From positions 62,001 through 126,000 of the forward strand of contig NZ_QXXQ01000002.1 in the NCBI RefSeq assembly GCF_003570715.1: 64,000 nt of DNA. The letters are read 5' to 3'. Under the pieces are notes generated by a model. That model saw only the letters and a program-made list of their open reading frames with translations. It was not told the origin of the DNA and ran no database searches. Position 1 is the stretch's first letter. Each line of letters opens with the position of its first letter. The position numbers were made by a program, and so were the translations under genes. Below are positions 1 through 64,000 of the stretch, in pieces. The DNA is from Gemmobacter lutimaris (GTDB taxonomy: Bacteria; Pseudomonadota; Alphaproteobacteria; Rhodobacterales; Rhodobacteraceae).

Positions 1-357
1 GCGGTGCCCTCTGCCACCGTCGCCATCTGGGCCGGGGCGGGGGTGACGCTGCTGGGTCTGGTCGGGTTGACGGTTCAGGGCTGGGCGCCGATGGGGGTGC
101 GGGAGGCTCTGATCATCTTCTTCGCCGCGTCGTGCCTCGTGGTCGGTTACATGACTGTCGTCATGGTCATGCGGGTGGGGGATATCGGAACTATCGCACC
201 ATTCCGCTATACCGCCTTGCTTTGGGCAATCCTGCTCGGCTATGTCGTGTTCGGCGCACTTCCCGAACGGTTGACGCTGATAGGTGCGGGGATCGTGGTG
301 GCGACGGGCATCTATACGCTGCTGCGCGAACGCCGCCTGCGGCGCAGCGGTCGCTGA
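1..357 (+). CDS. EamA/DMT-family inner-membrane permease, C-terminal part
   Basis: The reading frame is open from the first base, so the true start lies upstream of the window. The visible part has about four hydrophobic helices ending in an arginine-rich cytoplasmic tail (LLRERRLRRSGR). The pattern of a helix with GDIGTIAPFRYTALLWAILLG followed by a last helix beginning PERLTLIGAGIVV is the usual C-terminal half of EamA (drug/metabolite transporter superfamily) carriers. The substrate cannot be told. It ends only 12 bases before the predicted promoter of the str operon and is probably an independent transcription unit. Confidence 0.75.
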   Translation, partial: AVPSATVAIWAGAGVTLLGLVGLTVQGWAPMGVREALIIFFAASCLVVGYMTVVMVMRVGDIGTIAPFRYTALLWAILLGYVVFGALPERLTLIGAGIVVATGIYTLLRERRLRRSGR

Positions 358-369
358 CCCCTGCGCCTG

Positions 370-398
370 TTGACAACCCAAGCGACTCCCCATATACG
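370..398 (+). promoter_or_regulatory. predicted sigma70 promoter of the rpsL (str) operon
   Basis: A perfect -35 hexamer TTGACA (370-375) is followed by a 17-base spacer and TATACG (393-398). Transcription would start near 405, leaving a leader of about 220 bases before rpsL. The -10 hexamer has G rather than T at position -7; many Rhodobacter sphaeroides promoters lack the -7 T and depend on CarD. The same TATACG occurs in the predicted rplO promoter. No start-site data are available. Confidence 0.65.
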
Positions 399-404
399 CC
401 GCTC

Positions 405-626
405 ACCTCGACCTGTGCCCTGCGCAGGGCGGGGTATCAGAATGGATGTGGTCACGATCCGGGCCCACAGCCCCGATCCTCTGAAATTCCACCGCGTCGG
501 CCCCGCGCTGGGGCCGGGTGCGGTTTTCGTGTTTTGCGGACGCGCAAGGCGCATGTCGAAGAAATGCCCCCGGAAACGCCTCTGACGAGCGGTGATTGAA
601 CGGGTTGCAAGATAGAGGCTAGTTTA
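405..626 (+). other. rpsL leader with two hairpins
   Basis: This non-coding leader holds a perfect 14-base palindrome (417-430, GCCCTGCGCAGGGC) immediately after the expected start site. It also holds a 7-bp GC hairpin (arms 498-504 and 510-516, loop GCGCT), with TTTT at 523-526 and again at 531-534. The second hairpin resembles an attenuator more than a full terminator. Short frames here have no ribosome-binding site or recognisable product. Confidence 0.4.
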
Positions 627-998
627 ATGCCGACGATCCAACAGCTGATCCGCAAGCCGCGGGAAGCGAAAGTGAAAAGGTCCAAGTCGCAGCACTTGGA
701 ATCCTGCCCGCAGAAGCGCGGCGTGTGCACCCGCGTGTACACCACGACCCCGAAGAAGCCGAACTCCGCTATGCGTAAGGTCGCCAAGGTGCGTCTGACC
801 AATGGCTTCGAGGTCATCAGCTATATCCCCGGCGAAAAGCACAACCTGCAGGAACACTCGGTGGTGCTGATCCGCGGCGGCCGGGTAAAAGACCTTCCCG
901 GTGTGCGTTACCACATCCTGCGCGGCGTCCTGGATACCCAGGGTGTCAAAGACCGTCGTCAGCGTCGTTCGAAATACGGCGCGAAGCGTCCGAAGTGA
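627..998 (+). CDS. rpsL: 30S ribosomal protein S12
   Basis: At 123 residues this is the usual S12 length. It starts [13 protein letters not shown] and contains the signature region with the conserved [11 protein letters not shown] segment, where streptomycin resistance changes arise (lysine of KKPNS). The later [11 protein letters not shown] block, with the usually beta-methylthiolated aspartate, is present. S12 lies at the decoding centre. It is the first gene of rpsL-rpsG-fusA-tuf and is 11 bases from rpsG. Confidence 0.99.
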
Positions 999-1009
999 GG
1001 AACTGAGAG

Positions 1010-1480
1010 ATGTCCCGTCGTCACGCCGCCGAAAAGCGCGAAATTCTGCCCGACGCCAAGTATGGCGATCGCGTGCTGAGCAAATTCATGAACAACCTGA
1101 TGATCGACGGCAAGAAATCCGTCGCCGAATCGATCGTCTATGGCGCTCTGGAGCGCATGGAAAAGCGCCTGAAGCGCGAGCCGGTTCAGGCATTCCATGA
1201 AGCTCTGGACAACGTCAAGCCGGCCGTCGAGGTCCGCAGCCGCCGTGTGGGCGGTGCGACCTATCAGGTTCCGGTCGAAGTGCGCACCGAGCGCCGTGAA
1301 GCCCTGGCGATCCGCTGGGTGATCACCGCTGCCCGCAAGCGCAACGAGAACACCATGGAAGAACGTCTGGCCGCTGAACTGGCTGACGCGGTGAACAACC
1401 GCGGCACCGCCGTGAAGAAGCGCGAAGACACCCACAAGATGGCAGACGCGAACAAAGCGTTCAGCCATTACCGCTGGTAA
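1010..1480 (+). CDS. rpsG: 30S ribosomal protein S7
   Basis: The 156-residue protein [20 protein letters not shown] is normal for bacterial S7, the primary 16S rRNA-binding protein of the small-subunit head. The [19 protein letters not shown] motif in the middle is diagnostic. A GAG-rich Shine-Dalgarno precedes the ATG. In E. coli S7 represses the str operon; no homologous control site is evident here. fusA follows 12 bases later. Confidence 0.99.
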
Positions 1481-1492
1481 GGGGACGCCATC

Positions 1493-3610
<2,118 letters not shown>

Positions 3611-3617
3611 TCGGTGT

Positions 3618-3667
3618 GGCGGGGGCAACCCCGCCCTACCAGCCCGTAGGGTGCGCATCCGCGCACC
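3618..3667 (+). other. paired GC hairpins between fusA and tuf
   Basis: Two perfect stems lie side by side: GGCGGGG/CCCCGCC (3618-3624 and 3629-3635, loop GCAA) and GGTGCGC/GCGCACC (3650-3656 and 3661-3667, loop ATCC). CCCTAC (3634-3639) can alternatively pair with GTAGGG (3646-3651), giving competing folds. There is no T-tract, so it is not a classical terminator; mRNA processing or partial attenuation is possible. Confidence 0.55.
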
Positions 3668-3697
3668 GCATCGCAACGAATTGAGGAGTTTGCCCCC

Positions 3698-4873
<1,176 letters not shown>

Positions 4874-4899
4874 TGATCCCGAGACGCGCCCACAAAGGC

Positions 4900-4920
4900 G
4901 TGTCGAAGATCATCGGGTGA
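4900..4920 (+). repeat. short duplicate of the tuf 3' end
   Basis: The 14 bases GTGTCGAAGATCAT at the end of tuf (4853-4866) recur exactly at 4900-4913. In the copy they again read V-S-K-I-I in frame and are followed by GGG TGA. The copy lies between tuf and its terminator and looks like a recombination or slippage footprint of a tuf 3' end. Confidence 0.55.
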
Positions 4921-4940
4921 TCACTCGGATCATCTGATCG

Positions 4941-4967
4941 AAAGGCCGCCCTTCGGGGCGGCCTTTT
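4941..4967 (+). terminator. intrinsic terminator of the str operon
   Basis: An 11-bp perfect stem (4941-4951 with 4956-4966), closed by the stable TTCG loop and ending in TTTT. It lies 68 bases after the tuf stop and separates the str operon from the next gene. Confidence 0.9.
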
Positions 4968-5060
4968 CGCTTCGGCTGGACGACAGCCGCGGTCGCGGCT
5001 CTGCCATACTCCTGCCCTCAGCGTCGGGCAGAGCTTGCCCGGACATTTGGGAGCAAGTGC

Positions 5061-5573
5061 ATGCGTCTAGTACTGATGGTTTTGAACGCCCTGAAATATT
5101 CGTTGCTGGGTGCGGCGATGTGTTTCATGGGCTATCTGTTCTCGTGGAACGGGCTGGTTTTCCTGTTCCAGTCTGATCCGGTTCAACTGGTGGTGGTTGA
5201 CTTCCAGGTGCGCAAGGTTTCGTCCAGTACGGAACCGGATGACCGCTTCGAATACCGCCCTGTCTTTGCGCTGGCCGAGGCGAGCCCGCCGCGCGCGGAA
5301 TACACGCAGACCTATTGGCAGTCGCACAAGATCCATCTGATGGGGGAGGTCGTGCCGGGACGATACAGGCCGGAAACCGGCGAGATGCGCAGCGACAAGG
5401 CTGGTGGCAAATGGCTTTGGGGCGGGGTGATGGTCTTCGTGGTCGGGCTGTTGGTCATGATTCAGGCGGTGTTCATTCTGGGCGGTGTGCCGGATCGCCA
5501 GATGCCGTTCCGGCTTGGCCGTGGGCGCCGTGGCTTCAGGATCGACATCTTTGGCTTTCCGGGCGATCCCTGA
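5061..5573 (+). CDS. DUF3592-like two-helix membrane protein
   Basis: A 170-residue protein with a hydrophobic helix at about residues 8-33, a roughly 75-residue extracytoplasmic beta-rich part containing [15 protein letters not shown] and the [11 protein letters not shown] segment, and a second helix around residues 112-135 before a short basic tail. This layout and the P-GRYRP pattern recall DUF3592 proteins, whose function is unknown. It lies on the plus strand between the tuf terminator and rpsJ, so it splits str from S10. Family assignment is tentative. Confidence 0.6.
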
Positions 5574-5614
5574 CCGGGTGGCCCGCGAATTTGGGCGTGT
5601 GGGCGATTCCACCC

Positions 5615-5641
5615 TTGCTTTATAGGCGCAGGCGGTCTAAA
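5615..5641 (+). promoter_or_regulatory. possible promoter of the S10 operon
   Basis: TTGCTT (5615-5620) and TCTAAA (5636-5641) are the only -35/-10-like pair in the 200 bases before rpsJ, but the spacer is only 15 bases. The location fits a promoter with a leader of about 130 bases. Weak call. Confidence 0.3.
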
Positions 5642-5776
5642 CGCGCCCTCGATGTGAACGGGTCGGTCCCTCGGGGCCGACTCGTTTCTTTCATCCCTAT
5701 GCAAGAAACCTACGGAAGAGGGGTTTGGGGGCGGTGCGCCGGCCCGAGACTTCCCGCCGAGCCCAAGGGGCACCAT

Positions 5777-6082
5777 ATGAGCCAGACTATCCGCATCAGG
5801 CTGAAAGCCTTCGATTACCGCGTGCTGGATGCCAGCACCCAGGAAATCGTGAACACGGCCAAGCGGACCGGCGCGCAAGTGCGCGGCCCGATCCCGCTGC
5901 CGAACAAAATCGAGAAATTCACGGTTCTCCGTGGTCCGCACATCGACAAGAAGTCGCGCGACCAGTGGGAAATCCGCACGCACAAGCGTCTTCTCGACAT
6001 CGTGGATCCGACCCCCCAGACCGTGGACGCGCTGATGAAGCTCGACCTCGCCGCTGGCGTGGATGTCGAGATCAAAGTGTAA
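5777..6082 (+). CDS. rpsJ: 30S ribosomal protein S10 (NusE)
   Basis: The start ATG at 5777 gives a 101-residue S10 beginning [18 protein letters not shown], matching the family; the frame is open further upstream but that part is not S10. The diagnostic [28 protein letters not shown] loop is split correctly around the ribosome-binding hairpin. S10 also acts in NusB-dependent antitermination. First gene of S10, 15 bases before rplC. Confidence 0.98.
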
Positions 6083-6097
6083 GGGGAGGCGAAACAG

Positions 6098-6814
6098 ATG
6101 CGTTCTGGTGTTATCGCCAAGAAGCTGGGCATGACCCGGCTGTTCCTCGAAGACGGCAAGCAGGTTCCTGTCACCGTTCTTCAACTCGACGCCCTGCAAG
6201 TGGTCGCTCAGCGCACCGCTGACCGTGACGGCTATACCGCTGTCCAACTGGGTGCCGGTTCCGCCAAGGCCAAGAACACGACCGCTGCCCAGCGTGGTCA
6301 CTTCGCGAAAGCGAATGTTGCCCCGAAGCGCAAAGTGGCCGAGTTCCGCGTGTCGGCTGACAACCTGATCGAAGTGGGCGCGGAAATCACCGCTGACCAC
6401 TATCTCGCAGGTCAGTTCGTTGACATCGCCGGCACCTCGATCGGTAAAGGCTTTGCCGGTGCGATGAAGCGTCACAACTTCGGTGGTCTGCGCGCCTCGC
6501 ACGGTGTGTCGATCTCGCACCGTTCGCACGGTTCGACCGGCCAGTGCCAGGACCCCGGCAAGGTGTTCAAGGGCAAGAAGATGGCTGGCCATCTGGGTGC
6601 CGTGCGTGTGACCACGCAGAACCTGCAAGTCGTGAAAACCGATGCCGACCGTGGTCTGATCCTGGTGAAGGGCGCTGTGCCCGGTTCCAAGGGTGGCTGG
6701 GTCACCATCAAGGATGCGGTGAAGAAAGCGGCTCCGGCCGGTCTGCCGCTGCCGGCTGCCATTCGTTCGGCTGCTCCGGCTGCTGAAGCCGCCGTCGAAG
6801 GGGGTGAAGCATGA
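6098..6814 (+). CDS. rplC: 50S ribosomal protein L3
   Basis: A 238-residue L3 ([16 protein letters not shown]) contains the conserved [15 protein letters not shown] and [26 protein letters not shown] blocks, which form the extension reaching the peptidyl-transferase centre. The glutamine usually methylated in L3 lies in [11 protein letters not shown]. The C-terminus has an alanine-rich extension ([12 protein letters not shown]). Its stop overlaps the rplD start by four bases, implying translational coupling. Confidence 0.98.
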
Positions 6815-7431
6815 AACTTGATGTGATCAAGCTGGACGGCGGCAAAGCCGGTTCCATCGATCTGGACGAAGCGCTGTTCGGCCTCGAGCCGCGCGCCGAC
6901 ATCCTGCACCGTGTGGTGCGCTGGCAGCGTGCGAAAGCACAGGCTGGCACGCACTCGGTTCTGGGCAAGTCGGACGTGTCCTACTCGACCAAGAAGATCT
7001 ATCGCCAGAAAGGCACCGGCGGCGCCCGCCACGGTTCCAAGAAGGCGCCGATCTTCCGTCACGGTGGCGTCTACAAGGGCCCGACCCCGCGGTCGCACGC
7101 CCATGACCTGCCGAAGAAGTTCCGCGCTCTGGGTCTGCGTCATGCGCTCTCGGCGAAAGCCAAGGCGGGTGAGCTGATCATCGTCGATACGCTGGCCATG
7201 GCGGAAGCCAAGACCGCGTTCCTGGCGAAGACGGCGAAGGAACTGGGCTGGAAGCGCGTTCTGATCATCGACGGTGCGGAAGTGAACGAGAACTTCGTCA
7301 AGGCCGCCCGCAACATCGAGACCATCGATGTGCTGCCGTCGATGGGTGCCAACGTCTATGACATCCTGCGCCGTGACCAGCTGGTCATCACCAAGGCCGG
7401 GATCGAAGCTCTGGAGGCTCGTCTGAAATGA
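6811..7431 (+). CDS. rplD: 50S ribosomal protein L4
   Basis: A 206-residue L4 with the extended loop [31 protein letters not shown] (split here: SDVSYSTKK, then [11 protein letters not shown]) that lines the exit tunnel. L4 is the autogenous S10 repressor in gammaproteobacteria; no equivalent leader is obvious here. It overlaps rplC and rplW by ATGA at both ends, so rplC-rplD-rplW should be translated as a coupled unit. Confidence 0.98.
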
Positions 7432-7727
7432 CCGCCAAGCCCGAACATTACGACCTGATCAAGAAGCCGATCATCACCGAGAAAACGACCCTCGCGGCCG
7501 AAGTCTCGAATGCGGCGACGTTCCTCGTGTCGATGGACGCGACCAAGCCCCAGATCAAGGAAGCCGTTGAGGCCGTCTTTGGTGTGAAGGTGAAGGCCGT
7601 GAACACCGTCGTCGCCAAGGGCAAGAACAAGCGCTTCCGCGGCATCGCGGGCGAGCGCTCGGACAAGAAGAAGGCTTATGTGATCCTCGAAGAGGGGAAC
7701 ACTATCGACGTGGCCTCGGGCCTCTGA
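7428..7727 (+). CDS. rplW: 50S ribosomal protein L23
   Basis: The 99-residue protein [20 protein letters not shown] is a normal L23, located at the tunnel exit, where it docks trigger factor and SRP. The [20 protein letters not shown] segment is characteristic. Four-base overlap with rplD; followed by a 172-base gap containing a strong hairpin before rplB. Confidence 0.98.
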
Positions 7728-7747
7728 TAGAAGCCGCTACGAATCGC

Positions 7748-7780
7748 GCGGCCCCGGGATTTCCGGGGCCGCCGGTCTTT
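7748..7780 (+). terminator. internal hairpin/terminator between rplW and rplB
   Basis: A perfect 10-bp stem (7748-7757 with 7763-7772, loop GATTT), followed by CGGTCTTTT. The U-tract is offset by a few bases, so read-through is likely; it may lower or process the distal S10 message. Confidence 0.6.
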
Positions 7781-7899
7781 TGCGGAATCTGATTCTGCAT
7801 GTCACCGGGGATCTTCGGAGCCCTTCAACCGCGCGAAAGCGACCTGAAAGCCGCAAGGATCGAGGGGCGTTATGCGCAAGCTAACGGAAGACAGAAAGC

Positions 7900-8739
7900 A
7901 TGGCACTCAAGTCGTATAAACCGACGACGCCTGGCCAGCGTGGGCTGGTTCTGATCGACCGTTCGGAGCTGTTCAAAGGCCGTCCGGTCAAAGCCCTCAC
8001 CGAGGGTCTGACCAAGACGGGTGGCCGTAACAACACCGGACGCGTCACGATGTGGCACAAGGGTGGTGGCGCGAAGCGTCTCTACCGCGTCGTTGACTTC
8101 AAACGTCGCAAGTTCGACGTTCCGGCGGTCGTCGAGCGGATCGAATACGATCCGAACCGCACCGCCTTCATCGCTCTCGTGAAATACAACGACGGCGAAC
8201 TGGCTTACATCCTGGCGCCGCAGCGTCTTGCCGTGGGTGACACCGTTGTCGCCGGCACCAAGACCGACGTGAAGCCGGGCAACGCAATGCCCTTCTCGGG
8301 CATGCCGATCGGCACGATCGTTCACAACGTCGAACTGAAGCCCGGCAAGGGCGGCCAGCTGGCCCGTGCTGCTGGCACCTATGCCCAGTTCGTTGGTCGT
8401 GACGGTGGCTATGCCCAGATCCGCCTGTCCTCGGGCGAACTGCGCATGGTGCGTCAGGAGTGCATGGCGACGGTTGGCGCCGTGTCTAACCCCGACAACT
8501 CGAACCAGAACTTCGGTAAAGCCGGTCGTATGCGCCACAAGGGCGTGCGTCCGACGGTGCGCGGCGTTGCAATGAACCCGATCGACCACCCGCATGGTGG
8601 TGGTGAAGGCCGGACCTCGGGTGGTCGTCACCCGGTCACCCCGTGGGGCAAAGGCACCAAGGGCAACCGCACCCGCTCGAACAAGCAGACCGACAAGTAC
8701 ATTGTCCGTTCGCGCCACGCGAAGAAGAAGGGTCGTTAA
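7900..8739 (+). CDS. rplB: 50S ribosomal protein L2
   Basis: A 279-residue L2 ([17 protein letters not shown]) containing the SH3/OB region with [20 protein letters not shown] and the C-terminal [21 protein letters not shown] block, whose histidine is important for peptidyl-transferase assembly. Normal length. The 172-base gap upstream is longer than usual inside S10. rpsS follows after 3 bases. Confidence 0.98.
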
Positions 8740-8742
8740 TCC

Positions 8743-9021
8743 ATGGCACGTTCTATCTGGAAAGGCCCCTTCGTTGACGCTTATGTGCTGAAAAAAGCCG
8801 AGAAAGCGCGCGAGTCGGGCAAGAGCGAAGTGATCAAGATCTGGTCGCGCCGCTCCACCATCCTGCCGCAATTCGTGGGTCTGACCTTCGCCGTCTACAA
8901 CGGCAAGAAGCACATCCCCGTTGCGGTGACCGAAGAAATGATCGGCCAGAAGTTCGGTGAATATTCGCCGACGCGGACCTACTACGGTCATGCGGCCGAC
9001 AAGAAAGCCAAGAGGAAGTAA
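8743..9021 (+). CDS. rpsS: 30S ribosomal protein S19
   Basis: A 92-residue protein [20 protein letters not shown] with the conserved [19 protein letters not shown] and EFSPTRTY-like ([11 protein letters not shown]) motifs. It forms a complex with S13 in the small-subunit head. It is separated from rplB and rplV by only 3 bases each. Confidence 0.98.
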
Positions 9022-9024
9022 GCC

Positions 9025-9405
9025 ATGGGTAAGGAAAAGAATCCGCGCCGCGTGGCGGACAACGAAGCGATGGCGAAAGCCCGCATGCTTCGCACCTCGC
9101 CGCAGAAGCTCAATCTGGTTGCCGGCCTGATCCGCGGCAAGAAGGTGGACAAGGCGATTGCCGACCTCACCTTCTCGAAAAAGCGGATCGCGCAGGATGT
9201 GCTGAAGTGCCTTCAGTCGGCTGTCGCCAACGCTGAAAACAACCACGGCCTTGACGTTGACGAGCTGGTGGTTGCCGAAGCCTGGTGTGGCAAGAACCTG
9301 GTGATGAAACGTGGCCGTCCGCGTGCGCGTGGCCGGTTCGGCAAGATCATGAAGCCGTTCTCGGAAATCACCATCAAGGTGCGTCAGAAAGGGGAGACTG
9401 CGTAA
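9025..9405 (+). CDS. rplV: 50S ribosomal protein L22
   Basis: A 126-residue L22 starting [20 protein letters not shown], with [20 protein letters not shown] and the tunnel-lining hairpin around [18 protein letters not shown], the site of macrolide-resistance changes. Its stop TAA shares one base with the rpsC start codon (TAATG). Confidence 0.98.
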
Positions 9406-10115
9406 TGGGTCAGAAGGTCAACCCTATCGGGATGCGTCTTCAGGTCAACCGGACCTGGGACAGCCGCTGGTTCGCTGATTCGAAAGATTACGGCGATCTG
9501 CTGCTCGAAGATCTCAAGATGCGCGACTTCATCCATGAGGAAGTCAAGCAGGCCGGGATCTCGAAAGTGATCATCGAGCGTCCGCACAAGAAGTGCCGCG
9601 TGACCATTCACGCTGCGCGTCCGGGCGTCATCATCGGCAAGAAAGGCGCGGACATCGAGACGCTTCGCAAGAAGCTGTCGAAGTTCACCGCTTCGGAACT
9701 GCACCTGAACATCGTCGAAGTTCGCAAGCCGGAACTCGACGCGCAACTGGTGGCCGAATCGATCGCGCAGCAGATGGAACGTCGCGTGTCCTTCCGTCGC
9801 GCCATGAAGCGCGGCGTGCAGAACGCGATGCGTCTGGGTGCGCTCGGCATCCGTGTGAACGTCTCGGGCCGTCTGGGCGGCGCAGAGATCGCGCGGACCG
9901 AATGGTATCGTGAAGGCCGCGTCCCGCTGCACACCCTGCGTGCCGACATCGACTATGCACTGTCGGAAGCCAAGACCCCTTACGGGATCATCGGTGTGAA
10001 GGTCTGGGTCTTCAAGGGCGAGATCCTCGAGCACGACCCGCAAGCGCATGACCGTCGTCTGTCGGAAGAGACCCCGTCTCCGCGTCCGCAGCGCCGCGAG
10101 CGCGAGCGCGCGTAA
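9405..10115 (+). CDS. rpsC: 30S ribosomal protein S3
   Basis: The ATG at 9405 overlaps the rplV stop and gives a 236-residue S3 beginning [20 protein letters not shown]. The frame is open upstream, but that part is only rplV shadow. The KH domain carries [17 protein letters not shown], and the C-terminal domain has [21 protein letters not shown]3 lines the mRNA entry tunnel. rplP follows after 14 bases. Confidence 0.98.
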
Positions 10116-10129
10116 GGGAGTAGAGAAAG

Positions 10130-10543
10130 ATGCTGCAACCGAAACGGACGAAGTTCCGCAAACAGCACAAGGGCCGGATTCATGGCGAAGCCAAGGGCGG
10201 TTTCGCCCTCAACTTCGGCACCTTCGGCCTGAAGGCGACCGAGCCGGAGCGTGTGACCGCGCGCCAGATCGAAGCCGCCCGTCGTGCGATCACCCGCCAC
10301 ATGAAGCGTCAGGGTCGCGTCTGGATCCGTATTTTCCCGGATGTTCCGGTTTCGTCGAAACCGACCGAAGTGCGGATGGGTAAAGGCAAGGGCTCGATCG
10401 ACTATTGGGCATGCAAGGTGAAGCCGGGCCGCGTGATGTTCGAGATCGACGGCGTGTCCGAGGTCATCGCCCGTGAGGCCCTGCGCCTCGGCGCGATGAA
10501 GCTGCCGGTCACCTCGCGCATCGTGGTTCGCGAAGACTGGTAA
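10130..10543 (+). CDS. rplP: 50S ribosomal protein L16
   Basis: A 137-residue L16 ([20 protein letters not shown]) with the [22 protein letters not shown] loop that contacts the A-site tRNA elbow and whose arginine is often hydroxylated. It is followed not by rpmC directly, as in most S10 operons, but by a terminator and a structured 219-base gap. Confidence 0.98.
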
Positions 10544-10565
10544 CCCGGTCCGACCCGAAAGATTG

Positions 10566-10597
10566 AAAGCCCCCGGTCCGAAAGGCCGGGGGCTTTT
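10566..10597 (+). terminator. intrinsic terminator inside the S10 operon (rplP/rpmC gap)
   Basis: A perfect 11-bp stem (10566-10576 with 10586-10596), nine-base loop, ending in TTTT. It has every hallmark of a factor-independent terminator, 22 bases after the rplP stop. Confidence 0.85.
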
Positions 10598-10631
10598 GCT
10601 TGCGGCAAAGTTTCCCTTGCCCTTGCAGCCC

Positions 10632-10718
10632 CCCTCCGGTAAGGAACCGCATCCTGCGGATTCCGGGTGACCGGAGATTCGCGGATTTGTCATTGATCCG
10701 CCAGGGTAACGGTCACCC
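10632..10718 (+). promoter_or_regulatory. structured leader ahead of rpmC
   Basis: Two more folds follow the terminator. One is the stem GGAACCGCA/TGCGG-A-TTCC (10643-10665). The other is a two-tier stem: outer arms GGGTGACCG (10665-10673) and CGGTCACCC (10710-10718) enclose inner arms GCGGAT (10681-10686) and ATCCGC (10696-10701). The first base of the outer arm is shared, so the two folds compete at that point. No convincing -35/-10 pair was found. It looks like a regulatory leader of unknown class. Confidence 0.45.
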
Positions 10719-10762
10719 CATAAAACAGGGGCCGTCTGGCGATTGTGAAAAGGAACAGGCGT

Positions 10763-10963
10763 ATGACCGCCAAGGAACTGAAGGCCAAGGCGCCGGCCGA
10801 GCTGCGCGAGCAGCTTGTGGCGCTGAAAAAGGAAGCGTTCAATCTGCGCTTCCAGCAGGCGACCGGCCAGCTTGAGAATACCGCCCGCATGCGCGCTGTC
10901 CGCAAGGAAGTTGCCCGCATCATGACGGTTCTGAACCAGCAAGCTGCTGAAGCTGCGAACTGA
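10763..10963 (+). CDS. rpmC: 50S ribosomal protein L29
   Basis: The ATG at 10763 gives the standard 66-residue L29 ([18 protein letters not shown]), two helices near the tunnel exit. A GTG 18 bases upstream would add MKRNRR, but AGGAACAGG at 10751-10759 is the natural Shine-Dalgarno for the ATG. It begins the rpmC-rpsQ pair after the structured gap. Confidence 0.96.
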
Positions 10964-10974
10964 GGAGTAGGCAC

Positions 10975-11208
10975 ATGCCCAAGCGTATCCTGCAAGGTGT
11001 CGTCACCTCGGACAAGAACGAACAGACCATCACCGTTCTGGTCGAGCGTCGTTTCAAGCACCCGCTGCTGCAAAAGACCGTGCGGAAGTCGAAGAAATAC
11101 CGCGCCCATGACGCGGATAACAAATTCAAGGTCGGTGATACCGTGCGCATTGAAGAATGTGCGCCGATCTCGAAGACGAAGCGCTGGACGGTGGTGGTCG
11201 AGGCCTGA
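10975..11208 (+). CDS. rpsQ: 30S ribosomal protein S17
   Basis: A 77-residue OB-fold protein ([19 protein letters not shown]) with [20 protein letters not shown] and the closing [17 protein letters not shown]. Normal length for S17, which binds the 5' domain of 16S rRNA. 11 bases after rpmC. Confidence 0.98.
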
Positions 11209-11210
11209 GA

Positions 11211-11252
11211 AGGCCCCGATCCCATCGTTCAGTCATCTGAACGAAACCCTGG
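11211..11252 (+). other. hairpin at the S10/spc junction
   Basis: A perfect 7-bp stem CGTTCAG/CTGAACG (11226-11232 and 11237-11243, loop TCAT) is nested inside a GCCCC...GGGGC pairing (from 11213 and up to 11255). No U-tract. In E. coli the spc operon starts here; this may be a boundary or RNA-processing site. Confidence 0.4.
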
Positions 11253-11293
11253 GGCGGTGCTGATCAGCCGTTCCAAAGGTCGGGAGAAACCAA

Positions 11294-11662
11294 ATGATCC
11301 AGATGCAGACCAATCTGGATGTTGCTGACAACTCCGGCGCTCGCCGGGTTCAGTGCATCAAGGTTCTGGGCGGTTCGCACCGCCGCTACGCATCCGTGGG
11401 CGACATCATCGTGGTGTCGGTCAAGGAGGCGATTCCGAAGGGTCGCGTGAAGAAGGGTGACGTCCGCAAGGCCGTTGTCGTTCGCACCGCCAAGGAAGTC
11501 CGTCGTGAAGATGGCACCTCGATCCGCTTCGACCGTAACGCCGCCGTCATCCTGAACAATCAGGGCGAACCGGTCGGCACCCGTATCTTCGGGCCGGTCG
11601 TGCGCGAGCTGCGTGCCAAGAACTTCATGAAGATCATCTCGCTGGCGCCGGAGGTGCTGTGA
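11294..11662 (+). CDS. rplN: 50S ribosomal protein L14
   Basis: A 122-residue L14 ([20 protein letters not shown]) with the signature [16 protein letters not shown] and the later [24 protein letters not shown]. Located at the subunit interface. First gene of spc, preceded by an 85-base gap and a GGGAG Shine-Dalgarno. Confidence 0.98.
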
Positions 11663-11663
11663 T

Positions 11664-11969
11664 ATGGCTGCGAAGCTGAAAAAAGGCGACACGGTTGTCG
11701 TGTTGACCGGCAAGGACAAGGGCAAGCAGGGCGAGATCACCTCGGTGAACCCGTCGGCGAACAAGGCTGTTGTCGAAGGCGTGAACATCGCCATCCGCCA
11801 CACCAAACAATCGGCCTCGTCGCAGGGCGGCCGCATCGCCAAGGCGATGCCGATCGACCTGTCGAACCTCGCCATCGTTGACAAGAACGGCAAGGCCACC
11901 CGCGTCGGCTTCCGCATGGAAGACGGCAAGAAAGTGCGCTTCGCCAAGACCACGGGGGACGTGATCTGA
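11664..11969 (+). CDS. rplX: 50S ribosomal protein L24
   Basis: A 101-residue KOW-domain protein ([20 protein letters not shown]), an assembly initiator of the large subunit. The KOW motif [18 protein letters not shown] lies at the N-terminus. One base separates it from rplN, and its TGA shares one base with the rplE start. Confidence 0.98.
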
Positions 11970-12529
11970 TGCTTGACGCTGCCGAATACACCCCGCGTCT
12001 GAAGGCCGAGTTCAAGGCCAAGATCCGCCCCGCGCTGAAAGAAGAATTCAGCTACAAGAACGACATGCAGATCCCGCGTCTGGACAAGATCGTGATCAAC
12101 ATGGGCGTTGGCGAAGCGGTGAAGGACACCAAGAAGGTGAAAGCCGCCGCCGAGCAGCTGACCGCGATTGCCGGTCAGAAGGCCGTCATCACCCACGCCA
12201 AGAAGTCGATCGCCGGCTTCCGCGTGCGGGAAGAGATGCCGCTGGGCTGCAAGGTGACCCTGCGCGGTGACCGCATGTATGAATTCCTCGATCGTCTCAT
12301 CAACGTCGCGCTGCCGCGCGTCCGCGACTTCCGCGGCGTCAAGGGCACGTCGTTCGATGGCCGTGGCAACTATGCCATGGGGCTGAAAGAGCAGATCGTG
12401 TTCCCCGAGATCGACTTCGACAAGATCGACGACGTTCTGGGCATGGACATCATCATCTGCACCAACGCCAAGACCGACGCTGAAGCGAAGTCGCTGCTTA
12501 AGCACTTCAACATGCCGTTCTCCAGCTGA
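11969..12529 (+). CDS. rplE: 50S ribosomal protein L5
   Basis: A 186-residue L5 starting [36 protein letters not shown] and the [20 protein letters not shown] block are diagnostic. Binds 5S rRNA in the central protuberance. The start overlaps the rplX stop (TGATG), indicating coupled translation. Confidence 0.98.
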
Positions 12530-12547
12530 TCGCGCGAGGAAATCATT

Positions 12548-12853
12548 ATGGCTAAAAAATCCATGATCGAACGCGAGAAGAAGCGTCAGCATCTGGTGGA
12601 CGTCTACGCCGCCAAGCGCGCTGCTCTCAAAGAGATCATTTCCAATCAGGACCTGCCCGTTGCCGAGCGTTTCGTCGCGGCACAGAAGCTGGCCCAACTG
12701 CCCCGCAACTCGTCGGCGACCCGGCTGCACAACCGCTGCCAGCTCACCGGCCGCCCCCATGCTTACTACCGTAAGCTGAAACTGTCGCGGATCATGCTGC
12801 GCGAGCTGGCCTCGTTCGGCCAGATCCCCGGCATGGTCAAGTCGAGCTGGTAA
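12548..12853 (+). CDS. rpsN: 30S ribosomal protein S14 (zinc-free type)
   Basis: The 101-residue long form [20 protein letters not shown] is the C-minus type: the region [21 protein letters not shown] keeps only one cysteine, so no zinc ribbon forms. This is the common alphaproteobacterial version. Located in the small-subunit head between rplE and rpsH. Confidence 0.98.
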
Positions 12854-12865
12854 GGAGGAGCGACC

Positions 12866-13264
12866 ATGTCTGTGAACGATCCTCTCGGCGATATGCTGAC
12901 CCGCATCCGCAACGCTCAGGCGCGCGGTAAATCGACTGTCTCGACCCCGGCCTCGAAGCTCCGTGCCTGGGTTCTGGATGTGCTGGCCTCGGAAGGCTAT
13001 ATCCGTGGCTACGAGCGCGCCTCGACCGAAAACGGTCAGGGCGAGCTGCTGATCTCGCTGAAATACTTCGAAGGCGAGCCGGTCATCCGTGAACTGAAGC
13101 GCGTGTCGAAACCCGGCCGTCGCGTCTACATGGGCGTCAAGGAAATCCCGTCGGTCCGCAATGGCCTGGGTGTTTCCATCGTTTCGACCCCCAAGGGCGT
13201 GATGTCCGATGCAGCTGCACGCTCCGCCAATGTTGGCGGCGAAGTGCTCTGCACCGTGTTCTGA
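12866..13264 (+). CDS. rpsH: 30S ribosomal protein S8
   Basis: A 132-residue S8 ([20 protein letters not shown]) with the C-terminal [20 protein letters not shown] motif. In E. coli S8 represses spc by binding near rplE; the equivalent mRNA fold was not assessed here. AAGGAGG before the start is a perfect Shine-Dalgarno. Confidence 0.98.
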
Positions 13265-13274
13265 GGAGGGTTAG

Positions 13275-13808
13275 ATGTCTCGTATCGGCAAAAAACCCGT
13301 CGCGCTTCCCAAGGGCGTCTCGGCCGAAATCAAAGGCCAGTCGATCGAAGTGAAAGGCCCGAAAGGCGCCCGTTCCTTCACCGTGACCGACGACGTGACC
13401 CTGACGCTGGAAGACGGCGCCGTGAAGGTGACCCCGCGTGGCACCTCCAAGCGTGCGCGCCAGCAGTGGGGCATGGCCCGCTCGATGGTCGAAAACCTCG
13501 TCATCGGCGTGACCGACGGCTTCAAGAAAGAGCTCGAAATTCAGGGTGTGGGTTACCGCGCCGCGATGCAGGGCAACATCCTGAAACTGTCGCTCGGCTA
13601 TTCGCATGAAGTGAACTTCGAAGTGCCTAAGGGCGTGACCGTCACGTCCCCGAAGCAGACCGAAATCGTTGTGGAAGGCATCGACCAGCAACTCGTTGGC
13701 CAGGTCGCTGCGAACATCCGCGAGTGGAAGCGTCCCGAGCCCTACAAGGGCAAGGGCATCCGCTACAAGGGTGAGTTCATCTTCCGCAAGGAAGGCAAGA
13801 AGAAGTAA
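13275..13808 (+). CDS. rplF: 50S ribosomal protein L6
   Basis: A 177-residue L6 with two related domains ([41 protein letters not shown]) and the C-terminal [13 protein letters not shown]-type motif ([17 protein letters not shown]). Near the factor-binding site; gentamicin-resistance changes map here in other species. Ten bases after rpsH. Confidence 0.98.
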
Positions 13809-13819
13809 GGGTGGCGAAA

Positions 13820-14179
13820 ATGGCGAACAACAAAAGAGAGCTGTTCCTCAAGCGCCGCCTGCGCGTCCGGAACAAACTGAAGGCGATGTCCGCTGGACGC
13901 GCCCGCCTGTCTGTGCACCGCTCGTCGAAGAACATCAGCGTCCAGCTGATCGACGACGTGCGTGGTGTGACGCTCGCTTCGGCTTCCACGCTGGAGAAAG
14001 AGCTGGGCTTCGTGGGCAAGAACAACGTGGAGGCCGCCGCGAAGGTGGGCGCCACGATTGCGGAACGTGCCAAGGCGGCCGGTGTCGAAGAATGCTACTT
14101 CGACCGCGGTGGTTTCCTCTTTCACGGGAAGATCAAGGCCTTGGCCGATGCTGCCCGTGAAGGCGGCCTGAAGTTCTAA
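13820..14179 (+). CDS. rplR: 50S ribosomal protein L18
   Basis: The ATG at 13820 ([20 protein letters not shown]) is preferred over the in-frame GTG at 13811, because the AAGGG at 13807-13811 then lies a normal 8 bases upstream. This gives 119 residues, the usual L18 size. It binds 5S r[22 protein letters not shown] is characteristic. Confidence 0.96.
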
Positions 14180-14189
14180 GGAGACGATG

Positions 14190-14747
14190 ATGGCAGAACG
14201 TGAAAACCGCCGGGAACGCCGCGCCGAGCGCGAGGAAAACCCGGAATTCGCCGATCGTCTCGTGGCGATCAACCGCGTGTCGAAAACCGTGAAAGGCGGC
14301 AAACGCTTCGGCTTTGCGGCACTCGTGGTTGTCGGCGACCAGCGCGGCCGTGTGGGCTTCGGCAAGGGCAAGGCGAAAGAAGTGCCCGAGGCGATCCGCA
14401 AGGCGACCGAGCAAGCCAAGCGCTCGCTCGTGCGCGTGCCGCTGAAGGACTCGCGCACGCTGCACCACGACATGGAAGGCCGTCATGGCGCCGGTCGTGT
14501 TGTGATGCGCGCGGCTGTTCCCGGTACCGGGATCATCGCCGGTGGTCCGATGCGCGCCGTGTTCGAGATGCTTGGCATCCAGGACGTGGTGGCGAAGTCT
14601 CTGGGTTCGCAGAACCCCTACAACATGATCCGCGCGACCATCGACGGTCTGAAGCAGGAATCGAGCCCCCGTCAGGTCGCGCAGCGTCGCGGCAAGAAAG
14701 TGGCCGACATCCTGAAGAAGCCCGAAGATGAAGCTGTCGAGGCGTAA
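14190..14747 (+). CDS. rpsE: 30S ribosomal protein S5
   Basis: Two ATGs stand side by side (14187 and 14190); the second is better spaced from AAGGAG (14178-14183) and gives [20 protein letters not shown], 185 residues. The double-stranded-RNA-binding fold has [20 protein letters not shown] and the loop [17 protein letters not shown]5 is a helicase and proofreading component of the small subunit. Confidence 0.97.
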
Positions 14748-14757
14748 GGAGTAGACC

Positions 14758-14949
14758 ATGGCCAAGAAAACCATCGTCGTGCAGCAAGTGGCTTCGGCCG
14801 CGCGCCGCCCCGCCATCCAGACCGCGACGCTGAAGGGCCTCGGCCTGAACAAGCTGCGCCGCACCCGTGAACTGGAGGACACTCCGGCGGTTCGCGGCAT
14901 GGTCAACAAGATCTCGCATCTTGTGAAGATCATCGAAGAGCGCGGCTGA
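14758..14949 (+). CDS. rpmD: 50S ribosomal protein L30
   Basis: A 63-residue L30 ([20 protein letters not shown]) with the [20 protein letters not shown] motif. The usual next gene, rplO, is 846 bases away, beyond a terminator and an opposing gene, so rpmD is the last gene of the proximal spc transcript. Confidence 0.97.
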
Positions 14950-14970
14950 TTGCTACGCATCCGAGATCGG

Positions 14971-15000
14971 AAACGCCCCGCCCGACCGGCGGGGCGTTTT
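14971..15000. terminator. bidirectional terminator between rpmD and the DUF998-like gene
   Basis: A perfect 12-bp stem (14971-14982 with 14988-14999, loop CGACC) with T-tract on the plus side and AAA on the other, placed exactly between two convergent genes. It should end spc transcription before rplO. Confidence 0.9.
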
Positions 15001-15614
15001 CATTGCGCGCCATGTGGTGCCAGTGCCATTCCAAGGGCAAAGAGGCCAAGCCACAGCGCCGAGCTGAACAGATAAAGCCGCTCCAGCAGTCCAAAGATCC
15101 TGTGGCGCAGGGCGTGAACAAGGCAGACCGCGACCCCGAGCAGCGATGCCGTCACGACCCAGTAAAGCGCGCCAAGCAGGTGGCGGAACGCAGTAGGCGG
15201 CAGGCTTTCCGCGTCGGGAAACAGGTCGTCGATGGCGATATAGGCCAGCGCGAAATTGGCGACGGCAAAGGCCAGATGCAGCCTGCCGGTGCGGCTTGAC
15301 GGTTCGCCCTCGATATCCGTCGGATAGGCCACCACCCCCAGCGGCAGGGCGGCCATGCCCAGAAGGCACAGACCGGCGCGCAGGGTGAAGCGGCCGTCTT
15401 GCAGCACGGCGGCGGCGAGCAGGCTGCTTGCGGCAATCCCGGCCACCGCATAGCTGACAAACAGCGGATGCGATGGCCCGATGCCATAATCGCTGAGCGC
15501 CTGCCGGATCGGGCTGTAATCGCCGCGCAGATGCAGGGCCGCAAACAAGACGATGACGGCCAGATAGGCGAGCGCCGATACGAGATATAGACTGGACATC
15601 CGGCTCTCCCGCAT
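15000..15614 (-). CDS. DUF998-like multi-helix membrane protein
   Basis: A 204-residue protein with six predicted membrane helices. ALHLRGDYSPIRQALSDYGIG after the first helix, FPTDIEGE-like VVAYPTDIEGEPSSRTGRLH and a following HLAFAV helix match the DUF998 family, whose function is unknown. The start is either 15614 (AGGAAGG four bases upstream) or an internal ATG at 15599. It is transcribed against the surrounding spc operon, separating rpmD from rplO; such an insertion suggests later acquisition or rearrangement. Confidence 0.7.
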   Translation of the reverse strand: MRESRMSSLYLVSALAYLAVIVLFAALHLRGDYSPIRQALSDYGIGPSHPLFVSYAVAGIAASSLLAAAVLQDGRFTLRAGLCLLGMAALPLGVVAYPTDIEGEPSSRTGRLHLAFAVANFALAYIAIDDLFPDAESLPPTAFRHLLGALYWVVTASLLGVAVCLVHALRHRIFGLLERLYLFSSALWLGLFALGMALAPHGAQ

Positions 15615-15672
15615 TTGCCCTTCCTCATAGAAAGGGCAGGGGCAGCCTGGGTCAAGTTTCGGGCGCGAATGC

Positions 15673-15701
15673 TTGCGTGACAGAGGAATGACGTCTATAC
15701 G
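15673..15701 (+). promoter_or_regulatory. predicted promoter of rplO-secY-adk
   Basis: TTGCGT (15673-15678), a 17-base spacer and TATACG (15696-15701). The -10 hexamer equals that of the rpsL promoter, again lacking T at -7. It gives a leader of about 90 bases before rplO and explains how rplO-secY-adk is expressed after the rpmD terminator. Confidence 0.6.
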
Positions 15702-15795
15702 CCCCCGGTGGCGTCCTTGCCACGAGAATCACCATCATATGCCGTGTGTGTCCCTCTGTCGCTTGTGGGGGCATTTCCGGCCAAGGAGAAGCGAC

Positions 15796-16275
15796 ATGAA
15801 ACTGAATGAACTGCGCGACAACGAAGGCGCGGCCCGCAAGCAGAAGCGCGTTGCACGCGGTCCTGGCTCGGGCAAGGGCAAGACCGCCGGTCGCGGTATC
15901 AAGGGTCAGAAGTCGCGTTCGGGCGTCGCACTGGGCGGCTACGAAGGCGGCCAGATGCCGCTTTACCGTCGCCTGCCGAAGCGTGGCTTCACCAAGCCGA
16001 ACGCCAAACACTATGCCGTCGTGAACCTCGGCCTGATCGAGAAGTTCATCGAAGCCGGCAAGCTGGACGCCAAGGCCGAGATCACCGAGGACATGCTGGT
16101 TGCAGCTGGCCTCACCTCGCGCAAGCGTGACGGTATCCGCGTTCTGGCCAAGGGCGAGATCAAGTCGCAAGTCACGCTCACCGTTACCGGTGCCTCGCAA
16201 GCTGCGATTGACGCGGTTGCCAAGGCGGGCGGCAAGCTCAGCGTGGCGGAAGCTGCGGCGGCTGCGGCGGAATAA
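15796..16275 (+). CDS. rplO: 50S ribosomal protein L15
   Basis: The ATG at 15796, seven bases after AAGGAG, gives a 159-residue L15 ([20 protein letters not shown]). The frame is open upstream, but that part has no L15 similarity. The glycine/arginine-rich loop [20 protein letters not shown] and [19 protein letters not shown] are diagnostic. First gene of the detached distal spc unit. Confidence 0.97.
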
Positions 16276-16323
16276 AGGTTGTGAGCGGTCGCCAGACCGC
16301 TTACATCGGTGCAGAGTTTTCCC

Positions 16324-16358
16324 GCGCCGCCGACCGGAAAACCCCGGTTCGGCGGCGC
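16324..16358 (+). other. strong hairpin directly before secY
   Basis: A 14-bp GC stem with one bulged T (16324-16337 with 16344-16358, loop AAAACC). A smaller stem GCGGTC/GACCGC lies upstream (16285-16290 and 16295-16300). The large hairpin ends 4 bases before an in-frame ATG at 16363 and 19 before the ATG at 16378, so it should influence secY translation initiation. Confidence 0.6.
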
Positions 16359-16377
16359 AATCATGAAAGACACGGGC

Positions 16378-17736
16378 ATGGCATCTGCTGCAGAGCAAAT
16401 GGCGGCGAACCTCAGCTGGGGCGCCCTTGGCAAGGCCACGGACCTTCGCCAACGCATCTTCTTCACCATCGGCCTTCTGATCGTCTACCGCCTTGGCACC
16501 TATATCCCGGTGCCGGGCATTGATGGCGCTGCGCTGCGCGAATTCATGTCGGGGGTTTCGGCCGGACTGGGCGGCATCCTCAACATGTTCACTGGCGGTG
16601 CGATCAGCCGCATGGGCATCTTCGCGCTTGGGATCATGCCCTATATCTCGGCTTCGATCATCGTGCAGCTTCTGGCGTCGATGGTTCCGGCGCTGGAGCA
16701 GTTGAAGAAAGAGGGCGAACAAGGCCGCAAGAAGATGAACCAGTATACGCGCTACGGCACCGTAGCGCTGGCACTGTTTCAGGCCTGGGGGATCGCGGTC
16801 AGCCTTGAGGCTGGCGATCTGGCGCATGATCCGGGGCTGTTCTTCAAGCTGTCGGTCGTGGTGACGCTGGTGGGCGGAACCATGTTCCTGATGTGGCTGG
16901 GCGAGCAGATCACCGCGCGCGGCATCGGTAACGGCACCTCGCTCATAATCTTCGTCGGTATCGTCGCCGAAATTCCCGCTGCGCTGGCACAATTCTTCAG
17001 CCAGGGCCGTTCGGGTGCGATCTCGCCCGGCGTCATCATCGGCGTGATCGTGATGGTCGTCGTCGTGATCGCTTTTGTGGTGTTCATGGAGCGCGCCCTG
17101 CGCAAGATCCATATCCAGTATCCGCGCCGTCAGGTCGGGATGAAGATTTATGACGGCGGCTCGTCGCATCTGCCGGTCAAGGTCAACCCCGCCGGTGTGA
17201 TCCCGGCGATCTTCGCATCGTCGCTGCTGCTGCTGCCGACGACCATTGCCGCCTTCTCCGGTCAGGGGGCGGGGCCGGTCATGTCCACGATCCTTGCCTA
17301 TTTCGGGCCGGGGCAACCGCTGTATCTGCTGTTCTTCACGTCGATGATCGTGTTCTTCGCCTATTTCTACACGTTCAACGTGTCGTTCAAGGTTGATGAC
17401 GTGGCCGAGAACCTGAAGAACCAGAACGGTTTCGTGCCCGGTATCCGTCCCGGCAAGAAGACCGAGGAATATCTGGAATATGTGGTCACGCGGGTTTTGG
17501 TCCTGGGTGCAGCTTATCTGGCCTTTGTCTGCCTGCTGCCCGAGATCATCCGCCATCAGCTTTCGATCCCCTTCTACTTTGGTGGGACTTCCGTGCTGAT
17601 CGTGGTTTCGGTGACGATGGACACGATCAACCAGATCCAGTCGCATCTGCTAGCGCATCAGTATGAGGGGCTGATCGAAAAATCGCAGCTTCGCGGCCGA
17701 AAGCGCAGCGGGGCCAAGACGCCGACGCGTCGCTAA
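16378..17736 (+). CDS. secY: protein translocase subunit SecY
   Basis: The central channel of the Sec translocon, about ten membrane helices. The start at 16378 gives [20 protein letters not shown] and 452 residues, as in related rhodobacterial SecY; ATG 16363 and GTG 16309 are also in frame. [10 protein letters not shown], the plug region, and [18 protein letters not shown] plus the C-terminal [16 protein letters not shown]-like helix are visible. No good Shine-Dalgarno is present for any start, which is unusual next to the strong hairpin. Confidence 0.96.
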
Positions 17737-17758
17737 AATACACGAGGGACAGCACACC

Positions 17759-18343
17759 ATGGTCAATATCATCCTTCTGGGGCCGCCGGGCGCAGGCAAG
17801 GGCACGCAAGCCAAGCGGCTAGTGGACGAACGGAACATGGTGCAGCTGTCCACCGGCGACATGCTGCGCGAGGCCAAGACCTCGGGCACCGAGATGGGCC
17901 GTCGTGTGGCCGAGGTGATGGACAAGGGGCAACTGGTGACGGACGAGATCGTCATCGGGCTGATCGAGGAAAAGATGGCCGGCCCCGCAGGCGGCGGCTT
18001 TATCTTCGACGGTTTTCCCCGGACGCTGGCACAGGCCGATGCCTTGGGCGCGCTGCTGGCGCGGACCGGGCAGAAGCTTGATGCGGTGATCGAGCTGGTG
18101 GTGGATGACGAGGCGCTGGTTGCCCGCATTGTCCGCCGGGCCGAAGAAGCGGCGGCGGCGGGTCAGCCTGTCCGCGCCGACGACAATCCCGAGGTCTTTG
18201 CCGGGCGTCTGCGTGAGTATTACAAGAAGACAGCGCCGCTTCTTGGCTACTACTATGCCAAGGGTGACCTGAAGCAGGTGGATGGCATGGCGCCGATGGC
18301 CGATGTCGGCGCAGCGATTGCGAAACTGCTTGACAGCAAGTGA
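17759..18343 (+). CDS. adk: adenylate kinase, short-LID type
   Basis: A 194-residue enzyme interconverting 2 ADP with ATP + AMP. The P-loop [11 protein letters not shown] is at residues 7-17, and STGDMLREA and [13 protein letters not shown] form the AMP-binding site. The LID is the short form ([19 protein letters not shown] region) without cysteines. It is the usual adk in the secY position. A second, longer adk lies at 41450. Confidence 0.96.
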
Positions 18344-18360
18344 AACTTGCCTTTCGCGCC

Positions 18361-18421
18361 TTGACGGGCGTCTGAAAACCCCCTAAGCCACGGCGTCCCG
18401 AAAGGGAATCGTCCGTGGCTT
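18361..18421 (+). promoter_or_regulatory. adk/rpsM boundary: promoter-like hexamers overlapping a hairpin
   Basis: TTGACG (18361-18366), 17 bases and TAAGCC (18384-18389) could form a promoter for the alpha operon. The same DNA forms a stem AAGCCACGG/CCGTGGCTT (18385-18393 and 18413-18421) followed by TGGTTTT, which could instead terminate adk. The two readings overlap; either or both could hold. Confidence 0.45.
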
Positions 18422-18552
18422 TGGTTTTCCGCTTTGGAGAATCGGTCAGGGGCTGTCGAACCGGGCGGCTGTTAATGCACTCATCAGGCCGCACCGGAGT
18501 TGTGAAAAAAGGTTCTGGCATTACGGAACCGCAACAATGAAGGAATACACGC

Positions 18553-18921
18553 GTGGCACGTATTGCTGGCGTTAACATCCCGACCGGGAAGCGCGTCCCG
18601 ATCTCTCTCCAATACATTCATGGCATCGGCGCCTTCTATGCCGAACAGATCTGTGAAGCTCTGAATATCGACCGCTCCCGTCGCGTGAACGAGCTTTCGG
18701 ACGCCGAAGTTCTGGCCATCCGTGAATACATCGACGCCAACTTCACCGTTGAAGGCGACCTGCGCCGTGAAGTCTCGATGAACATCAAGCGTCTGATGGA
18801 CCTCGGCTGCTACCGCGGCCTGCGTCACCGTCGGAACCTCCCGGTTCGCGGTCAGCGCACCCACACCAACGCCCGCACCCGCAAGGGCCCGGCCAAGCCG
18901 ATCGCCGGCAAGAAGAAGTAA
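18553..18921 (+). CDS. rpsM: 30S ribosomal protein S13
   Basis: A 122-residue S13 starting at GTG ([20 protein letters not shown]), preceded by AAGGAA. The H2TH region [15 protein letters not shown] and the C-terminal [20 protein letters not shown] tail, which reaches the P-site tRNA, are present. First gene of the alpha operon. Confidence 0.98.
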
Positions 18922-18936
18922 GGGGAGGGTGTAAAC

Positions 18937-19326
18937 ATGGCTCGTGACAAGACCCGCATGAAGCGGAAAGAGCGCAAGAACATCGCCGCTGGCGTTGTTC
19001 ATGTGAACTCCTCGTTCAACAACACCAAGATCCTGATCTCGGACGTCCAGGGCAATGCGATCTCGTGGTCGTCCTCGGGCACCATGGGCTTCAAGGGGTC
19101 GCGCAAATCGACCCCCTACGCCGCCCAGATGGCCGCCGAGGATGCTGCCCGCAAGGCGCAGGAACATGGCATGAAGACCGTCGAGGTTGAAGTGCAGGGT
19201 CCGGGTTCGGGCCGCGAATCGGCGCTGCGTGCGCTGGCTGCGGTTGGCCTGACCATCACCTCGATCCGTGACGTGACCCCGCTGGCGCACAACGGCTGCC
19301 GCCCGCCCAAGCGTCGTCGCGTCTGA
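18937..19326 (+). CDS. rpsK: 30S ribosomal protein S11
   Basis: A 129-residue S11 ([20 protein letters not shown]) with [19 protein letters not shown] and the C-terminal [18 protein letters not shown]. It forms part of the mRNA exit channel. rpsD, next in enterobacteria, is absent as usual in alphaproteobacteria; a hairpin and rpoA follow. Confidence 0.98.
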
Positions 19327-19341
19327 CGCATGAGTTTCGAT

Positions 19342-19368
19342 CGGGCCGCGCCATGTTTGCGCGGCCCG
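19342..19368 (+). terminator. hairpin after rpsK
   Basis: A perfect 10-bp GC stem (19342-19351 with 19359-19368) followed by GTTTCGTATTT, a poor U-tract. It probably attenuates rather than fully terminates, since rpoA lacks a clear promoter of its own. Confidence 0.5.
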
Positions 19369-19392
19369 GTTTCGTATTTCTGAACCTCGGGC

Positions 19393-19423
19393 GTTTTCCG
19401 CTTCTTGGTCATGGGCGGAAAAC
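19393..19423 (+). other. rpoA leader hairpin
   Basis: A perfect 9-bp inverted repeat GTTTTCCGC/GCGGAAAAC with a 13-base loop, ending 18 bases before the rpoA ATG and just 5' of its GGAGG Shine-Dalgarno. Function unknown; it could be an RNA fold or a protein-binding dyad. Confidence 0.4.
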
Positions 19424-19441
19424 AGGAATGGAGGCGAAAGC

Positions 19442-20458
19442 ATGATCCACAAGAATTGGGCGGAACTGATCAAGCCGACGCAGCTTGTCGTGAAACCGGG
19501 GCCCGATGCCTCGCGCAGCGCGACAGTTGTGGCTGAACCGCTGGAGCGTGGCTTCGGCCTGACGCTGGGCAATGCGCTGCGCCGCGTGCTGATGTCGTCG
19601 CTGCAAGGCGGTGCGATCACCGCCGTCCAGATCGACAATGTCCTGCACGAATTCTCCAGCGTCGCTGGTGTGCGTGAGGATGTCACCGACATCGTGCTGA
19701 ACCTCAAGGGCGTGTCGCTTAAGATGGAAGTCGAGGGGCCGAAGCGCCTGTCGATCTCGGCCAAGGGGCCGGGCGTCGTGACTGCTGCCGACATTTCGGA
19801 GTCGAATGGCATCGAAGTCCTGAACAAGGACCATGTGATCTGCCACCTCGACGACGGTGCCGATGTCTACATGGAACTGACGGTGAATACCGGCAAGGGC
19901 TATGTCTCGGCTGACAAGAACAAGCCGGAAGATGCGCCGATTGGCCTGATCGCCATCGACGCCATCTTCTCGCCGGTCAAGAAAGTCAGCTACGAAGTGC
20001 AGCCCACCCGCGAGGGGCAGGTGCTGGACTATGACAAGCTGACCATGAAGATCGAAACCAACGGCGGTCTGACGCCTGAGGATGCTGTGGCCTATGCCGC
20101 GCGCATCCTTCAGGATCAGCTTGCGATCTTCGTGAACTTCGACGAGCCGGAATCGGCTTCGCGCAGCGAAGTGGAAGACGGGTTGGAATTCAACCCGCTG
20201 CTGCTGAAGAAGGTTGACGAGCTGGAGCTGTCGGTCCGTTCGGCGAACTGCCTGAAGAACGACAACATCGTCTATATCGGCGATCTGATCCAGAAAACCG
20301 AAGCCGAGATGCTGCGCACCCCGAACTTCGGCCGCAAGTCGCTGAACGAGATCAAGGAAGTGCTCTCGGGCATGGGTCTGCACCTTGGCATGGATGTCGA
20401 GGACTGGCCGCCGGAGAACATCGAAGATCTGGCCAAGCGCTTCGAAGACCAGTTCTGA
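19442..20458 (+). CDS. rpoA: RNA polymerase alpha subunit
   Basis: A 338-residue alpha subunit. The N-terminal dimerisation/assembly domain contains [23 protein letters not shown] near residue 40. The C-terminal domain has the helix-hairpin-helix [24 protein letters not shown], which contacts UP elements and activators. The length is normal for Rhodobacterales. Preceded by GGAGGCG. Confidence 0.98.
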
Positions 20459-20584
20459 GGCTTTCGGGGGGCGGTGACGCCCCCCTGCAATGCCCGCGAT
20501 GGCGGGGAACCTTGGGCAATTCCGCCCCAACGACGCGGCCCCAACGCAGGGCTGCAACACAAAGCAAAACCGTAGGAGACCACC

Positions 20585-21004
20585 ATGCGTCACGCTCGCG
20601 GCTACCGCCGTCTGAACCGCACCCACGAACACCGCAAGGCGCTGTTCGCCAATATGTCCGGCTCGCTCATCGAGCACGAACAGATCAAGACGACCCTTCC
20701 GAAAGCGAAGGAACTGCGTCCGATCATCGAAAAGCTGATCACGCTTGCGAAGCGCGGTGACCTGCACGCCCGCCGTCAAGCTGCTGCCCAGCTCAAAGAG
20801 GACAAGCACGTTGCGCGCCTGTTCGACATCCTCGGCCCGCGCTACAAGGACCGTCAGGGCGGCTACGTCCGCATCCTGAAAGCCGGGTTCCGCTATGGCG
20901 ACATGGCACCGATGGCGATCATCGAATTCGTGGATCGTGACCCCTCGGCCAAAGGCGCTGCCGACCGCGCCCGCGTCGAGGCCGAAGAGGCTGCGGAAGA
21001 CTGA
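20585..21004 (+). CDS. rplQ: 50S ribosomal protein L17
   Basis: A 139-residue L17 ([20 protein letters not shown]) with the [21 protein letters not shown] region and the [20 protein letters not shown] motif. The last alpha-operon gene. The 126-base gap from rpoA carries two small GC hairpins near 20465-20505. Confidence 0.98.
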
Positions 21005-21028
21005 TCTTCCCGCCGTTTCAGGCACAGG

Positions 21029-21055
21029 AAGGCCCGCCGTTCTGGCGGGCCTTTT
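21029..21055 (+). terminator. terminator of the alpha operon
   Basis: A 10-bp perfect stem (21029-21038 with 21044-21053, loop GTTCT) with TTTT, 25 bases after the rplQ stop. It ends the translation superoperon. Confidence 0.88.
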
Positions 21056-21159
21056 GCATTTGCAGGGGCACGGTCCCGCTTTTGTGAGGCATCGCGCCTT
21101 GCACCTTTGGGGTGCGTCGCGCCATATCGGGGCGAACTGCCTGAAACCGGAGCCTTTTG

Positions 21160-22548
21160 ATGCCTCGTTTGCCAGTCGCCCTTGCCGCCTGCCTGATGCT
21201 GCTTCCCGTCACCGCACCCGCCGATACCGTGCCAGGTTCGCAGGCCGAGATCACCATGAGCTTCGCGCCCGTGGTGAAGGCCGCGACCCCGGCGGTGGTG
21301 AACATCTATGCGACGGTCGTGGTGCAGCGGCGCGAGACGCCATTTGCCGGCGATCCGTTCTTCGAGCAATTCTTTCAGGACTTCGGCCGTGTCACGCCGC
21401 GCGTGCAGAACTCGCTCGGTTCGGGGGTGATCGTCAGCCCCGAGGGGATCGTGGTCTCAAATTACCACGTTGTCGGGCAGGCGACGGAGATCCGGGTGGA
21501 GCTGTCGGACCGCCGCGAATACCGCGCGCATGTGCTGCTGGCGGATGAGCAGGCCGATCTTGCCGTGCTGCAACTGGAAGGCGCGGCCGATCTGCCCTCG
21601 CTGCCGTTGCGCAATTCCGACGATCTGGAGGTAGGCGATCTGGTTCTGGCCATCGGCAACCCTTTCGGGGTGGGACAGACGGTGTCTTCGGGCATCGTTT
21701 CGGGGCTTGGCCGGTCGTCGCTGGCGGTGGGCGGCGGGCGCAGCTATTTCGTGCAGACCGATGCGGCGATCAACCCCGGCAACTCGGGCGGCGCGCTGGT
21801 CGATATGAAGGGTCAGCTTGTCGGTATCAATACCGCCATCGTCACCAAGGGCGGCGGGTCCAACGGGATCGGGTTTGCGATTCCCGCCAATCTGGTGCGC
21901 AACTTCATTGATCAGGCCAAGGCGGGCGAGACGCGGTTCAAACGGCCCTGGGCCGGGGTGACCGGGCAGGCGATGGATTCGGCCATGGCCGAGGCGCTGG
22001 GTCTGCCGCGGCCCGAAGGGGTGGTTCTGTCGGCACTGCACCCGGACAGCCCGTTCAGGGTGGCGGGGCTGGACGTCGGTGACATCATCCTGTCGGTCGA
22101 TGGCGAGGCGACGGATACACCGCAGGGCGTGATGTTCCGGCTGGCGGCGCTTGGGGTGGGTCGTGAAATCACGGTGGATTACCTGCATCGGGGCGAGGCG
22201 CGTCAGGCCAGGGTTGCCCTGGTCGCGCCGCCTGACAGCCCGGCGCGCGAGGCGGTGACGCTGGGCGAAAGCAGCGTCTTGCAGGGGCTGGAGGTGGCGC
22301 GCATCAATCCGGCTGTTCTGGACGAACTGGAGCTGAGTGACAGCCCGGCCGACGGCGTGATTGTGACGGAGGCCAAGGGACCGGCCGGGCGCACAGGGCT
22401 GCGCCCCGGTGATGTGCTGCGGGCGATCAACGGCGAGGCGGTCAAGGTGCCGGGCGATGTGGTGCGGCTGACCGCGCCCGGCCCGCGCCGCTGGGGCATC
22501 GAGGTGCAGCGCGGCGGGCAGCAGCTTTTGCTGCGCTTCCGCATCTGA
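21160..22548 (+). CDS. DegP/DegQ-like periplasmic serine protease with two PDZ domains
   Basis: A 462-residue secreted HtrA-family protease for quality control of envelope proteins. A Sec signal peptide (residues 1-21, ending TAPA) precedes the trypsin-like domain with catalytic H103 (SNYHVVG), D133 (ADLAVLQL) and S209 ([11 protein letters not shown]). Two PDZ domains follow (about 250-345 and 375-455). The loop containing [10 protein letters not shown] is typical of Deg proteases. ATG 21160 is chosen; a TTG just before it would add one residue. Whether it is DegP, DegQ or DegS-like cannot be settled by eye. Confidence 0.92.
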
Positions 22549-22585
22549 CCTTTCGCCGCCCGCGCGGGCGGCGTAATCTTGCACC

Positions 22586-23893
22586 ATGGCCGATCTGTTC
22601 GACTCCCCCTCTGCCCCCAAGCCCGAGGCGCCGCGCCCGCTGGCGGACAGGCTGCGTCCGCGTAGCCTGGACGAGGTAATCGGGCAGGGCCATGTGCTTG
22701 GCCCCGACGGACCGCTGGGCGCCATGCTGGCGGCGGGCAGCCTGTCGTCGCTGATCCTCTGGGGGCCGCCGGGGGTGGGCAAGACCACCATCGCGCGGCT
22801 GCTGGCCGATCAGACCAAGCTGGCCTTTGTGCAGATCAGCGCGATCTTCACCGGGGTGCCAGAACTGCGGAAGGTGTTCGAACAGGCGAAGATCCGGCGC
22901 GGCAACGGGCAGGGAACCCTGCTGTTCGTGGATGAGATCCACCGCTTCAACAAGGCGCAGCAAGACGGGTTTCTGCCACATATGGAGGATGGCACCATCC
23001 TTCTGGTCGGTGCCACGACCGAAAACCCCTCGTTTGAACTGAACGCCGCGCTTCTGAGCCGGGCGCAGGTGATCGTGCTGGAACGGCTGAGCCTCGCTGA
23101 TCTGGAACGCCTTGCGCAAAGGGCCGAGAAGGAGCTGGGCCGCGCCCTGCCGCTGAACGGCGAGGCGCGCGATACTTTGCTGGAAATGGCCGATGGGGAT
23201 GGCCGGGCGCTGCTGAACCTGATCGAGCAGGTGTCGGCCCACAAGGGCGGGACGCTGACGCCGGAACAGCTTGGCCAGCGGCTGATGCGGCGGGCGACCA
23301 AATATGACAAGTCGGGCGAGGAACATTACAACCTCATCTCTGCCCTGCACAAATCGGTGCGCGGCAGCGACCCGGATGCTGCCCTTTACTGGTTCGCCCG
23401 CATGCTGGAAGGCGGCGAAGACCCGCGCTTTCTGGCCCGCCGCCTGACCCGCATGGCGGTGGAGGATATTAGCCTCGCCGATCCGCAGGCGCAGGCGGTC
23501 TGCATTGATGCCTGGCAGACCTATGAACGGCTAGGCAGCCCCGAGGGCGAATTGGCGCTGGCCAATGCCGTGGTTTATCTGGCGCTCGCGCCCAAGTCGA
23601 ACGGCGTTTATGTGGCCTACAAGGCCGCACGGGCGGCCGCGCGCGACACCGGCAGCCTGCCGCCGCCGCTGCATATCCGAAACGCGCCGACCAAGCTGAT
23701 GAAAGAGATCGGCTATGGTGCGGGCTATGCCTATGACCATGATGCCGAGGACGGCTTTTCAGGGCAGGATTATTTCCCCGAAGGCATGAAACGCCCCGTG
23801 TTCTACGCGCCACCGGAACGTGGCTTCGAACGCGAGCTGAAAAAGCGTGTGGATTATTTTGCGAAGCTGCGCGCCCGGCGCAACGGGGTGTGA
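22586..23893 (+). CDS. rarA: replication-associated recombination protein A (AAA+ ATPase)
   Basis: A 435-residue RarA/MgsA, an AAA+ clamp-loader-like ATPase acting at stalled forks. It has Walker [10 protein letters not shown] near residue 60, Walker [17 protein letters not shown], sensor [20 protein letters not shown], and the C-terminal tetramerisation part with [11 protein letters not shown]-like [17 protein letters not shown]. Full length. It lies 37 bases after the protease, possibly co-transcribed. Confidence 0.95.
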
Positions 23894-23957
23894 CAGCGGC
23901 GGGCTTGTGGCGGCTGGTGCGGCATGACACATTCAGGATGTGACATGTGAGGACTAG

Positions 23958-24665
23958 ATGAGCCTTCCCTACCAATCTGCCCATGAAGAACTGCATTTCA
24001 TCAACCGCTCCGGCTGGCTGCGCGCGGCCGTTCTGGGGGCGAATGATGGCATCGTTTCCGTAGCTTCGCTGATCGTGGGGGTGGCGGCGGCCGATCCCTC
24101 GCCCTCGGCCGTGCTGATCGCAGGCGCCGCCGGACTTGCCGCAGGTGCCATGTCGATGGCGGCAGGCGAATATGTCTCGGTCAGTTCGCAATCCGATATC
24201 GAGCGTGCCGATATTGCGCGCGAACGGCAGGCACAGATCGACATGCCCGAGGAGGAAGAGCGTGAACTGGCCTCGATCTACGAAGCGCGGGGGCTTTCAC
24301 CGGCGACTGCGGCGCTTGTGGCGCGCGAGTTGACCGAGAAGGATGCGCTTGGCGCCCATGTGCGCGAGGAACTGGGGTTAAGCGAGGTGCATGCCGCCAA
24401 CCCCTTGCAGGCGGCCTTCGCTTCGGGCCTGACCTTCTCGATTGCGGCGGCGATGCCGTTGCTGGCGGCGATTCTGGCCCCGGAAGGGCTGGTGATCCCC
24501 GTGGTGGTGATCGCGACGCTGGTCTGCCTTGCGGTGCTGGGTGCGCTGGGGGCGCAGGCGGGCGGCGCGCCGAAACTGCGGGCGACTTTGCGGGTGCTGT
24601 TCTGGGGGGCGGCGGCCATGGCGATTACCGCCGGGGTTGGCCATGTCTTCGGTATTGCTGTCTGA
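23958..24665 (+). CDS. VIT1/CCC1-family (vacuolar iron transporter-like) membrane protein
   Basis: A 235-residue protein with about five helices. The N-terminal RAAVLGANDGIVSVASLIVGV and AAGAMSMAAGEYVSVSSQSD motifs are the hallmarks of the family, which includes plant and yeast Fe2+/Mn2+ vacuolar transporters. The acidic helical stretch after the second helix (EEEERELASIYEARGL) is the expected cytoplasmic metal-binding part. Bacterial members probably move Fe2+ or Mn2+; the ion is not proven. Confidence 0.88.
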   Translation: MSLPYQSAHEELHFINRSGWLRAAVLGANDGIVSVASLIVGVAAADPSPSAVLIAGAAGLAAGAMSMAAGEYVSVSSQSDIERADIARERQAQIDMPEEEERELASIYEARGLSPATAALVARELTEKDALGAHVREELGLSEVHAANPLQAAFASGLTFSIAAAMPLLAAILAPEGLVIPVVVIATLVCLAVLGALGAQAGGAPKLRATLRVLFWGAAAMAITAGVGHVFGIAV

Positions 24666-24685
24666 GGCAGCGGGCCGGAAAGAGG

Positions 24686-24714
24686 AACGGCGCGCCAGGG
24701 GCGCGCCGTTTTTT
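24686..24714. terminator. terminator between the VIT1-like gene and ettA
   Basis: A 10-bp perfect stem (24686-24695 with 24701-24710) followed on the plus side by TTTTTT. It ends the plus-strand gene; the minus-strand ettA stop is at 24717, so the same fold may serve both convergent genes. Confidence 0.85.
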
Positions 24715-24716
24715 GT

Positions 24717-26372
24717 TCAGCGGGTGAACTTCTTGTATTTCACACGCTTGGGGTTCACGGAATCCGGGCCGAGGCGGCGGATCTTATCCTGTTCGTAATC
24801 GTCGAAGTTGCCTTCGAAGAACTCCACATGCGCATCGCCTTCAAAGGCGAGGATATGGGTGCAGAGGCGGTCAAGGAAGAAACGGTCGTGCGAGATTATG
24901 ACCGCGCAGCCGGCGAATTCTTCGATTGCCGCTTCAAGCGCCTGAAGGGTTTCAACGTCAAGGTCGTTGGTCGGTTCGTCAAGCAGCAGGACGTTGCCGC
25001 CCGATTTCAGCAGCTTGGCCATGTGAACGCGGTTGCGCTCACCGCCCGACAGGATGCCGACCTTCTTCTGCTGGTCAGACCCCTTGAAGTTGAAGGAGGA
25101 GCAATAGGCGCGGCTGTTCACCTCGGCATCACCCAGAACCACGATGTCGAGGCTGTCGGTGATTTCCTCCCAGACGTTCTTGTTCGGGTCGAGGCTGTCG
25201 CGTGACTGATCGACATAGGACAGTTGCACGGTATCGCCCAGCGTGATGGTGCCGCTGTCGGGCTGTTCCTGCCCGGTGATCATCTTCATCAGCGTGGATT
25301 TCCCCGCGCCGTTGGGGCCGATCACGCCGATGATGCCGCCGGGCGGCAGCATGAAGGACAGGTTTTCAATCAGCTGCTTGTCACCCATCGCCTTGGAGAC
25401 ATTCTCGAATTCGATGACCTTGGACCCAAGGCGCGGGCCGTGCGGAATGATGATCTGGGCGCGGCCGACCAGTTCCTTGACCGACTCGTCGGCCATCTTC
25501 TCATAGGCCTGGATACGGGCTTTCGATTTCGCCTGACGGGCCTTGGCCCCGGCGCGGATCCAGTCCAGTTCCTTTTCAAGAACCTTCTGCTTGGCCTTGT
25601 CCTCGCGGGCTTCCTGCGCAAGGCGCTTGGCCTTGGCGTCCAGCCAGGAGGAATAGTTGCCTTCGTGCGGCAGGCCGCGGCCACGTTCGAGTTCCAGAAT
25701 CCATGTCGTGATGTCATCCAGAAAGTAACGGTCGTGGGTGACGGTCAGGATGGTGCCCTTGTATTCGATCAGGTGCTTTTGCAGCCAGGCGATCGTTTCG
25801 GCATCCAGGTGGTTGGTCGGTTCGTCCAGCAGCAGCATGTCGGGCGCTTCAAGAAGCAGCTTGCACAGCGCGACCCGGCGGCGCTCGCCACCCGAAAGTG
25901 TTGCGACATTGGCATCGTCCGGCGGGCAGCGCAGAGCCTCCATCGCGATGTCGATCTGGCTGTCCAGATCCCACAGGTTTTCTGCGTCGATCTCGTCTTG
26001 CAACCGCGACATCTCGTCGGCGGTTTCATCCGAGTAGTTCATGGCGAGTTCGTTGTAGCGGTCGAGTTTGGCCTGTTTCGCGGCGACGCCCAGCTTCACA
26101 TTCTCGCGCACAGACAGCGCTTCGTCGAGTTGCGGTTCCTGCGGCAGATAGCCCACGGTCGCGCCCTTGGCGGCCCAGGCTTCGCCGGTGAAATCCTTGT
26201 CCCAGCCGGCCATGACGCGCAGCAGGGTGGACTTACCGGCGCCGTTGACGCCGACCACACCGATCTTCACGCCGGGAAGGAAGTTCAGGCGGATGTTCTC
26301 GAACACCTTCTTGCCGCCGGGATAGGTCTTGGAGACGCCATCCATGTGGTAAACGTATTGATAGCTGGCCAT
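24717..26372 (-). CDS. ettA: energy-dependent translational throttle protein EttA (ABC-F)
   Basis: A 551-residue cytoplasmic ABC-F ATPase without membrane domain, which binds the ribosomal E site and gates the first elongation step according to the ATP/ADP ratio. Two ATPase domains have Walker A GVNGAGKST and GPNGAGKST, and signatures LSGGERRRVALC and LSGGERNRVHMA. The linker (PtIM) is the charged helix around RLAQEAREDKAKQKVLEKEL. The C-terminus RVKYKKFTR fits EttA. Single gene, minus strand. Confidence 0.95.
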   Translation of the reverse strand: MASYQYVYHMDGVSKTYPGGKKVFENIRLNFLPGVKIGVVGVNGAGKSTLLRVMAGWDKDFTGEAWAAKGATVGYLPQEPQLDEALSVRENVKLGVAAKQAKLDRYNELAMNYSDETADEMSRLQDEIDAENLWDLDSQIDIAMEALRCPPDDANVATLSGGERRRVALCKLLLEAPDMLLLDEPTNHLDAETIAWLQKHLIEYKGTILTVTHDRYFLDDITTWILELERGRGLPHEGNYSSWLDAKAKRLAQEAREDKAKQKVLEKELDWIRAGAKARQAKSKARIQAYEKMADESVKELVGRAQIIIPHGPRLGSKVIEFENVSKAMGDKQLIENLSFMLPPGGIIGVIGPNGAGKSTLMKMITGQEQPDSGTITLGDTVQLSYVDQSRDSLDPNKNVWEEITDSLDIVVLGDAEVNSRAYCSSFNFKGSDQQKKVGILSGGERNRVHMAKLLKSGGNVLLLDEPTNDLDVETLQALEAAIEEFAGCAVIISHDRFFLDRLCTHILAFEGDAHVEFFEGNFDDYEQDKIRRLGPDSVNPKRVKYKKFTR

Positions 26373-26470
26373 CGCGGGATCTCCGTATCGCGGGTTGGCG
26401 CGTGTGTAGCGGAAGCAGCGGCGAAGGGCAACGCGCGCGCATCAAGCTGTGCTGGCGGCGGACATGGAGG

Positions 26471-26516
26471 GCAAAAGTTTTCCGAAAAACTTTTGCAAAT
26501 TTCTTTCAAGAAATTT
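26471..26516. repeat. tandem AT-rich perfect hairpins between ettA and the GNAT gene
   Basis: Hairpin 1 has 11-base arms GCAAAAGTTTT and AAAACTTTTGC (26471-26481, 26486-26496, loop CCGA). Hairpin 2 has 9-base arms AAATTTCTT and AAGAAATTT (26497-26505, 26508-26516, loop TC). They abut without spacing and are strikingly AT-rich for this DNA. The stop of the minus-strand GNAT gene falls in hairpin 2, so the unit probably also ends that transcript. It resembles dispersed rhodobacterial intergenic repeats. Confidence 0.75.
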
Positions 26517-26985
26517 GGGCCGGGCTCAGCCGTTTCTCGAACCAGTGATCGGCGTAGGGGTTACGGTTGTAGCGGGGGATCTCGGTCCAGCCGTCGCGCA
26601 GGTAAAGCGCCTGCGCCTCGGGCAGGTGGCGGCTGGTATCAAGGCGAAGGTGGCTCAGCCCCATGCCGCGTGCGGCGGTTTCCACCTCTGCCATCAGGCG
26701 GCGGGCGAGTCCCTGTCCGCGGGCGACGGGCGCAACCCAGAGGCGTTTTACCTCGCCCGCACCGGGCGGCAGGCCCTCGGCCCCGGTGCGCAGGGCGACG
26801 CAGCCCACTGGAGCGTCGCTTCCCGCGATCAGGAACAGCCCGCGCGGCGGTTGCAGCGCGCCGGGATCGGCATCGGCATAGGGATCGAAGGTCTGGCCGA
26901 ACCGCGCACTGAGTTCGGCGAAATAGGCAACAAGGCAGGCGGTTGCCTCGGGCGTATCGACGGGAAAGGGGCGGATCGGGATCAT
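26506..26985 (-). CDS. GNAT-family N-acetyltransferase
   Basis: A 159-residue acetyltransferase. The acetyl-CoA loop is in VKRLWVAPVARGQGLARRLM (R/Q-x-x-G-x-G/A pattern), followed by the helix with EVETAARGMGLSHLRLDTSRH and the final ALYLRDGWTEIPRYN motif. The acceptor is unknown. Its 3' end runs into the hairpin pair. Read from the minus strand, divergent from nadD with 76 bases between. Confidence 0.85.
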   Translation of the reverse strand: MIPIRPFPVDTPEATACLVAYFAELSARFGQTFDPYADADPGALQPPRGLFLIAGSDAPVGCVALRTGAEGLPPGAGEVKRLWVAPVARGQGLARRLMAEVETAARGMGLSHLRLDTSRHLPEAQALYLRDGWTEIPRYNRNPYADHWFEKRLSPAQIS

Positions 26986-27061
26986 GGCCTGTTGTCACCT
27001 GCGTATCGGCCCTTGGCAAGCCTTTGTCCGCATGGTTTGAACGCGGGACAGGGAGGCAGGG

Positions 27062-27685
27062 ATGCGTCAGGGGTTTCCGATTGCGACGCGCGGCATGACA
27101 GTGGGGCTGTTGGGCGGGTCATTCGATCCTGCGCATCAGGGCCATGTGCATATCACGCGCGAGGCTTTGCGCCGGTTCGGGCTGGACCGCGTGTGGTGGC
27201 TGGTGACCCCCGGCAACCCGTTAAAGGCGCGTCAGCCGGCGCCAATGGCCGAGCGGCTGGCGCGGGCGCGGGCCTTGATGCGGCATCCGCGCGTCGTGGT
27301 CACCGATCTGGAGGCGCATCTGGGCACGCGCTACACGGCGGCGACGATCCGGCAGTTGCAGGCGCTTTATCCGGGGGTGAATTTCGTCTGGCTGATGGGG
27401 GCCGACAATCTGGTGCAATTCCACCGCTGGGACCGTTGGGAACAGATCATGCAGGCGGTGCCGGTTGGCGTGCTGGCGCGGCCGGGCTGGGGGCTGAAGG
27501 GGCGGATGGGCCGGGCGGCGCGTGTCTATGCGCGCGAGCGGGTGACCGAAGGTGCGGCGGGCAAGCTTGGGCTGCTCAGGCCGCCGGTCTGGGTTCTGGC
27601 CGATGTGCCGCTGAACGATCTGTCTTCCAGCGCAATCCGGGCGCGCGGGGAGTGGGGGCAGGGCGGCAAGGCGCCGCCGGGCTGA
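27062..27685 (+). CDS. nadD: nicotinate-nucleotide adenylyltransferase
   Basis: A 207-residue enzyme forming deamido-NAD from nicotinate mononucleotide and ATP, in NAD biosynthesis. The nucleotidyltransferase motif [13 protein letters not shown] is at about residues 18-30, the NaMN-binding segment is [14 protein letters not shown], and the C-terminal motif SSSAIRAR replaces the common ISST-x-IR. The start ATG at 27062 follows GGGAGGCAGGG; the internal MTVGLLGG is an alternative. Confidence 0.93.
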
Positions 27686-27751
27686 GTACGCGGGGTTCCG
27701 TGCGCCGCTTCGGGGCGCTATGCCTTGGGCGTTGAACAGGAGTGAGTCCCG

Positions 27752-29233
27752 ATGTCCCGGTCCCCGATCCTTCCGACCCGGCGTTTCGTGCTTGGCGGCC
27801 TTCTGGCCGGTGCGGCGACGCCGCTTTGGGCCGAGGCGCCCGCGACCTCGCCGCTGCCGCGTCGCAGGGGCGACGGCGGTGCGGTGCGGACCGAGTTACA
27901 AAGCGCTGACCAGCTGATCGAGGCGGCGAAGCTGGGCGGGGCCTTTGGCTTTGTCGTGGCCGATGCGGAAACCGGTGCGGTGATCGAAGCGCGTGACGCC
28001 GATCTGTCGGTGCCGCCCGCCAGTGTGCTGAAATCGGTGACGGCGGCCTATGCGCTGGACCGGCTGGGGCCCGCGCATCGTTTTCAGACCCGCGTTCTGC
28101 GGGCAGGTCCGATCGTGCAGGGTGTGGTTCAGGGCGATCTGATCCTTGCCGGGGGCGGCGACCCGGTGCTGGATACCGACATGCTGGGCGATCTGGCGGC
28201 AAAGCTTGCGGCGGCCGGGATCAAGGGCGCGACGGGCCGGTTCCTCGTCTGGGGTGGGGCGCTGCCCCGTCTGGCGCGTATCGACAGCGAACAGCCGGAA
28301 TTCGTGGGATACAACCCGGCCGTGGCGGGGCTGAACCTAAACTTCAACCGTGTGCATTTCGAATGGCGCCGGGCCGGGGCAGACTGGCGGCTGAGCATGG
28401 ATGCGCGGGCCGAGCGGTTCGTCCCCGAGGTGCATATGGCCAGTGTGCGTATTGCCAAACGCGCGCGGCCGCTGTTCACCTATGAGAGTGAGGCAGGCAC
28501 CGATCGCTGGACGGTGGCCTCCGAGGCTCTGGGCAAGGGCGGTGCGCGTTGGCTGCCGGTGCGGCATCCGGCGCTGTATGCGGGCGATGTGTTCCGGACG
28601 CTGGTTGCGGCGCAGGGGATCGGGCTCGCCGCGCCCGAGGTGGTGGACGCATTGCCAGAAGCGGCCGAACTGGTGGCCCGGCATGACAGCCCCGCGCTGG
28701 ACGGCATCCTGAAAGGGATGCTGGAGCATTCGACCAATCTCACGGCCGAGGTGTCGGGCATGGCGGCTTCGCAAGCGGCCAGTCTGCGGGCCTCGGCCGT
28801 GGCGATGCAGGAATGGGCGCGGCTGCGGCACGGCATGTCGGCCCATTTCGTCGATCATTCCGGGCTGGGCGGGCAGAACCGCATCACGGCGGCCGACATG
28901 GCGCGGATGCTGGCCGATGTGCAGGCGGGCGCGCTGCCGGGCCTGATGAAGAATTACGGAATGCGGGATGACAGGGGCAAGGTCATCAAAGGGCATCCGG
29001 TGCAGGTGCGTGCCAAGACCGGCACGTTGAATTTCGTTTCGTCGCTGGCCGGGTATATTTCGCCCCCCGGCGGCCGTCGGTTGGCCTTTGCCATCTTCGC
29101 CGCCGATACCGCCCGACGCGATGCCCTGCCGCCCGAGGCGCGGGAACAGCCGGCAGGCGGGCTGGATTACCAGAAGCGCGCACGGCGGCTGCAATCCGCC
29201 CTCATTGCACGCTGGGCCGTGCTGCACGGCTGA
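27752..29233 (+). CDS. dacB: PBP4-type D-alanyl-D-alanine carboxypeptidase/endopeptidase
   Basis: A 493-residue periplasmic peptidase_S13 protein. The N-terminus LPTRRFVLGGLLAGAATPLWA is a signal peptide with Tat-like twin arginine, cleaved near residue 27. Catalytic motifs are S91-V-L-K94, S-T-N near residue 326 and K-T-G near residue 420 (AKTGTLNFV). Between them lies the long insertion typical of class C PBP4. It trims peptidoglycan cross-links. The gene follows nadD by 66 bases but is functionally unrelated. Confidence 0.93.
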   Translation: MSRSPILPTRRFVLGGLLAGAATPLWAEAPATSPLPRRRGDGGAVRTELQSADQLIEAAKLGGAFGFVVADAETGAVIEARDADLSVPPASVLKSVTAAYALDRLGPAHRFQTRVLRAGPIVQGVVQGDLILAGGGDPVLDTDMLGDLAAKLAAAGIKGATGRFLVWGGALPRLARIDSEQPEFVGYNPAVAGLNLNFNRVHFEWRRAGADWRLSMDARAERFVPEVHMASVRIAKRARPLFTYESEAGTDRWTVASEALGKGGARWLPVRHPALYAGDVFRTLVAAQGIGLAAPEVVDALPEAAELVARHDSPALDGILKGMLEHSTNLTAEVSGMAASQAASLRASAVAMQEWARLRHGMSAHFVDHSGLGGQNRITAADMARMLADVQAGALPGLMKNYGMRDDRGKVIKGHPVQVRAKTGTLNFVSSLAGYISPPGGRRLAFAIFAADTARRDALPPEAREQPAGGLDYQKRARRLQSALIARWAVLHG

Positions 29234-29316
29234 TCTGCGGCATTTCCTGCGGTCTTCCCCCTTGATCATGAAACCTGCACGGTCAAGACTGCCTCCGTCT
29301 TACGGTGGAGGTTGGC

Positions 29317-30765
29317 TTGCGCAAGGTTCTGGGGATCGGGGCGATGGCTCTGGCTGTCGCGGGGCTGGGGCTTTGGGCGAATGGTCATCAGGCCCCTGCC
29401 ATGCAGGCGCGGATCGCTGCCGAGGCGGCACAGGTGGCCGAAGGCTCGGTGCATGGCATATCGACCATGGTGTCCGGGCGTGACATCAATGTCGCAGGGC
29501 TGGCGGATAGTGCCGGGGAACGCGATGCGCTGATGGTGGCGCTGAACGCGGTTCCGGGACGGCGTGTGGTGCGGGGCGAATTGGAGCTTCTGCCCGCCGC
29601 CGCGCCGTTTGAAACGGCGGTATTCAAGGCGGCGGATGGCGGGCTTTCGGCCAGCGGTCATATCCCGACCGAAAAGGCGCGCGCTGTGCTGGTGCCTGTG
29701 CTGGGTGAAGCGTCCTCGGGGCTCGTGTTGGCCTCCGGGGCGCCGGAGGGTCAGATGGCAGCGGTCGAGGCAGGGATCGCGGCGCTGGGGCCGATGATCC
29801 TTGGCGCGGCAGAGGTCAGCGACGGCAAGCTGCGCGTCACGGGCGAGGTGCTGGGCCCGGCCGAGCGGGATGCAGTTCTTGCAGCGGTTCAGGGCTTGCC
29901 GGAGGGTGCTGTCCAGACGGATCTGACACTTCAGGACGATGGCACACCGCCCGACTGGACGCTCGATTATTCGGCGATGCAGGGTGCGGTCGTGACCGGG
30001 AAGCTGCCCAAGGGGCTGGATGTGGCGGCAGTGGCCGGGGCCCTTGGTCTTGACCGTATCGGGAACGAGGCGCAAGCGGCGCTGATCGGCGATCCTGCAC
30101 CCGAGGTGCCAGCGCTGTTTGTGGCGCTGAAAAGCTGGATGGCGGATTTTGAACGCCTGCGCGTGCGGATCGGTCAGGGCGGCAGCCGGGTCGAGGCCGG
30201 GTTCGGCGCCGGGGCCGACCCTGAACTGATCGCCGGGCGGCTGGCAGAGGCGCTTGGCCCGGATGTGGCGCTGGACATTGATGTCGTGACCAGCGAGCAG
30301 GCAGAGGGCACCGAACGGATGAATGCCGCGACCGGGCAGGTCGAGCGGCTTTCGGCGGGCTATTGGCTGCCGGTCGCCGATTTTGCTGCGGATCGGGCGA
30401 GTTGTCAGGCGCAGGCCGAAGCCGTTCTGGGCGGAGCGACCGTCAGTTTCGTGACCGGCTCCGACCGGCTGGATGCCGATGCCTTGCGTGTGCTGAACCG
30501 GCTGGCGGCGGTTATTGCGCCCTGTGCAGCCGTGGGACTGAAGGCCGAGATCGGGGGGCATACCGATGCGACGGGCGATCCCTTGGGCAATATCGGGCTG
30601 AGCCAGCGCCGGGCCGAGGCGGTGCGCGCCGCGCTGGTGGCGCGTGGTGTATCGGCGGCCATGCTTCGGGCGCGGGGCTATGGCGCCTCGATGCCGGTGG
30701 CCGACAATGCGACGGATGAAGGCCGGGCGAAGAACCGGCGTACCACGGTGCTGTGGTCTGAGTGA
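29317..30765 (+). CDS. OmpA-family protein with BON-like repeats
   Basis: The TTG at 29317 is the likely start, because GGAGG (29307-29311) lies five bases upstream; the GTG at 29305 overlaps that site. The 482-residue product has an N-terminal signal or anchor helix (GIGAMALAVAGLGLWANG) and about 280 residues with repeating BON-like strands. Its C-terminal OmpA domain (about 375-482) carries EIGGHTDATGDPLGNIGLSQ and RARGYGASMPVADNATDEGR, which bind peptidoglycan. The architecture resembles mycobacterial ArfA. Envelope function probable. Confidence 0.85.
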   Translation: MRKVLGIGAMALAVAGLGLWANGHQAPAMQARIAAEAAQVAEGSVHGISTMVSGRDINVAGLADSAGERDALMVALNAVPGRRVVRGELELLPAAAPFETAVFKAADGGLSASGHIPTEKARAVLVPVLGEASSGLVLASGAPEGQMAAVEAGIAALGPMILGAAEVSDGKLRVTGEVLGPAERDAVLAAVQGLPEGAVQTDLTLQDDGTPPDWTLDYSAMQGAVVTGKLPKGLDVAAVAGALGLDRIGNEAQAALIGDPAPEVPALFVALKSWMADFERLRVRIGQGGSRVEAGFGAGADPELIAGRLAEALGPDVALDIDVVTSEQAEGTERMNAATGQVERLSAGYWLPVADFAADRASCQAQAEAVLGGATVSFVTGSDRLDADALRVLNRLAAVIAPCAAVGLKAEIGGHTDATGDPLGNIGLSQRRAEAVRAALVARGVSAAMLRARGYGASMPVADNATDEGRAKNRRTTVLWSE

Positions 30766-30786
30766 TCGGGACAGAGGAGAGTGCAT

Positions 30787-31362
30787 ATGTTCAGGAACTG
30801 GGGGTTCCTTGTCGGTGAAATCTGGGTGCTGTTGCTGTTGGCTGCCCTGGTCGGGCTGCTGGCGGGATGGATCATCTGGGGGCGGCGCAGCACGACAACC
30901 GTGACGGTCGATGAGGGTGCGGCGGACCGGCTGCGCCACAGCCTTGCGGCTTGCGAGGCACGGGGCAGCGATCAGGCGTCGCGCATTGCGGCGCTGGAGG
31001 CCGAACTGGAGGTCACCAGGCGCCGGGCCGAGGATGCGGCTATGGCGCAGATTGTAGCACCGGCTGCGGCAATGGTCCCGATGCCAGCGAAAGCCCAGCG
31101 TCCCGAGGCGTTGTCAGCCCCGCGTGACGGCGCGGCGGATGACCTGAAGCTGATCAAGGGTGTGGGGCCGAAGCTGGAGACCCTTTTGCACCGGCTGGGC
31201 TTTTTCCATTTCGACCAGATCGCCAACTGGACGGCGGCAGAAATCGCTTGGGTGGACGAGAACCTTGAAGGCTTCAAGGGCCGCGTCACACGCGATGAAT
31301 GGGTGGCGCAGGCGCGCGATCTGGCCGCAGGCCAGCCGCCACGCCCCGGCGGCGAGGGCTGA
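30787..31362 (+). CDS. membrane-anchored helix-hairpin-helix protein
   Basis: ATG 30787 is preferred over GTG 30781, since GAGGAGA (30774-30780) abuts the latter. The 191-residue product has one helix (residues about 8-28), a variable linker with a short coiled coil, and a C-terminal DDLKLIKGVGPKLETLLHRL domain. This resembles the helix-hairpin-helix found in ribosomal L21-associated and flap-endonuclease-like (COG3743) proteins. It lies 21 bases after the OmpA gene, so the two are probably co-expressed. Function unknown. Confidence 0.7.
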   Translation: MFRNWGFLVGEIWVLLLLAALVGLLAGWIIWGRRSTTTVTVDEGAADRLRHSLAACEARGSDQASRIAALEAELEVTRRRAEDAAMAQIVAPAAAMVPMPAKAQRPEALSAPRDGAADDLKLIKGVGPKLETLLHRLGFFHFDQIANWTAAEIAWVDENLEGFKGRVTRDEWVAQARDLAAGQPPRPGGEG

Positions 31363-31365
31363 GGG

Positions 31366-31395
31366 AAGGCCCGGACTTCTGTTCCGGGCCTTTGC
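31366..31395. terminator. terminator between the HhH gene and the TerB-like gene
   Basis: A 9-bp stem AAGGCCCGG/CCGGGCCTT (31366-31374, 31384-31392) with TTT on the plus side, immediately after the helix-hairpin-helix gene and before the convergent TerB-like stop at 31400. Confidence 0.75.
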
Positions 31396-31399
31396 AATT

Positions 31400-31822
31400 T
31401 CAGGGCTTCAGATGGCGGACCCGGGCGCTCCACTCGATTGCCACGGCATGCAGGCGGTCGATCGACAGCTCGTTGCGCACCTCTTCCAGCATGCGCAGTT
31501 CAACCTCGTTCAGCTGGCCGTCGGCGGCCGCCACATCACACGCCAGCGCGTAGGCGGTTTCAAACAGCCGGTCGGGCAGCGCGTCGCGGATCAGGCCGAA
31601 CAGGGCATCCAGCCCGTCTTCCTCTTCGAACAGGTCGAAGACGGTCTGCGCGACGGGGCGCAGACGGTCGGTATCGTAATCGGCGAAGACCGGCATGTGA
31701 TTCACCATGCGCTGAATCGCCACCAGTTCTGAGGTGCGCATGTTTTCATCCGAGGCGGAAACCGCGATCATAACGGCAACAAGCGCGTCCTGCGGAGAAA
31801 GGGAAGGGGGCGTATCGGGCAC
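31400..31822 (-). CDS. TerB-like (tellurite-resistance family) protein
   Basis: GTG at 31822, with AAAGGA eight bases upstream, gives a 140-residue helical protein; the frame stays open further but would overlap lysK control DNA. QDALVAVMIAVSASDENMRTSEL and the C-terminal ACDVAAADGQLNEVELRMLEEV repeat are the two acidic TerB-type motifs that bind divalent metal. Family members are cytoplasmic; the link to tellurite is not shown here. It is divergent from lysK. Confidence 0.8.
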   Translation of the reverse strand: MPDTPPSLSPQDALVAVMIAVSASDENMRTSELVAIQRMVNHMPVFADYDTDRLRPVAQTVFDLFEEEDGLDALFGLIRDALPDRLFETAYALACDVAAADGQLNEVELRMLEEVRNELSIDRLHAVAIEWSARVRHLKP

Positions 31823-31937
31823 GAGGGTCGTCCTTTGCACTGTATCGCCCCCGAGAATATTGACGCCGGGCAGGGGCGGCAATAGGACAGGCGGGTTCTG
31901 CGCGGGCACGGGGCCCGCGATATGAAAGGATCCGCCG

Positions 31938-33518
31938 ATGTCCGCCCTTCGTGACGCCGCGATGAAATCGAAAGCCTGGCCCTTTGAAGAGGCCCGGAAG
32001 ATTCTCAAGCGGTATGAAAAGAAGGCGCCGGAAAAGGGCTATGTCCTGTTCGAGACGGGTTATGGCCCCTCGGGCCTGCCGCATATCGGCACCTTCGGTG
32101 AGGTGGCGCGCACCACGATGATCCGCCGCGCGTTTGAGGTGATCAGCGACATTCCGACGCGGCTGATCTGCTTTTCCGACGATGTGGACGGCATGCGCAA
32201 GGTGCCGGAAAATGTGCCGAACCAAGAGCTTCTGCACGCCAATATCCAGAAGCCGCTGACCTCGGTCCCCGATCCGTTCGGGGAATATGAGAGCTTTGGC
32301 CACCACAACAACGCGATGCTGCGGCGGTTCCTCGATACCTTCGGGTTTGAATACGAGTTCATCAGCGCGACCGAGTTCTACAAGTCCGGCCGCTTTGACG
32401 ACACGCTGAAGCTGGCGACGGAACGCTATGACGCGATCATGGCGATCATGCTGAAATCGCTGCGCGAGGAACGCCAGCAGACCTATAGCTGCTTCCTGCC
32501 GATCCACCCCGAAACGGGGCGGGTGCTCTATGTGCCGATGAAGAACGTCGATCCGGTGAACCACACCATCACCTTCGACGACGAGGATGGCCGCGAATGG
32601 ACGCTGCCGGTGACCGGCGGCCATGTGAAACTGCAATGGAAGCCTGATTTCGGCGCCCGCTGGGCGGCGCTGGATGTGGACTTCGAGATGTATGGCAAGG
32701 ACCACTCCACCAATACCCCGATCTATGACGGGATTTGCGAGGTGCTGGGTGGCAAGAAGCCGGAACACTTCACCTATGAACTGTTCCTGGATGAGCATGG
32801 CCAGAAGATTTCGAAATCCAAGGGCAACGGGCTGACCATAGACGAATGGCTGACCTATGCCTCGGCCGAAAGCCTGAGCTATTTCATGTATCAGAAGCCC
32901 AAGACGGCCAAGCGGTTGTGGTGGGATGTGATCCCGCGCGCGGTGGATGAATACCACCAGCAACTGCGCGCCTATCCAACACAGGATGTGGACCAGCAGG
33001 TGAACAATCCGGTCTGGCACATCCACGGCGGCAACCCGCCGGAATCGAAGATGGTGGTGCCGTTCTCCATGCTGCTCAACCTTGCCTCGGTGGCCGGGGC
33101 GACGGATGCCAAGGGGCTGTGGGGCTTCATCAAGCGCTATGCGCCGGAGGCAAGCCCCGAGGGCAACCCCGATCTGGATGCGGCGGCGGGCTATGCGGTG
33201 CGCTATTTCACCGACAAGATCGCGCCGACCCGTGTGTTCCGTCTGCCGACCGATCAGGAACGCGCGGCGATCATGGATCTGCGGGCGCGTCTGGTCGCGT
33301 GGGAAGGCGGTCTGGACGACGAGGCGCTGCAAAGCATGGTCTTTGCCGTCGGCAAAGATCACGGGTTCGAGCCGCTGCGCGATTGGTTCAAGGCGCTTTA
33401 CGAGGTCCTGCTGGGCGCCAGCGAAGGGCCACGTTTCGGCGGGTTCATCGCGCTCTACGGTGTGCAGGAGACTGTGGCGCTGATTGATCGGGGCCTTGCG
33501 GGCGAACTGGCAGCCTGA
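31938..33518 (+). CDS. lysK: lysyl-tRNA synthetase, class I (archaeal type)
   Basis: A 526-residue synthetase charging tRNA-Lys. Class I features are the HIGH-type motif [11 protein letters not shown] near residue 45 and the KMSKS-type motif [10 protein letters not shown] near residue 290, within a Rossmann fold; none of the class II LysS motifs is present. Typical of archaea, spirochaetes and many alphaproteobacteria. The GAxxM-free alpha-helical C-terminus ([16 protein letters not shown]) is full length. Convergent with the CHAD gene. Confidence 0.96.
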
Positions 33519-33537
33519 AGCGGCCTCGCAGACAAAG

Positions 33538-33564
33538 AAAGGGCACGCCATGGCGTGCCCTTTT
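33538..33564. terminator. terminator between lysK and the CHAD gene
   Basis: A nearly perfect palindrome (arms 33538-33549 and 33552-33563) with AAA on one side and TTTT on the other, a textbook bidirectional terminator for two convergent genes. Confidence 0.88.
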
Positions 33565-33569
33565 CGCAT

Positions 33570-34451
33570 TCAGGCGACCTGCGCACGCCAGAGCCGCCAC
33601 CATTTGACCCAGAGCGTGGCCATTTCCTCGGGGTCGCCCGCAAACAGGCGGGCGCCCAGCGGATAGGCCTCAACCTCGATGGCGAGCTGTGCCTCGCGGC
33701 AGCGGGTGGCGACGGCCTCGCGCGCTTCGGGTTTCACGTCGCTTTCCGGCATCGCGGCGATATGGTCGGCCAGAACCTCGAAATCATGATGCTGGCCCAG
33801 CATTTCGCCCAAGGCATCGGCCGAGGTGACAAAGGGGCGCATGACATCGCGCCAGACCGGCTGGAACAGCCGCGCCTGATACCAGAAATCCTTGGCGCGC
33901 TTGCGCCAGTCGTGCACAGCCTCGGCGTTGCCGCTGTCACGGGCCTCACGCATGGCGCGGCGGGCGCGTTCGCGGGTTTCGGCCAGACCGGCGGTCAGGA
34001 TGCTGCGATCCGAACCCGAAAGCTCCCAGTTTTCCACGCGCAGCGACAGCGAGGCGAAGAACACGCCCAGATCCGGCGGTGGGGTGGTGGCAACGGCCGC
34101 TTCGGCCACCAGTTGCGCGCGCAGCGCCCCCAATGCCGTGGACGGATCATTGCCGGCAATCATGTCAAACGTCCTGAGCCGGGTCGCGGCATCACGTTGT
34201 GCGGCAAGGCGTCTGGCCGCATCGCGCAAAAGCACATTTTCGGCCGGTTGCACACGGCGCAGCCCGCTGCGCGTCAGCCGCAGAAGGGCGCGCAATTTCT
34301 TGATCCGTTTACGGATGTCATGCACCGTCTTGGGGTCGAGAGGTTCCGCGCTGTCCAGATGGCTGCGCAGGGGCGCGATCTCGGACCGGGCGATGCGGCG
34401 CAGGCTATCCTGCAACGATCCGTCGGCGAGATCGAATTGATAGGTCGTCAT
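33570..34451 (-). CDS. CHAD-domain protein (probable polyphosphate binder)
   Basis: A 293-residue, mostly helical protein. Positively charged paired helices with conserved histidines, such as KTVHDIRKRIKKLRALLRL, EAVHDWRKRAKDFWYQARLF and EMLGQHHDFEVLADH, define the CHAD domain. CHAD proteins localise to polyphosphate granules. No CYTH domain is attached, unlike in many CYTH-CHAD proteins. A Pho-box-like site lies 64-81 bases upstream, which supports a phosphate role. Confidence 0.9.
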   Translation of the reverse strand: MTTYQFDLADGSLQDSLRRIARSEIAPLRSHLDSAEPLDPKTVHDIRKRIKKLRALLRLTRSGLRRVQPAENVLLRDAARRLAAQRDAATRLRTFDMIAGNDPSTALGALRAQLVAEAAVATTPPPDLGVFFASLSLRVENWELSGSDRSILTAGLAETRERARRAMREARDSGNAEAVHDWRKRAKDFWYQARLFQPVWRDVMRPFVTSADALGEMLGQHHDFEVLADHIAAMPESDVKPEAREAVATRCREAQLAIEVEAYPLGARLFAGDPEEMATLWVKWWRLWRAQVA

Positions 34452-34505
34452 GGAGGCTCCGGTTCGGCAGAACTGCCTTGTCGCCCCGGCCTAACCGGAG
34501 GTTGT

Positions 34506-34532
34506 AACTGTCATATGACAGTTTTGTGACGC
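34506..34532 (-). promoter_or_regulatory. candidate Pho box / 18-bp palindrome upstream of the CHAD gene
   Basis: On the minus strand, GCGTCAC (34532-34526), AAAA and CTGTCAT (34521-34515) fit the PhoB consensus of two CTGTCAY half-sites four bases apart: the second is perfect, the first 4 of 7 (5 if the final C/T is free). The perfect 18-bp palindrome AACTGTCATATGACAGTT at 34506-34523 overlaps it and could alternatively be an operator for a dimeric repressor. The divergent beta-helix gene starts 140 bases away. Confidence 0.5.
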
Positions 34533-34672
34533 CAGCGGATCATTGCCGATGCAGAGGTGTTGCGCCGTGGACCTCCGTGGCGCGCGGTTGTCGCAGACCG
34601 GCTTAACCGCGCCTTGCTACCCCTGTGCCCGGTGCGCGCGGCAGGCGCGGGAACAGAAGGCGAGGATGTGAG

Positions 34673-36958
34673 ATGAACAAGGCGATTACCGATGGTCTGG
34701 TGCTGATGCCGCCGCCGTTTTCAGCCGGACTGAGCCAATGGTCGCGCGAGGATGGCACACCGGGAACGGCGACCTATGCCGGGCAGCCCAATGCGGCGCT
34801 GGTGCCATCGGATCAGGATTTCGCGGGCTGTCTGGAATTGCAGAAGGCCGAAACGGTGCAACGGTTGCGCTATATGGGGCAGACGCCGATCGAACCGGGG
34901 CTGTATCTGCGTGTCACCGTGCGGATCAAGGCGGTGGCGGGCAATATGCCGTCGGTCCGCATCGCGGCCTATGCCGGGCGGGCGAACGGCAGCGCGGTCA
35001 GCGTTCCGTTGACCGGCCCCGCAGTTGCGCTGACAAGCTATGGCGAGGTGGTGACCGTCAGCGCGATCATCGGATCGGGCAACCGGCAGGGTGTCGATCT
35101 GGTCTGGGGGGTGGAGCCGGTCTATGGCCATTTCGGGCTGGACCTGACCGGGGCGAATGGCGGCGTGGTGCGCATCGACGACATTGTCATCGCAGATGTG
35201 ACCGAGGTCTTTCACCGCAAGATGATCGACGTGGTGGATGTGCGGGACTACGGTGCCATTGGGGATGGCACGACGAATGACGCCGATGCCTTTGCGGCGG
35301 CCGATGCGGCGGCGGACGGCCGCACGGTTCTGGTGTCCGAAGGCACTTACCGGATCGGCGGCAATTTCACCTTCAACAACCCGGTCCGGTTTGAAGGCAC
35401 TCTGTCGATGCCCGGCAATGCGCGGCTGACCTGCACGCGGAACTACGACCTGAACACCTATGCCGCCGCTTTCGGGAGTGAACTCGAGGGCTTCAGGCGC
35501 GGGCTTCAGACGCTGTTCTATTTTACGGACCATGTCGTCTTTGACCTGTCTGGCCGCAAGGTGGACCTGACCGCCCCCATCGACGTGGCCGATCTGTGCG
35601 GCCTGACGAGCCTGTCAAGCCGCCGCGTGCTGACAAACGGCTTGTTGAATGCCGCAAGCTCGCCCGCATGGGACAGCGATACCGTCACCTCGGTCGCCAC
35701 CTACAGCCCCGGCAATGCCTCGCGTCTGACCAATGTGGCGAATGTGGCGAACATTCCGGTCGGTGCGCGAGTCAGCGGCACGGGTGTCGGGCGCGAGGTC
35801 TATGTGCGGGAAAAGAACGTGGGGGCTGGCACGGTCACGCTGTCAGCGCCGCTGTGGGGGGCGGAGGGCACACGGACATTCACCTTCACCCGCTACAAAT
35901 ATCTGCTGGATTTCTCTGGCTTCGACAATCTTGCCCGGTTCGAGATCACCGACATCGACTTCGGTTGTTCGGGGCGGGCCAGTGCGATCATGCTGGCCAA
36001 AAGCGGCCTGACCTTCCGCATTGCCGATTGCGTGTTCACCGGACCGAAGGACCGGGGCATCACCTCCATCGGGTCGGGCTGTCAGGGGATGATTGTCGAT
36101 CAGTGCCAGTTTCTGTCGGACGAACAGGCCATGGCGGCGCAGAACCGCAATACCATCGCGCTGAACTCGAACGCCAATGACCTGAAGCTGCGCGACAACC
36201 GCGTGGTGCGCTTTGCCAGTTTCGCGGTGATGGGCGGCAATGGCAATATGTTCATCGGCAACCATTTCTTCGGTGGCGATGATCAGACCGACGGGCTGCG
36301 GCAGGCGGGGATCGTGCTGACCAACACCAATTGCAAGACGATCTTCACCGGCAATTACATCGACAACTGCTGGATCGAGTGGTCGAATGAACATGACCCG
36401 GCGCCCGAATTCGCCAGCGAGTTTTCGTTCGGGGCGCTGACGCTGACGGGCAATATCTTCACTGCCAACGATGTATCGGCCGCCTTCCGCTGGCTGGTGA
36501 TCCGGCCGCGCGGGCCGGGGCATTTCATCAACGGGCTGTCGGTTACCGGCAATGTATTCCGTCTGGTCAATGCCTCGATTGACCGGGTGGAGAAGGTCGA
36601 TACCTCGCAGGCGGGGCTGGATCATGGCCGTGCCCGCAACATCACCTTTGACGGCAATACGTTCAATGGCGTCTCGCAGGTGACCATGAGCCCGGTGACA
36701 GTCGGCATCAGCCAGAACACTGCCGCCGCGACCTGGACGGTGGATGCGGGCGGTTACTTCCCCTTTGGGGGCTATGCCCTTGCCTGCACCTCGGTTCAGG
36801 CTGAAGGCGCCTTGCGCAACGGGGCGAACAGCGTGGTGGATGCGACCTGCTACGCCGAGGTGCGACAAGGGGGAGGCGAAGACAGGGTGGCGTTGAAATG
36901 GTCATCCAGCGTGAAGGGCAAGGCGCTGGTGACCATCCGTTGTGACAGCCCGAACTAG
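34673..36958 (+). CDS. right-handed beta-helix (pectate-lyase-superfamily-like) protein
   Basis: ATG 34673 gives a 761-residue protein without obvious signal peptide. The first 190 residues look like a beta-sandwich (carbohydrate-binding type). VVDVRDYGAIGDGTTNDADAF (residues about 184-204) is the N-terminal motif of the pectate-lyase-like/GH28-related beta-helix, followed by many coil repeats (NRNTIALNSNANDLKLRDNR, LTNTNCKTIFTGNYIDN). A compact C-terminal domain follows. Such proteins are phage tail spikes, gene-transfer-agent fibres or surface-glycan enzymes; no catalytic assignment is safe. Its stop overlaps the next gene's stop by four bases. Confidence 0.75.
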   Translation: MNKAITDGLVLMPPPFSAGLSQWSREDGTPGTATYAGQPNAALVPSDQDFAGCLELQKAETVQRLRYMGQTPIEPGLYLRVTVRIKAVAGNMPSVRIAAYAGRANGSAVSVPLTGPAVALTSYGEVVTVSAIIGSGNRQGVDLVWGVEPVYGHFGLDLTGANGGVVRIDDIVIADVTEVFHRKMIDVVDVRDYGAIGDGTTNDADAFAAADAAADGRTVLVSEGTYRIGGNFTFNNPVRFEGTLSMPGNARLTCTRNYDLNTYAAAFGSELEGFRRGLQTLFYFTDHVVFDLSGRKVDLTAPIDVADLCGLTSLSSRRVLTNGLLNAASSPAWDSDTVTSVATYSPGNASRLTNVANVANIPVGARVSGTGVGREVYVREKNVGAGTVTLSAPLWGAEGTRTFTFTRYKYLLDFSGFDNLARFEITDIDFGCSGRASAIMLAKSGLTFRIADCVFTGPKDRGITSIGSGCQGMIVDQCQFLSDEQAMAAQNRNTIALNSNANDLKLRDNRVVRFASFAVMGGNGNMFIGNHFFGGDDQTDGLRQAGIVLTNTNCKTIFTGNYIDNCWIEWSNEHDPAPEFASEFSFGALTLTGNIFTANDVSAAFRWLVIRPRGPGHFINGLSVTGNVFRLVNASIDRVEKVDTSQAGLDHGRARNITFDGNTFNGVSQVTMSPVTVGISQNTAAATWTVDAGGYFPFGGYALACTSVQAEGALRNGANSVVDATCYAEVRQGGGEDRVALKWSSSVKGKALVTIRCDSPN

Positions 36959-37446
36959 CGCAGATCCTCGGGGGACAGCCGGAAGGCGCGGGCGAAACCG
37001 CCGTTCAACAGCGCGCCTTTCGGCTCCAGCCGCAGAAAGGCGAAATCCGCAAAGTCGATATACAGCTTCGCCTTCGGATGCATCGCCAGCCAGTGATCGC
37101 GCAGCGCCGGGTAATCGGCCCCTGCGCGATCCACCGGGCGGGCGGTGATCCGCAGCATCAGGCGCGGATGGGTCAGCGGGTCGCCTTTGTCGCCCGGCTC
37201 GCCCACCATCACGGCGGCTTCGGGGTTCTGCTCCAGCGCGGGGCGATGGGCCGCCAGTGACGATACCAGCGTCAGCGGGCAGCAATCGGGCGCAAGGCCA
37301 AAGGCGATGCGGCTGATCCCCGGCGTTCCGGTGGCCGGATCGGTATAAGCCAGCGCAGCATGGCGGGCATTGGTCAGCAGGTCGCGGGCAAGCGCGCGGG
37401 CATCGTCATCGGCGGGTTGCACGGGGTCGGGACGGGGTTGCGACAT
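36955..37446 (-). CDS. pyridoxamine-phosphate-oxidase-like (HugZ-type) FMN protein
   Basis: MSQPRPDPVQPADDDARALA at 37446 is the likely start (163 residues). LTNARHAALAYTDPATGTPGISRIAFGLAPD, LVSSLAAHRPALEQNPEAAVMVGEPG and the PRLMLRITARPV strand match the split-barrel FMN-binding HugZ family; some degrade haem. The C-terminal DFADFAFLRLEPKGALLNGGFARAF motif is typical of these members. Convergent with the beta-helix gene and divergent from the SulP permease. Confidence 0.85.
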   Translation of the reverse strand: MSQPRPDPVQPADDDARALARDLLTNARHAALAYTDPATGTPGISRIAFGLAPDCCPLTLVSSLAAHRPALEQNPEAAVMVGEPGDKGDPLTHPRLMLRITARPVDRAGADYPALRDHWLAMHPKAKLYIDFADFAFLRLEPKGALLNGGFARAFRLSPEDLR

Positions 37447-37529
37447 GGGGCCTCCGGGGCGCTGGGCGGGTATTGACAGGAACCGGGTCGCGGGCGTTTG
37501 CTGGCTGCATCCTTCGCTACAGGCCCGAG

Positions 37530-39182
37530 ATGCACAGTTCAAGCCAGCCCGATGTCGCGGGCCCCAATCCGTTTCTTCCGAAAATCGTGACGGTCCTGCG
37601 TGAAGGCTACAGGCTTCCTGACCTGCGCGCCGATGCGCTGGCGGGGCTTACGGTGGCCATCGTGGCGTTGCCGCTGTCTATGGCCATCGCCATTGCCAGC
37701 GGCGTAGGGCCGGAGCGCGGGCTTTACACGGCCATTGTCGGCGGGTTCCTCGTCTCGGCTCTGGGCGGGTCGCGGCATCAGATCGGCGGGCCTGCGGGGG
37801 CCTTCATCGTGCTGGTTTCCGCCTGCGCGGCCACAACCGGACTTTCGGGGTTGATCCTTGCCACCATCCTTTCGGGCGTGATCCTGTCTGCGGCGGGGTT
37901 GCTGCGGTTGGGCACCTATATCCGCTTCATTCCCTATCCGGTGACGGTGGGCTTTACTGCCGGGATCGCCGTCATCATCTTTTCCAGTCAGATCAAGGAT
38001 CTGTTCGGGCTGGCCCTGTCAGGGCCGGAACCGGCCGAGATCCTGCACAAACTGGCTGCGCTGTGGGAAGCGCGGGGCAGCGTCAGCGGTGCGGCGGTGG
38101 CGGTCAGCCTTGGCACCATCGCGGTGATCGAAGGCATCAAGCACTTCGCGCCGCGCCTGCCGGGGATGTTGATCGCGGTGGCGCTGGCCAGTCTCGCGGC
38201 GGCGGCGGGTTTGCCGGTCGAAACCATCGCGGAACGGTTCGGCGAGTTGCCGCGGGTGCTGCCGGTGCCCGCTTTACCGACGATCAATGCGGAAACGGTG
38301 ATGGCGGCGCTGCCCTGGGCCGCAAGTTTCGCGCTGCTGGGGGCGATTGAATCGCTGCTCTCCGCCGTGGTGGCTGACGGTATGACGGGCCGCCAGCACC
38401 GCGCAAATGCCGAGCTTCTGGCGCAGGGTATGGCGAATATTGGCGCCGGGCTGTTCGGCGGCTTCTGCGTCACCGGCACAATTGCCCGGACGGCGACCAA
38501 TGTGCGGGCAGGATCGCGTGGCCCGGTCTCGGGGATGCTGCATGCGCTGTTCCTGTTGCTGTTCCTGCTGATCGCCGCACCGCTGGCCGGATATATCCCG
38601 CTTGCCGCTTTGGCCGGTGTTCTGGCCGTGGTCGCCTGGAATATGGCGGAAAAGCATGAATTCGCCGCCTTGGTGCGCGGGTCGCGGGCGGATGCGGCCA
38701 TCGTCATTGTCACCTTCCTGCTGGTGGTGTTCCGCGATCTGACCGAGGGCATCGTGGTGGGTTTCGCCATGGCGGGTCTGGTCTTCGTCAAGCGGATGTC
38801 CGACATGGCAGGGGTTCATCCGTTGGCCGATGCGCCTGTGGATGCGGCGCGCGACGATCTGCTGGTCTACCGGCTGTCTGGGCCATTCTTTTTTGGCGCC
38901 GCCGCGCAGCTTGGCGCCGTGCTGGACCGGATCGCCGACGTTCCGCGCAGTATCGTGGTGGATTTCGGCGCCGTGCCGTTGATCGACAGTTCAGGCGCCC
39001 GGTCGCTGGGCCTGCTGGCGCGCAAGGTGGCGCGGCGGGGTGGGCGCCTGTGGTTCACCGGCACCAGTGCTGACATACGGCATATCTTGCGCGCGCAAGG
39101 CCTTGATGCGCCCGAGGTGGAATATCTGCCCGACCTTGCGGCGGTTGAAGCCGCCCTTGCGCAGACTGCCGAGCGGGACTGA
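37530..39182 (+). CDS. SulP-family anion permease with STAS domain
   Basis: A 550-residue protein with about 11-12 helices. The N-terminal LRADALAGLTVAIVALPLSMA, the GGPAGAFIVLV motif and the FCVTGTIARTATNVRAGSRG block are SulP hallmarks. A C-terminal STAS domain (about 430-545; SIVVDFGAVPLIDSSGARSL) is present. Substrates of bacterial SulPs include sulfate, bicarbonate and dicarboxylates; not determined here. TTGACA at 37473-37478 may be its -35, but the -10 is poor. Confidence 0.9.
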   Translation: MHSSSQPDVAGPNPFLPKIVTVLREGYRLPDLRADALAGLTVAIVALPLSMAIAIASGVGPERGLYTAIVGGFLVSALGGSRHQIGGPAGAFIVLVSACAATTGLSGLILATILSGVILSAAGLLRLGTYIRFIPYPVTVGFTAGIAVIIFSSQIKDLFGLALSGPEPAEILHKLAALWEARGSVSGAAVAVSLGTIAVIEGIKHFAPRLPGMLIAVALASLAAAAGLPVETIAERFGELPRVLPVPALPTINAETVMAALPWAASFALLGAIESLLSAVVADGMTGRQHRANAELLAQGMANIGAGLFGGFCVTGTIARTATNVRAGSRGPVSGMLHALFLLLFLLIAAPLAGYIPLAALAGVLAVVAWNMAEKHEFAALVRGSRADAAIVIVTFLLVVFRDLTEGIVVGFAMAGLVFVKRMSDMAGVHPLADAPVDAARDDLLVYRLSGPFFFGAAAQLGAVLDRIADVPRSIVVDFGAVPLIDSSGARSLGLLARKVARRGGRLWFTGTSADIRHILRAQGLDAPEVEYLPDLAAVEAALAQTAERD

Positions 39183-39269
39183 TTCGTTTCCGATCTTCCT
39201 GAGCAGACACTCTGCCGCAGCCCGCGGCGGGACGTTACGTCACGCCGTCTGACATATCACGCGGCTGTG

Positions 39270-39482
39270 AAGCAGTAGGGTCTTGAAACCTATTGTCAAA
39301 ATCATGTCGCGCCAAAGATGATTTACAAATTTCAGATATATCGAGTTAAAGAATTTACATAAAAAATCAATTTACAAAAGGGGTTACATGATTGCCGTAA
39401 AATGGTTTACAATACTTGCAGGGATGGAGGTGCCTCGCGGTTCAGGCGGGGTGACCGGCTTTATGCAAGAGGGGGAGAGCCC
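39270..39482 (+). promoter_or_regulatory. AT-rich control region with repeated TTTACA motifs upstream of acs
   Basis: The DNA at 39290-39412 is far richer in A+T than anything else in the window. TTTACA occurs at 39322, 39354, 39371 and 39406, with the variant GTTACA at 39383. Spacings are 32, 17, 12 and 23 bases. The 5' part of this 300-base gene-free stretch (39183-39269) shows nothing clear beyond a GACGTTACGTC near-palindrome. The region most likely binds one or more regulators of the acetate operon; no promoter hexamers can be fixed. Confidence 0.55.
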
Positions 39483-41450
39483 ATGACCCAGCAGCCCGCC
39501 GATATCGCGTCGATGGTGCGCGATGTGCCCACGGATTTCGACAAGGCCCATGCCGACACCGCCAAATATCGCGCGATGTATGCCGAATCCATTGATGACC
39601 CGGATGCCTTCTGGGGGCGCGAGGGGCAGCGGCTCGACTGGATCAAGCCCTATACGAAGGTAAAGAACACCGATTTCACCTTTGGCAAGGTCAGCATCAA
39701 GTGGTTCGAGGATGGCGTGCTGAACGCCTCGGTGAACTGCATCGACCGGCACCTGAAGGACCGTGCGCTGCAAACCGCCATCATTTTCGAACCCGATGAC
39801 CCGAAGACCCCGGCCCAGCATATCACCTACAAGGAACTGTCCGAAAAGGTGAACCGCATGGCCAACGTCCTGCTGTCGCAGGGCGTGATGCGCGGTGATC
39901 GTGTGGTGATCTATCTGCCGATGATCCCCGAGGCCGCCTATGCGATGCTGGCCTGCGCGCGGATCGGCGCCATCCATTCGATCGTTTTCGCCGGGTTTTC
40001 GCCCGACGCGCTGGCGAACCGGATCAACGATTCCGGCGCCAAGCTGGTCATCACCGCCGATACCGCCCCGCGCGGCGGCCGCCGCACCCCGCTGAAATCG
40101 AACACCGATGCGGCTCTGCTGCATTGTTCCGATAAGGTGCGCTGCCTTGTGGTCAAGCACACCGGCGACCAGATCACCTGGATTCAGGGCCGCGATGTGG
40201 ACGTCAAGCTGATGATGGACATGGTCAGCCCGGAATGCCCTCCGCGCCCGATGGGGGCGGAAGATCCGCTGTTCATCCTTTACACTTCGGGTTCAACCGG
40301 CAAGCCGAAGGGCGTGGTGCATACGACGGGCGGCTACCTCGTCTATGCCTCGATGACGCATCAATATACCTTCGACTATCAGGAAGGCGACGTGTTCTGG
40401 TGCACGGCCGATGTGGGTTGGGTCACCGGGCACAGCTACATCGTCTATGGCCCGCTGGCCAATGGCGCGACGACGATCATGTTTGAGGGCGTGCCGACCT
40501 TCCCCGATGCCGGACGGTTCTGGGAGGTCTGCGAAAAGCATGCCGTGACGCAGTTCTACACTGCGCCGACCGCCATCCGGTCTCTGATGGGCATGGGTGC
40601 GGAATGGGTCGAGAAGTACGACCTGTCGAAGCTGCGCATCCTCGGCTCGGTGGGCGAACCGATCAACCCCGAGGCATGGGCCTGGTATGATACCCATGTC
40701 GGCAAGGGCAAATGCCCCATCGTCGATACCTTCTGGCAGACGGAAACCGGCGGTCACATGATCACCCCGCTGCCCTATGCCACCCCCACCAAGCCGGGTT
40801 CGGCCACGCTACCCTTCTTCGGGGTGAAGCCGGTGGTGCTGGATGCGGCGACTGCCAAGCGGCAGGATGAGGTGGAAACCGAAGGTGTGCTGTGCATCTC
40901 GGATAGCTGGCCGGGGCAGATGCGCACGCTCTGGGGCGATCATGACCGCTTCCAGGAAGCCTATTTCGCCCAGTATCGCGGCTATTACTTCACCGGCGAC
41001 GGCTGCCGCCGCGACAAGGACGGATATATCTGGATCACCGGCCGGGTGGATGACGTGATCAACGTCTCCGGTCACCGGATGGGCACGGCCGAGGTGGAAA
41101 GCGCGCTGGTCGCCCATGCCGCTGTGGCCGAGGCCGCCGTCGTCGGCTTCCCGCACGACATCAAGGGGCAGGGCATCTACGCCTATGTCACGCTGATGAA
41201 CGGGATCGAGCCGTCCGAGGATCTGCGCAAGGATCTGGTGAAATGGGTCCGCACCGAGATCGGTCCCATTGCCTCGCCCGACATCATCCAATGGGCGCCG
41301 GGCCTACCCAAGACCCGCTCGGGCAAGATCATGCGCCGCATCCTGCGCAAGATCGCCGAAAACGACTTCGGCTCGCTGGGCGATACCTCGACGCTGGCCG
41401 ATCCTTCGGTGGTCGATGACCTGATCGCCAACCGCGGCAACAAGGGCTGA
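39483..41450 (+). CDS. acs: acetyl-coenzyme A synthetase
   Basis: ATG 39483 ([20 protein letters not shown]), preceded by GGGGGAG, gives 655 residues. It converts acetate + ATP + CoA to acetyl-CoA + AMP + PPi. The P-loop [20 protein letters not shown], the WWTADVGW-like [19 protein letters not shown], the hinge [16 protein letters not shown] and the C-terminal catalytic lysine in [15 protein letters not shown], the usual acetylation site, are present. Its TGA overlaps the start of a second adenylate kinase, and symporter genes follow. Confidence 0.97.
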
Positions 41451-42142
41451 TGCGCATGACCGACGCCACGACCCTGACGCGCCCCGCCGTCCTGATCCTT
41501 CTTGGCCCTCCGGGCGCCGGGAAGGGCACACAGGCCCGCATGCTGGAAGAGGATTTCGGTCTGGTGCAGCTTTCCACCGGCGATCTTCTGCGCGCGGCCG
41601 TGGCGGCGGGCACCGAGGCCGGCAACCGCGCCAAGGCAGTGATGGAGGCCGGGCAGCTTGTGTCTGACGAGATCGTGCTGGCGATCCTGAAAGACCGCAT
41701 GTCGCAGCCCGATGTGGCGCGCGGCATCATTCTCGACGGCTTTCCTCGCACCGCGGGGCAGGCCGCCGCGCTGGACGATCTGCTGGCCGCGACCGACCAG
41801 AAGGTCACCGCCGCCATCAGCCTTGAGGTTGATGACGAGGCGATGGTGGGCCGGGTGTCCGGCCGCTACACCTGCGCCGGTTGCGGCGAGGGGTATCACG
41901 ACGAATTCAAGCAGCCCGCCGTTGCGGGCACTTGCGACAAATGCGGCGGCACGACGTTCAAGCGCCGGGCCGACGACAATGCCGAGACGGTGCGCGAGAG
42001 GCTGTCCGCCTATCATGCCCAGACGGCGCCGCTGATCGCCTATTACGACGGCAAGGGCGTTCTGGAACGGATCGACGCGATGGGGGCCATCGACCAGATC
42101 CGCAGAACGCTTTCCGCCATCGTGAGCCGCGTTTCGGCATAA
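41450..42142 (+). CDS. adenylate kinase with zinc-binding LID (second copy)
   Basis: A 230-residue adenylate kinase overlapping the acs stop by one base (TGATG); MTDATTLTRPAVLILLGPPG from ATG 41456 is an alternative. P-loop [15 protein letters not shown] site STGDLLRAAV and DGFPRTAGQAAAL. The LID has CAGC...CDKC (C-x2-C, 17 residues, C-x2-C), a zinc site absent from the 194-residue Adk at 17759. Position and coupling suggest it removes AMP made by Acs. The frame is intact, so it is probably functional. Confidence 0.93.
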   Translation: MRMTDATTLTRPAVLILLGPPGAGKGTQARMLEEDFGLVQLSTGDLLRAAVAAGTEAGNRAKAVMEAGQLVSDEIVLAILKDRMSQPDVARGIILDGFPRTAGQAAALDDLLAATDQKVTAAISLEVDDEAMVGRVSGRYTCAGCGEGYHDEFKQPAVAGTCDKCGGTTFKRRADDNAETVRERLSAYHAQTAPLIAYYDGKGVLERIDAMGAIDQIRRTLSAIVSRVSA

Positions 42143-42205
42143 GGGAGGCCCGCATCCCTCGGGGAAGGGGGCGCGGGACGGATAAACACTCAGGGAGTAG
42201 CACTC

Positions 42206-42463
42206 ATGGCGGACAAGTCCTCGTCGAATGCCTACTGGGCCGCGAACATCCGCACGATCATGATTTATCTGGTCGTCTGGTTCGTCTGCTCGTTCGGCTT
42301 CGGCATCCTTCTGCGTCCGATGCTTGCGGGCATCAAGATCGGCGGCACCGATCTGGGCTTCTGGTTTGCCCAGCAAGGTTCGATCCTCGTCTTTCTCGTC
42401 CTCATCTTCGCCTATGCCGCGCGGATGAACAAACTCGATCGCCAGCACGGCGTGGAAGAATAA
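42206..42463 (+). CDS. DUF4212 small subunit of a sodium:solute symporter
   Basis: An 85-residue protein with two helices (about 17-40 and 50-72). The N-terminal AYWAANIRTIMIYLVVWF, with loop FGILLRPMLAGIKIGGTDLGFWFAQQGSI, is the DUF4212 signature. It is always found just before a VC_2705-type SSS transporter and is thought to be its partner. GGGAG Shine-Dalgarno; 15 bases before the large subunit. Confidence 0.93.
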   Translation: MADKSSSNAYWAANIRTIMIYLVVWFVCSFGFGILLRPMLAGIKIGGTDLGFWFAQQGSILVFLVLIFAYAARMNKLDRQHGVEE

Positions 42464-42478
42464 GGGAGCACGGGAAAC

Positions 42479-44221
42479 ATGGATCAGTTTACCCTCAACC
42501 TCCTGGTGGTGGGCGCGACCTTCGCGCTTTACATCGGGATCGCGATCTGGGCCCGCGCGGGTTCGACCGCGGAATTCTATGCTGCCGGCCAGGGTGTTCA
42601 CCCTGTCATGAACGGCATGGCCACCGGCGCCGACTGGATGTCGGCTGCCTCGTTCATCTCGATGGCTGGCATCATCGCCTTCGGCGGCTACGATACCTCG
42701 GCCTATCTGATGGGCTGGACCGGCGGCTATGTGCTGCTGGCCATGCTGCTGGCGCCCTATCTGCGCAAGTTCGGCAAGTTCACCGTGCCGGAATTCATCG
42801 GGGACCGCTTCTATTCGGGCACCGCGCGTTTCGTCGCGGTGGTCTGCCTCATCATCGCTTCGGTGACCTATGTGATCGGGCAGATGACCGGCGTGGGCGT
42901 TGCCTTCTCGCGCTTCCTTGAAGTGTCGAATGCGACCGGCCTTTATATCGGTGCGGCCATCGTGTTCGCCTATGCCGTGCTTGGCGGCATGAAGGGCATC
43001 ACCTACACGCAGGTTGCGCAATATGTCGTGCTGATCATCGCCTATACCATTCCGGCGGTCTTCATCTCGCTGCAACTGACCGGCAATCCGATCCCGGCGC
43101 TGGGCCTGTTCTCGAACGAGGTTCACACCGGCCAGCCGCTGCTTCAGACGCTGGAAGGTCTGGTCACCGATCTGGGCTTCAAATCCTACCTGAACCAGTC
43201 GGACACCACGCTGAACATGTTCCTGTTCACCATGTCGCTGATGATCGGCACCGCCGGCCTTCCGCACGTCATCGTCCGCTTCTTCACCGTGCCGAAGGTT
43301 TCGGACGCGCGGTCTTCGGCGGGCTGGGCACTGGTGTTCATCGCGCTGCTGTATCTCACCGCCCCGGCGGTTGCGGCCATGGCGCGTCTGAACCTGATCA
43401 ACACGATCTACCCGCAGGGTGTGGCCGCCGCGCCGGTGTCGATGGCCGACATCGAAGGCAAGGAAGAACTCGCCTGGGTTCGTAACTGGGCCAAGACCGG
43501 CCTGCTGACCTTCGAGGACAAGAACGGCGACGGTCTTGTGCAGTATGTCGGCGACAAGGAAGTCAACGAGCTGACCGTGAACAACGACATCATGGTGCTC
43601 GCCAACCCCGAAATCGCCAATCTGCCCGGCTGGGTGATCGCGCTGGTCGCTGCCGGTGGTCTTGCCGCCGCGCTGTCCACCGCTGCCGGTCTGCTGATGG
43701 CCATTTCCTCGGCCGTGTCGCATGACCTGATCAAGGGCCAGCTGAACCCCAACATCTCGGAAAAGAACGAGCTGCTGGCGGCCCGGATCTCGATGGGCGT
43801 GGCCATCGCGGTTGCGACCTACCTTGGCCTCAACCCGCCCGGCTTCGCGGCGCAGACGGTGGCGCTTGCCTTCGGTCTGGCGGCCTCGTCGATCTTCCCG
43901 GCGCTGATGATGGGCATCTTCTCGAAGCGCATCAACAACAAGGGTGCCGTTGCGGGGATGCTGGCGGGTCTGATCGTGACGATCGTCTACATCTTCCTGC
44001 ACAAGGGCTGGTTCTTCGTCGCGGATACCGCGTCCTTCTCGGACAGCGCGCCGATGCTCCTGTCGATCAAATCGACGTCCTTCGGTGCGGTGGGTGCCCT
44101 GATCAACTTCGCCGTCGCCTTCGCGGTGTCCAGTGCCACGGGCGCCCCGCCCGCCAAGGTGCAGGATCTGGTGGAATCGATCCGCGTGCCGAAAGGCGCC
44201 GGTGCGGCCCAGTCGCACTGA
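42479..44221 (+). CDS. sodium:solute symporter, VC_2705 family (acetate/short-carboxylate uptake)
   Basis: A 580-residue SSS-family carrier, about 13 helices. AEFYAAGQGVHPVMNGMATGADWMSAASFISMAG and the TAGLPHVIVRFFTV motif are close to ActP acetate permeases (the latter motif within the sodium site). A large hydrophilic insert at about residues 320-370 contains the EF-hand-like loop DKNGDGLVQYV. With acs and DUF4212 adjacent, acetate or propionate is the probable substrate. Confidence 0.92.
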   Translation: MDQFTLNLLVVGATFALYIGIAIWARAGSTAEFYAAGQGVHPVMNGMATGADWMSAASFISMAGIIAFGGYDTSAYLMGWTGGYVLLAMLLAPYLRKFGKFTVPEFIGDRFYSGTARFVAVVCLIIASVTYVIGQMTGVGVAFSRFLEVSNATGLYIGAAIVFAYAVLGGMKGITYTQVAQYVVLIIAYTIPAVFISLQLTGNPIPALGLFSNEVHTGQPLLQTLEGLVTDLGFKSYLNQSDTTLNMFLFTMSLMIGTAGLPHVIVRFFTVPKVSDARSSAGWALVFIALLYLTAPAVAAMARLNLINTIYPQGVAAAPVSMADIEGKEELAWVRNWAKTGLLTFEDKNGDGLVQYVGDKEVNELTVNNDIMVLANPEIANLPGWVIALVAAGGLAAALSTAAGLLMAISSAVSHDLIKGQLNPNISEKNELLAARISMGVAIAVATYLGLNPPGFAAQTVALAFGLAASSIFPALMMGIFSKRINNKGAVAGMLAGLIVTIVYIFLHKGWFFVADTASFSDSAPMLLSIKSTSFGAVGALINFAVAFAVSSATGAPPAKVQDLVESIRVPKGAGAAQSH

Positions 44222-44303
44222 CCGGGTAAAGGCTGCGGGTTTGATCTGGCGCATTGCGCGCCATCCGGTCCGGCCCGCACCCTGACCCGAACACCATCCG
44301 GCG

Positions 44304-44322
44304 CGCCCCCTTTGTGGGGGCG
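44304..44322 (+). other. hairpin between the symporter and the cNMP/CBS gene
   Basis: A 7-bp stem CGCCCCC/GGGGGCG with loop TTTGT, 25 bases before the next ATG and without a U-tract. It may stabilise or tune the upstream transporter message relative to the regulatory genes. Confidence 0.45.
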
Positions 44323-44346
44323 TGTCCCCCCCGAAGGACGACGGTC

Positions 44347-46176
44347 ATGCCCCATTCCCCCGACGAGGCCGTTCTGGCCTTCCTCGAAACCGTCCATCCC
44401 TATGACAGCCTGCCGCGGGACGAGATGGCGCGTGTCGCCGTTTCCTTCAGCCGCAGGGAATTTTCTGCCGGGGAAGAGGTCTATCAGGCGGGTGAACCGC
44501 TGAAGGGCCTTTATCTGGTCAAGCGTGGCGCGGTCGAGGTGCTGGATGCCTCGGGCATGCAGGTCTCGCTGCTGGGTCCGCGCAACAGCTTTGGTGAACG
44601 CGGTCTGATGCGGGACGGTCTGGCGGTCACCACGGCGCGGGTCATCGAAGATTCCGTGCTTCTGCTGCTACCCACGGCAGAGTTCCGTCGCCTGATCGCG
44701 GGTTTCCCGGCCTTCGACCGCTTCTTCCATCGTGGCAGGTCCGCCGCCGAGGCGCGTCGCGCCGATCTGACGGTGCAAAAGGTGGGCGACCTGATGGCGC
44801 GCAAGCCGATCACTGTGGCGCCTGCCGACAGCATCCGCCTTGCCGCCGAAAAGATGCGCGACGCGCATGTCTCGTCGCTGGGCATTGTCGAGGAGGGTCG
44901 TTTTCTGGGCATCGTCACAACGCGGGATATGACCAACAAGGTGTTGGCGGGCGGTATCGACCCGGAAAGCCCGGTGTCGCAGGTGATGACCGCCGATCCG
45001 GTCAGCCTGCGGCCTGACGATCTGGGCTCGGACATCCTGCATGTCATGCTGGAGCGTCGCATCGGCCATCTGCCGGTGGTCGAGGATGGTCGGCTGGTCG
45101 GCATGATCACCCAGACCGACCTGACCCGGTTTCAGGCCGTCAGTTCGGCGCAACTGGTGCGCGACGCGGCAACCGCTGAAAGCGTGGCTGAAATGGCCGC
45201 CGTTACCGCGCGTATCCCGAAGCTGCTGGTGCAGCTTGTGGGCGGTAACAATGCGCATGAGGTGGTGACCCGTCTGATCACCGACATAGCCGATACCGTG
45301 ACACGCCGCCTGCTGGCGCTGGCCGAGGCCGAGCTTGGCCCGGCGCCCGTGCCCTATGTCTGGGCCGCCTGCGGCAGTCAGGGGCGGCAGGAACAGACAG
45401 GTGTGTCGGATCAGGACAATTGCCTGATCATCGACGACCGTGCCACCGATGCGGATATGGGCTATTTCGCCCGGCTGGCGCGCTTCGTCTGCGACGGGCT
45501 GGATGCCTGCGGCTATGTCTATTGCCCCGGCGACATGATGGCGACCAACCCGCGCTGGTGCGCACGGCAATCCACATGGCGCGGCTATTTCGACGGCTGG
45601 ATCGCCACGCCCGATCCAATGGCGCAGATGCTGGCCAGCGTCATGTTCGACCTGCGCCCCATCGGCGGGCAGGCATCGCTTTACCGTGACTTGCAGGCCG
45701 AGACGCTGGAACGGGCGGCGCAGAATTCGATCTTCGTGGCGCATATGATTTCCAACAGTCTGAAACATACGCCGCCCCTTGGCCTGTTGCGTGGCTTCGC
45801 CACCATCCGCTCGGGCGAGCACAAGAACCACATCGACATGAAACACAACGGCGTGGTGCCGGTGACGGACCTTGGCAGGGTCTATGCGCTGATCGGCAAG
45901 CTGGAGCCCGCCAATACCCGCGCCCGGCTGGACGCGGCGGAACATGCCGGGGTGATTTCCGTCTCTGGCGCGCGCGACCTGATCGAGGCTTATGACCTGA
46001 TCGCCCAGACCCGGCTTGAAAATCAGGCCCGGCTCATCCGTTCGGGTCGCAAGCCCGATAATTTCCTTGCCCCCTACGACCTGTCGGATTTCGAGCGCAG
46101 CCACCTGCGCGACGCTTTCGTCGTGGTGCGCACAATGCAATCCGCCATCGGGTCCGCCCGTGGCGCAAGAAGCTGA
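44347..46176 (+). CDS. cNMP-binding, CBS-pair, DUF294 nucleotidyltransferase-like protein
   Basis: ATG 44347 follows AAGGACG (the frame runs 93 bases further). Residues about 15-135 are a cyclic-nucleotide-binding domain (NSFGERGLMRDGLAV). About 150-275 are two CBS motifs (VSSLGIVEEGRFLGIVTTRD; IGHLPVVEDGRLVGMITQTD), which bind adenosine ligands such as AMP/ATP. About 310-450 are DUF294 with GSQGRQEQTGVSDQDN, a G-S...D-x-D nucleotidyltransferase core. A C-terminal DUF294_C helical part completes it. Probably an energy sensor or modifying enzyme of the acetate module. Confidence 0.9.
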   Translation: MPHSPDEAVLAFLETVHPYDSLPRDEMARVAVSFSRREFSAGEEVYQAGEPLKGLYLVKRGAVEVLDASGMQVSLLGPRNSFGERGLMRDGLAVTTARVIEDSVLLLLPTAEFRRLIAGFPAFDRFFHRGRSAAEARRADLTVQKVGDLMARKPITVAPADSIRLAAEKMRDAHVSSLGIVEEGRFLGIVTTRDMTNKVLAGGIDPESPVSQVMTADPVSLRPDDLGSDILHVMLERRIGHLPVVEDGRLVGMITQTDLTRFQAVSSAQLVRDAATAESVAEMAAVTARIPKLLVQLVGGNNAHEVVTRLITDIADTVTRRLLALAEAELGPAPVPYVWAACGSQGRQEQTGVSDQDNCLIIDDRATDADMGYFARLARFVCDGLDACGYVYCPGDMMATNPRWCARQSTWRGYFDGWIATPDPMAQMLASVMFDLRPIGGQASLYRDLQAETLERAAQNSIFVAHMISNSLKHTPPLGLLRGFATIRSGEHKNHIDMKHNGVVPVTDLGRVYALIGKLEPANTRARLDAAEHAGVISVSGARDLIEAYDLIAQTRLENQARLIRSGRKPDNFLAPYDLSDFERSHLRDAFVVVRTMQSAIGSARGARS

Positions 46177-46182
46177 GGCCAG

Positions 46183-46704
46183 ATGCTGTTCGAATTCCTT
46201 GCCGCGATCATCGCCGCCGCGACCTGTGCGGGCATCGTCTGGGGCCTGCGCAAGGCCATGCCCAATCGCGTGCCCAAGGTGGCGCTGCCTGTGGCTGCGG
46301 GGCTTGGCCTGATCTGCACCACCATGGCGCTGGAATACGGCTGGTATGACCGCACGGTGGCGAACCTGCCCGCAGGGGTCGTGGTGGTCGATCAGGGCTC
46401 GGGGCAACAGATGCTGCGCCCCTGGACCTACCTTGCGCCGATGACGACGCGCTTTACCGCGCTGGATACCCGCAGCATCGCCCCGCATCCGGGCAATCCG
46501 GCACTGCGGCTGGTGAGGACCTATGAATTTGCCCGCTGGCGGCCCGTGGAGGACGGGTTTCTGGCGGTGGACTGCGCCGCCGTGCGGCGCGTGCGGATTA
46601 CCGAGGGGATGGAGATTCTGCCTGACGGCACGCTTTCGGGCGCCGAATGGCAGGCTGCCGCCCCCGATGATCCAGTAACGAGGGCGGCCTGCCAGGAGGG
46701 ATGA
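46183..46704 (+). CDS. small membrane-anchored hypothetical protein
   Basis: A 173-residue protein with two N-terminal helices (about 2-20 and 34-52) and a soluble, probably periplasmic domain of about 115 residues containing QQMLRPWTYLAPMTTRFTALDT. Not recognised. It starts 6 bases after the cNMP/CBS gene, and its stop is one base before the next ATG, so it belongs to the same operon and may link the sensor proteins to the membrane. Confidence 0.7.
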   Translation: MLFEFLAAIIAAATCAGIVWGLRKAMPNRVPKVALPVAAGLGLICTTMALEYGWYDRTVANLPAGVVVVDQGSGQQMLRPWTYLAPMTTRFTALDTRSIAPHPGNPALRLVRTYEFARWRPVEDGFLAVDCAAVRRVRITEGMEILPDGTLSGAEWQAAAPDDPVTRAACQEG

Positions 46705-46705
46705 T

Positions 46706-47095
46706 ATGGCCGAGGACGGGAGGAAACACCGTATCCTTGTCGTGGAGGACGAGGATAACATCGCCATCGCGCTGGATTTCCTGATGACGCGCGAGGGCTA
46801 TGCCCATGATCGGGTCGCCAATGGCGCCGAGGCCATGCCGCGCATTCGCGCCACGCACCCCGATCTGGTGCTGCTGGACGTGATGTTGCCCGAGGTTTCG
46901 GGATACGAGATCTGCCAGTCGGTGCGGCTTGACCCCGCGCTGGCGGATGTGAAAATCCTGATGATGACCGCGCGCGGTTCGGCCATCGAGCGGCAGAAGG
47001 GCATCGCGCTGGGCGCCGACGGGTTTATTTCGAAACCCTTTGAACTGAAGGAGTTGCGACAGGAGGTCCGTCGCCTTCTGCAAGGCGAGGGTTGA
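46706..47095 (+). CDS. single-domain response regulator (CheY-like receiver)
   Basis: A 129-residue receiver without output domain. The acidic pair E14/D15 (VVEDEDN), phospho-acceptor D58 (LVLLDVMLP), T88 (MMTARG) and K110 (SKPFEL) are all present, so phosphorylation should be possible. AGGAGGG five bases before ATG. The following gene encodes a kinase-like sensor that seems to lack its own histidine, so the phosphodonor is uncertain. Confidence 0.93.
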   Translation: MAEDGRKHRILVVEDEDNIAIALDFLMTREGYAHDRVANGAEAMPRIRATHPDLVLLDVMLPEVSGYEICQSVRLDPALADVKILMMTARGSAIERQKGIALGADGFISKPFELKELRQEVRRLLQGEG

Positions 47096-47098
47096 GCG

Positions 47099-49168
47099 GT
47101 GTTGCACAAGCTGAGCCTGCGTCTGCGCATCTTCCTGATCTTCGCGGCCCTTGGCCTTGGCGCGCTGGTGGCGCTGGCGGCGGGGCTGGTGCTTGGCTTT
47201 CAGCGGCTGGGCAGCCCCGAAACCCTGTCGGCCTTCGTGCAGGTGGGGGTGATTGCCGGGCTGGTGATCCTCGGGCTGATCACCTGGGTCTGGTATCTGT
47301 TCGACGTGAATGTGGCCAAGCCCATCGACATTCTGGCCGGGGCCCTGCGTGCCCGCGCACATTCCGATGTCAGCGGCGAGATGGATACCGCCATTGCCCG
47401 CTATCTGGGCGATCTGGCACCCGCTGCCACGGCCGCCGCCGCCTCGCTGGCCGAGACGCGGAATGCGCTGGCCGAGGCCGTCGCGCGCGAGACGACGCGG
47501 CTGGCGGCCGAAAAATCGCGGCTGGAGGCGCTGTTGTCCGACGTGCCGGTGGGGGTGCTGCTGTGTTCGGGGGAACATCAGATCGCCTTCTACAACACGC
47601 CCGCCGCCGGGCTTCTGGGCGGTGATACCGCGCCGGGGCTGGACCGTTACCTGTTCGACTATCTGCGCGAGGGGCCGGTGCGCCATGCCCATCGCCGTCT
47701 GATCGAGGCGGGGGATGCCGATGCGGCCTCTGACATCCTCTGCTCCACGCGCAGCGGCGGGCAGGTGCTCGCCGCCCGGATGCGTCTGATCGAGGGTGCG
47801 GGTGGTCCGCCGGGCTATGTGCTGACGCTGCGCGACGTGACCGCCGATCTCGCGACCCGCGCGCGGCGCGATGCGGCGCTGTCGGTCGCGCTGGATCGTA
47901 TCCGCCGTCCGACCGCAAATCTGATGACGCTGTTCGGCGTGCTACCCGAGGGTGAGGCCGTTCCCGCCCGGATGGAAAGCGCGATGCGGCAAGAGGTGAC
48001 GGGGCTGTCGGCGGCGGTGAAAGACCTGAGCCACCACCACGACGAGGATCGCGCCGAGGGATTGCCGCTGGCCCCCGCCCGCGCGCTTGATCTGTTGGAT
48101 GGTATGCGCGCCCGGCTGGAGGGGCAGGGTCTTGCGGTGGAAACCGCCGAGGCCGCACCGCTTTTGATGCGGTGCAACGGGTTCGAGCTGATCGCGCTGG
48201 TCGGTCATCTGGGCCAGCGCCTTGCGGCGACCGGGCATCCGGCGCCCTTCCACCTGAGGCTGGACGAGGCCGGGGCCGATGCCCGCGTTGTGCTGGGCTG
48301 GCAGGGGGCGGCGCTGTCGCTGACCACGCTGGATGGCTGGCTGGCCGAGCCTTTGGGCGAGGAACTGCCCGACATCACCGGGCGCAGCGTGCTGGCCGCC
48401 CATGCCACTGACATCTGGCCAGAGGGCACGAATGGCAGCCAGAGCCTTGTGCTGCCGCTGCGCGCCGCGCGTCGCGCTGGTCCGCGCCCGGCCCCGGTGC
48501 CGCGCGCGGTGGTCTATGATTTCGACCTGATGTCGAAGGCGCGCAATGCGCCGGTGGCCGATACGCGGCTGGAAGACCTGACCTTCGTGGTATTCGATAC
48601 CGAAACCACCGGCCTTCTGCCCGCGCAGGGCGACCAGATCGTGCAGATCGCCGCCGTCCGCATCGTCAACGGCAAGCGCGTGGCGGGCGAGGTGTTTGAC
48701 ACACTGGTCAACCCCGGCCGCCCGATCCCGCCCGGATCGACCACCGTTCACGGCATCACCGATGCCATGGTGGCCGAGGCGCCGGGCATCGCCGAGGTCG
48801 GCCGCGCCTTCCATAAATTCGCCGAAGGGGCGGTGCTGATCGCCCATAACGCGCCCTTCGACATGGAATTCCTGCGCCGGCAAGAGGCGGCGATCGGTGC
48901 CCGTTTCGATCATCCGGTGCTGGATACCGTGCTGCTGTCGGCCGTGATCTATGGCCAGCATGAGGTGCACAGCCTCGATGCGCTGACCCACCGGCTTGGC
49001 ATCACCATCCCCGAGGAGGCGCGCCATACCGCGCTGGGCGATACTGTCGCTACCGCCGATGCCTTCCTGAAGCTTTTGCCGATGCTGAAGGGCCGGGGGC
49101 TGGATACCTTCGGCGCCGTGGTGGCCGAGGTGCGTCGCCATGGCCGCCTGCTGAAGGATCTGAACTAG
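47099..49168 (+). CDS. membrane PAS/histidine-kinase-like sensor fused to a DEDDh 3'-5' exonuclease
   Basis: GTG start, 3 bases after the receiver gene; 689 residues. Two helices (about 9-32 and 45-68), a HAMP-like coil, a PAS-like domain (about 140-245; LLSDVPVGVLLCSGEHQIAF), then ALSVALDRIRRPTANLMTLF, which aligns with a histidine-kinase dimerisation helix but has no histidine, and a weak ATPase-like part to about 460. Residues about 495-689 are a DnaQ-type exonuclease with D500/E502 (FDTETTGL), D588 (HNAPFDMEF), H643 and D648 (HTALGD), all catalytic residues intact. Similar exonucleases neighbour acs/actP genes elsewhere. Confidence 0.85.
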   Translation: MLHKLSLRLRIFLIFAALGLGALVALAAGLVLGFQRLGSPETLSAFVQVGVIAGLVILGLITWVWYLFDVNVAKPIDILAGALRARAHSDVSGEMDTAIARYLGDLAPAATAAAASLAETRNALAEAVARETTRLAAEKSRLEALLSDVPVGVLLCSGEHQIAFYNTPAAGLLGGDTAPGLDRYLFDYLREGPVRHAHRRLIEAGDADAASDILCSTRSGGQVLAARMRLIEGAGGPPGYVLTLRDVTADLATRARRDAALSVALDRIRRPTANLMTLFGVLPEGEAVPARMESAMRQEVTGLSAAVKDLSHHHDEDRAEGLPLAPARALDLLDGMRARLEGQGLAVETAEAAPLLMRCNGFELIALVGHLGQRLAATGHPAPFHLRLDEAGADARVVLGWQGAALSLTTLDGWLAEPLGEELPDITGRSVLAAHATDIWPEGTNGSQSLVLPLRAARRAGPRPAPVPRAVVYDFDLMSKARNAPVADTRLEDLTFVVFDTETTGLLPAQGDQIVQIAAVRIVNGKRVAGEVFDTLVNPGRPIPPGSTTVHGITDAMVAEAPGIAEVGRAFHKFAEGAVLIAHNAPFDMEFLRRQEAAIGARFDHPVLDTVLLSAVIYGQHEVHSLDALTHRLGITIPEEARHTALGDTVATADAFLKLLPMLKGRGLDTFGAVVAEVRRHGRLLKDLN

Positions 49169-49171
49169 GGC

Positions 49172-49945
49172 TTAGGCCGCGAAAGGATCGTCGGGATAGC
49201 CCACGCCGGTCAGATACAGCCCCTGCGGCGGGCAGACCGGGCCGCAGGCGGCGCGGTCGCGGGCCTCCAGCGCCTGCTTGACGGCCTCGGGCGCCCAGGA
49301 CCCGGCGCCCACACGCTCCAGCGTGCCGACGATGGAACGCACCTGATTGTGCAGGAAGCTGCGGGCGCGCAGGTGAAAGCGGATTTCCTGACCGCCGGGG
49401 TAGTCGCATTCTTCCAGCCTGATCTCGTCCAGCGTCTTGACGGGCGAGGCCGCCTGACACATCGACGACCGGAAGGTGGTGAAATCATGCAGGCCGGTCA
49501 GGAAGGTGGCCCCTTCGCGCATCGCATCGGCATCCAGCGGGTTCAGCACCTGCCAGACCCGGCCACGATCATGTGTCACCGGCGCGCGCCGCTGCACGAG
49601 CCGGAAGGTATAGCGCCGCTCCATCGCCGAAAACCGGGCATGAAAGTCATCGGCCACCCGCACCGCCCGCAGGATCGACACCGGCGCGGGCTTGAGGTGG
49701 AAATTCAGCGCCTCCGACAGGCGGAACGCATCCCAGTCGCGCGCCAGATCGCAGGTCGCCACCTGGCCCGTGGCATGGACGCCCGCATCGGTGCGCCCGG
49801 CGGCGGCGATGGTGTGCTGCCCCGGCTCCAGCTTTGCCAGCGCGGCCTCCACCGCACCCTGAACCGATGCCTGCCCCTGGGCCTGGCGTTGCCAGCCCGC
49901 GAAGGGCGTGCCGTCATATTCGATTTTCAGGGCATATCTGGGCAT
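49172..49945 (-). CDS. truA: tRNA pseudouridine(38-40) synthase
   Basis: A 257-residue TruA modifying the tRNA anticodon arm. The N-terminal [19 protein letters not shown], the catalytic-aspartate motif [20 protein letters not shown] (D in GRTDAG, near residue 51) and [19 protein letters not shown] are diagnostic. Minus strand; its stop is three bases beyond the convergent exonuclease gene, with no obvious terminator between them. Confidence 0.96.
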
Positions 49946-50115
49946 GTCGCCGGGTTAGCGCAGCGCCCCGCGGCTGTCCAGCCGGGCGCGGCGCGGCTGC
50001 AACAATCCGGCCCGAACGCGGGCGGACGGGCGGCTGATCACTCGCCCGTTTGCCGGGTATAGGTTACGCTTCCCGCAAAACGAGCAGAACACAATCACAG
50101 GTCAACGAGGCCCCC

Positions 50116-51711
50116 TTGGCTATTCCCGCCGCCATCTGGCAGGATCGCGCCCGCTTTGGGCGGATCTTCAAATGGCAATATCTGCTGACCCGCGAAGCTG
50201 ACGCGGATCTGCCGATGGATTGTCAGCGCCTGGGTCGCTGGCAGTTGTTCCATGGCCCCGGCCTGCCGGTGGCACGGCTGACCGATGCGAAGGGACAGCT
50301 TGTCGGGCTGCTGGCCGGGATCGGGGTCGAACCCGACGGGCGGCTGGTCGAGGGGCGCCATGCCCTGGCAGCCCTGCGCACCGGGTTCTGGGATGGTATC
50401 GAAAGCTGGCTGGAAGACCTGACCGGGCGTTACATCGTTCTTCTGTCCGGTCCCGGCGGCATGCGGCTTTACACCGATCCGGTGGGTATGCTAGGCGCGG
50501 TGGTCGATCCGCATGCCGGGCGGGTGGGGGCTGGTCTGGGGCTGGTTTGCCATGACCGCGAGATCGTGCCGCATCCCGATTACGACCACGCGCTCTGCGA
50601 GACGGTCGACGGAAAATACTCGCTTCTCGACACCCGTGATGCGCATGTGCGGCGGATGAACCCGAATTGCTGGCTGTCGCTTGAGGATTTCAGCGAGACG
50701 CGGTTCTGGCCAAGGCCCGGTTCCATCGTGCTGCGGCAGGGCAGCCTTGTGCGCAGCTATGGTCTGATGGCGCATCGCACCCGGCTGGTGGTCGGCGCCC
50801 TCGCGCGGCACCGGCCAACTGCGCTGCCGCTCAGCGCCGGGATGGACAGCCGGTTGTTGCTGGGTATGGCGGGCACAGCGGCAAGCGATCTGTCGCTGGT
50901 CTACAGCCACGAATCCACCTATGCGAACCGCGTGGACAGCCACATTGCCGGACGCCTGGCAGAACGAGCGGGCCTTCGCCACACACGCCACCGCCCGGAC
51001 GAGGTGACCGCAACAGCCGAAGATACGGCAGCCGACATTGCCGATTTTCATGTGGCAATGGGCTGGCCCGCGCCCCCGTCGGTCGAGATGGCAAACGGTG
51101 TTCTGCGACACCTGCCCGAAGACATGGTCGTTTTGCGCGGCCATCAGACCGATCTGTTACGCGCCGTGTTTTCGCACAAGGAAAAGGCGCAGGCCGATCT
51201 GCGCCGCCGCTGGTTGCTGAAGCGCCTGCTGCTTGTCCCGCATGACCGTTTCGGCCCCGAACTCTGCGCCGGGTTCGAGCCGCGTCTGGAGGCATGGTAT
51301 CAGTCCCTGCCGCCAGAGGCGAAGGCCCGGCAGGTGGATTTCATGTTCCTTGAACTCTATTACACCTCGACCATCGCGGCGAGCTTTCCGGCCATCAGCC
51401 GCGTCTTCTATATGTCGCCCTTCAACGGGCGGCGACAGATCGGACATGCGCTGGCCATCGAAGAAAGCTATCGCCGTGCCGGTCTGGCGGTGCATGACCT
51501 GCTGCACCAGTGCCGCGCCGACCTGCTGGATGAACCTTTCGATGACGATGTGGCGGCGGCGGGTGGCTTGCAGGGTTATCGCAAGAACGATCACCTGAAG
51601 CTGTTGCTGCATGCGCGGCGCGCGGTGACGCGGGCCCGCCTGCGCAGCCTGTCCGGGGGCGGCCTGCCGCCCGATGCCGTGCAACTGGCCAAGGCTGCGA
51701 TGCGCCCTTGA
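50116..51711 (+). CDS. asparagine-synthetase-like ATP-pyrophosphatase protein without glutaminase
   Basis: TTG 50116 has GAGG five bases upstream and gives MAIPAAIWQDRARFGRIFKW, 531 residues; the frame opens at TTG 50050 as well. The ATP-pyrophosphatase P-loop PLSAGMDSRLLLG lies at residues 238-250, where AsnB has SGG-x-DS. The N-terminal 200 residues have the shape of an Ntn-like domain (GRYIVLLSGPGGMRLYTDPVG) but no N-terminal cysteine, so no glutaminase activity is expected. The acyl acceptor is unknown. Related proteins occur in exopolysaccharide and peptide loci. Confidence 0.7.
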   Translation: MAIPAAIWQDRARFGRIFKWQYLLTREADADLPMDCQRLGRWQLFHGPGLPVARLTDAKGQLVGLLAGIGVEPDGRLVEGRHALAALRTGFWDGIESWLEDLTGRYIVLLSGPGGMRLYTDPVGMLGAVVDPHAGRVGAGLGLVCHDREIVPHPDYDHALCETVDGKYSLLDTRDAHVRRMNPNCWLSLEDFSETRFWPRPGSIVLRQGSLVRSYGLMAHRTRLVVGALARHRPTALPLSAGMDSRLLLGMAGTAASDLSLVYSHESTYANRVDSHIAGRLAERAGLRHTRHRPDEVTATAEDTAADIADFHVAMGWPAPPSVEMANGVLRHLPEDMVVLRGHQTDLLRAVFSHKEKAQADLRRRWLLKRLLLVPHDRFGPELCAGFEPRLEAWYQSLPPEAKARQVDFMFLELYYTSTIAASFPAISRVFYMSPFNGRRQIGHALAIEESYRRAGLAVHDLLHQCRADLLDEPFDDDVAAAGGLQGYRKNDHLKLLLHARRAVTRARLRSLSGGGLPPDAVQLAKAAMRP

Positions 51712-51774
51712 AACGCGCCTCTTCAACTGGCCCGATGCAGGACATATGTTCATCGGGTAGGCAAGGGGGCAGGT

Positions 51775-53190
51775 TTGGCAATCGGGGACATCGGCGATCT
51801 TGTGGCGCGCTCGGCGATCGAGCTGGCGGCGCTGCCCTTCACGCCCTTCGCGGACAGTGTCATCCGGTTGGGCGTCACCGGCCTGTCGCGGGCGGGCAAG
51901 ACGGTGTTCATCACCGGGCTGGTGGCCAATCTGCTGGATCGCGGACGGATGCCGCAGCTTCGCGCCGCGGCCGAGGGCCGGATCGAGGCTGTATGGCTGC
52001 AACCCCAACCTGACGACACGATTCCACGCTTCGACATCGAGGGCCATCTGACGCAGATGACCGGAGATACCCCGGAATGGCCGGAAAGCACACGGGCTAT
52101 TTCGGAACTGCGGCTGTCCTTCCGGGTGCGGCCGACCGGCCTGCTGTCCGGGATGCGCGGCACACAGAACGTGCATCTGGACATCGTGGATTATCCCGGC
52201 GAATGGCTGCTGGATCTGGGCCTGCTGGACAAGACCTATGCCCAATGGGCCGAGGATACGCTGTCGCGTATGGCGCGGCGGCCGCAGGGGGCAGAATTTC
52301 TGGCGACCGCGCGGGCCGAGGACGGGTCTTTGAAACATGATGAGGCGCGGGCACAGGCGCTTGCGGCCAAATTCACCGCCTATCTGCATGCGGCGCGCAC
52401 GGCGGGCTGGTCGGATTGCACACCGGGGCGGTTCCTGCTGCCGGGCGAGCTTGCGGGCAGCCCCGTCCTGACCTTTGCGCCTCTGCCAGAACCCGCCAGC
52501 GCCGGGCGTGGTAGTCTGTGGCACGAAATGGCGCGGCGCTATGACGCCTATCGCGCCAAGGTGGTGAAGCCCTTCTTCCACGACCATTTCGCCCGGATCG
52601 ACCGTCAGGTGGTGCTGGTGGATGTGCTGGGCGCGGTCCATACCGGGCCACAGGCGCTGGAGGATTTGCGCCGCACCATGGCCGACATCCTGACCGCCTT
52701 CCGTCCGGGACAGAACGGTCTTTTGTCGCGGCTGGTGCTGGGGCGGCGGGTCGAGAAGATCCTGTTCGCCGCGACCAAGGCCGATCACCTGCACCACAGT
52801 CAGCACCCGCAACTCACCGCCATCACCGAGGCGCTGGTGCGCGAGGCGCGTGACCGTGCGGCGTTTTCGGGGGCCGAGGTCAGCGCCATGTCGCTGGCAG
52901 GCTTTCGCGCCACGGTCGAGGATCGGCTGGAACGCGACGGGCAGATACTGGATGTGGTGCGTGGCAGGTTGATGGGATCGGGCAAGCAAGCCGCGATGTA
53001 TCCGGGTGAATTGCCCACCGATCCCGCGCGCCTGCTGTCGCCCGCCCGGCAGGGGGCCGAACGCTGGCTGGACGCCGACTTCGCGCTGATGAGTTTCGCG
53101 CCCGCGCGCAGCAGTCTGAAACCCGGCGAGGGGCCGCCGCATATCCGGTTGGACCGCGCCGCCGAATTCCTGATCGGAGACCGGCTGTGA
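51775..53190 (+). CDS. ycjX: YcjX-family GTP/ATP-binding protein
   Basis: TTG start preceded by AGGGGGCAGG; 471 residues. The P-loop GLSRAGKTVFITGLVANL is at residues about 35-52, followed by the DIVDYPGEWLLDLGLL switch region and the ATKADHLHHSQH motif, all hallmarks of the YcjX family (COG3106). E. coli ycjX lies next to ycjF under stress control. Its stop overlaps ycjF by four bases. Molecular function is not established. Confidence 0.9.
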   Translation: MAIGDIGDLVARSAIELAALPFTPFADSVIRLGVTGLSRAGKTVFITGLVANLLDRGRMPQLRAAAEGRIEAVWLQPQPDDTIPRFDIEGHLTQMTGDTPEWPESTRAISELRLSFRVRPTGLLSGMRGTQNVHLDIVDYPGEWLLDLGLLDKTYAQWAEDTLSRMARRPQGAEFLATARAEDGSLKHDEARAQALAAKFTAYLHAARTAGWSDCTPGRFLLPGELAGSPVLTFAPLPEPASAGRGSLWHEMARRYDAYRAKVVKPFFHDHFARIDRQVVLVDVLGAVHTGPQALEDLRRTMADILTAFRPGQNGLLSRLVLGRRVEKILFAATKADHLHHSQHPQLTAITEALVREARDRAAFSGAEVSAMSLAGFRATVEDRLERDGQILDVVRGRLMGSGKQAAMYPGELPTDPARLLSPARQGAERWLDADFALMSFAPARSSLKPGEGPPHIRLDRAAEFLIGDRL

Positions 53191-54212
53191 GTGATGACGT
53201 CCCCCCCCGCCGCCCGCTGCTGATCGAACTGGACGAAGCCGCGCCCGCCGATCCGGGCCTTGCCCCGCCGGTGCCCGAAGCCGGTATCGCCGCCGAACTG
53301 GCGCCTCTGCCAACCCGGCGGCAGAGCCTGACGCTGACCCGCGCGCTTATCTGGGCGCTGGGGGCGCTGTTCAGCTTTGCGCTTTCGGTTGCCACCTATG
53401 ATTTCGTCGCCAGCCTTATGGCCAGCTCCCCCTGGCTGGGATGGGGCGCGCTTGTGCTGACGGGTGTTGCCACCGGGCTTGCGCTGATCTTCGCCGCGCG
53501 TGAATGGATTGCCTATCTGCGGCTCTCTCTTCTGGACAAGCTGCGCGGACGCGCGCTGGCGGCGCGCCAGAACGCCGACCTGCATGCCGCGCGCATCGCC
53601 TGTGCCGAGGTCGCCTCGCTGTATCGTCACCGCCCCGAGGCGGCGCCTGCGCTGCAACGGCTGCGTGACCGGCAGGGCGATGTGCTGGATGCCGATGCCC
53701 TGATCGACCTGACAGAACAGGAATTGCTTGCACCGCTGGACCTTGCCGCCCGGCGCGAGATCGAAGCGGCGGCGCGGCAGGTCGCCACCATCACCGCGCT
53801 GGTGCCGATGGCTCTGGCCGATGTGGCGACGGCGCTGTTTGCCAATCTGCGCATGATCCGCCGCATCGCGCAGCTTTACGGCGGGCGCTCGGGCGGATTC
53901 GCCAGTTTCGGCCTGTTGCGGCGGGTCTTCACCTATCTGGTGGCCACGGGCGCCGTGGCACTGACCGACGATCTGATCGGTTCGGTCGCGGGCGGTGGCG
54001 TGCTGTCCAAGATTTCGCGCCGCTTTGGCGAGGGGGTGGTGAACGGCGCGCTGACCGCGCGCATCGGTGTGGCGGCGATGGAGCTGTGCCGTCCCCTGCC
54101 GTTCCACGCGCTGCGCCGTCCGCAAGTGACCAATCTCATGGCGCGGGCGCTGGCCGGGGTGTTTGACCGCAGCCCAGTTGCGCAAGCCGCCGCCCGAAAC
54201 ATGGAATCCTGA
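53187..54212 (+). CDS. ycjF: YcjF-family (TIGR01620) membrane protein
   Basis: A 341-residue protein starting at GTG within the ycjX stop (GTGA). Two helices (about 52-75 and 85-107) follow a proline-rich N-terminus. The conserved C-terminal DUF697-like part includes VPMALADVATALFANLRMIRRIAQLYGGR and MELCRPLPFHALRRPQV. It is the constant partner of YcjX; both are thought to act in envelope stress. Confidence 0.88.
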   Translation: MSDDVPPRRPLLIELDEAAPADPGLAPPVPEAGIAAELAPLPTRRQSLTLTRALIWALGALFSFALSVATYDFVASLMASSPWLGWGALVLTGVATGLALIFAAREWIAYLRLSLLDKLRGRALAARQNADLHAARIACAEVASLYRHRPEAAPALQRLRDRQGDVLDADALIDLTEQELLAPLDLAARREIEAAARQVATITALVPMALADVATALFANLRMIRRIAQLYGGRSGGFASFGLLRRVFTYLVATGAVALTDDLIGSVAGGGVLSKISRRFGEGVVNGALTARIGVAAMELCRPLPFHALRRPQVTNLMARALAGVFDRSPVAQAAARNMES

Positions 54213-54268
54213 TTTCCGTTGCCGTCCTGCCGGGTTAAGCTGCGCCGAAGGATTTCAGGAGGTGCACC

Positions 54269-57022
54269 ATGGACGCGATGATCGGCTTGATGGTCCTTGT
54301 GGCGCTTTCCCTGCCGGTCGGCGTGATCGTTCTTTTCATCCTGCAGGCGCGCTTGCGGCGCAGGCTGGCCAGCGCCGAGGCCCGGCTTGCCGCGCTGGAG
54401 GCTGCGGGTCTGGCATCGCCTGCAAGCATCGCAGCGGCGCTTGCGCAGGCAGAAGAGGTCACAGCCCCGGATTCGGAGCCGGATCTGCCGGAAGCCCCCT
54501 CCGCCGAAACCATCGCCGCCGTCTCGCCTTGGGAGCGGGCCATGGGCAGGGTTGCGGCAGAGCCGCTTCCGTCAGTTGAGGCGGCGCCGACTGCGGATGC
54601 CGGGCAGAACCGCCCGATCGTTCTGCGCGCCGACCGTTTCGCTGCCCTTGCGGGCTGGCTGCGTGAAAACTGGGTTTACGCCGTTTCCGCCCTGTCTCTG
54701 GCGCTGGCCGGGGTGTTTTTCGTGCAATACGGTGTGGAAAAGGGTCTTTTACCGCCTCCGGTGCGGGTGGCGCTGGCCGTGTTGTTCGGGGCCGCGCTGA
54801 TCGGCGCGGGCGAATGGGTGCGCCGGCGCTGGGGGGATGATACCAGCGCGGCGACCGCTTATCTGCCCTCGGTCTTCAGCGGGGCGGGGATCGTGGCGAT
54901 CTTTGCGGGCGTGACGGCGGGACGGCTGATGTATGGGCTCTACGGCCCCGGCCCGACCTTCGCGGGGCTGTTCGCCATTTCGGCGCTGGCGGTCTGGCTG
55001 GGTTGGCGCCATGGGCCATTCCTTGCCGCCATCGGGCTGGTCGGTGCTTCAGGAGCACCGTTTCTGGTAGAGGGCGGCAGCGCGCCGACAGCCCTTCTGT
55101 ACGCGCATTACCTCTTGATTGCGGCGACGGGCCTTGCCATCGACGCATGGCGCCGCTGGGCATGGATTTCGGTTCTGGCGCTGGTGCTGGCACAGCTCGG
55201 TCTCTGGCTGATGGCCATGGGCGGGGCCGGTATGGCGGGTTGGGGCTGGAGCCTTGTGTCGCTGGTGGTGCTGAGCATCATCATCCCCGAACGCGCGCTG
55301 ATCCCGAGGCATGAGGGCCCTTCGACCCTGCGCATTCTGGTGAAGCTGCTGAAGGTCTGGCCGACTTTCCCGGTCCGGCTGGCGCTGGGCAATCTGGTGG
55401 CCTCGACCCTGTTCCTCGTGCTTCTGGTCTCCGGCTGGGGGACAGAGGGCCTGCTGCCCTTCTTCCTGCTGGCGGGCCTCGCCGTGCTGCTGCTGATCTG
55501 GGCCGAGCGGGCGCCGGGGCTGGAGGATTTGCCGCTGCTGCCTGCTGCCGGATTTCTGGCGAAACTGGTGCTGGCGACGGGGCAGATCCATGCGTGGCAA
55601 TCGCAGGCGATCGACCTGCGTGCGCCGGAAAGCCCCGCGCCCTGGACGGTCAGTCTGCTGGTTGTGGCGGCGGGGGCCATCACGCTGGCCGCAGCGCTGC
55701 GCAGCCTGCGTGGCGGCGGTCTGCTGCCTGCGCTGATTGCGACGCTGGCAGCCCCGGTCGCGGTTCTGCTGCTGGAGTTCTTCTGGGTGCCCTCTGTCGT
55801 GCTGGGGGCGGGTCTGTGGGCCGCACATGCCATGGCTTTGGCGGCGGGCATGACCCTGCTTGCGGCGGTGTTCGCGAAGGCTGACGGGCAGCCGGGGCGG
55901 CGCAGCGCCTGGGCCGTGCTGTCTGCGCTGTCGCTGATCGCACTGGCGCTGTTCCTCCTGACCACGGCTGCGGCGCTTACGCTGGCGCTGGCGGTGTTGC
56001 TGCTGGTGGCCGTGGCGCTGGATCGCCGGTTCACCCTGCCGGAAATGGGCTGGTTCGTGCAGGTCGGCGCCGCGGTTCTGTCATGGCGGCTGGTGGCGGA
56101 CCCCGGTCTGGACTGGGGCATGCAGGCACCGCTGCCACAGGTGGCGCTGGCCTATCTGGGCGTTGCGGCAGCCTGCTTTGCCGGGCTGCGGTTGCTGCCT
56201 GCGGGGCGGGCCTTGCCCAAGGCAGTGCTGGAAAGCCTCGGGCTGGCGGCGCCGGTCCTGCTGGTCAATCTGGTGCTGACCCGCGCCATGATCCCGGATG
56301 ACCCGAACACGGGCATCGACTGGACGATGAGCCATTGGGGTCTGATCCTGAACGCGACGCCCTGGGCGGTGCTGGCGGGGACGCAGCTTTGGCGGGCGGG
56401 CGCGTCAGCCGGGCTGACCCGCTGGTTGCGGCTGGGTCTGGCCAGCGTCGCGGCGCTGATCGCGCTGGGCGGTCTGGCGATGGCGCTGGGCCCCGCGAAC
56501 CCGCTGTTTGCATGGTCGGAAGATCCGACCGGCCGCATTCTGGGCCTGCCGCTGTTGGACACGCTGGCGCTGGCCTATGGTCTGCCGGGGCTGGCACTGG
56601 TGTTTCTGGCGCCGCGCCTTGCGGCGCTGCCCGCGCGGGGGCGTCTGGTTCTGCGCGGCGCAGGGGTGGCGCTTTTGCTGATCTGGGCGGTGCTGGAGAT
56701 CCGGCGGCTCTGGTGGGGCGACTGGATCGGCGCCCCCGATGTGATGCAGGGTGAGCTTTACAGCTATACGCTGGCCATGTTGGCGCTGGGCGCGGTGCTT
56801 TTGTGGCAGGCGTTGGCGCGGCGGTCGCTGCGCTTGCAGCGGCTGGCGATGGCAGTCATCGCGCTGACGGTGGCAAAGGTGTTCCTGTGGGATGCCTCGG
56901 GGCTTAGCGGGCTGACGCGGGTGCTCAGCTTCGCGGGGCTGGGGCTGTCGCTGGCGGGGCTGGCGTGGCTGAACCGATGGGCACGGGGCGCGATGGCGGA
57001 GGGGTCAGAACCGCGGGACTGA
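54269..57022 (+). CDS. DUF2339 polytopic membrane protein
   Basis: A 917-residue protein. A single N-terminal helix and short coiled coil (RLRRRLASAEARLAALEAAG) are followed by a proline/glutamate-rich linker and some 24-26 hydrophobic helices. FVQYGVEKGLLPPPVRVALAV and ALTVAKVFLWDASGLSGLTRV near the ends are DUF2339 features. Function unknown. It overlaps the convergent globin gene's 3' end by 18 bases. Confidence 0.88.
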   Translation: MDAMIGLMVLVALSLPVGVIVLFILQARLRRRLASAEARLAALEAAGLASPASIAAALAQAEEVTAPDSEPDLPEAPSAETIAAVSPWERAMGRVAAEPLPSVEAAPTADAGQNRPIVLRADRFAALAGWLRENWVYAVSALSLALAGVFFVQYGVEKGLLPPPVRVALAVLFGAALIGAGEWVRRRWGDDTSAATAYLPSVFSGAGIVAIFAGVTAGRLMYGLYGPGPTFAGLFAISALAVWLGWRHGPFLAAIGLVGASGAPFLVEGGSAPTALLYAHYLLIAATGLAIDAWRRWAWISVLALVLAQLGLWLMAMGGAGMAGWGWSLVSLVVLSIIIPERALIPRHEGPSTLRILVKLLKVWPTFPVRLALGNLVASTLFLVLLVSGWGTEGLLPFFLLAGLAVLLLIWAERAPGLEDLPLLPAAGFLAKLVLATGQIHAWQSQAIDLRAPESPAPWTVSLLVVAAGAITLAAALRSLRGGGLLPALIATLAAPVAVLLLEFFWVPSVVLGAGLWAAHAMALAAGMTLLAAVFAKADGQPGRRSAWAVLSALSLIALALFLLTTAAALTLALAVLLLVAVALDRRFTLPEMGWFVQVGAAVLSWRLVADPGLDWGMQAPLPQVALAYLGVAAACFAGLRLLPAGRALPKAVLESLGLAAPVLLVNLVLTRAMIPDDPNTGIDWTMSHWGLILNATPWAVLAGTQLWRAGASAGLTRWLRLGLASVAALIALGGLAMALGPANPLFAWSEDPTGRILGLPLLDTLALAYGLPGLALVFLAPRLAALPARGRLVLRGAGVALLLIWAVLEIRRLWWGDWIGAPDVMQGELYSYTLAMLALGAVLLWQALARRSLRLQRLAMAVIALTVAKVFLWDASGLSGLTRVLSFAGLGLSLAGLAWLNRWARGAMAEGSEPRD

Positions 57023-57409
57023 GCCTTCGGGCCGACGCGCCTCGACCACGCCCATCGACAGCGCGCGCCCGATGCGATGCGCCATGGCCGACCAGGCCGC
57101 AGCCGCCTCCGGGGGCAGGGTGCGGGCGAGCGTGGTGTCGAAGAGATCGAGCCAGACCGGGAAATGATCGGGCGTTACATCGCCCGCCTGTCGGTGGGCC
57201 AGCATGGGCGAGCCGTCATAGACCCCTTCGCGCAGGATGGCGTTGCGCCAGAACCGGCCGATCTTTTCCTCATGCGCGGGCCAGTCGGTGACGTGCCGCG
57301 CGAAGATCGGGCCAAGTTGCGGATGCCTGCGCACGGCGGCGTAGAAAGCCGCGACCTGCGCGTCGATCTGTTCGGGCGTGACGAAGAAGCGGGGTGGAAA
57401 GGCGGTCAT
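57005..57409 (-). CDS. group III truncated haemoglobin
   Basis: The CAT at 57407-57409 gives MTAFPPRFFVTPEQIDAQVA, 134 residues. The IGRFWRNAILREGVYDGSPMLAHRQ region contains the probable proximal histidine (H72), followed by HFPVWLDLFD. TrHbs bind O2 or NO in the cytoplasm. The frame continues open upstream, but that part is unrelated. GAGG precedes the start. Confidence 0.88.
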   Translation of the reverse strand: MTAFPPRFFVTPEQIDAQVAAFYAAVRRHPQLGPIFARHVTDWPAHEEKIGRFWRNAILREGVYDGSPMLAHRQAGDVTPDHFPVWLDLFDTTLARTLPPEAAAAWSAMAHRIGRALSMGVVEARRPEGSVPRF

Positions 57410-57484
57410 GGCGGAACCTCGGAAACTTGTATCAGCGTTGCGGGTTTTGAGGGTGACGTGCAAGGCGGCGCTTTGCCACGGGGG

Positions 57485-57519
57485 GCCTTTCTCGGGGGCA
57501 TCGAGCCCCCTCGAAAGGC
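57485..57519. repeat. GC-rich imperfect hairpin
   Basis: Arms 57485-57499 and 57505-57519 pair at 13 of 15 positions around the loop ATCGA. They begin and end with GCCTTTC/GAAAGGC around a GGGGGC/GCCCCC core. It could end transcription from an opposing unit or be a mobile repeat. Confidence 0.55.
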
Positions 57520-57586
57520 ATTGCCATGGCCTGCGGTGCCGGAGTGCGCTGATCTGGCCGGGAGAGGGCGGCGGGCGGGCAAGTGA

Positions 57587-57780
57587 GTATTTTTGCAAGA
57601 AGCAAAAGGCGAAGGGAATTCTTAACCTTTTCCGGCGCAGTCTGGGTTCGCGGAACAGGGAGGAGTCCCGATGGCCGTCAAGGAGCAAGGCCGCCCCGGC
57701 CCGGTGGATCCGGGTGCACGGACATCGCGCGTCCATCTGTGCCGGGGTGTGCCTTGGCCTTTGCTTCTTGTCCAAATACT
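57587..57780. repeat. inverted pair of TTTGCTTCTTG elements (possible miniature element)
   Basis: The 23 bases at 57587-57609 (GTATTTTTGCAAGAAGCAAA... ) are mirrored by 57758-57780, whose core TTTGCTTCTTG matches the reverse complement exactly; the outer parts differ at a few positions (TCC for AAA). About 150 bases lie between. Similar TATTTTTGCAAGAAGCAAA strings are, from memory, frequent between rhodobacterial genes. Confidence 0.5.
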
Positions 57781-58038
57781 CAGGCAACGGCAGGGCCGGT
57801 AATGTGGCCTGTTTCGCTGGACGCGCGCGCGGGGCTTGCGTATAAGGCCGACATGTTGACCCGATCCGTGCAGTTTGCACCTGTGCATCCGAGCGCCCGG
57901 CCCATGGCCTTGCCATGGAAGATGCCGCATCGAATTACTTGCCCGGCGCTCTGATCGAGCTGCCGGGTTATACCGCTTTCCCTTCGGCCCGCGCGCTGCG
58001 GGCTGCCCCCGATACCTGCCGTTCAAGGATCGTCCGCG

Positions 58039-61014
58039 ATGTGCGCCGACACGCCTGATACTTCTGACCTGAAATATCCCGTTTTCCTGCCCGAAACCGA
58101 TTTCCCGATGCGTGGCGGCCTGCCGCAGCGCGAGCCGGGTTGGCTGGCCCGCTGGGCCGAGATCGGCATCTATGATCGTCTGCGCGAAAAGACGGGCCGC
58201 ACGCCCTTCACGCTGCATGATGGCCCGCCCTATGCCAACGGGCATCTGCACATCGGCCACGCGCTGAACAAGATCCTGAAGGACTTCATCGTGCGCAGCC
58301 AGCAGATGCTGGGCCATGACGCGCGCTATGTGCCGGGCTGGGATTGCCACGGTCTGCCGATCGAATGGAAGATCGAGGAGCAGTATCGCGCCAAGGGGCT
58401 GAACAAGGACGATGTGGACATCGTGGCCTTCCGGCAGGAGTGCCGGAAGTTCGCCGAGGGCTGGATCGACATCCAGCGCGAGGAGTTCAAGCGGCTGGGC
58501 ATCACCGGCAACTGGGCCGATCCTTACCTCACGATGGATTTCCATGCCGAGGCGGTGATCGCCGAGGAGTTCATGAAATTCCTGATGAACGGGGCGCTGT
58601 ATCAGGGCTCGAAACCCGTCATGTGGTCGCCGGTCGAAAAGACTGCGCTGGCCGAGGCGGAGGTGGAGTATCACGACCATACCTCGCATACGATCTGGGT
58701 GCGGTTTAAAGTGAGCAAGTGGGGCGCTCAGTTTACTCCAGTCAGTGATATTGCAATCGTAGACTTCGAACCCAACGCCCAAACGTTATTGGTCGAAGCT
58801 GAGAGAGCAAAGCTTGCTAACGCATCCGTCGTTATCTGGACGACGACACCGTGGACCATTCCTCAGAACCGTGCAGTGGCTTTTAATCCTTCGATCACTT
58901 ACACAGCGGTGGAGGTCATAAAGGTCGCAGAAGGAAGCACTGCCAAGGTTGGTGAGGTGCTTGTGCTTGCGACTAACCTTATCCAAGCCGTAATGACCTC
59001 TGCCAAAGTTGATGAATGGCGAAAAGTTGCCAACCTTTACGATATGGATGGGACGCTTCTCGCCCACCCCTACCGTGGCCTCGCCGAAAACGGCGAATGG
59101 GACTACGACGTCCCCATGCTTCCCGGCGATCATGTCACCGATGACGCGGGCACGGGGTTTGTGCATACGGCGCCCTCGCACGGGGATGACGACTATCAGC
59201 TGGGGCTGAAGTTCGGTTTGCCGATGACCTATAACGTCGAGGCGGATGGCAGCTATCGCGCTGATCTGCCGCTGTTCGGCGGGCAGGCGATCATCAATGC
59301 CGATGGCAAGGAAGGTCCCGCCAATGTCAGCAATATCAAGGCGCTGCATGGCGCCGGGGCGTTGCTGGCCAAGGGCAAGCTGAAGCATAGCTACCCGCAT
59401 TCGTGGCGGTCGAAGGCGCCGCTGATCTACCGCAACACGCCGCAATGGTTTGCTGCCATCGACCGCAAGCTGGACGACGGCATGTCCACCTATGGCGAGA
59501 CGATCCGCGCCCGCGCGCTGCACTCGATCAACCAGCTTGTGCAGTTCACGCCAGTTTCGGGGCGCAACCGGCTGTATTCCATGATCGAGGCGCGGCCCGA
59601 CTGGGTGCTGAGCCGCCAGCGCGCCTGGGGCGTGCCGCTGACCTGCTTTACCAAGGTGGGGGCGAAGCCGACGGATGCCGATTTCCTGCTGCGCGACCCG
59701 CAGGTGAATGCCCGCATCATCGCGGCGTTTGAAAAGGACGGCGCCGATGTCTGGTATCAGCCCGGCTTCAAGGAGCAGGTGCTGGACGGCATCGTGAACC
59801 CGGCGGACTACACGCAGGTGTTTGACGTGCTGGATGTGTGGTTCGACTCCGGCTCGACCCATGCTTTCGTGCTGCGCGACCGGCCGGATGGCACGGCGGA
59901 CGGGCTGGCGGACCTGTATCTGGAAGGCACCGACCAGCATCGCGGCTGGTTCCATTCGTCGATGCTGCAAGCCTGCGGCACCAAGGGGCGGGCGCCCTAT
60001 CGCGGTGTGCTGACCCATGGCTTCACGCTCGATGAAAAGGGCATGAAGATGTCCAAATCGCTGGGCAATACCGTGGCGCCGCAAGAGGTGATCGACCAGT
60101 ATGGCGCCGATATCCTGCGGCTCTGGGTGGCGCTGAGCGATTACACCGTGGACCTGCGCATCGGGAAAGAGATCCTGAAAGGCGTGGCCGACAGCTATCG
60201 CCGGCTGCGCAATACCATGCGCTATATCCTTGGCAATCTCGACGGGTTCACCGAAGCCGAGCGTCTGGACCCCGCGCAGATGCCGGAACTGGAGCAATGG
60301 GTGCTGCACCGTCTGGCGGAACTGGATACCGAGGTGCGCAAGGGCTATGCCGCCTATGATTTCCAAGGTGTGTTCCAGAAGCTGTTCACCTTCTGTACGG
60401 TCGATCTGTCCTCGGTCTATTTCGACATCCGCAAGGATGTTCTTTATTGCGATGCGCCGGACAGCATCCGCCGCCGGGCCGCGCGCACGGTGCTGGACAT
60501 CCTGTTCCACCGGCTGACCGCATGGCTGGCGCCGATCCTGGTGTTCACCATGGAGGAAGTCTGGCTCTGTCGCTTCCCCGAGGAAGGTTCGTCCATCCAT
60601 CTGCAAGACATGCCCGAGACGCCGAAAGACTGGCTGAACGAGCCGCTGGCGGCTAAATGGGCGCAGGTCCGGCAGGTCCGGCGCGTGGTGACGGCGGCGC
60701 TGGAGGTGCAGCGCACCGCCAAGGTGATCGGTGCCTCGCTGGAAGCCGCGCCTGTGGTCCATGTGGAGGATGCCGGGGTTCTGGCCGCGCTGAAATCGGT
60801 GGATTTCGCGCAGGTCTGCATCACCTCGGCCATTCAGGTGACGGGCGATCCGGCGCCGGGCGAGGCGTTCCGCCTGCCAGAGGTGCCGGGTGTCGCGGTG
60901 GTGTTTGAAACGGCGGAGGGCGAGAAATGCGCCCGCTGCTGGCAGATCCTGCCGGATGTGGGCAGCCACAAACACCCGCAGACCTGTGCCCGCTGTGACG
61001 AGGCTTTGGGCTGA
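58039..61014 (+). CDS. ileS: isoleucyl-tRNA synthetase
   Basis: A 991-residue class I synthetase. The HIGH motif is GHLHIGHALNKIL (residues about 72-84), KMSKS is KGMKMSKSLGN, the editing domain has WTTTPWTIPQNRA (near 267), and the C-terminal zinc ribbon has CARC and CARC pairs. Positions 58704-59060 (about residues 222-341) use codons rare in the rest of the gene (TTA, ATA, AGA, GTA, ATT) and are much richer in A+T, so the editing domain looks like a recombinant insert, though the frame is open. Confidence 0.97.
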   Translation: MCADTPDTSDLKYPVFLPETDFPMRGGLPQREPGWLARWAEIGIYDRLREKTGRTPFTLHDGPPYANGHLHIGHALNKILKDFIVRSQQMLGHDARYVPGWDCHGLPIEWKIEEQYRAKGLNKDDVDIVAFRQECRKFAEGWIDIQREEFKRLGITGNWADPYLTMDFHAEAVIAEEFMKFLMNGALYQGSKPVMWSPVEKTALAEAEVEYHDHTSHTIWVRFKVSKWGAQFTPVSDIAIVDFEPNAQTLLVEAERAKLANASVVIWTTTPWTIPQNRAVAFNPSITYTAVEVIKVAEGSTAKVGEVLVLATNLIQAVMTSAKVDEWRKVANLYDMDGTLLAHPYRGLAENGEWDYDVPMLPGDHVTDDAGTGFVHTAPSHGDDDYQLGLKFGLPMTYNVEADGSYRADLPLFGGQAIINADGKEGPANVSNIKALHGAGALLAKGKLKHSYPHSWRSKAPLIYRNTPQWFAAIDRKLDDGMSTYGETIRARALHSINQLVQFTPVSGRNRLYSMIEARPDWVLSRQRAWGVPLTCFTKVGAKPTDADFLLRDPQVNARIIAAFEKDGADVWYQPGFKEQVLDGIVNPADYTQVFDVLDVWFDSGSTHAFVLRDRPDGTADGLADLYLEGTDQHRGWFHSSMLQACGTKGRAPYRGVLTHGFTLDEKGMKMSKSLGNTVAPQEVIDQYGADILRLWVALSDYTVDLRIGKEILKGVADSYRRLRNTMRYILGNLDGFTEAERLDPAQMPELEQWVLHRLAELDTEVRKGYAAYDFQGVFQKLFTFCTVDLSSVYFDIRKDVLYCDAPDSIRRRAARTVLDILFHRLTAWLAPILVFTMEEVWLCRFPEEGSSIHLQDMPETPKDWLNEPLAAKWAQVRQVRRVVTAALEVQRTAKVIGASLEAAPVVHVEDAGVLAALKSVDFAQVCITSAIQVTGDPAPGEAFRLPEVPGVAVVFETAEGEKCARCWQILPDVGSHKHPQTCARCDEALG

Positions 61015-61021
61015 CGATCCG

Positions 61022-61049
61022 CACCCCCGCCACCGTGCGGGGGTGTTTG
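61022..61049 (+). terminator. terminator after ileS
   Basis: A 9-bp perfect stem CACCCCCGC/GCGGGGGTG (61022-61030, 61037-61045), then TTTGC. The U-tract is short, so pxpA 21 bases later might still receive read-through. Confidence 0.65.
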
Positions 61050-61065
61050 CTTCCGGGGGGATGCG

Positions 61066-61821
61066 ATGCTGAAGGTGGACCTCAATTCCGACATCGGTGA
61101 AGGTTTCGGCCCGTGGAAGATGGGTGACGATGCGGCGCTGATGGAGGTGATCAGTTCGGCCAATATCGCCTGTGGCTTCCACGCCGGCGACCCGGATGTG
61201 ATGGCCGCGACCATGGCGCTGGCGCAGCGGCATGGCGTGGGGATCGGGGCGCATCCGGGCTTTGCCGATCTTCAGGGCTTCGGGCGGCGGCGGCTGGCGC
61301 TGTCGGCGGCCGAGGTCGCCAATCTGGTGACCTATCAACTGGGCGCCGCGCAGGCGCTGGCGCGGGCGGCGGGGGGGCGGGTGCGGCACCTCAAGCTGCA
61401 TGGGGCGTTGTCCAACATGGCCTCGGAAGATGCCACTCTGGCGCGGGTCTGCTTTGAGGCGGCGCTGAAGGTGCAGCCCGATCTGGTGATCATGGTGCTG
61501 GCCGCCACGGCGATGGAACAGGCGGCGCGCGATCTGGGCTGTGCCTGGGCGGGCGAGATCTTTGCCGACCGGGCCTATGCCGATGACGCCACGCTGGTGG
61601 ATCGCCGCGAACCCGGCGCGGTGCTGCATGATCCGGCGGTGATTTCCGGCCGTATCCTGACCATGCTGCGCGAGGGGGCGATCATCGCGGACTCGGGCAA
61701 GCGCATCCCCTGCCGGATCGACACGATCTGCCTGCATGGCGATACGGCGGGGGCCCTGTCCATCGCGCGCGGTCTGCGCCGCGATCTGGAGGCGGCGGGC
61801 GTGCAGATCGCGCGGCTTTGA
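61066..61821 (+). CDS. pxpA: 5-oxoprolinase subunit A (LamB/YcsF family)
   Basis: A 251-residue TIM-barrel-like protein (MLKVDLNSDIGEGFGPWKMG) with IISSANIACGFHAGD-type motif and the terminal CLHGDTAGALSIARGL. PxpA works with PxpB and PxpC to open 5-oxoproline with ATP; neither partner is adjacent here, which is atypical. GGGGGG-rich Shine-Dalgarno. Downstream is an apparently empty 233-base gap. Confidence 0.9.
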   Translation: MLKVDLNSDIGEGFGPWKMGDDAALMEVISSANIACGFHAGDPDVMAATMALAQRHGVGIGAHPGFADLQGFGRRRLALSAAEVANLVTYQLGAAQALARAAGGRVRHLKLHGALSNMASEDATLARVCFEAALKVQPDLVIMVLAATAMEQAARDLGCAWAGEIFADRAYADDATLVDRREPGAVLHDPAVISGRILTMLREGAIIADSGKRIPCRIDTICLHGDTAGALSIARGLRRDLEAAGVQIARL

Positions 61822-62054
61822 TCACGCGCTTTCCCGCCTGATGGCGGGCGCGCAACACCTGCAAGCGCCGCGTCGCCTGGGCCAGCCGGGCAGCGACGGC
61901 ATATATCAGCGCCTGTCTGTTTACCACGCCCTCCCGAACGGGATGCCGTGCTGGCAGGCCCATGTGCCGTGGCCACGCTTTGCCCCCTGTTGGCGCTGGG
62001 GATCATCCCGTGCGAACAGGCGGAGCGCCCCGTCCCTGCGTGACTTCGCCGCTG
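61822..62054. other. gap between pxpA and hpaD
   Basis: Convergent gap with no recognisable gene, hairpin terminator or repeat. Several short frames cross it but match no family; it could hold a decayed gene. Confidence 0.4.
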
Positions 62055-62909
62055 TCAGTCCAGCGCGAAGACGACGTTGGTCTGCCCGGTGCCGGAAGAA
62101 GGGAAATATTCGGTGACGACCTCGCCGCGACCTGTGTATTTGTCCCAGCCAAGCGCGCCGAACAGCATGACGGTATCGTGCATGTCGCCCTCGCCGTCGC
62201 AATATCTTGCGTAATCCGGCAGCATTTGCAGAAACAGGTCGATCTCGCCCCCTTGCCACATTTCCAGCACGCGGCGGTCAACCACTTCGTTGAACTTGGA
62301 CGAGATGGTGAAGGTGCCGTTGTTGGCGGCGTAGTCATCATTCGGCCAGATGTGGTGGCTGAGCGAGCCGGAGGCGATCAGTGCGACATTGCTGTCCGAG
62401 GCTTCGATGGCTTCACGGATCGACTGGCCCAGTCTGCGCGAGCTTTCAAAGCTGTGGACGGTGCACATGGCCGCGACCGACACCACCTTCAGGCCTGCAT
62501 CGGCATTCATGTAGCGCATGGGCACCAGCGTGCCATATTCCAGATCGAGGCTGTCAACCTGATGGCTCAGCGTATAGACGCCGTTCGCCCGCGCGGTTTC
62601 GGCGATCAGATCGCCAAGCGCGGCATTGCCCTCGTATTCATAAGGCATGTCCTTGATGAACTGCGGGAATTCATGGCTGGTGAAGATGCCCTTGAAGCGG
62701 TGATTGGCATTGATGTGATAGGCGGCATTCACCAGCCAGTGCGTATCCAGCACCACGAAAGTATCCGCCCCGGCCGCGCGGGCACGGCGGCCGATCTCGC
62801 GGTGACCGTCGATGGCGGCCTGTCGGCATCCCTTCAGCGGCCCTTCCTGCTCTGACATCAGCATGGTTGGTACATGTGTGGCCTTGGCGGCCAGAACGAG
62901 TTTTCCCAT
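62055..62909 (-). CDS. hpaD: 3,4-dihydroxyphenylacetate 2,3-dioxygenase
   Basis: A 284-residue class III extradiol ring-cleavage dioxygenase of the LigB type (MGKLVLAAKATHVPTMLMSE). THVPTM and DTHWLVNAAYHINANHRFKG carry the iron-ligand histidines, and the SGSLSHHIWPNDDY loop is active-site related. It opens homoprotocatechuate in aromatic amine and phenylacetate breakdown. GGAGG precedes the start; co-directional with the aldolase gene 35 bases upstream. Confidence 0.9.
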   Translation of the reverse strand: MGKLVLAAKATHVPTMLMSEQEGPLKGCRQAAIDGHREIGRRARAAGADTFVVLDTHWLVNAAYHINANHRFKGIFTSHEFPQFIKDMPYEYEGNAALGDLIAETARANGVYTLSHQVDSLDLEYGTLVPMRYMNADAGLKVVSVAAMCTVHSFESSRRLGQSIREAIEASDSNVALIASGSLSHHIWPNDDYAANNGTFTISSKFNEVVDRRVLEMWQGGEIDLFLQMLPDYARYCDGEGDMHDTVMLFGALGWDKYTGRGEVVTEYFPSSGTGQTNVVFALD

Positions 62910-62944
62910 CTGTTCCTCCGGGGAAGTTGCGCGTTTCCCGTAGT

Positions 62945-63703
62945 TCAGAACGCCTTGCGCAGCGCGGTGAGACCGGCGCGCAAGGTGCCGACATCCGATC
63001 CAACGGCGAGGAACTCGACCCCCATCGCAGCGTAAGACCGGGCCAGCGCCCCGTCGGAGGTCAGGATGCCCGCCGCCTTGCCCGCGACGCGGATACGGGT
63101 CAGCGCGTCGGTCACGGCGGCCTGCACCTCGGCCGCGCCGGGGTTGCCGCGATGGCCCATGTCGGCCGCCAGATCGGCCGGGCCAATGAACACGCCATCC
63201 ACACCCTCAAGTGCGAGAATCCCGTCCAGTGCCGCCAATCCCGCTCGGCTTTCCACCTGCAACAGCAGGCAGACCTGTTCATTGGCGGTGGCGAGGTAAT
63301 CGGAAATAGCGCCATAGCCTGAGGCGCGCGCCAGCGCGGCGCCCACGCCCCGGACGCCCTGTGGCGGATACAGCATGGACCGCACCGCCTCACGCGCCTG
63401 GGCGGTGCTTTCGATCATCGGCACAAGGATGGTCTGCGCCCCGATGTCCAGCATCTGCTTGATCTCGGCGCGGGTGTCATCGCGTACCCGCACGACAGGG
63501 TGGCTGCGATCCCCCACGGCGCGCAGTTGTGCGAGGATGTCGCGCAGCCCGTTTGGCCCGTGTTCGCCGTCGATCACCAGCCAGTCAAAGCCGCAATGTG
63601 CGGCCAGTTCGGCGACAGAGGCATCGCCCATGGAGACCCAGAGGCCGATCTGCGTTTCCCCGGATTTCAGCCGGGCTTTGAAGCGGTTGACGGGGGCGGG
63701 CAT
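62945..63703 (-). CDS. hpaI: 4-hydroxy-2-oxoheptanedioate aldolase (HpaI type)
   Basis: A 252-residue class II pyruvate aldolase (MPAPVNRFKARLKSGETQIG). FDWLVIDGEHGPNGL has the general-base region, and VESRAGLAALDGI and GPADLAADMGHRG supply metal-binding E and D. It splits the product of HpaH into pyruvate and succinate semialdehyde. It lies between hpaD and hpaH on the minus strand, probably one operon. Confidence 0.9.
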   Translation of the reverse strand: MPAPVNRFKARLKSGETQIGLWVSMGDASVAELAAHCGFDWLVIDGEHGPNGLRDILAQLRAVGDRSHPVVRVRDDTRAEIKQMLDIGAQTILVPMIESTAQAREAVRSMLYPPQGVRGVGAALARASGYGAISDYLATANEQVCLLLQVESRAGLAALDGILALEGVDGVFIGPADLAADMGHRGNPGAAEVQAAVTDALTRIRVAGKAAGILTSDGALARSYAAMGVEFLAVGSDVGTLRAGLTALRKAF

Positions 63704-63712
63704 GGGGGCACC

Positions 63713-64000
63713 TCAGTTGAAGGATACAGAGACGGCGCCGAACGGGCCGTAATCGGCGAAGATGCGTGTGCCGGGTGGACATTCGACGGGGCCGATGAAC
63801 GACCCCGCCAGCACCACCTGTCCGGCCTCGATGCGTTGGCCATACTGGCCCATGCGGCGGGCAAGCCAGACAATGCCCATGACCGGATCGTCCAGCACGG
63901 CGGCACCAAGGCCCGTGGCGATCACCGCGTCGTTCTTCTTGACGATGGCGCCGACCCAACGCAGGTCAAACGCCCCCGGCGCATGGCGCTGCGGGCCCAG
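63713..64000 (-). CDS. hpaH: 2-oxo-hept-4-ene-1,7-dioate hydratase, C-terminal part
   Basis: The frame runs open from the window edge, so the start is beyond 64000; 95 residues are visible. GAAVLDDPVMGIVWLARRM and LAGSFIGPVECPPGTRIFADYGPFGAVSVSF are the C-terminal motifs of HpaH/MhpD-type hydratases of the FAH superfamily. Stop 9 bases before hpaI. Completes the hpaH-hpaI-hpaD order of the homoprotocatechuate pathway. Confidence 0.88.
   Translation of the reverse strand: MGPQRHAPGAFDLRWVGAIVKKNDAVIATGLGAAVLDDPVMGIVWLARRMGQYGQRIEAGQVVLAGSFIGPVECPPGTRIFADYGPFGAVSVSFN

Follow-up and report, generated by a model that had tools for sequence, protein, structure and literature searches.

Fusion of a histidine-less, kinase-like membrane sensor with a complete DEDDh exonuclease, and its tie to an adjacent receiver gene, in Gemmobacter lutimaris and its relatives

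The window that we analyzed, a stretch of 64,000 nucleotides from the genome of Gemmobacter lutimaris, carries a gene whose product joins two membrane helices, a PAS-like domain, a histidine-kinase-like hairpin, an ATPase-like domain and a DEDDh exonuclease in this order. Three bases separate its GTG start codon from the stop codon of a receiver gene, and the genes for acs, an adenylate-kinase-like protein, the symporter subunits, a DUF294 protein and a 173-amino-acid protein are all situated upstream of it on the same strand. The genes and the features of the fused protein are listed below (positions are those of the window).

39402..41450, + strand: acs, acetate--CoA ligase (TIGR02188, over the cut-off)
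41450..42142, + strand: gene that we take, from its sequence, to be adenylate-kinase-like (syntenic)
42206..42463, + strand: small subunit of the symporter (TIGR03647, E 4.5e-32)
42479..44221, + strand: sodium/solute symporter of the VC_2705 family (TIGR03648, E 7.5e-249)
44254..46176, + strand: DUF294 nucleotidyltransferase with cNMP-binding and CBS domains (domain search; synteny)
46183..46704, + strand: 173-amino-acid protein with a hydrophobic N-terminal stretch (hydropathy; synteny in the host's bacterial family)
46706..47095, + strand: single-domain response regulator, 129 amino acids (PF00072, E 7.9e-26)
47099..49168, + strand: fused sensor-exonuclease, 689 amino acids, GTG start, no internal stop
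47123..47299, + strand: two membrane helices, about residues 9-34 and 42-67 (hydropathy peaks)
47540..47836, + strand: PAS-like domain, residues 148-246 (PAS_4, E 0.00099, under the cut-off; strands in the AlphaFold model)
47840..48061, + strand: DHp-like helical hairpin without His, residues 248-321 (AlphaFold; PDB profile matches; Foldseek)
47894..47911, + strand: motif D266-R-x-R269-R270-P271, with D266 at the position of the kinases' His (VicK alignment)
48071..48475, + strand: CA/HATPase-like domain without recognizable ATP-binding boxes, residues 325-459 (AlphaFold; Foldseek)
48581..49093, + strand: DEDDh 3'-5' exonuclease domain, residues 495-665 (RNase_T match; Foldseek; conserved residues)

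That these domains follow each other in one frame, as a sequence-only reading of this DNA had claimed, was borne out by hydropathy, Pfam searches and an AlphaFold model of the intact 689-amino-acid protein. A sequencing or frame anomaly could be ruled out, the frame being unbroken in 73 aligned relatives, and a relative with 96% identity (L002) starts with ATG where the G. lutimaris protein has GTG. The closest named relative among the matches listed is Gemmobacter caeni, with 97% identity across the PAS-pseudokinase region. In the AlphaFold model of the fused protein, which was built on 74 alignment rows, long helices span residues 7-37 and 40-88; with a whole-model pTM of 0.40, the placement of the exonuclease relative to the pseudokinase is not predicted. 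Of seven distant relatives that were scanned, three (L199, L201 and L206) matched the PAS family PF00989 above its cut-off. Among the matches listed from the open-licence literature in PubMed Central (titles and abstract openings), no sensor-exonuclease fusion is described.

The order acs, symporter, DUF294, 173-amino-acid protein and fused exonuclease recurs at 17 of 20 loci from the host's bacterial family, for each of which 8-16 kb were read; an exonuclease gene with DUF294 and acetate genes as neighbors is found both in G. lutimaris and at these 17 loci. Outside this family, a DUF294 gene was found within the fetched stretch, some of these stretches being short, at 16/20 class loci and 26/36 phylum loci assigned to the fusion family, and acs at 1/20 and 13/36 of them, respectively. 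Hence, the full acs-symporter-DUF294 order is typical for the host's bacterial family and partial elsewhere. The gene for the 173-amino-acid protein is present at 130 of 134 distinct loci of the host's family; a Pfam search assigned its product to no family, and no NCBIfam model was matched over the cut-off. The real start of the DUF294 gene probably lies downstream of the TTG.

A relative of the fused protein was detected at E <= 1e-60 in 183 of 394 genomes of the host's bacterial family, and its exonuclease at E <= 1e-35 in 31 of 385 genomes of a class sample and at E <= 1e-30 in 63 of 398 genomes of a phylum sample, both of which also contain members of the host's own family. These relatives in 183/394 genomes, together with the gene order conserved at 17/20 loci, place the locus beyond chance. 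The family sample comprised 134 distinct proteins, drawn from the 183 matching genomes and from a search with the N-terminal region, at loci with listed places and with near-copies by protein end removed. Among the class loci that were read, 11/20 carry the pseudokinase fusion, and seven without PAS and pseudokinase (L202, L205, L208-L211 and L213) were left out of the counts. From the phylum sample, 36/40 loci were assigned to the family, the other four (L348, L349, L352 and L353) being taken as other exonucleases. L015, a long form with a frame break, and L002, a near-copy of the G. lutimaris protein, were left out of the trees. Within the phylum, the fusion recurs in other families and classes, a DUF294 gene being a frequent neighbor.

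With respect to its residues, the exonuclease is complete. The RNase_T family matched residues 497-656 with an E-value of 3.7e-37 in a Pfam search, and the G. lutimaris protein has, as claimed earlier, the catalytic residues D500, E502, D588, H643 and D648, so that both the family profile and the D-E-D-H-D residues of a DEDDh exonuclease are present. Across the 181 family rows, D500, E502 and D588 are found in 181, H643 in 180 and D648 in 179, the remainder being gaps. Structural matches obtained with Foldseek include DNA polymerase III epsilon, the PolC exonuclease, exonuclease X and RNase T. The same exonuclease also occurs in TM-PAS-exonuclease, TM-exonuclease and EamA-like transporter-exonuclease fusions, in each case without an adjacent receiver; the fusions to bare membrane helices and to EamA-like transporters were found at class loci. 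Since the exonuclease is recurrently fused to bare membrane helices or EamA-like transporters, membrane localization seems to be important in itself; since such short forms possess neither receiver nor pseudokinase, the exonuclease does not depend on them everywhere.

The kinase-like middle region is less readily recognized. A Pfam search of the G. lutimaris protein at E <= 1 yielded neither a HisKA nor a HATPase match. When the PDB was searched with a profile that covers residues 90-484 and was built from 41 relatives, two solved histidine kinases were matched, VicK (E 1.6e-9) and ThkA (E 6.8e-5), and these matches run collinearly across the PAS and DHp domains into the CA domain. Sub-threshold matches were found for HisKA in two of seven distant relatives (E 0.0019 and 0.01) and for HATPase_c likewise in two of seven (E 0.052 and 0.15); L198 has both, in the correct order. 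AlphaFold models the hairpin as helices of residues 248-281 and 290-321 and the CA-like domain (residues 325-459) with confidence (pLDDT about 90), and residues 247-461 modeled alone reached a pLDDT of 91. When this isolated model was submitted to Foldseek, DivL (4q20) was the top PDB match by E-value (9e-10) and kinase catalytic cores were among the matches, with modest TM-scores of about 0.47 and large rmsd values. A DHp-CA fold behind the sensor domain is accordingly what these methods predict, and the earlier proposal of a kinase-like fold between residues 250 and 460 gains support from the PDB profile search, AlphaFold and Foldseek alike.

The residues needed for kinase chemistry are missing from this predicted fold. 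In the profile alignment, the His of VicK (4i5s) lies opposite D266. We inspected 116 hairpin rows, defined as those with at least 55 hairpin residues present, and found a phosphoacceptor His within columns 264-268 in none of them; the canonical H box was matched by 0/116, which makes the missing His noticed in the G. lutimaris protein a real absence among homologues. The column of the His site holds Glu in 52 and Asp in 48 hairpins, the others having Pro (5), Ala (3), Thr (3), Ser (2), Gly (1), Met (1) and Gln (1). In six rows (L342-L347), a His is present five residues past the kinase His position. The G1 pattern DxGxG occurs in 2/129 CA-like regions, and the G2 pattern anywhere in the CA-like region of 9/129 rows; the GQGLA of the G. 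lutimaris protein (residues 342-346) is located well ahead of the G2 place. The N, G1 and G2 boxes for ATP binding are consequently not recognizable, the N box having been judged by eye. By its residues and modeled structure, we read the middle region as a kinase by descent and predicted fold, not by chemistry; judged from the alignment, all rows examined carry such a pseudokinase, in which the His is usually replaced by an acidic residue. This acidic residue may, as a guess, hold the hairpin in one state. We also sought an ancestor with an intact kinase fused to the exonuclease in the family, class and phylum samples and met none with a His box in the 116 hairpin rows. A search with the N-terminal region matched 44 of 101 genomes and additionally returned weak matches of 730-890 amino acids; one of the weakly matching proteins, the NtrY-like kinase L053, has an intact His box but no exonuclease, and another carries the exonuclease (L051).

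The receiver encoded 3 bases upstream possesses, as had been stated, all of its phosphorylation residues (E14, D15, D58, T88 and K110) and is a response regulator by its match to PF00072. With the G. lutimaris protein included, both D58 and K110 are conserved in 70/71 receivers of the family sample. One receiver is devoid of the Asp and the Lys (L100) and another of part of the acidic pair (L096), and the hairpin motifs of both loci deviate; at L098 and L120, the hairpin motifs deviate although the receivers retain Asp and Lys. Because the host genome encodes homologues of acetate kinase and phosphotransacetylase, acetyl phosphate is a possible phosphodonor of the receiver.

To relate the receiver to the fused protein, we scored whether one is encoded on the same strand and at most 800 bases upstream. 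Such a receiver accompanies 71 of 83 long forms of the family sample, as opposed to 0/51 short rows, which include the frame-broken long form L015; in the short row L050, a receiver is located on the far side of the DUF294 gene. Of the 12 receiver-less long forms, eight belong to one clade and ten have a shortened hairpin, and R269 is kept in 2/12 of them versus 69/71 receiver-bearing long forms. The same pattern was found farther afield. A receiver is encoded upstream of 10/11 pseudokinase forms of the class sample, L197 being the exception, and in 32/36 phylum rows, the four without it being L326, L335, L340 and L355. L335 and L340, proteins of 646 amino acids from another class, lack the hairpin except for four residues and have kept the CA-like domain; they are close relatives with the same genus code and were counted as one event, and their loci retain symporter-like and DUF294 genes. 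L355 has unrelated residues in the hairpin region and no stand-alone receiver, and L326 retains the hairpin without an adjacent receiver.

When the hairpin with Arg269 was compared with the adjacent receiver in 181 proteins, both were present in 108 and neither in 67, an agreement of 175/181; four proteins have the receiver only (L090, L120, L329 and L351) and two the hairpin with Arg269 only (L197 and L326). Scoring by hairpin length gave 111 with both, 64 with neither, one with the receiver only and five with the hairpin only. For the class and phylum rows, the presence of the receiver was scored by hand, and the weak receiver of L200 (E 3.5e-10) was counted as present. A Pagel test of hairpin against receiver (quick tree, midpoint root, flat root prior) gave a likelihood ratio of 46.9 and a p of 1.6e-9, a value that overstates the case since there are few independent events, eight of the 12 receiver-less long forms being one clade; the rate of receiver loss was 7.2 after hairpin loss versus 0.045 otherwise. 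Independent pairs on well-supported branches, with the hairpin and Arg as the trait, numbered eight, of which on average 4.8 were concordant, 3.2 showed no difference and none was opposite (median p 0.0625); length alone left five pairs (median p 0.25). For the presence of the pseudokinase, a tree of 145 rows provided three well-supported pairs (median p 0.25) and five state changes by parsimony, three of them forced by well-supported branches; parsimony gives no direction, and the changes are read here as losses. A correlation of tree distances favored the hairpin through seven diverged rows only; without them, its value fell to 0.02 and the highest was that of receiver and exonuclease (0.41). 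In these data, hairpin and adjacent receiver tend to appear and vanish together, which makes the link between receiver and fused protein stronger than could be seen from the single locus.

Starting from the domain order, the absent kinase residues, the complete exonuclease, the gene neighborhood and the hairpin-receiver correlation, which are findings of sequence, fold prediction or comparative genomics, we infer that the receiver docks physically to the fused protein, that docking depends on phosphorylation, and that it affects the nuclease. The reading that we favor, and hold to be somewhat on the probable side, is a membrane-anchored exonuclease regulated through a dead kinase that serves as a docking site, so that information flows from receiver to pseudokinase. 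Compared with ordinary two-component signaling, it would run in reverse: the upstream-encoded single-domain receiver, probably once phosphorylated by some other donor, would dock at the His-less DHp hairpin, in the manner of DivK~P on DivL. Docking, together with input from the PAS domain and the membrane, could alter the geometry of the dimer, and such a shift might in turn alter the activity or the access of the C-terminal exonuclease. The exonuclease might act on the 3' ends of RNA or DNA, or else on a nucleotide added by the DUF294 enzyme. For a wider proposition, that receiver-gated nucleases operating via a dead kinase within their own polypeptide occur phylum-wide, with RNA, DNA or nucleotidyl marks as output and DUF294 perhaps as the writer, we see the arguments for and against as evenly balanced. 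With regard to the interpretation given earlier, the His-less kinase-like sensor, the complete exonuclease and the tie to the receiver stand; its His site needs correction, being mostly acidic and not merely empty.

Information could also flow forward, with the pseudokinase holding, sequestering or dephosphorylating a receiver that has other targets, while the exonuclease is separate, constitutive and merely tethered to the membrane. Tethering without an adjacent receiver does recur in the TM-PAS-exonuclease, TM-exonuclease and EamA-like transporter-exonuclease forms, and DivK~P is stabilized by DivL in vitro (PMC4211667). Nevertheless, the tie of receiver and hairpin to the fused protein persists in different families and classes, and forms that lack the hairpin mostly lack the receiver as well, as would be expected if the fused protein were the receiver's main target. 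Phosphatases of the HisKA type have an acidic residue directly after the His; here, the residue following the lost His is usually Arg (48/71), which speaks against phosphatase action. We therefore consider forward flow unlikely.

We judge it quite improbable that the exonuclease and the DUF294 enzyme act on one nucleotidyl mark of RNA or protein, as its eraser and its writer, respectively, with pseudokinase and receiver setting the balance by the supply of acetate or pyruvate. The proximity of DUF294 at 16/20 class and 26/36 phylum family loci is in line with such a pairing; in Pseudomonas putida, genes for an RNase_T exonuclease and a CBS-domain protein share an operon (PMC9927547), and a related cAMP-binding/CBS/nucleotidyltransferase protein is predicted to nucleotidylate (PMC5715377). 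Against it, DUF294 was not seen at 4/20 class and 10/36 phylum loci, some of them short stretches, and deletion of the P. putida exonuclease gene slowed growth on pyruvate while deletion of its operon partner did not (PMC9927547, in excerpt). That kinase-like part and receiver are functionless leftovers, the exonuclease alone being of importance, fits the persistence of the exonuclease through the five state changes of the pseudokinase and the rows without pseudokinase, which never have an adjacent receiver, but is very improbable indeed given that several families and classes conserve the hairpin motif as well as the Asp and Lys of the receiver, as unused domains would hardly retain R269 in 69/71 and D58 in 70/71 proteins.

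Two-component systems mostly control transcription, second messengers or motility. If the reverse flow from receiver to pseudokinase that we favor is true, a nuclease under direct control of a receiver would represent a new kind of effector, and a membrane signal would, without any transcriptional step, gain an output in RNA, DNA or nucleotidyl marks. The authors of the DivL study state that the extent of receiver-to-pseudokinase flow in nature "warrants further investigation" (PMC4211667). DivL has so far been the model for such flow, and the sensor-exonuclease family would offer a phylum-wide natural experiment with several state changes. It would also give a setting to the unexplained exonuclease without which P. 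putida does not grow normally on pyruvate.

Several known systems resemble parts of the fused protein. DnaQ (DNA polymerase III epsilon) and the PolC exonuclease share the DEDDh fold and residues, with Foldseek identities of 30-31% and 38%, respectively; unlike these, the exonuclease of the fused protein resides outside a polymerase and is joined to a membrane sensor. The kinases VicK, WalK and ThkA have PAS, DHp and CA domains in the same order, and WalK was matched by Foldseek. They possess His and ATP boxes, the VicK His being visible in our alignment, whereas the sensor-exonuclease family is without either. NifL, found among the Foldseek matches of the fused protein (9qq6), is a redox sensor with a kinase-like core that acts through protein contact to inhibit a transcription activator; in contrast to the fused protein, it contains no nuclease.

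In P. putida, the stand-alone RNase_T exonuclease PP_0353 is encoded in an operon with the CBS-domain protein PP_0354, and the pair is a target of MxtR/ErdR, which corresponds to CrbS/CrbR (PMC9927547, in excerpt). According to the same excerpt, a PP_0353 deletion mutant shows delayed growth on pyruvate and no delay on acetate, a PP_0354 deletion has no effect in either case, and the authors speculate that the exonuclease degrades mRNA (PMC9927547). Common to both systems are an RNase_T exonuclease gene adjoining a CBS-domain gene, and in some species actP, and the acetate/pyruvate context; they differ in that the excerpt reports no sensor or receiver part for PP_0353/PP_0354, which are likened here by description, not by sequence (PMC9927547).

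The closest parallel is DivL of Caulobacter, whose kinase core has no kinase activity and binds DivK~P via the ordinary docking surface; the R553A substitution abolishes this binding, and Y550H at the His site does not (PMC4211667, in excerpt). By its spacing from the His site, R269 is the counterpart of DivL R553. Both systems combine a PAS domain, a DHp and CA core without the catalytic His, a single-domain receiver as partner and the Arg that serves docking in DivL, which by its spacing is conserved as R269. The fused protein is DivL-like in lacking the catalytic residues of the core; judged from R269 and the hairpin, it may also have a similar docking surface. For phospho-specific binding of the receiver, the co-occurrence of hairpin and receiver gives indirect support. 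They differ at the His site, which is a Tyr in DivL and mostly Asp or Glu in the sensor-exonuclease family, and in their output: for DivL it is the kinase CckA, and for the fused protein the putative output is the exonuclease of the same polypeptide chain.

One neighbour of the fusion gene encodes a small protein with a hydrophobic N-terminal stretch, which we found in 130 of the 134 distinct family loci, whether the receiver is there or absent:

46183-46704 of the window, protein of 173 residues

Searches of Pfam and NCBIfam with this protein returned no family over the cut-off.

In one lineage of relatives, L342-L347, the conserved proline of the hairpin is replaced by a histidine (LRRHGASL, LRQHTASL), which does not occupy the kinase histidine position; the receiver gene is adjacent in all six loci. 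The hairpin residues of another relative, L355, resemble those of no other relative, yet the flanks align, and judged from sequence the replacement looks as it would after paired frame changes. This locus possesses no stand-alone receiver.

An entire transporter, by eye resembling the EamA/DMT type, is joined to the same exonuclease subfamily as that of the window protein in three class loci (L205, L208, and L211). In L202, L209, and L210, the exonuclease directly follows one or two helices that by eye look hydrophobic; these proteins are minimal versions of the membrane-anchored exonuclease. DUF294 adjoins the transporter fusions and the minimal forms alike. Since the record of L238 (CP059262.1), titled Exiguobacterium profundum (MAG), contains the fusion locus in its Rhodobacteraceae-type form, its label appears to be wrong.

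The source genome (G000) encodes two RNase_T proteins besides the window fusion:

contig C53, 108452-108907, RNase_T match, open frame of 582 residues
contig C76, 42034-42513, RNase_T match, open frame of 240 residues

The window also contains an NCBIfam match:

53187-54212 of the window, TIGR01620 (HI0043 family) protein

Directly upstream of this gene lies a frame of 471 amino acids, matched by none of the NCBIfam models searched, whose appearance we take to be YcjX-like.
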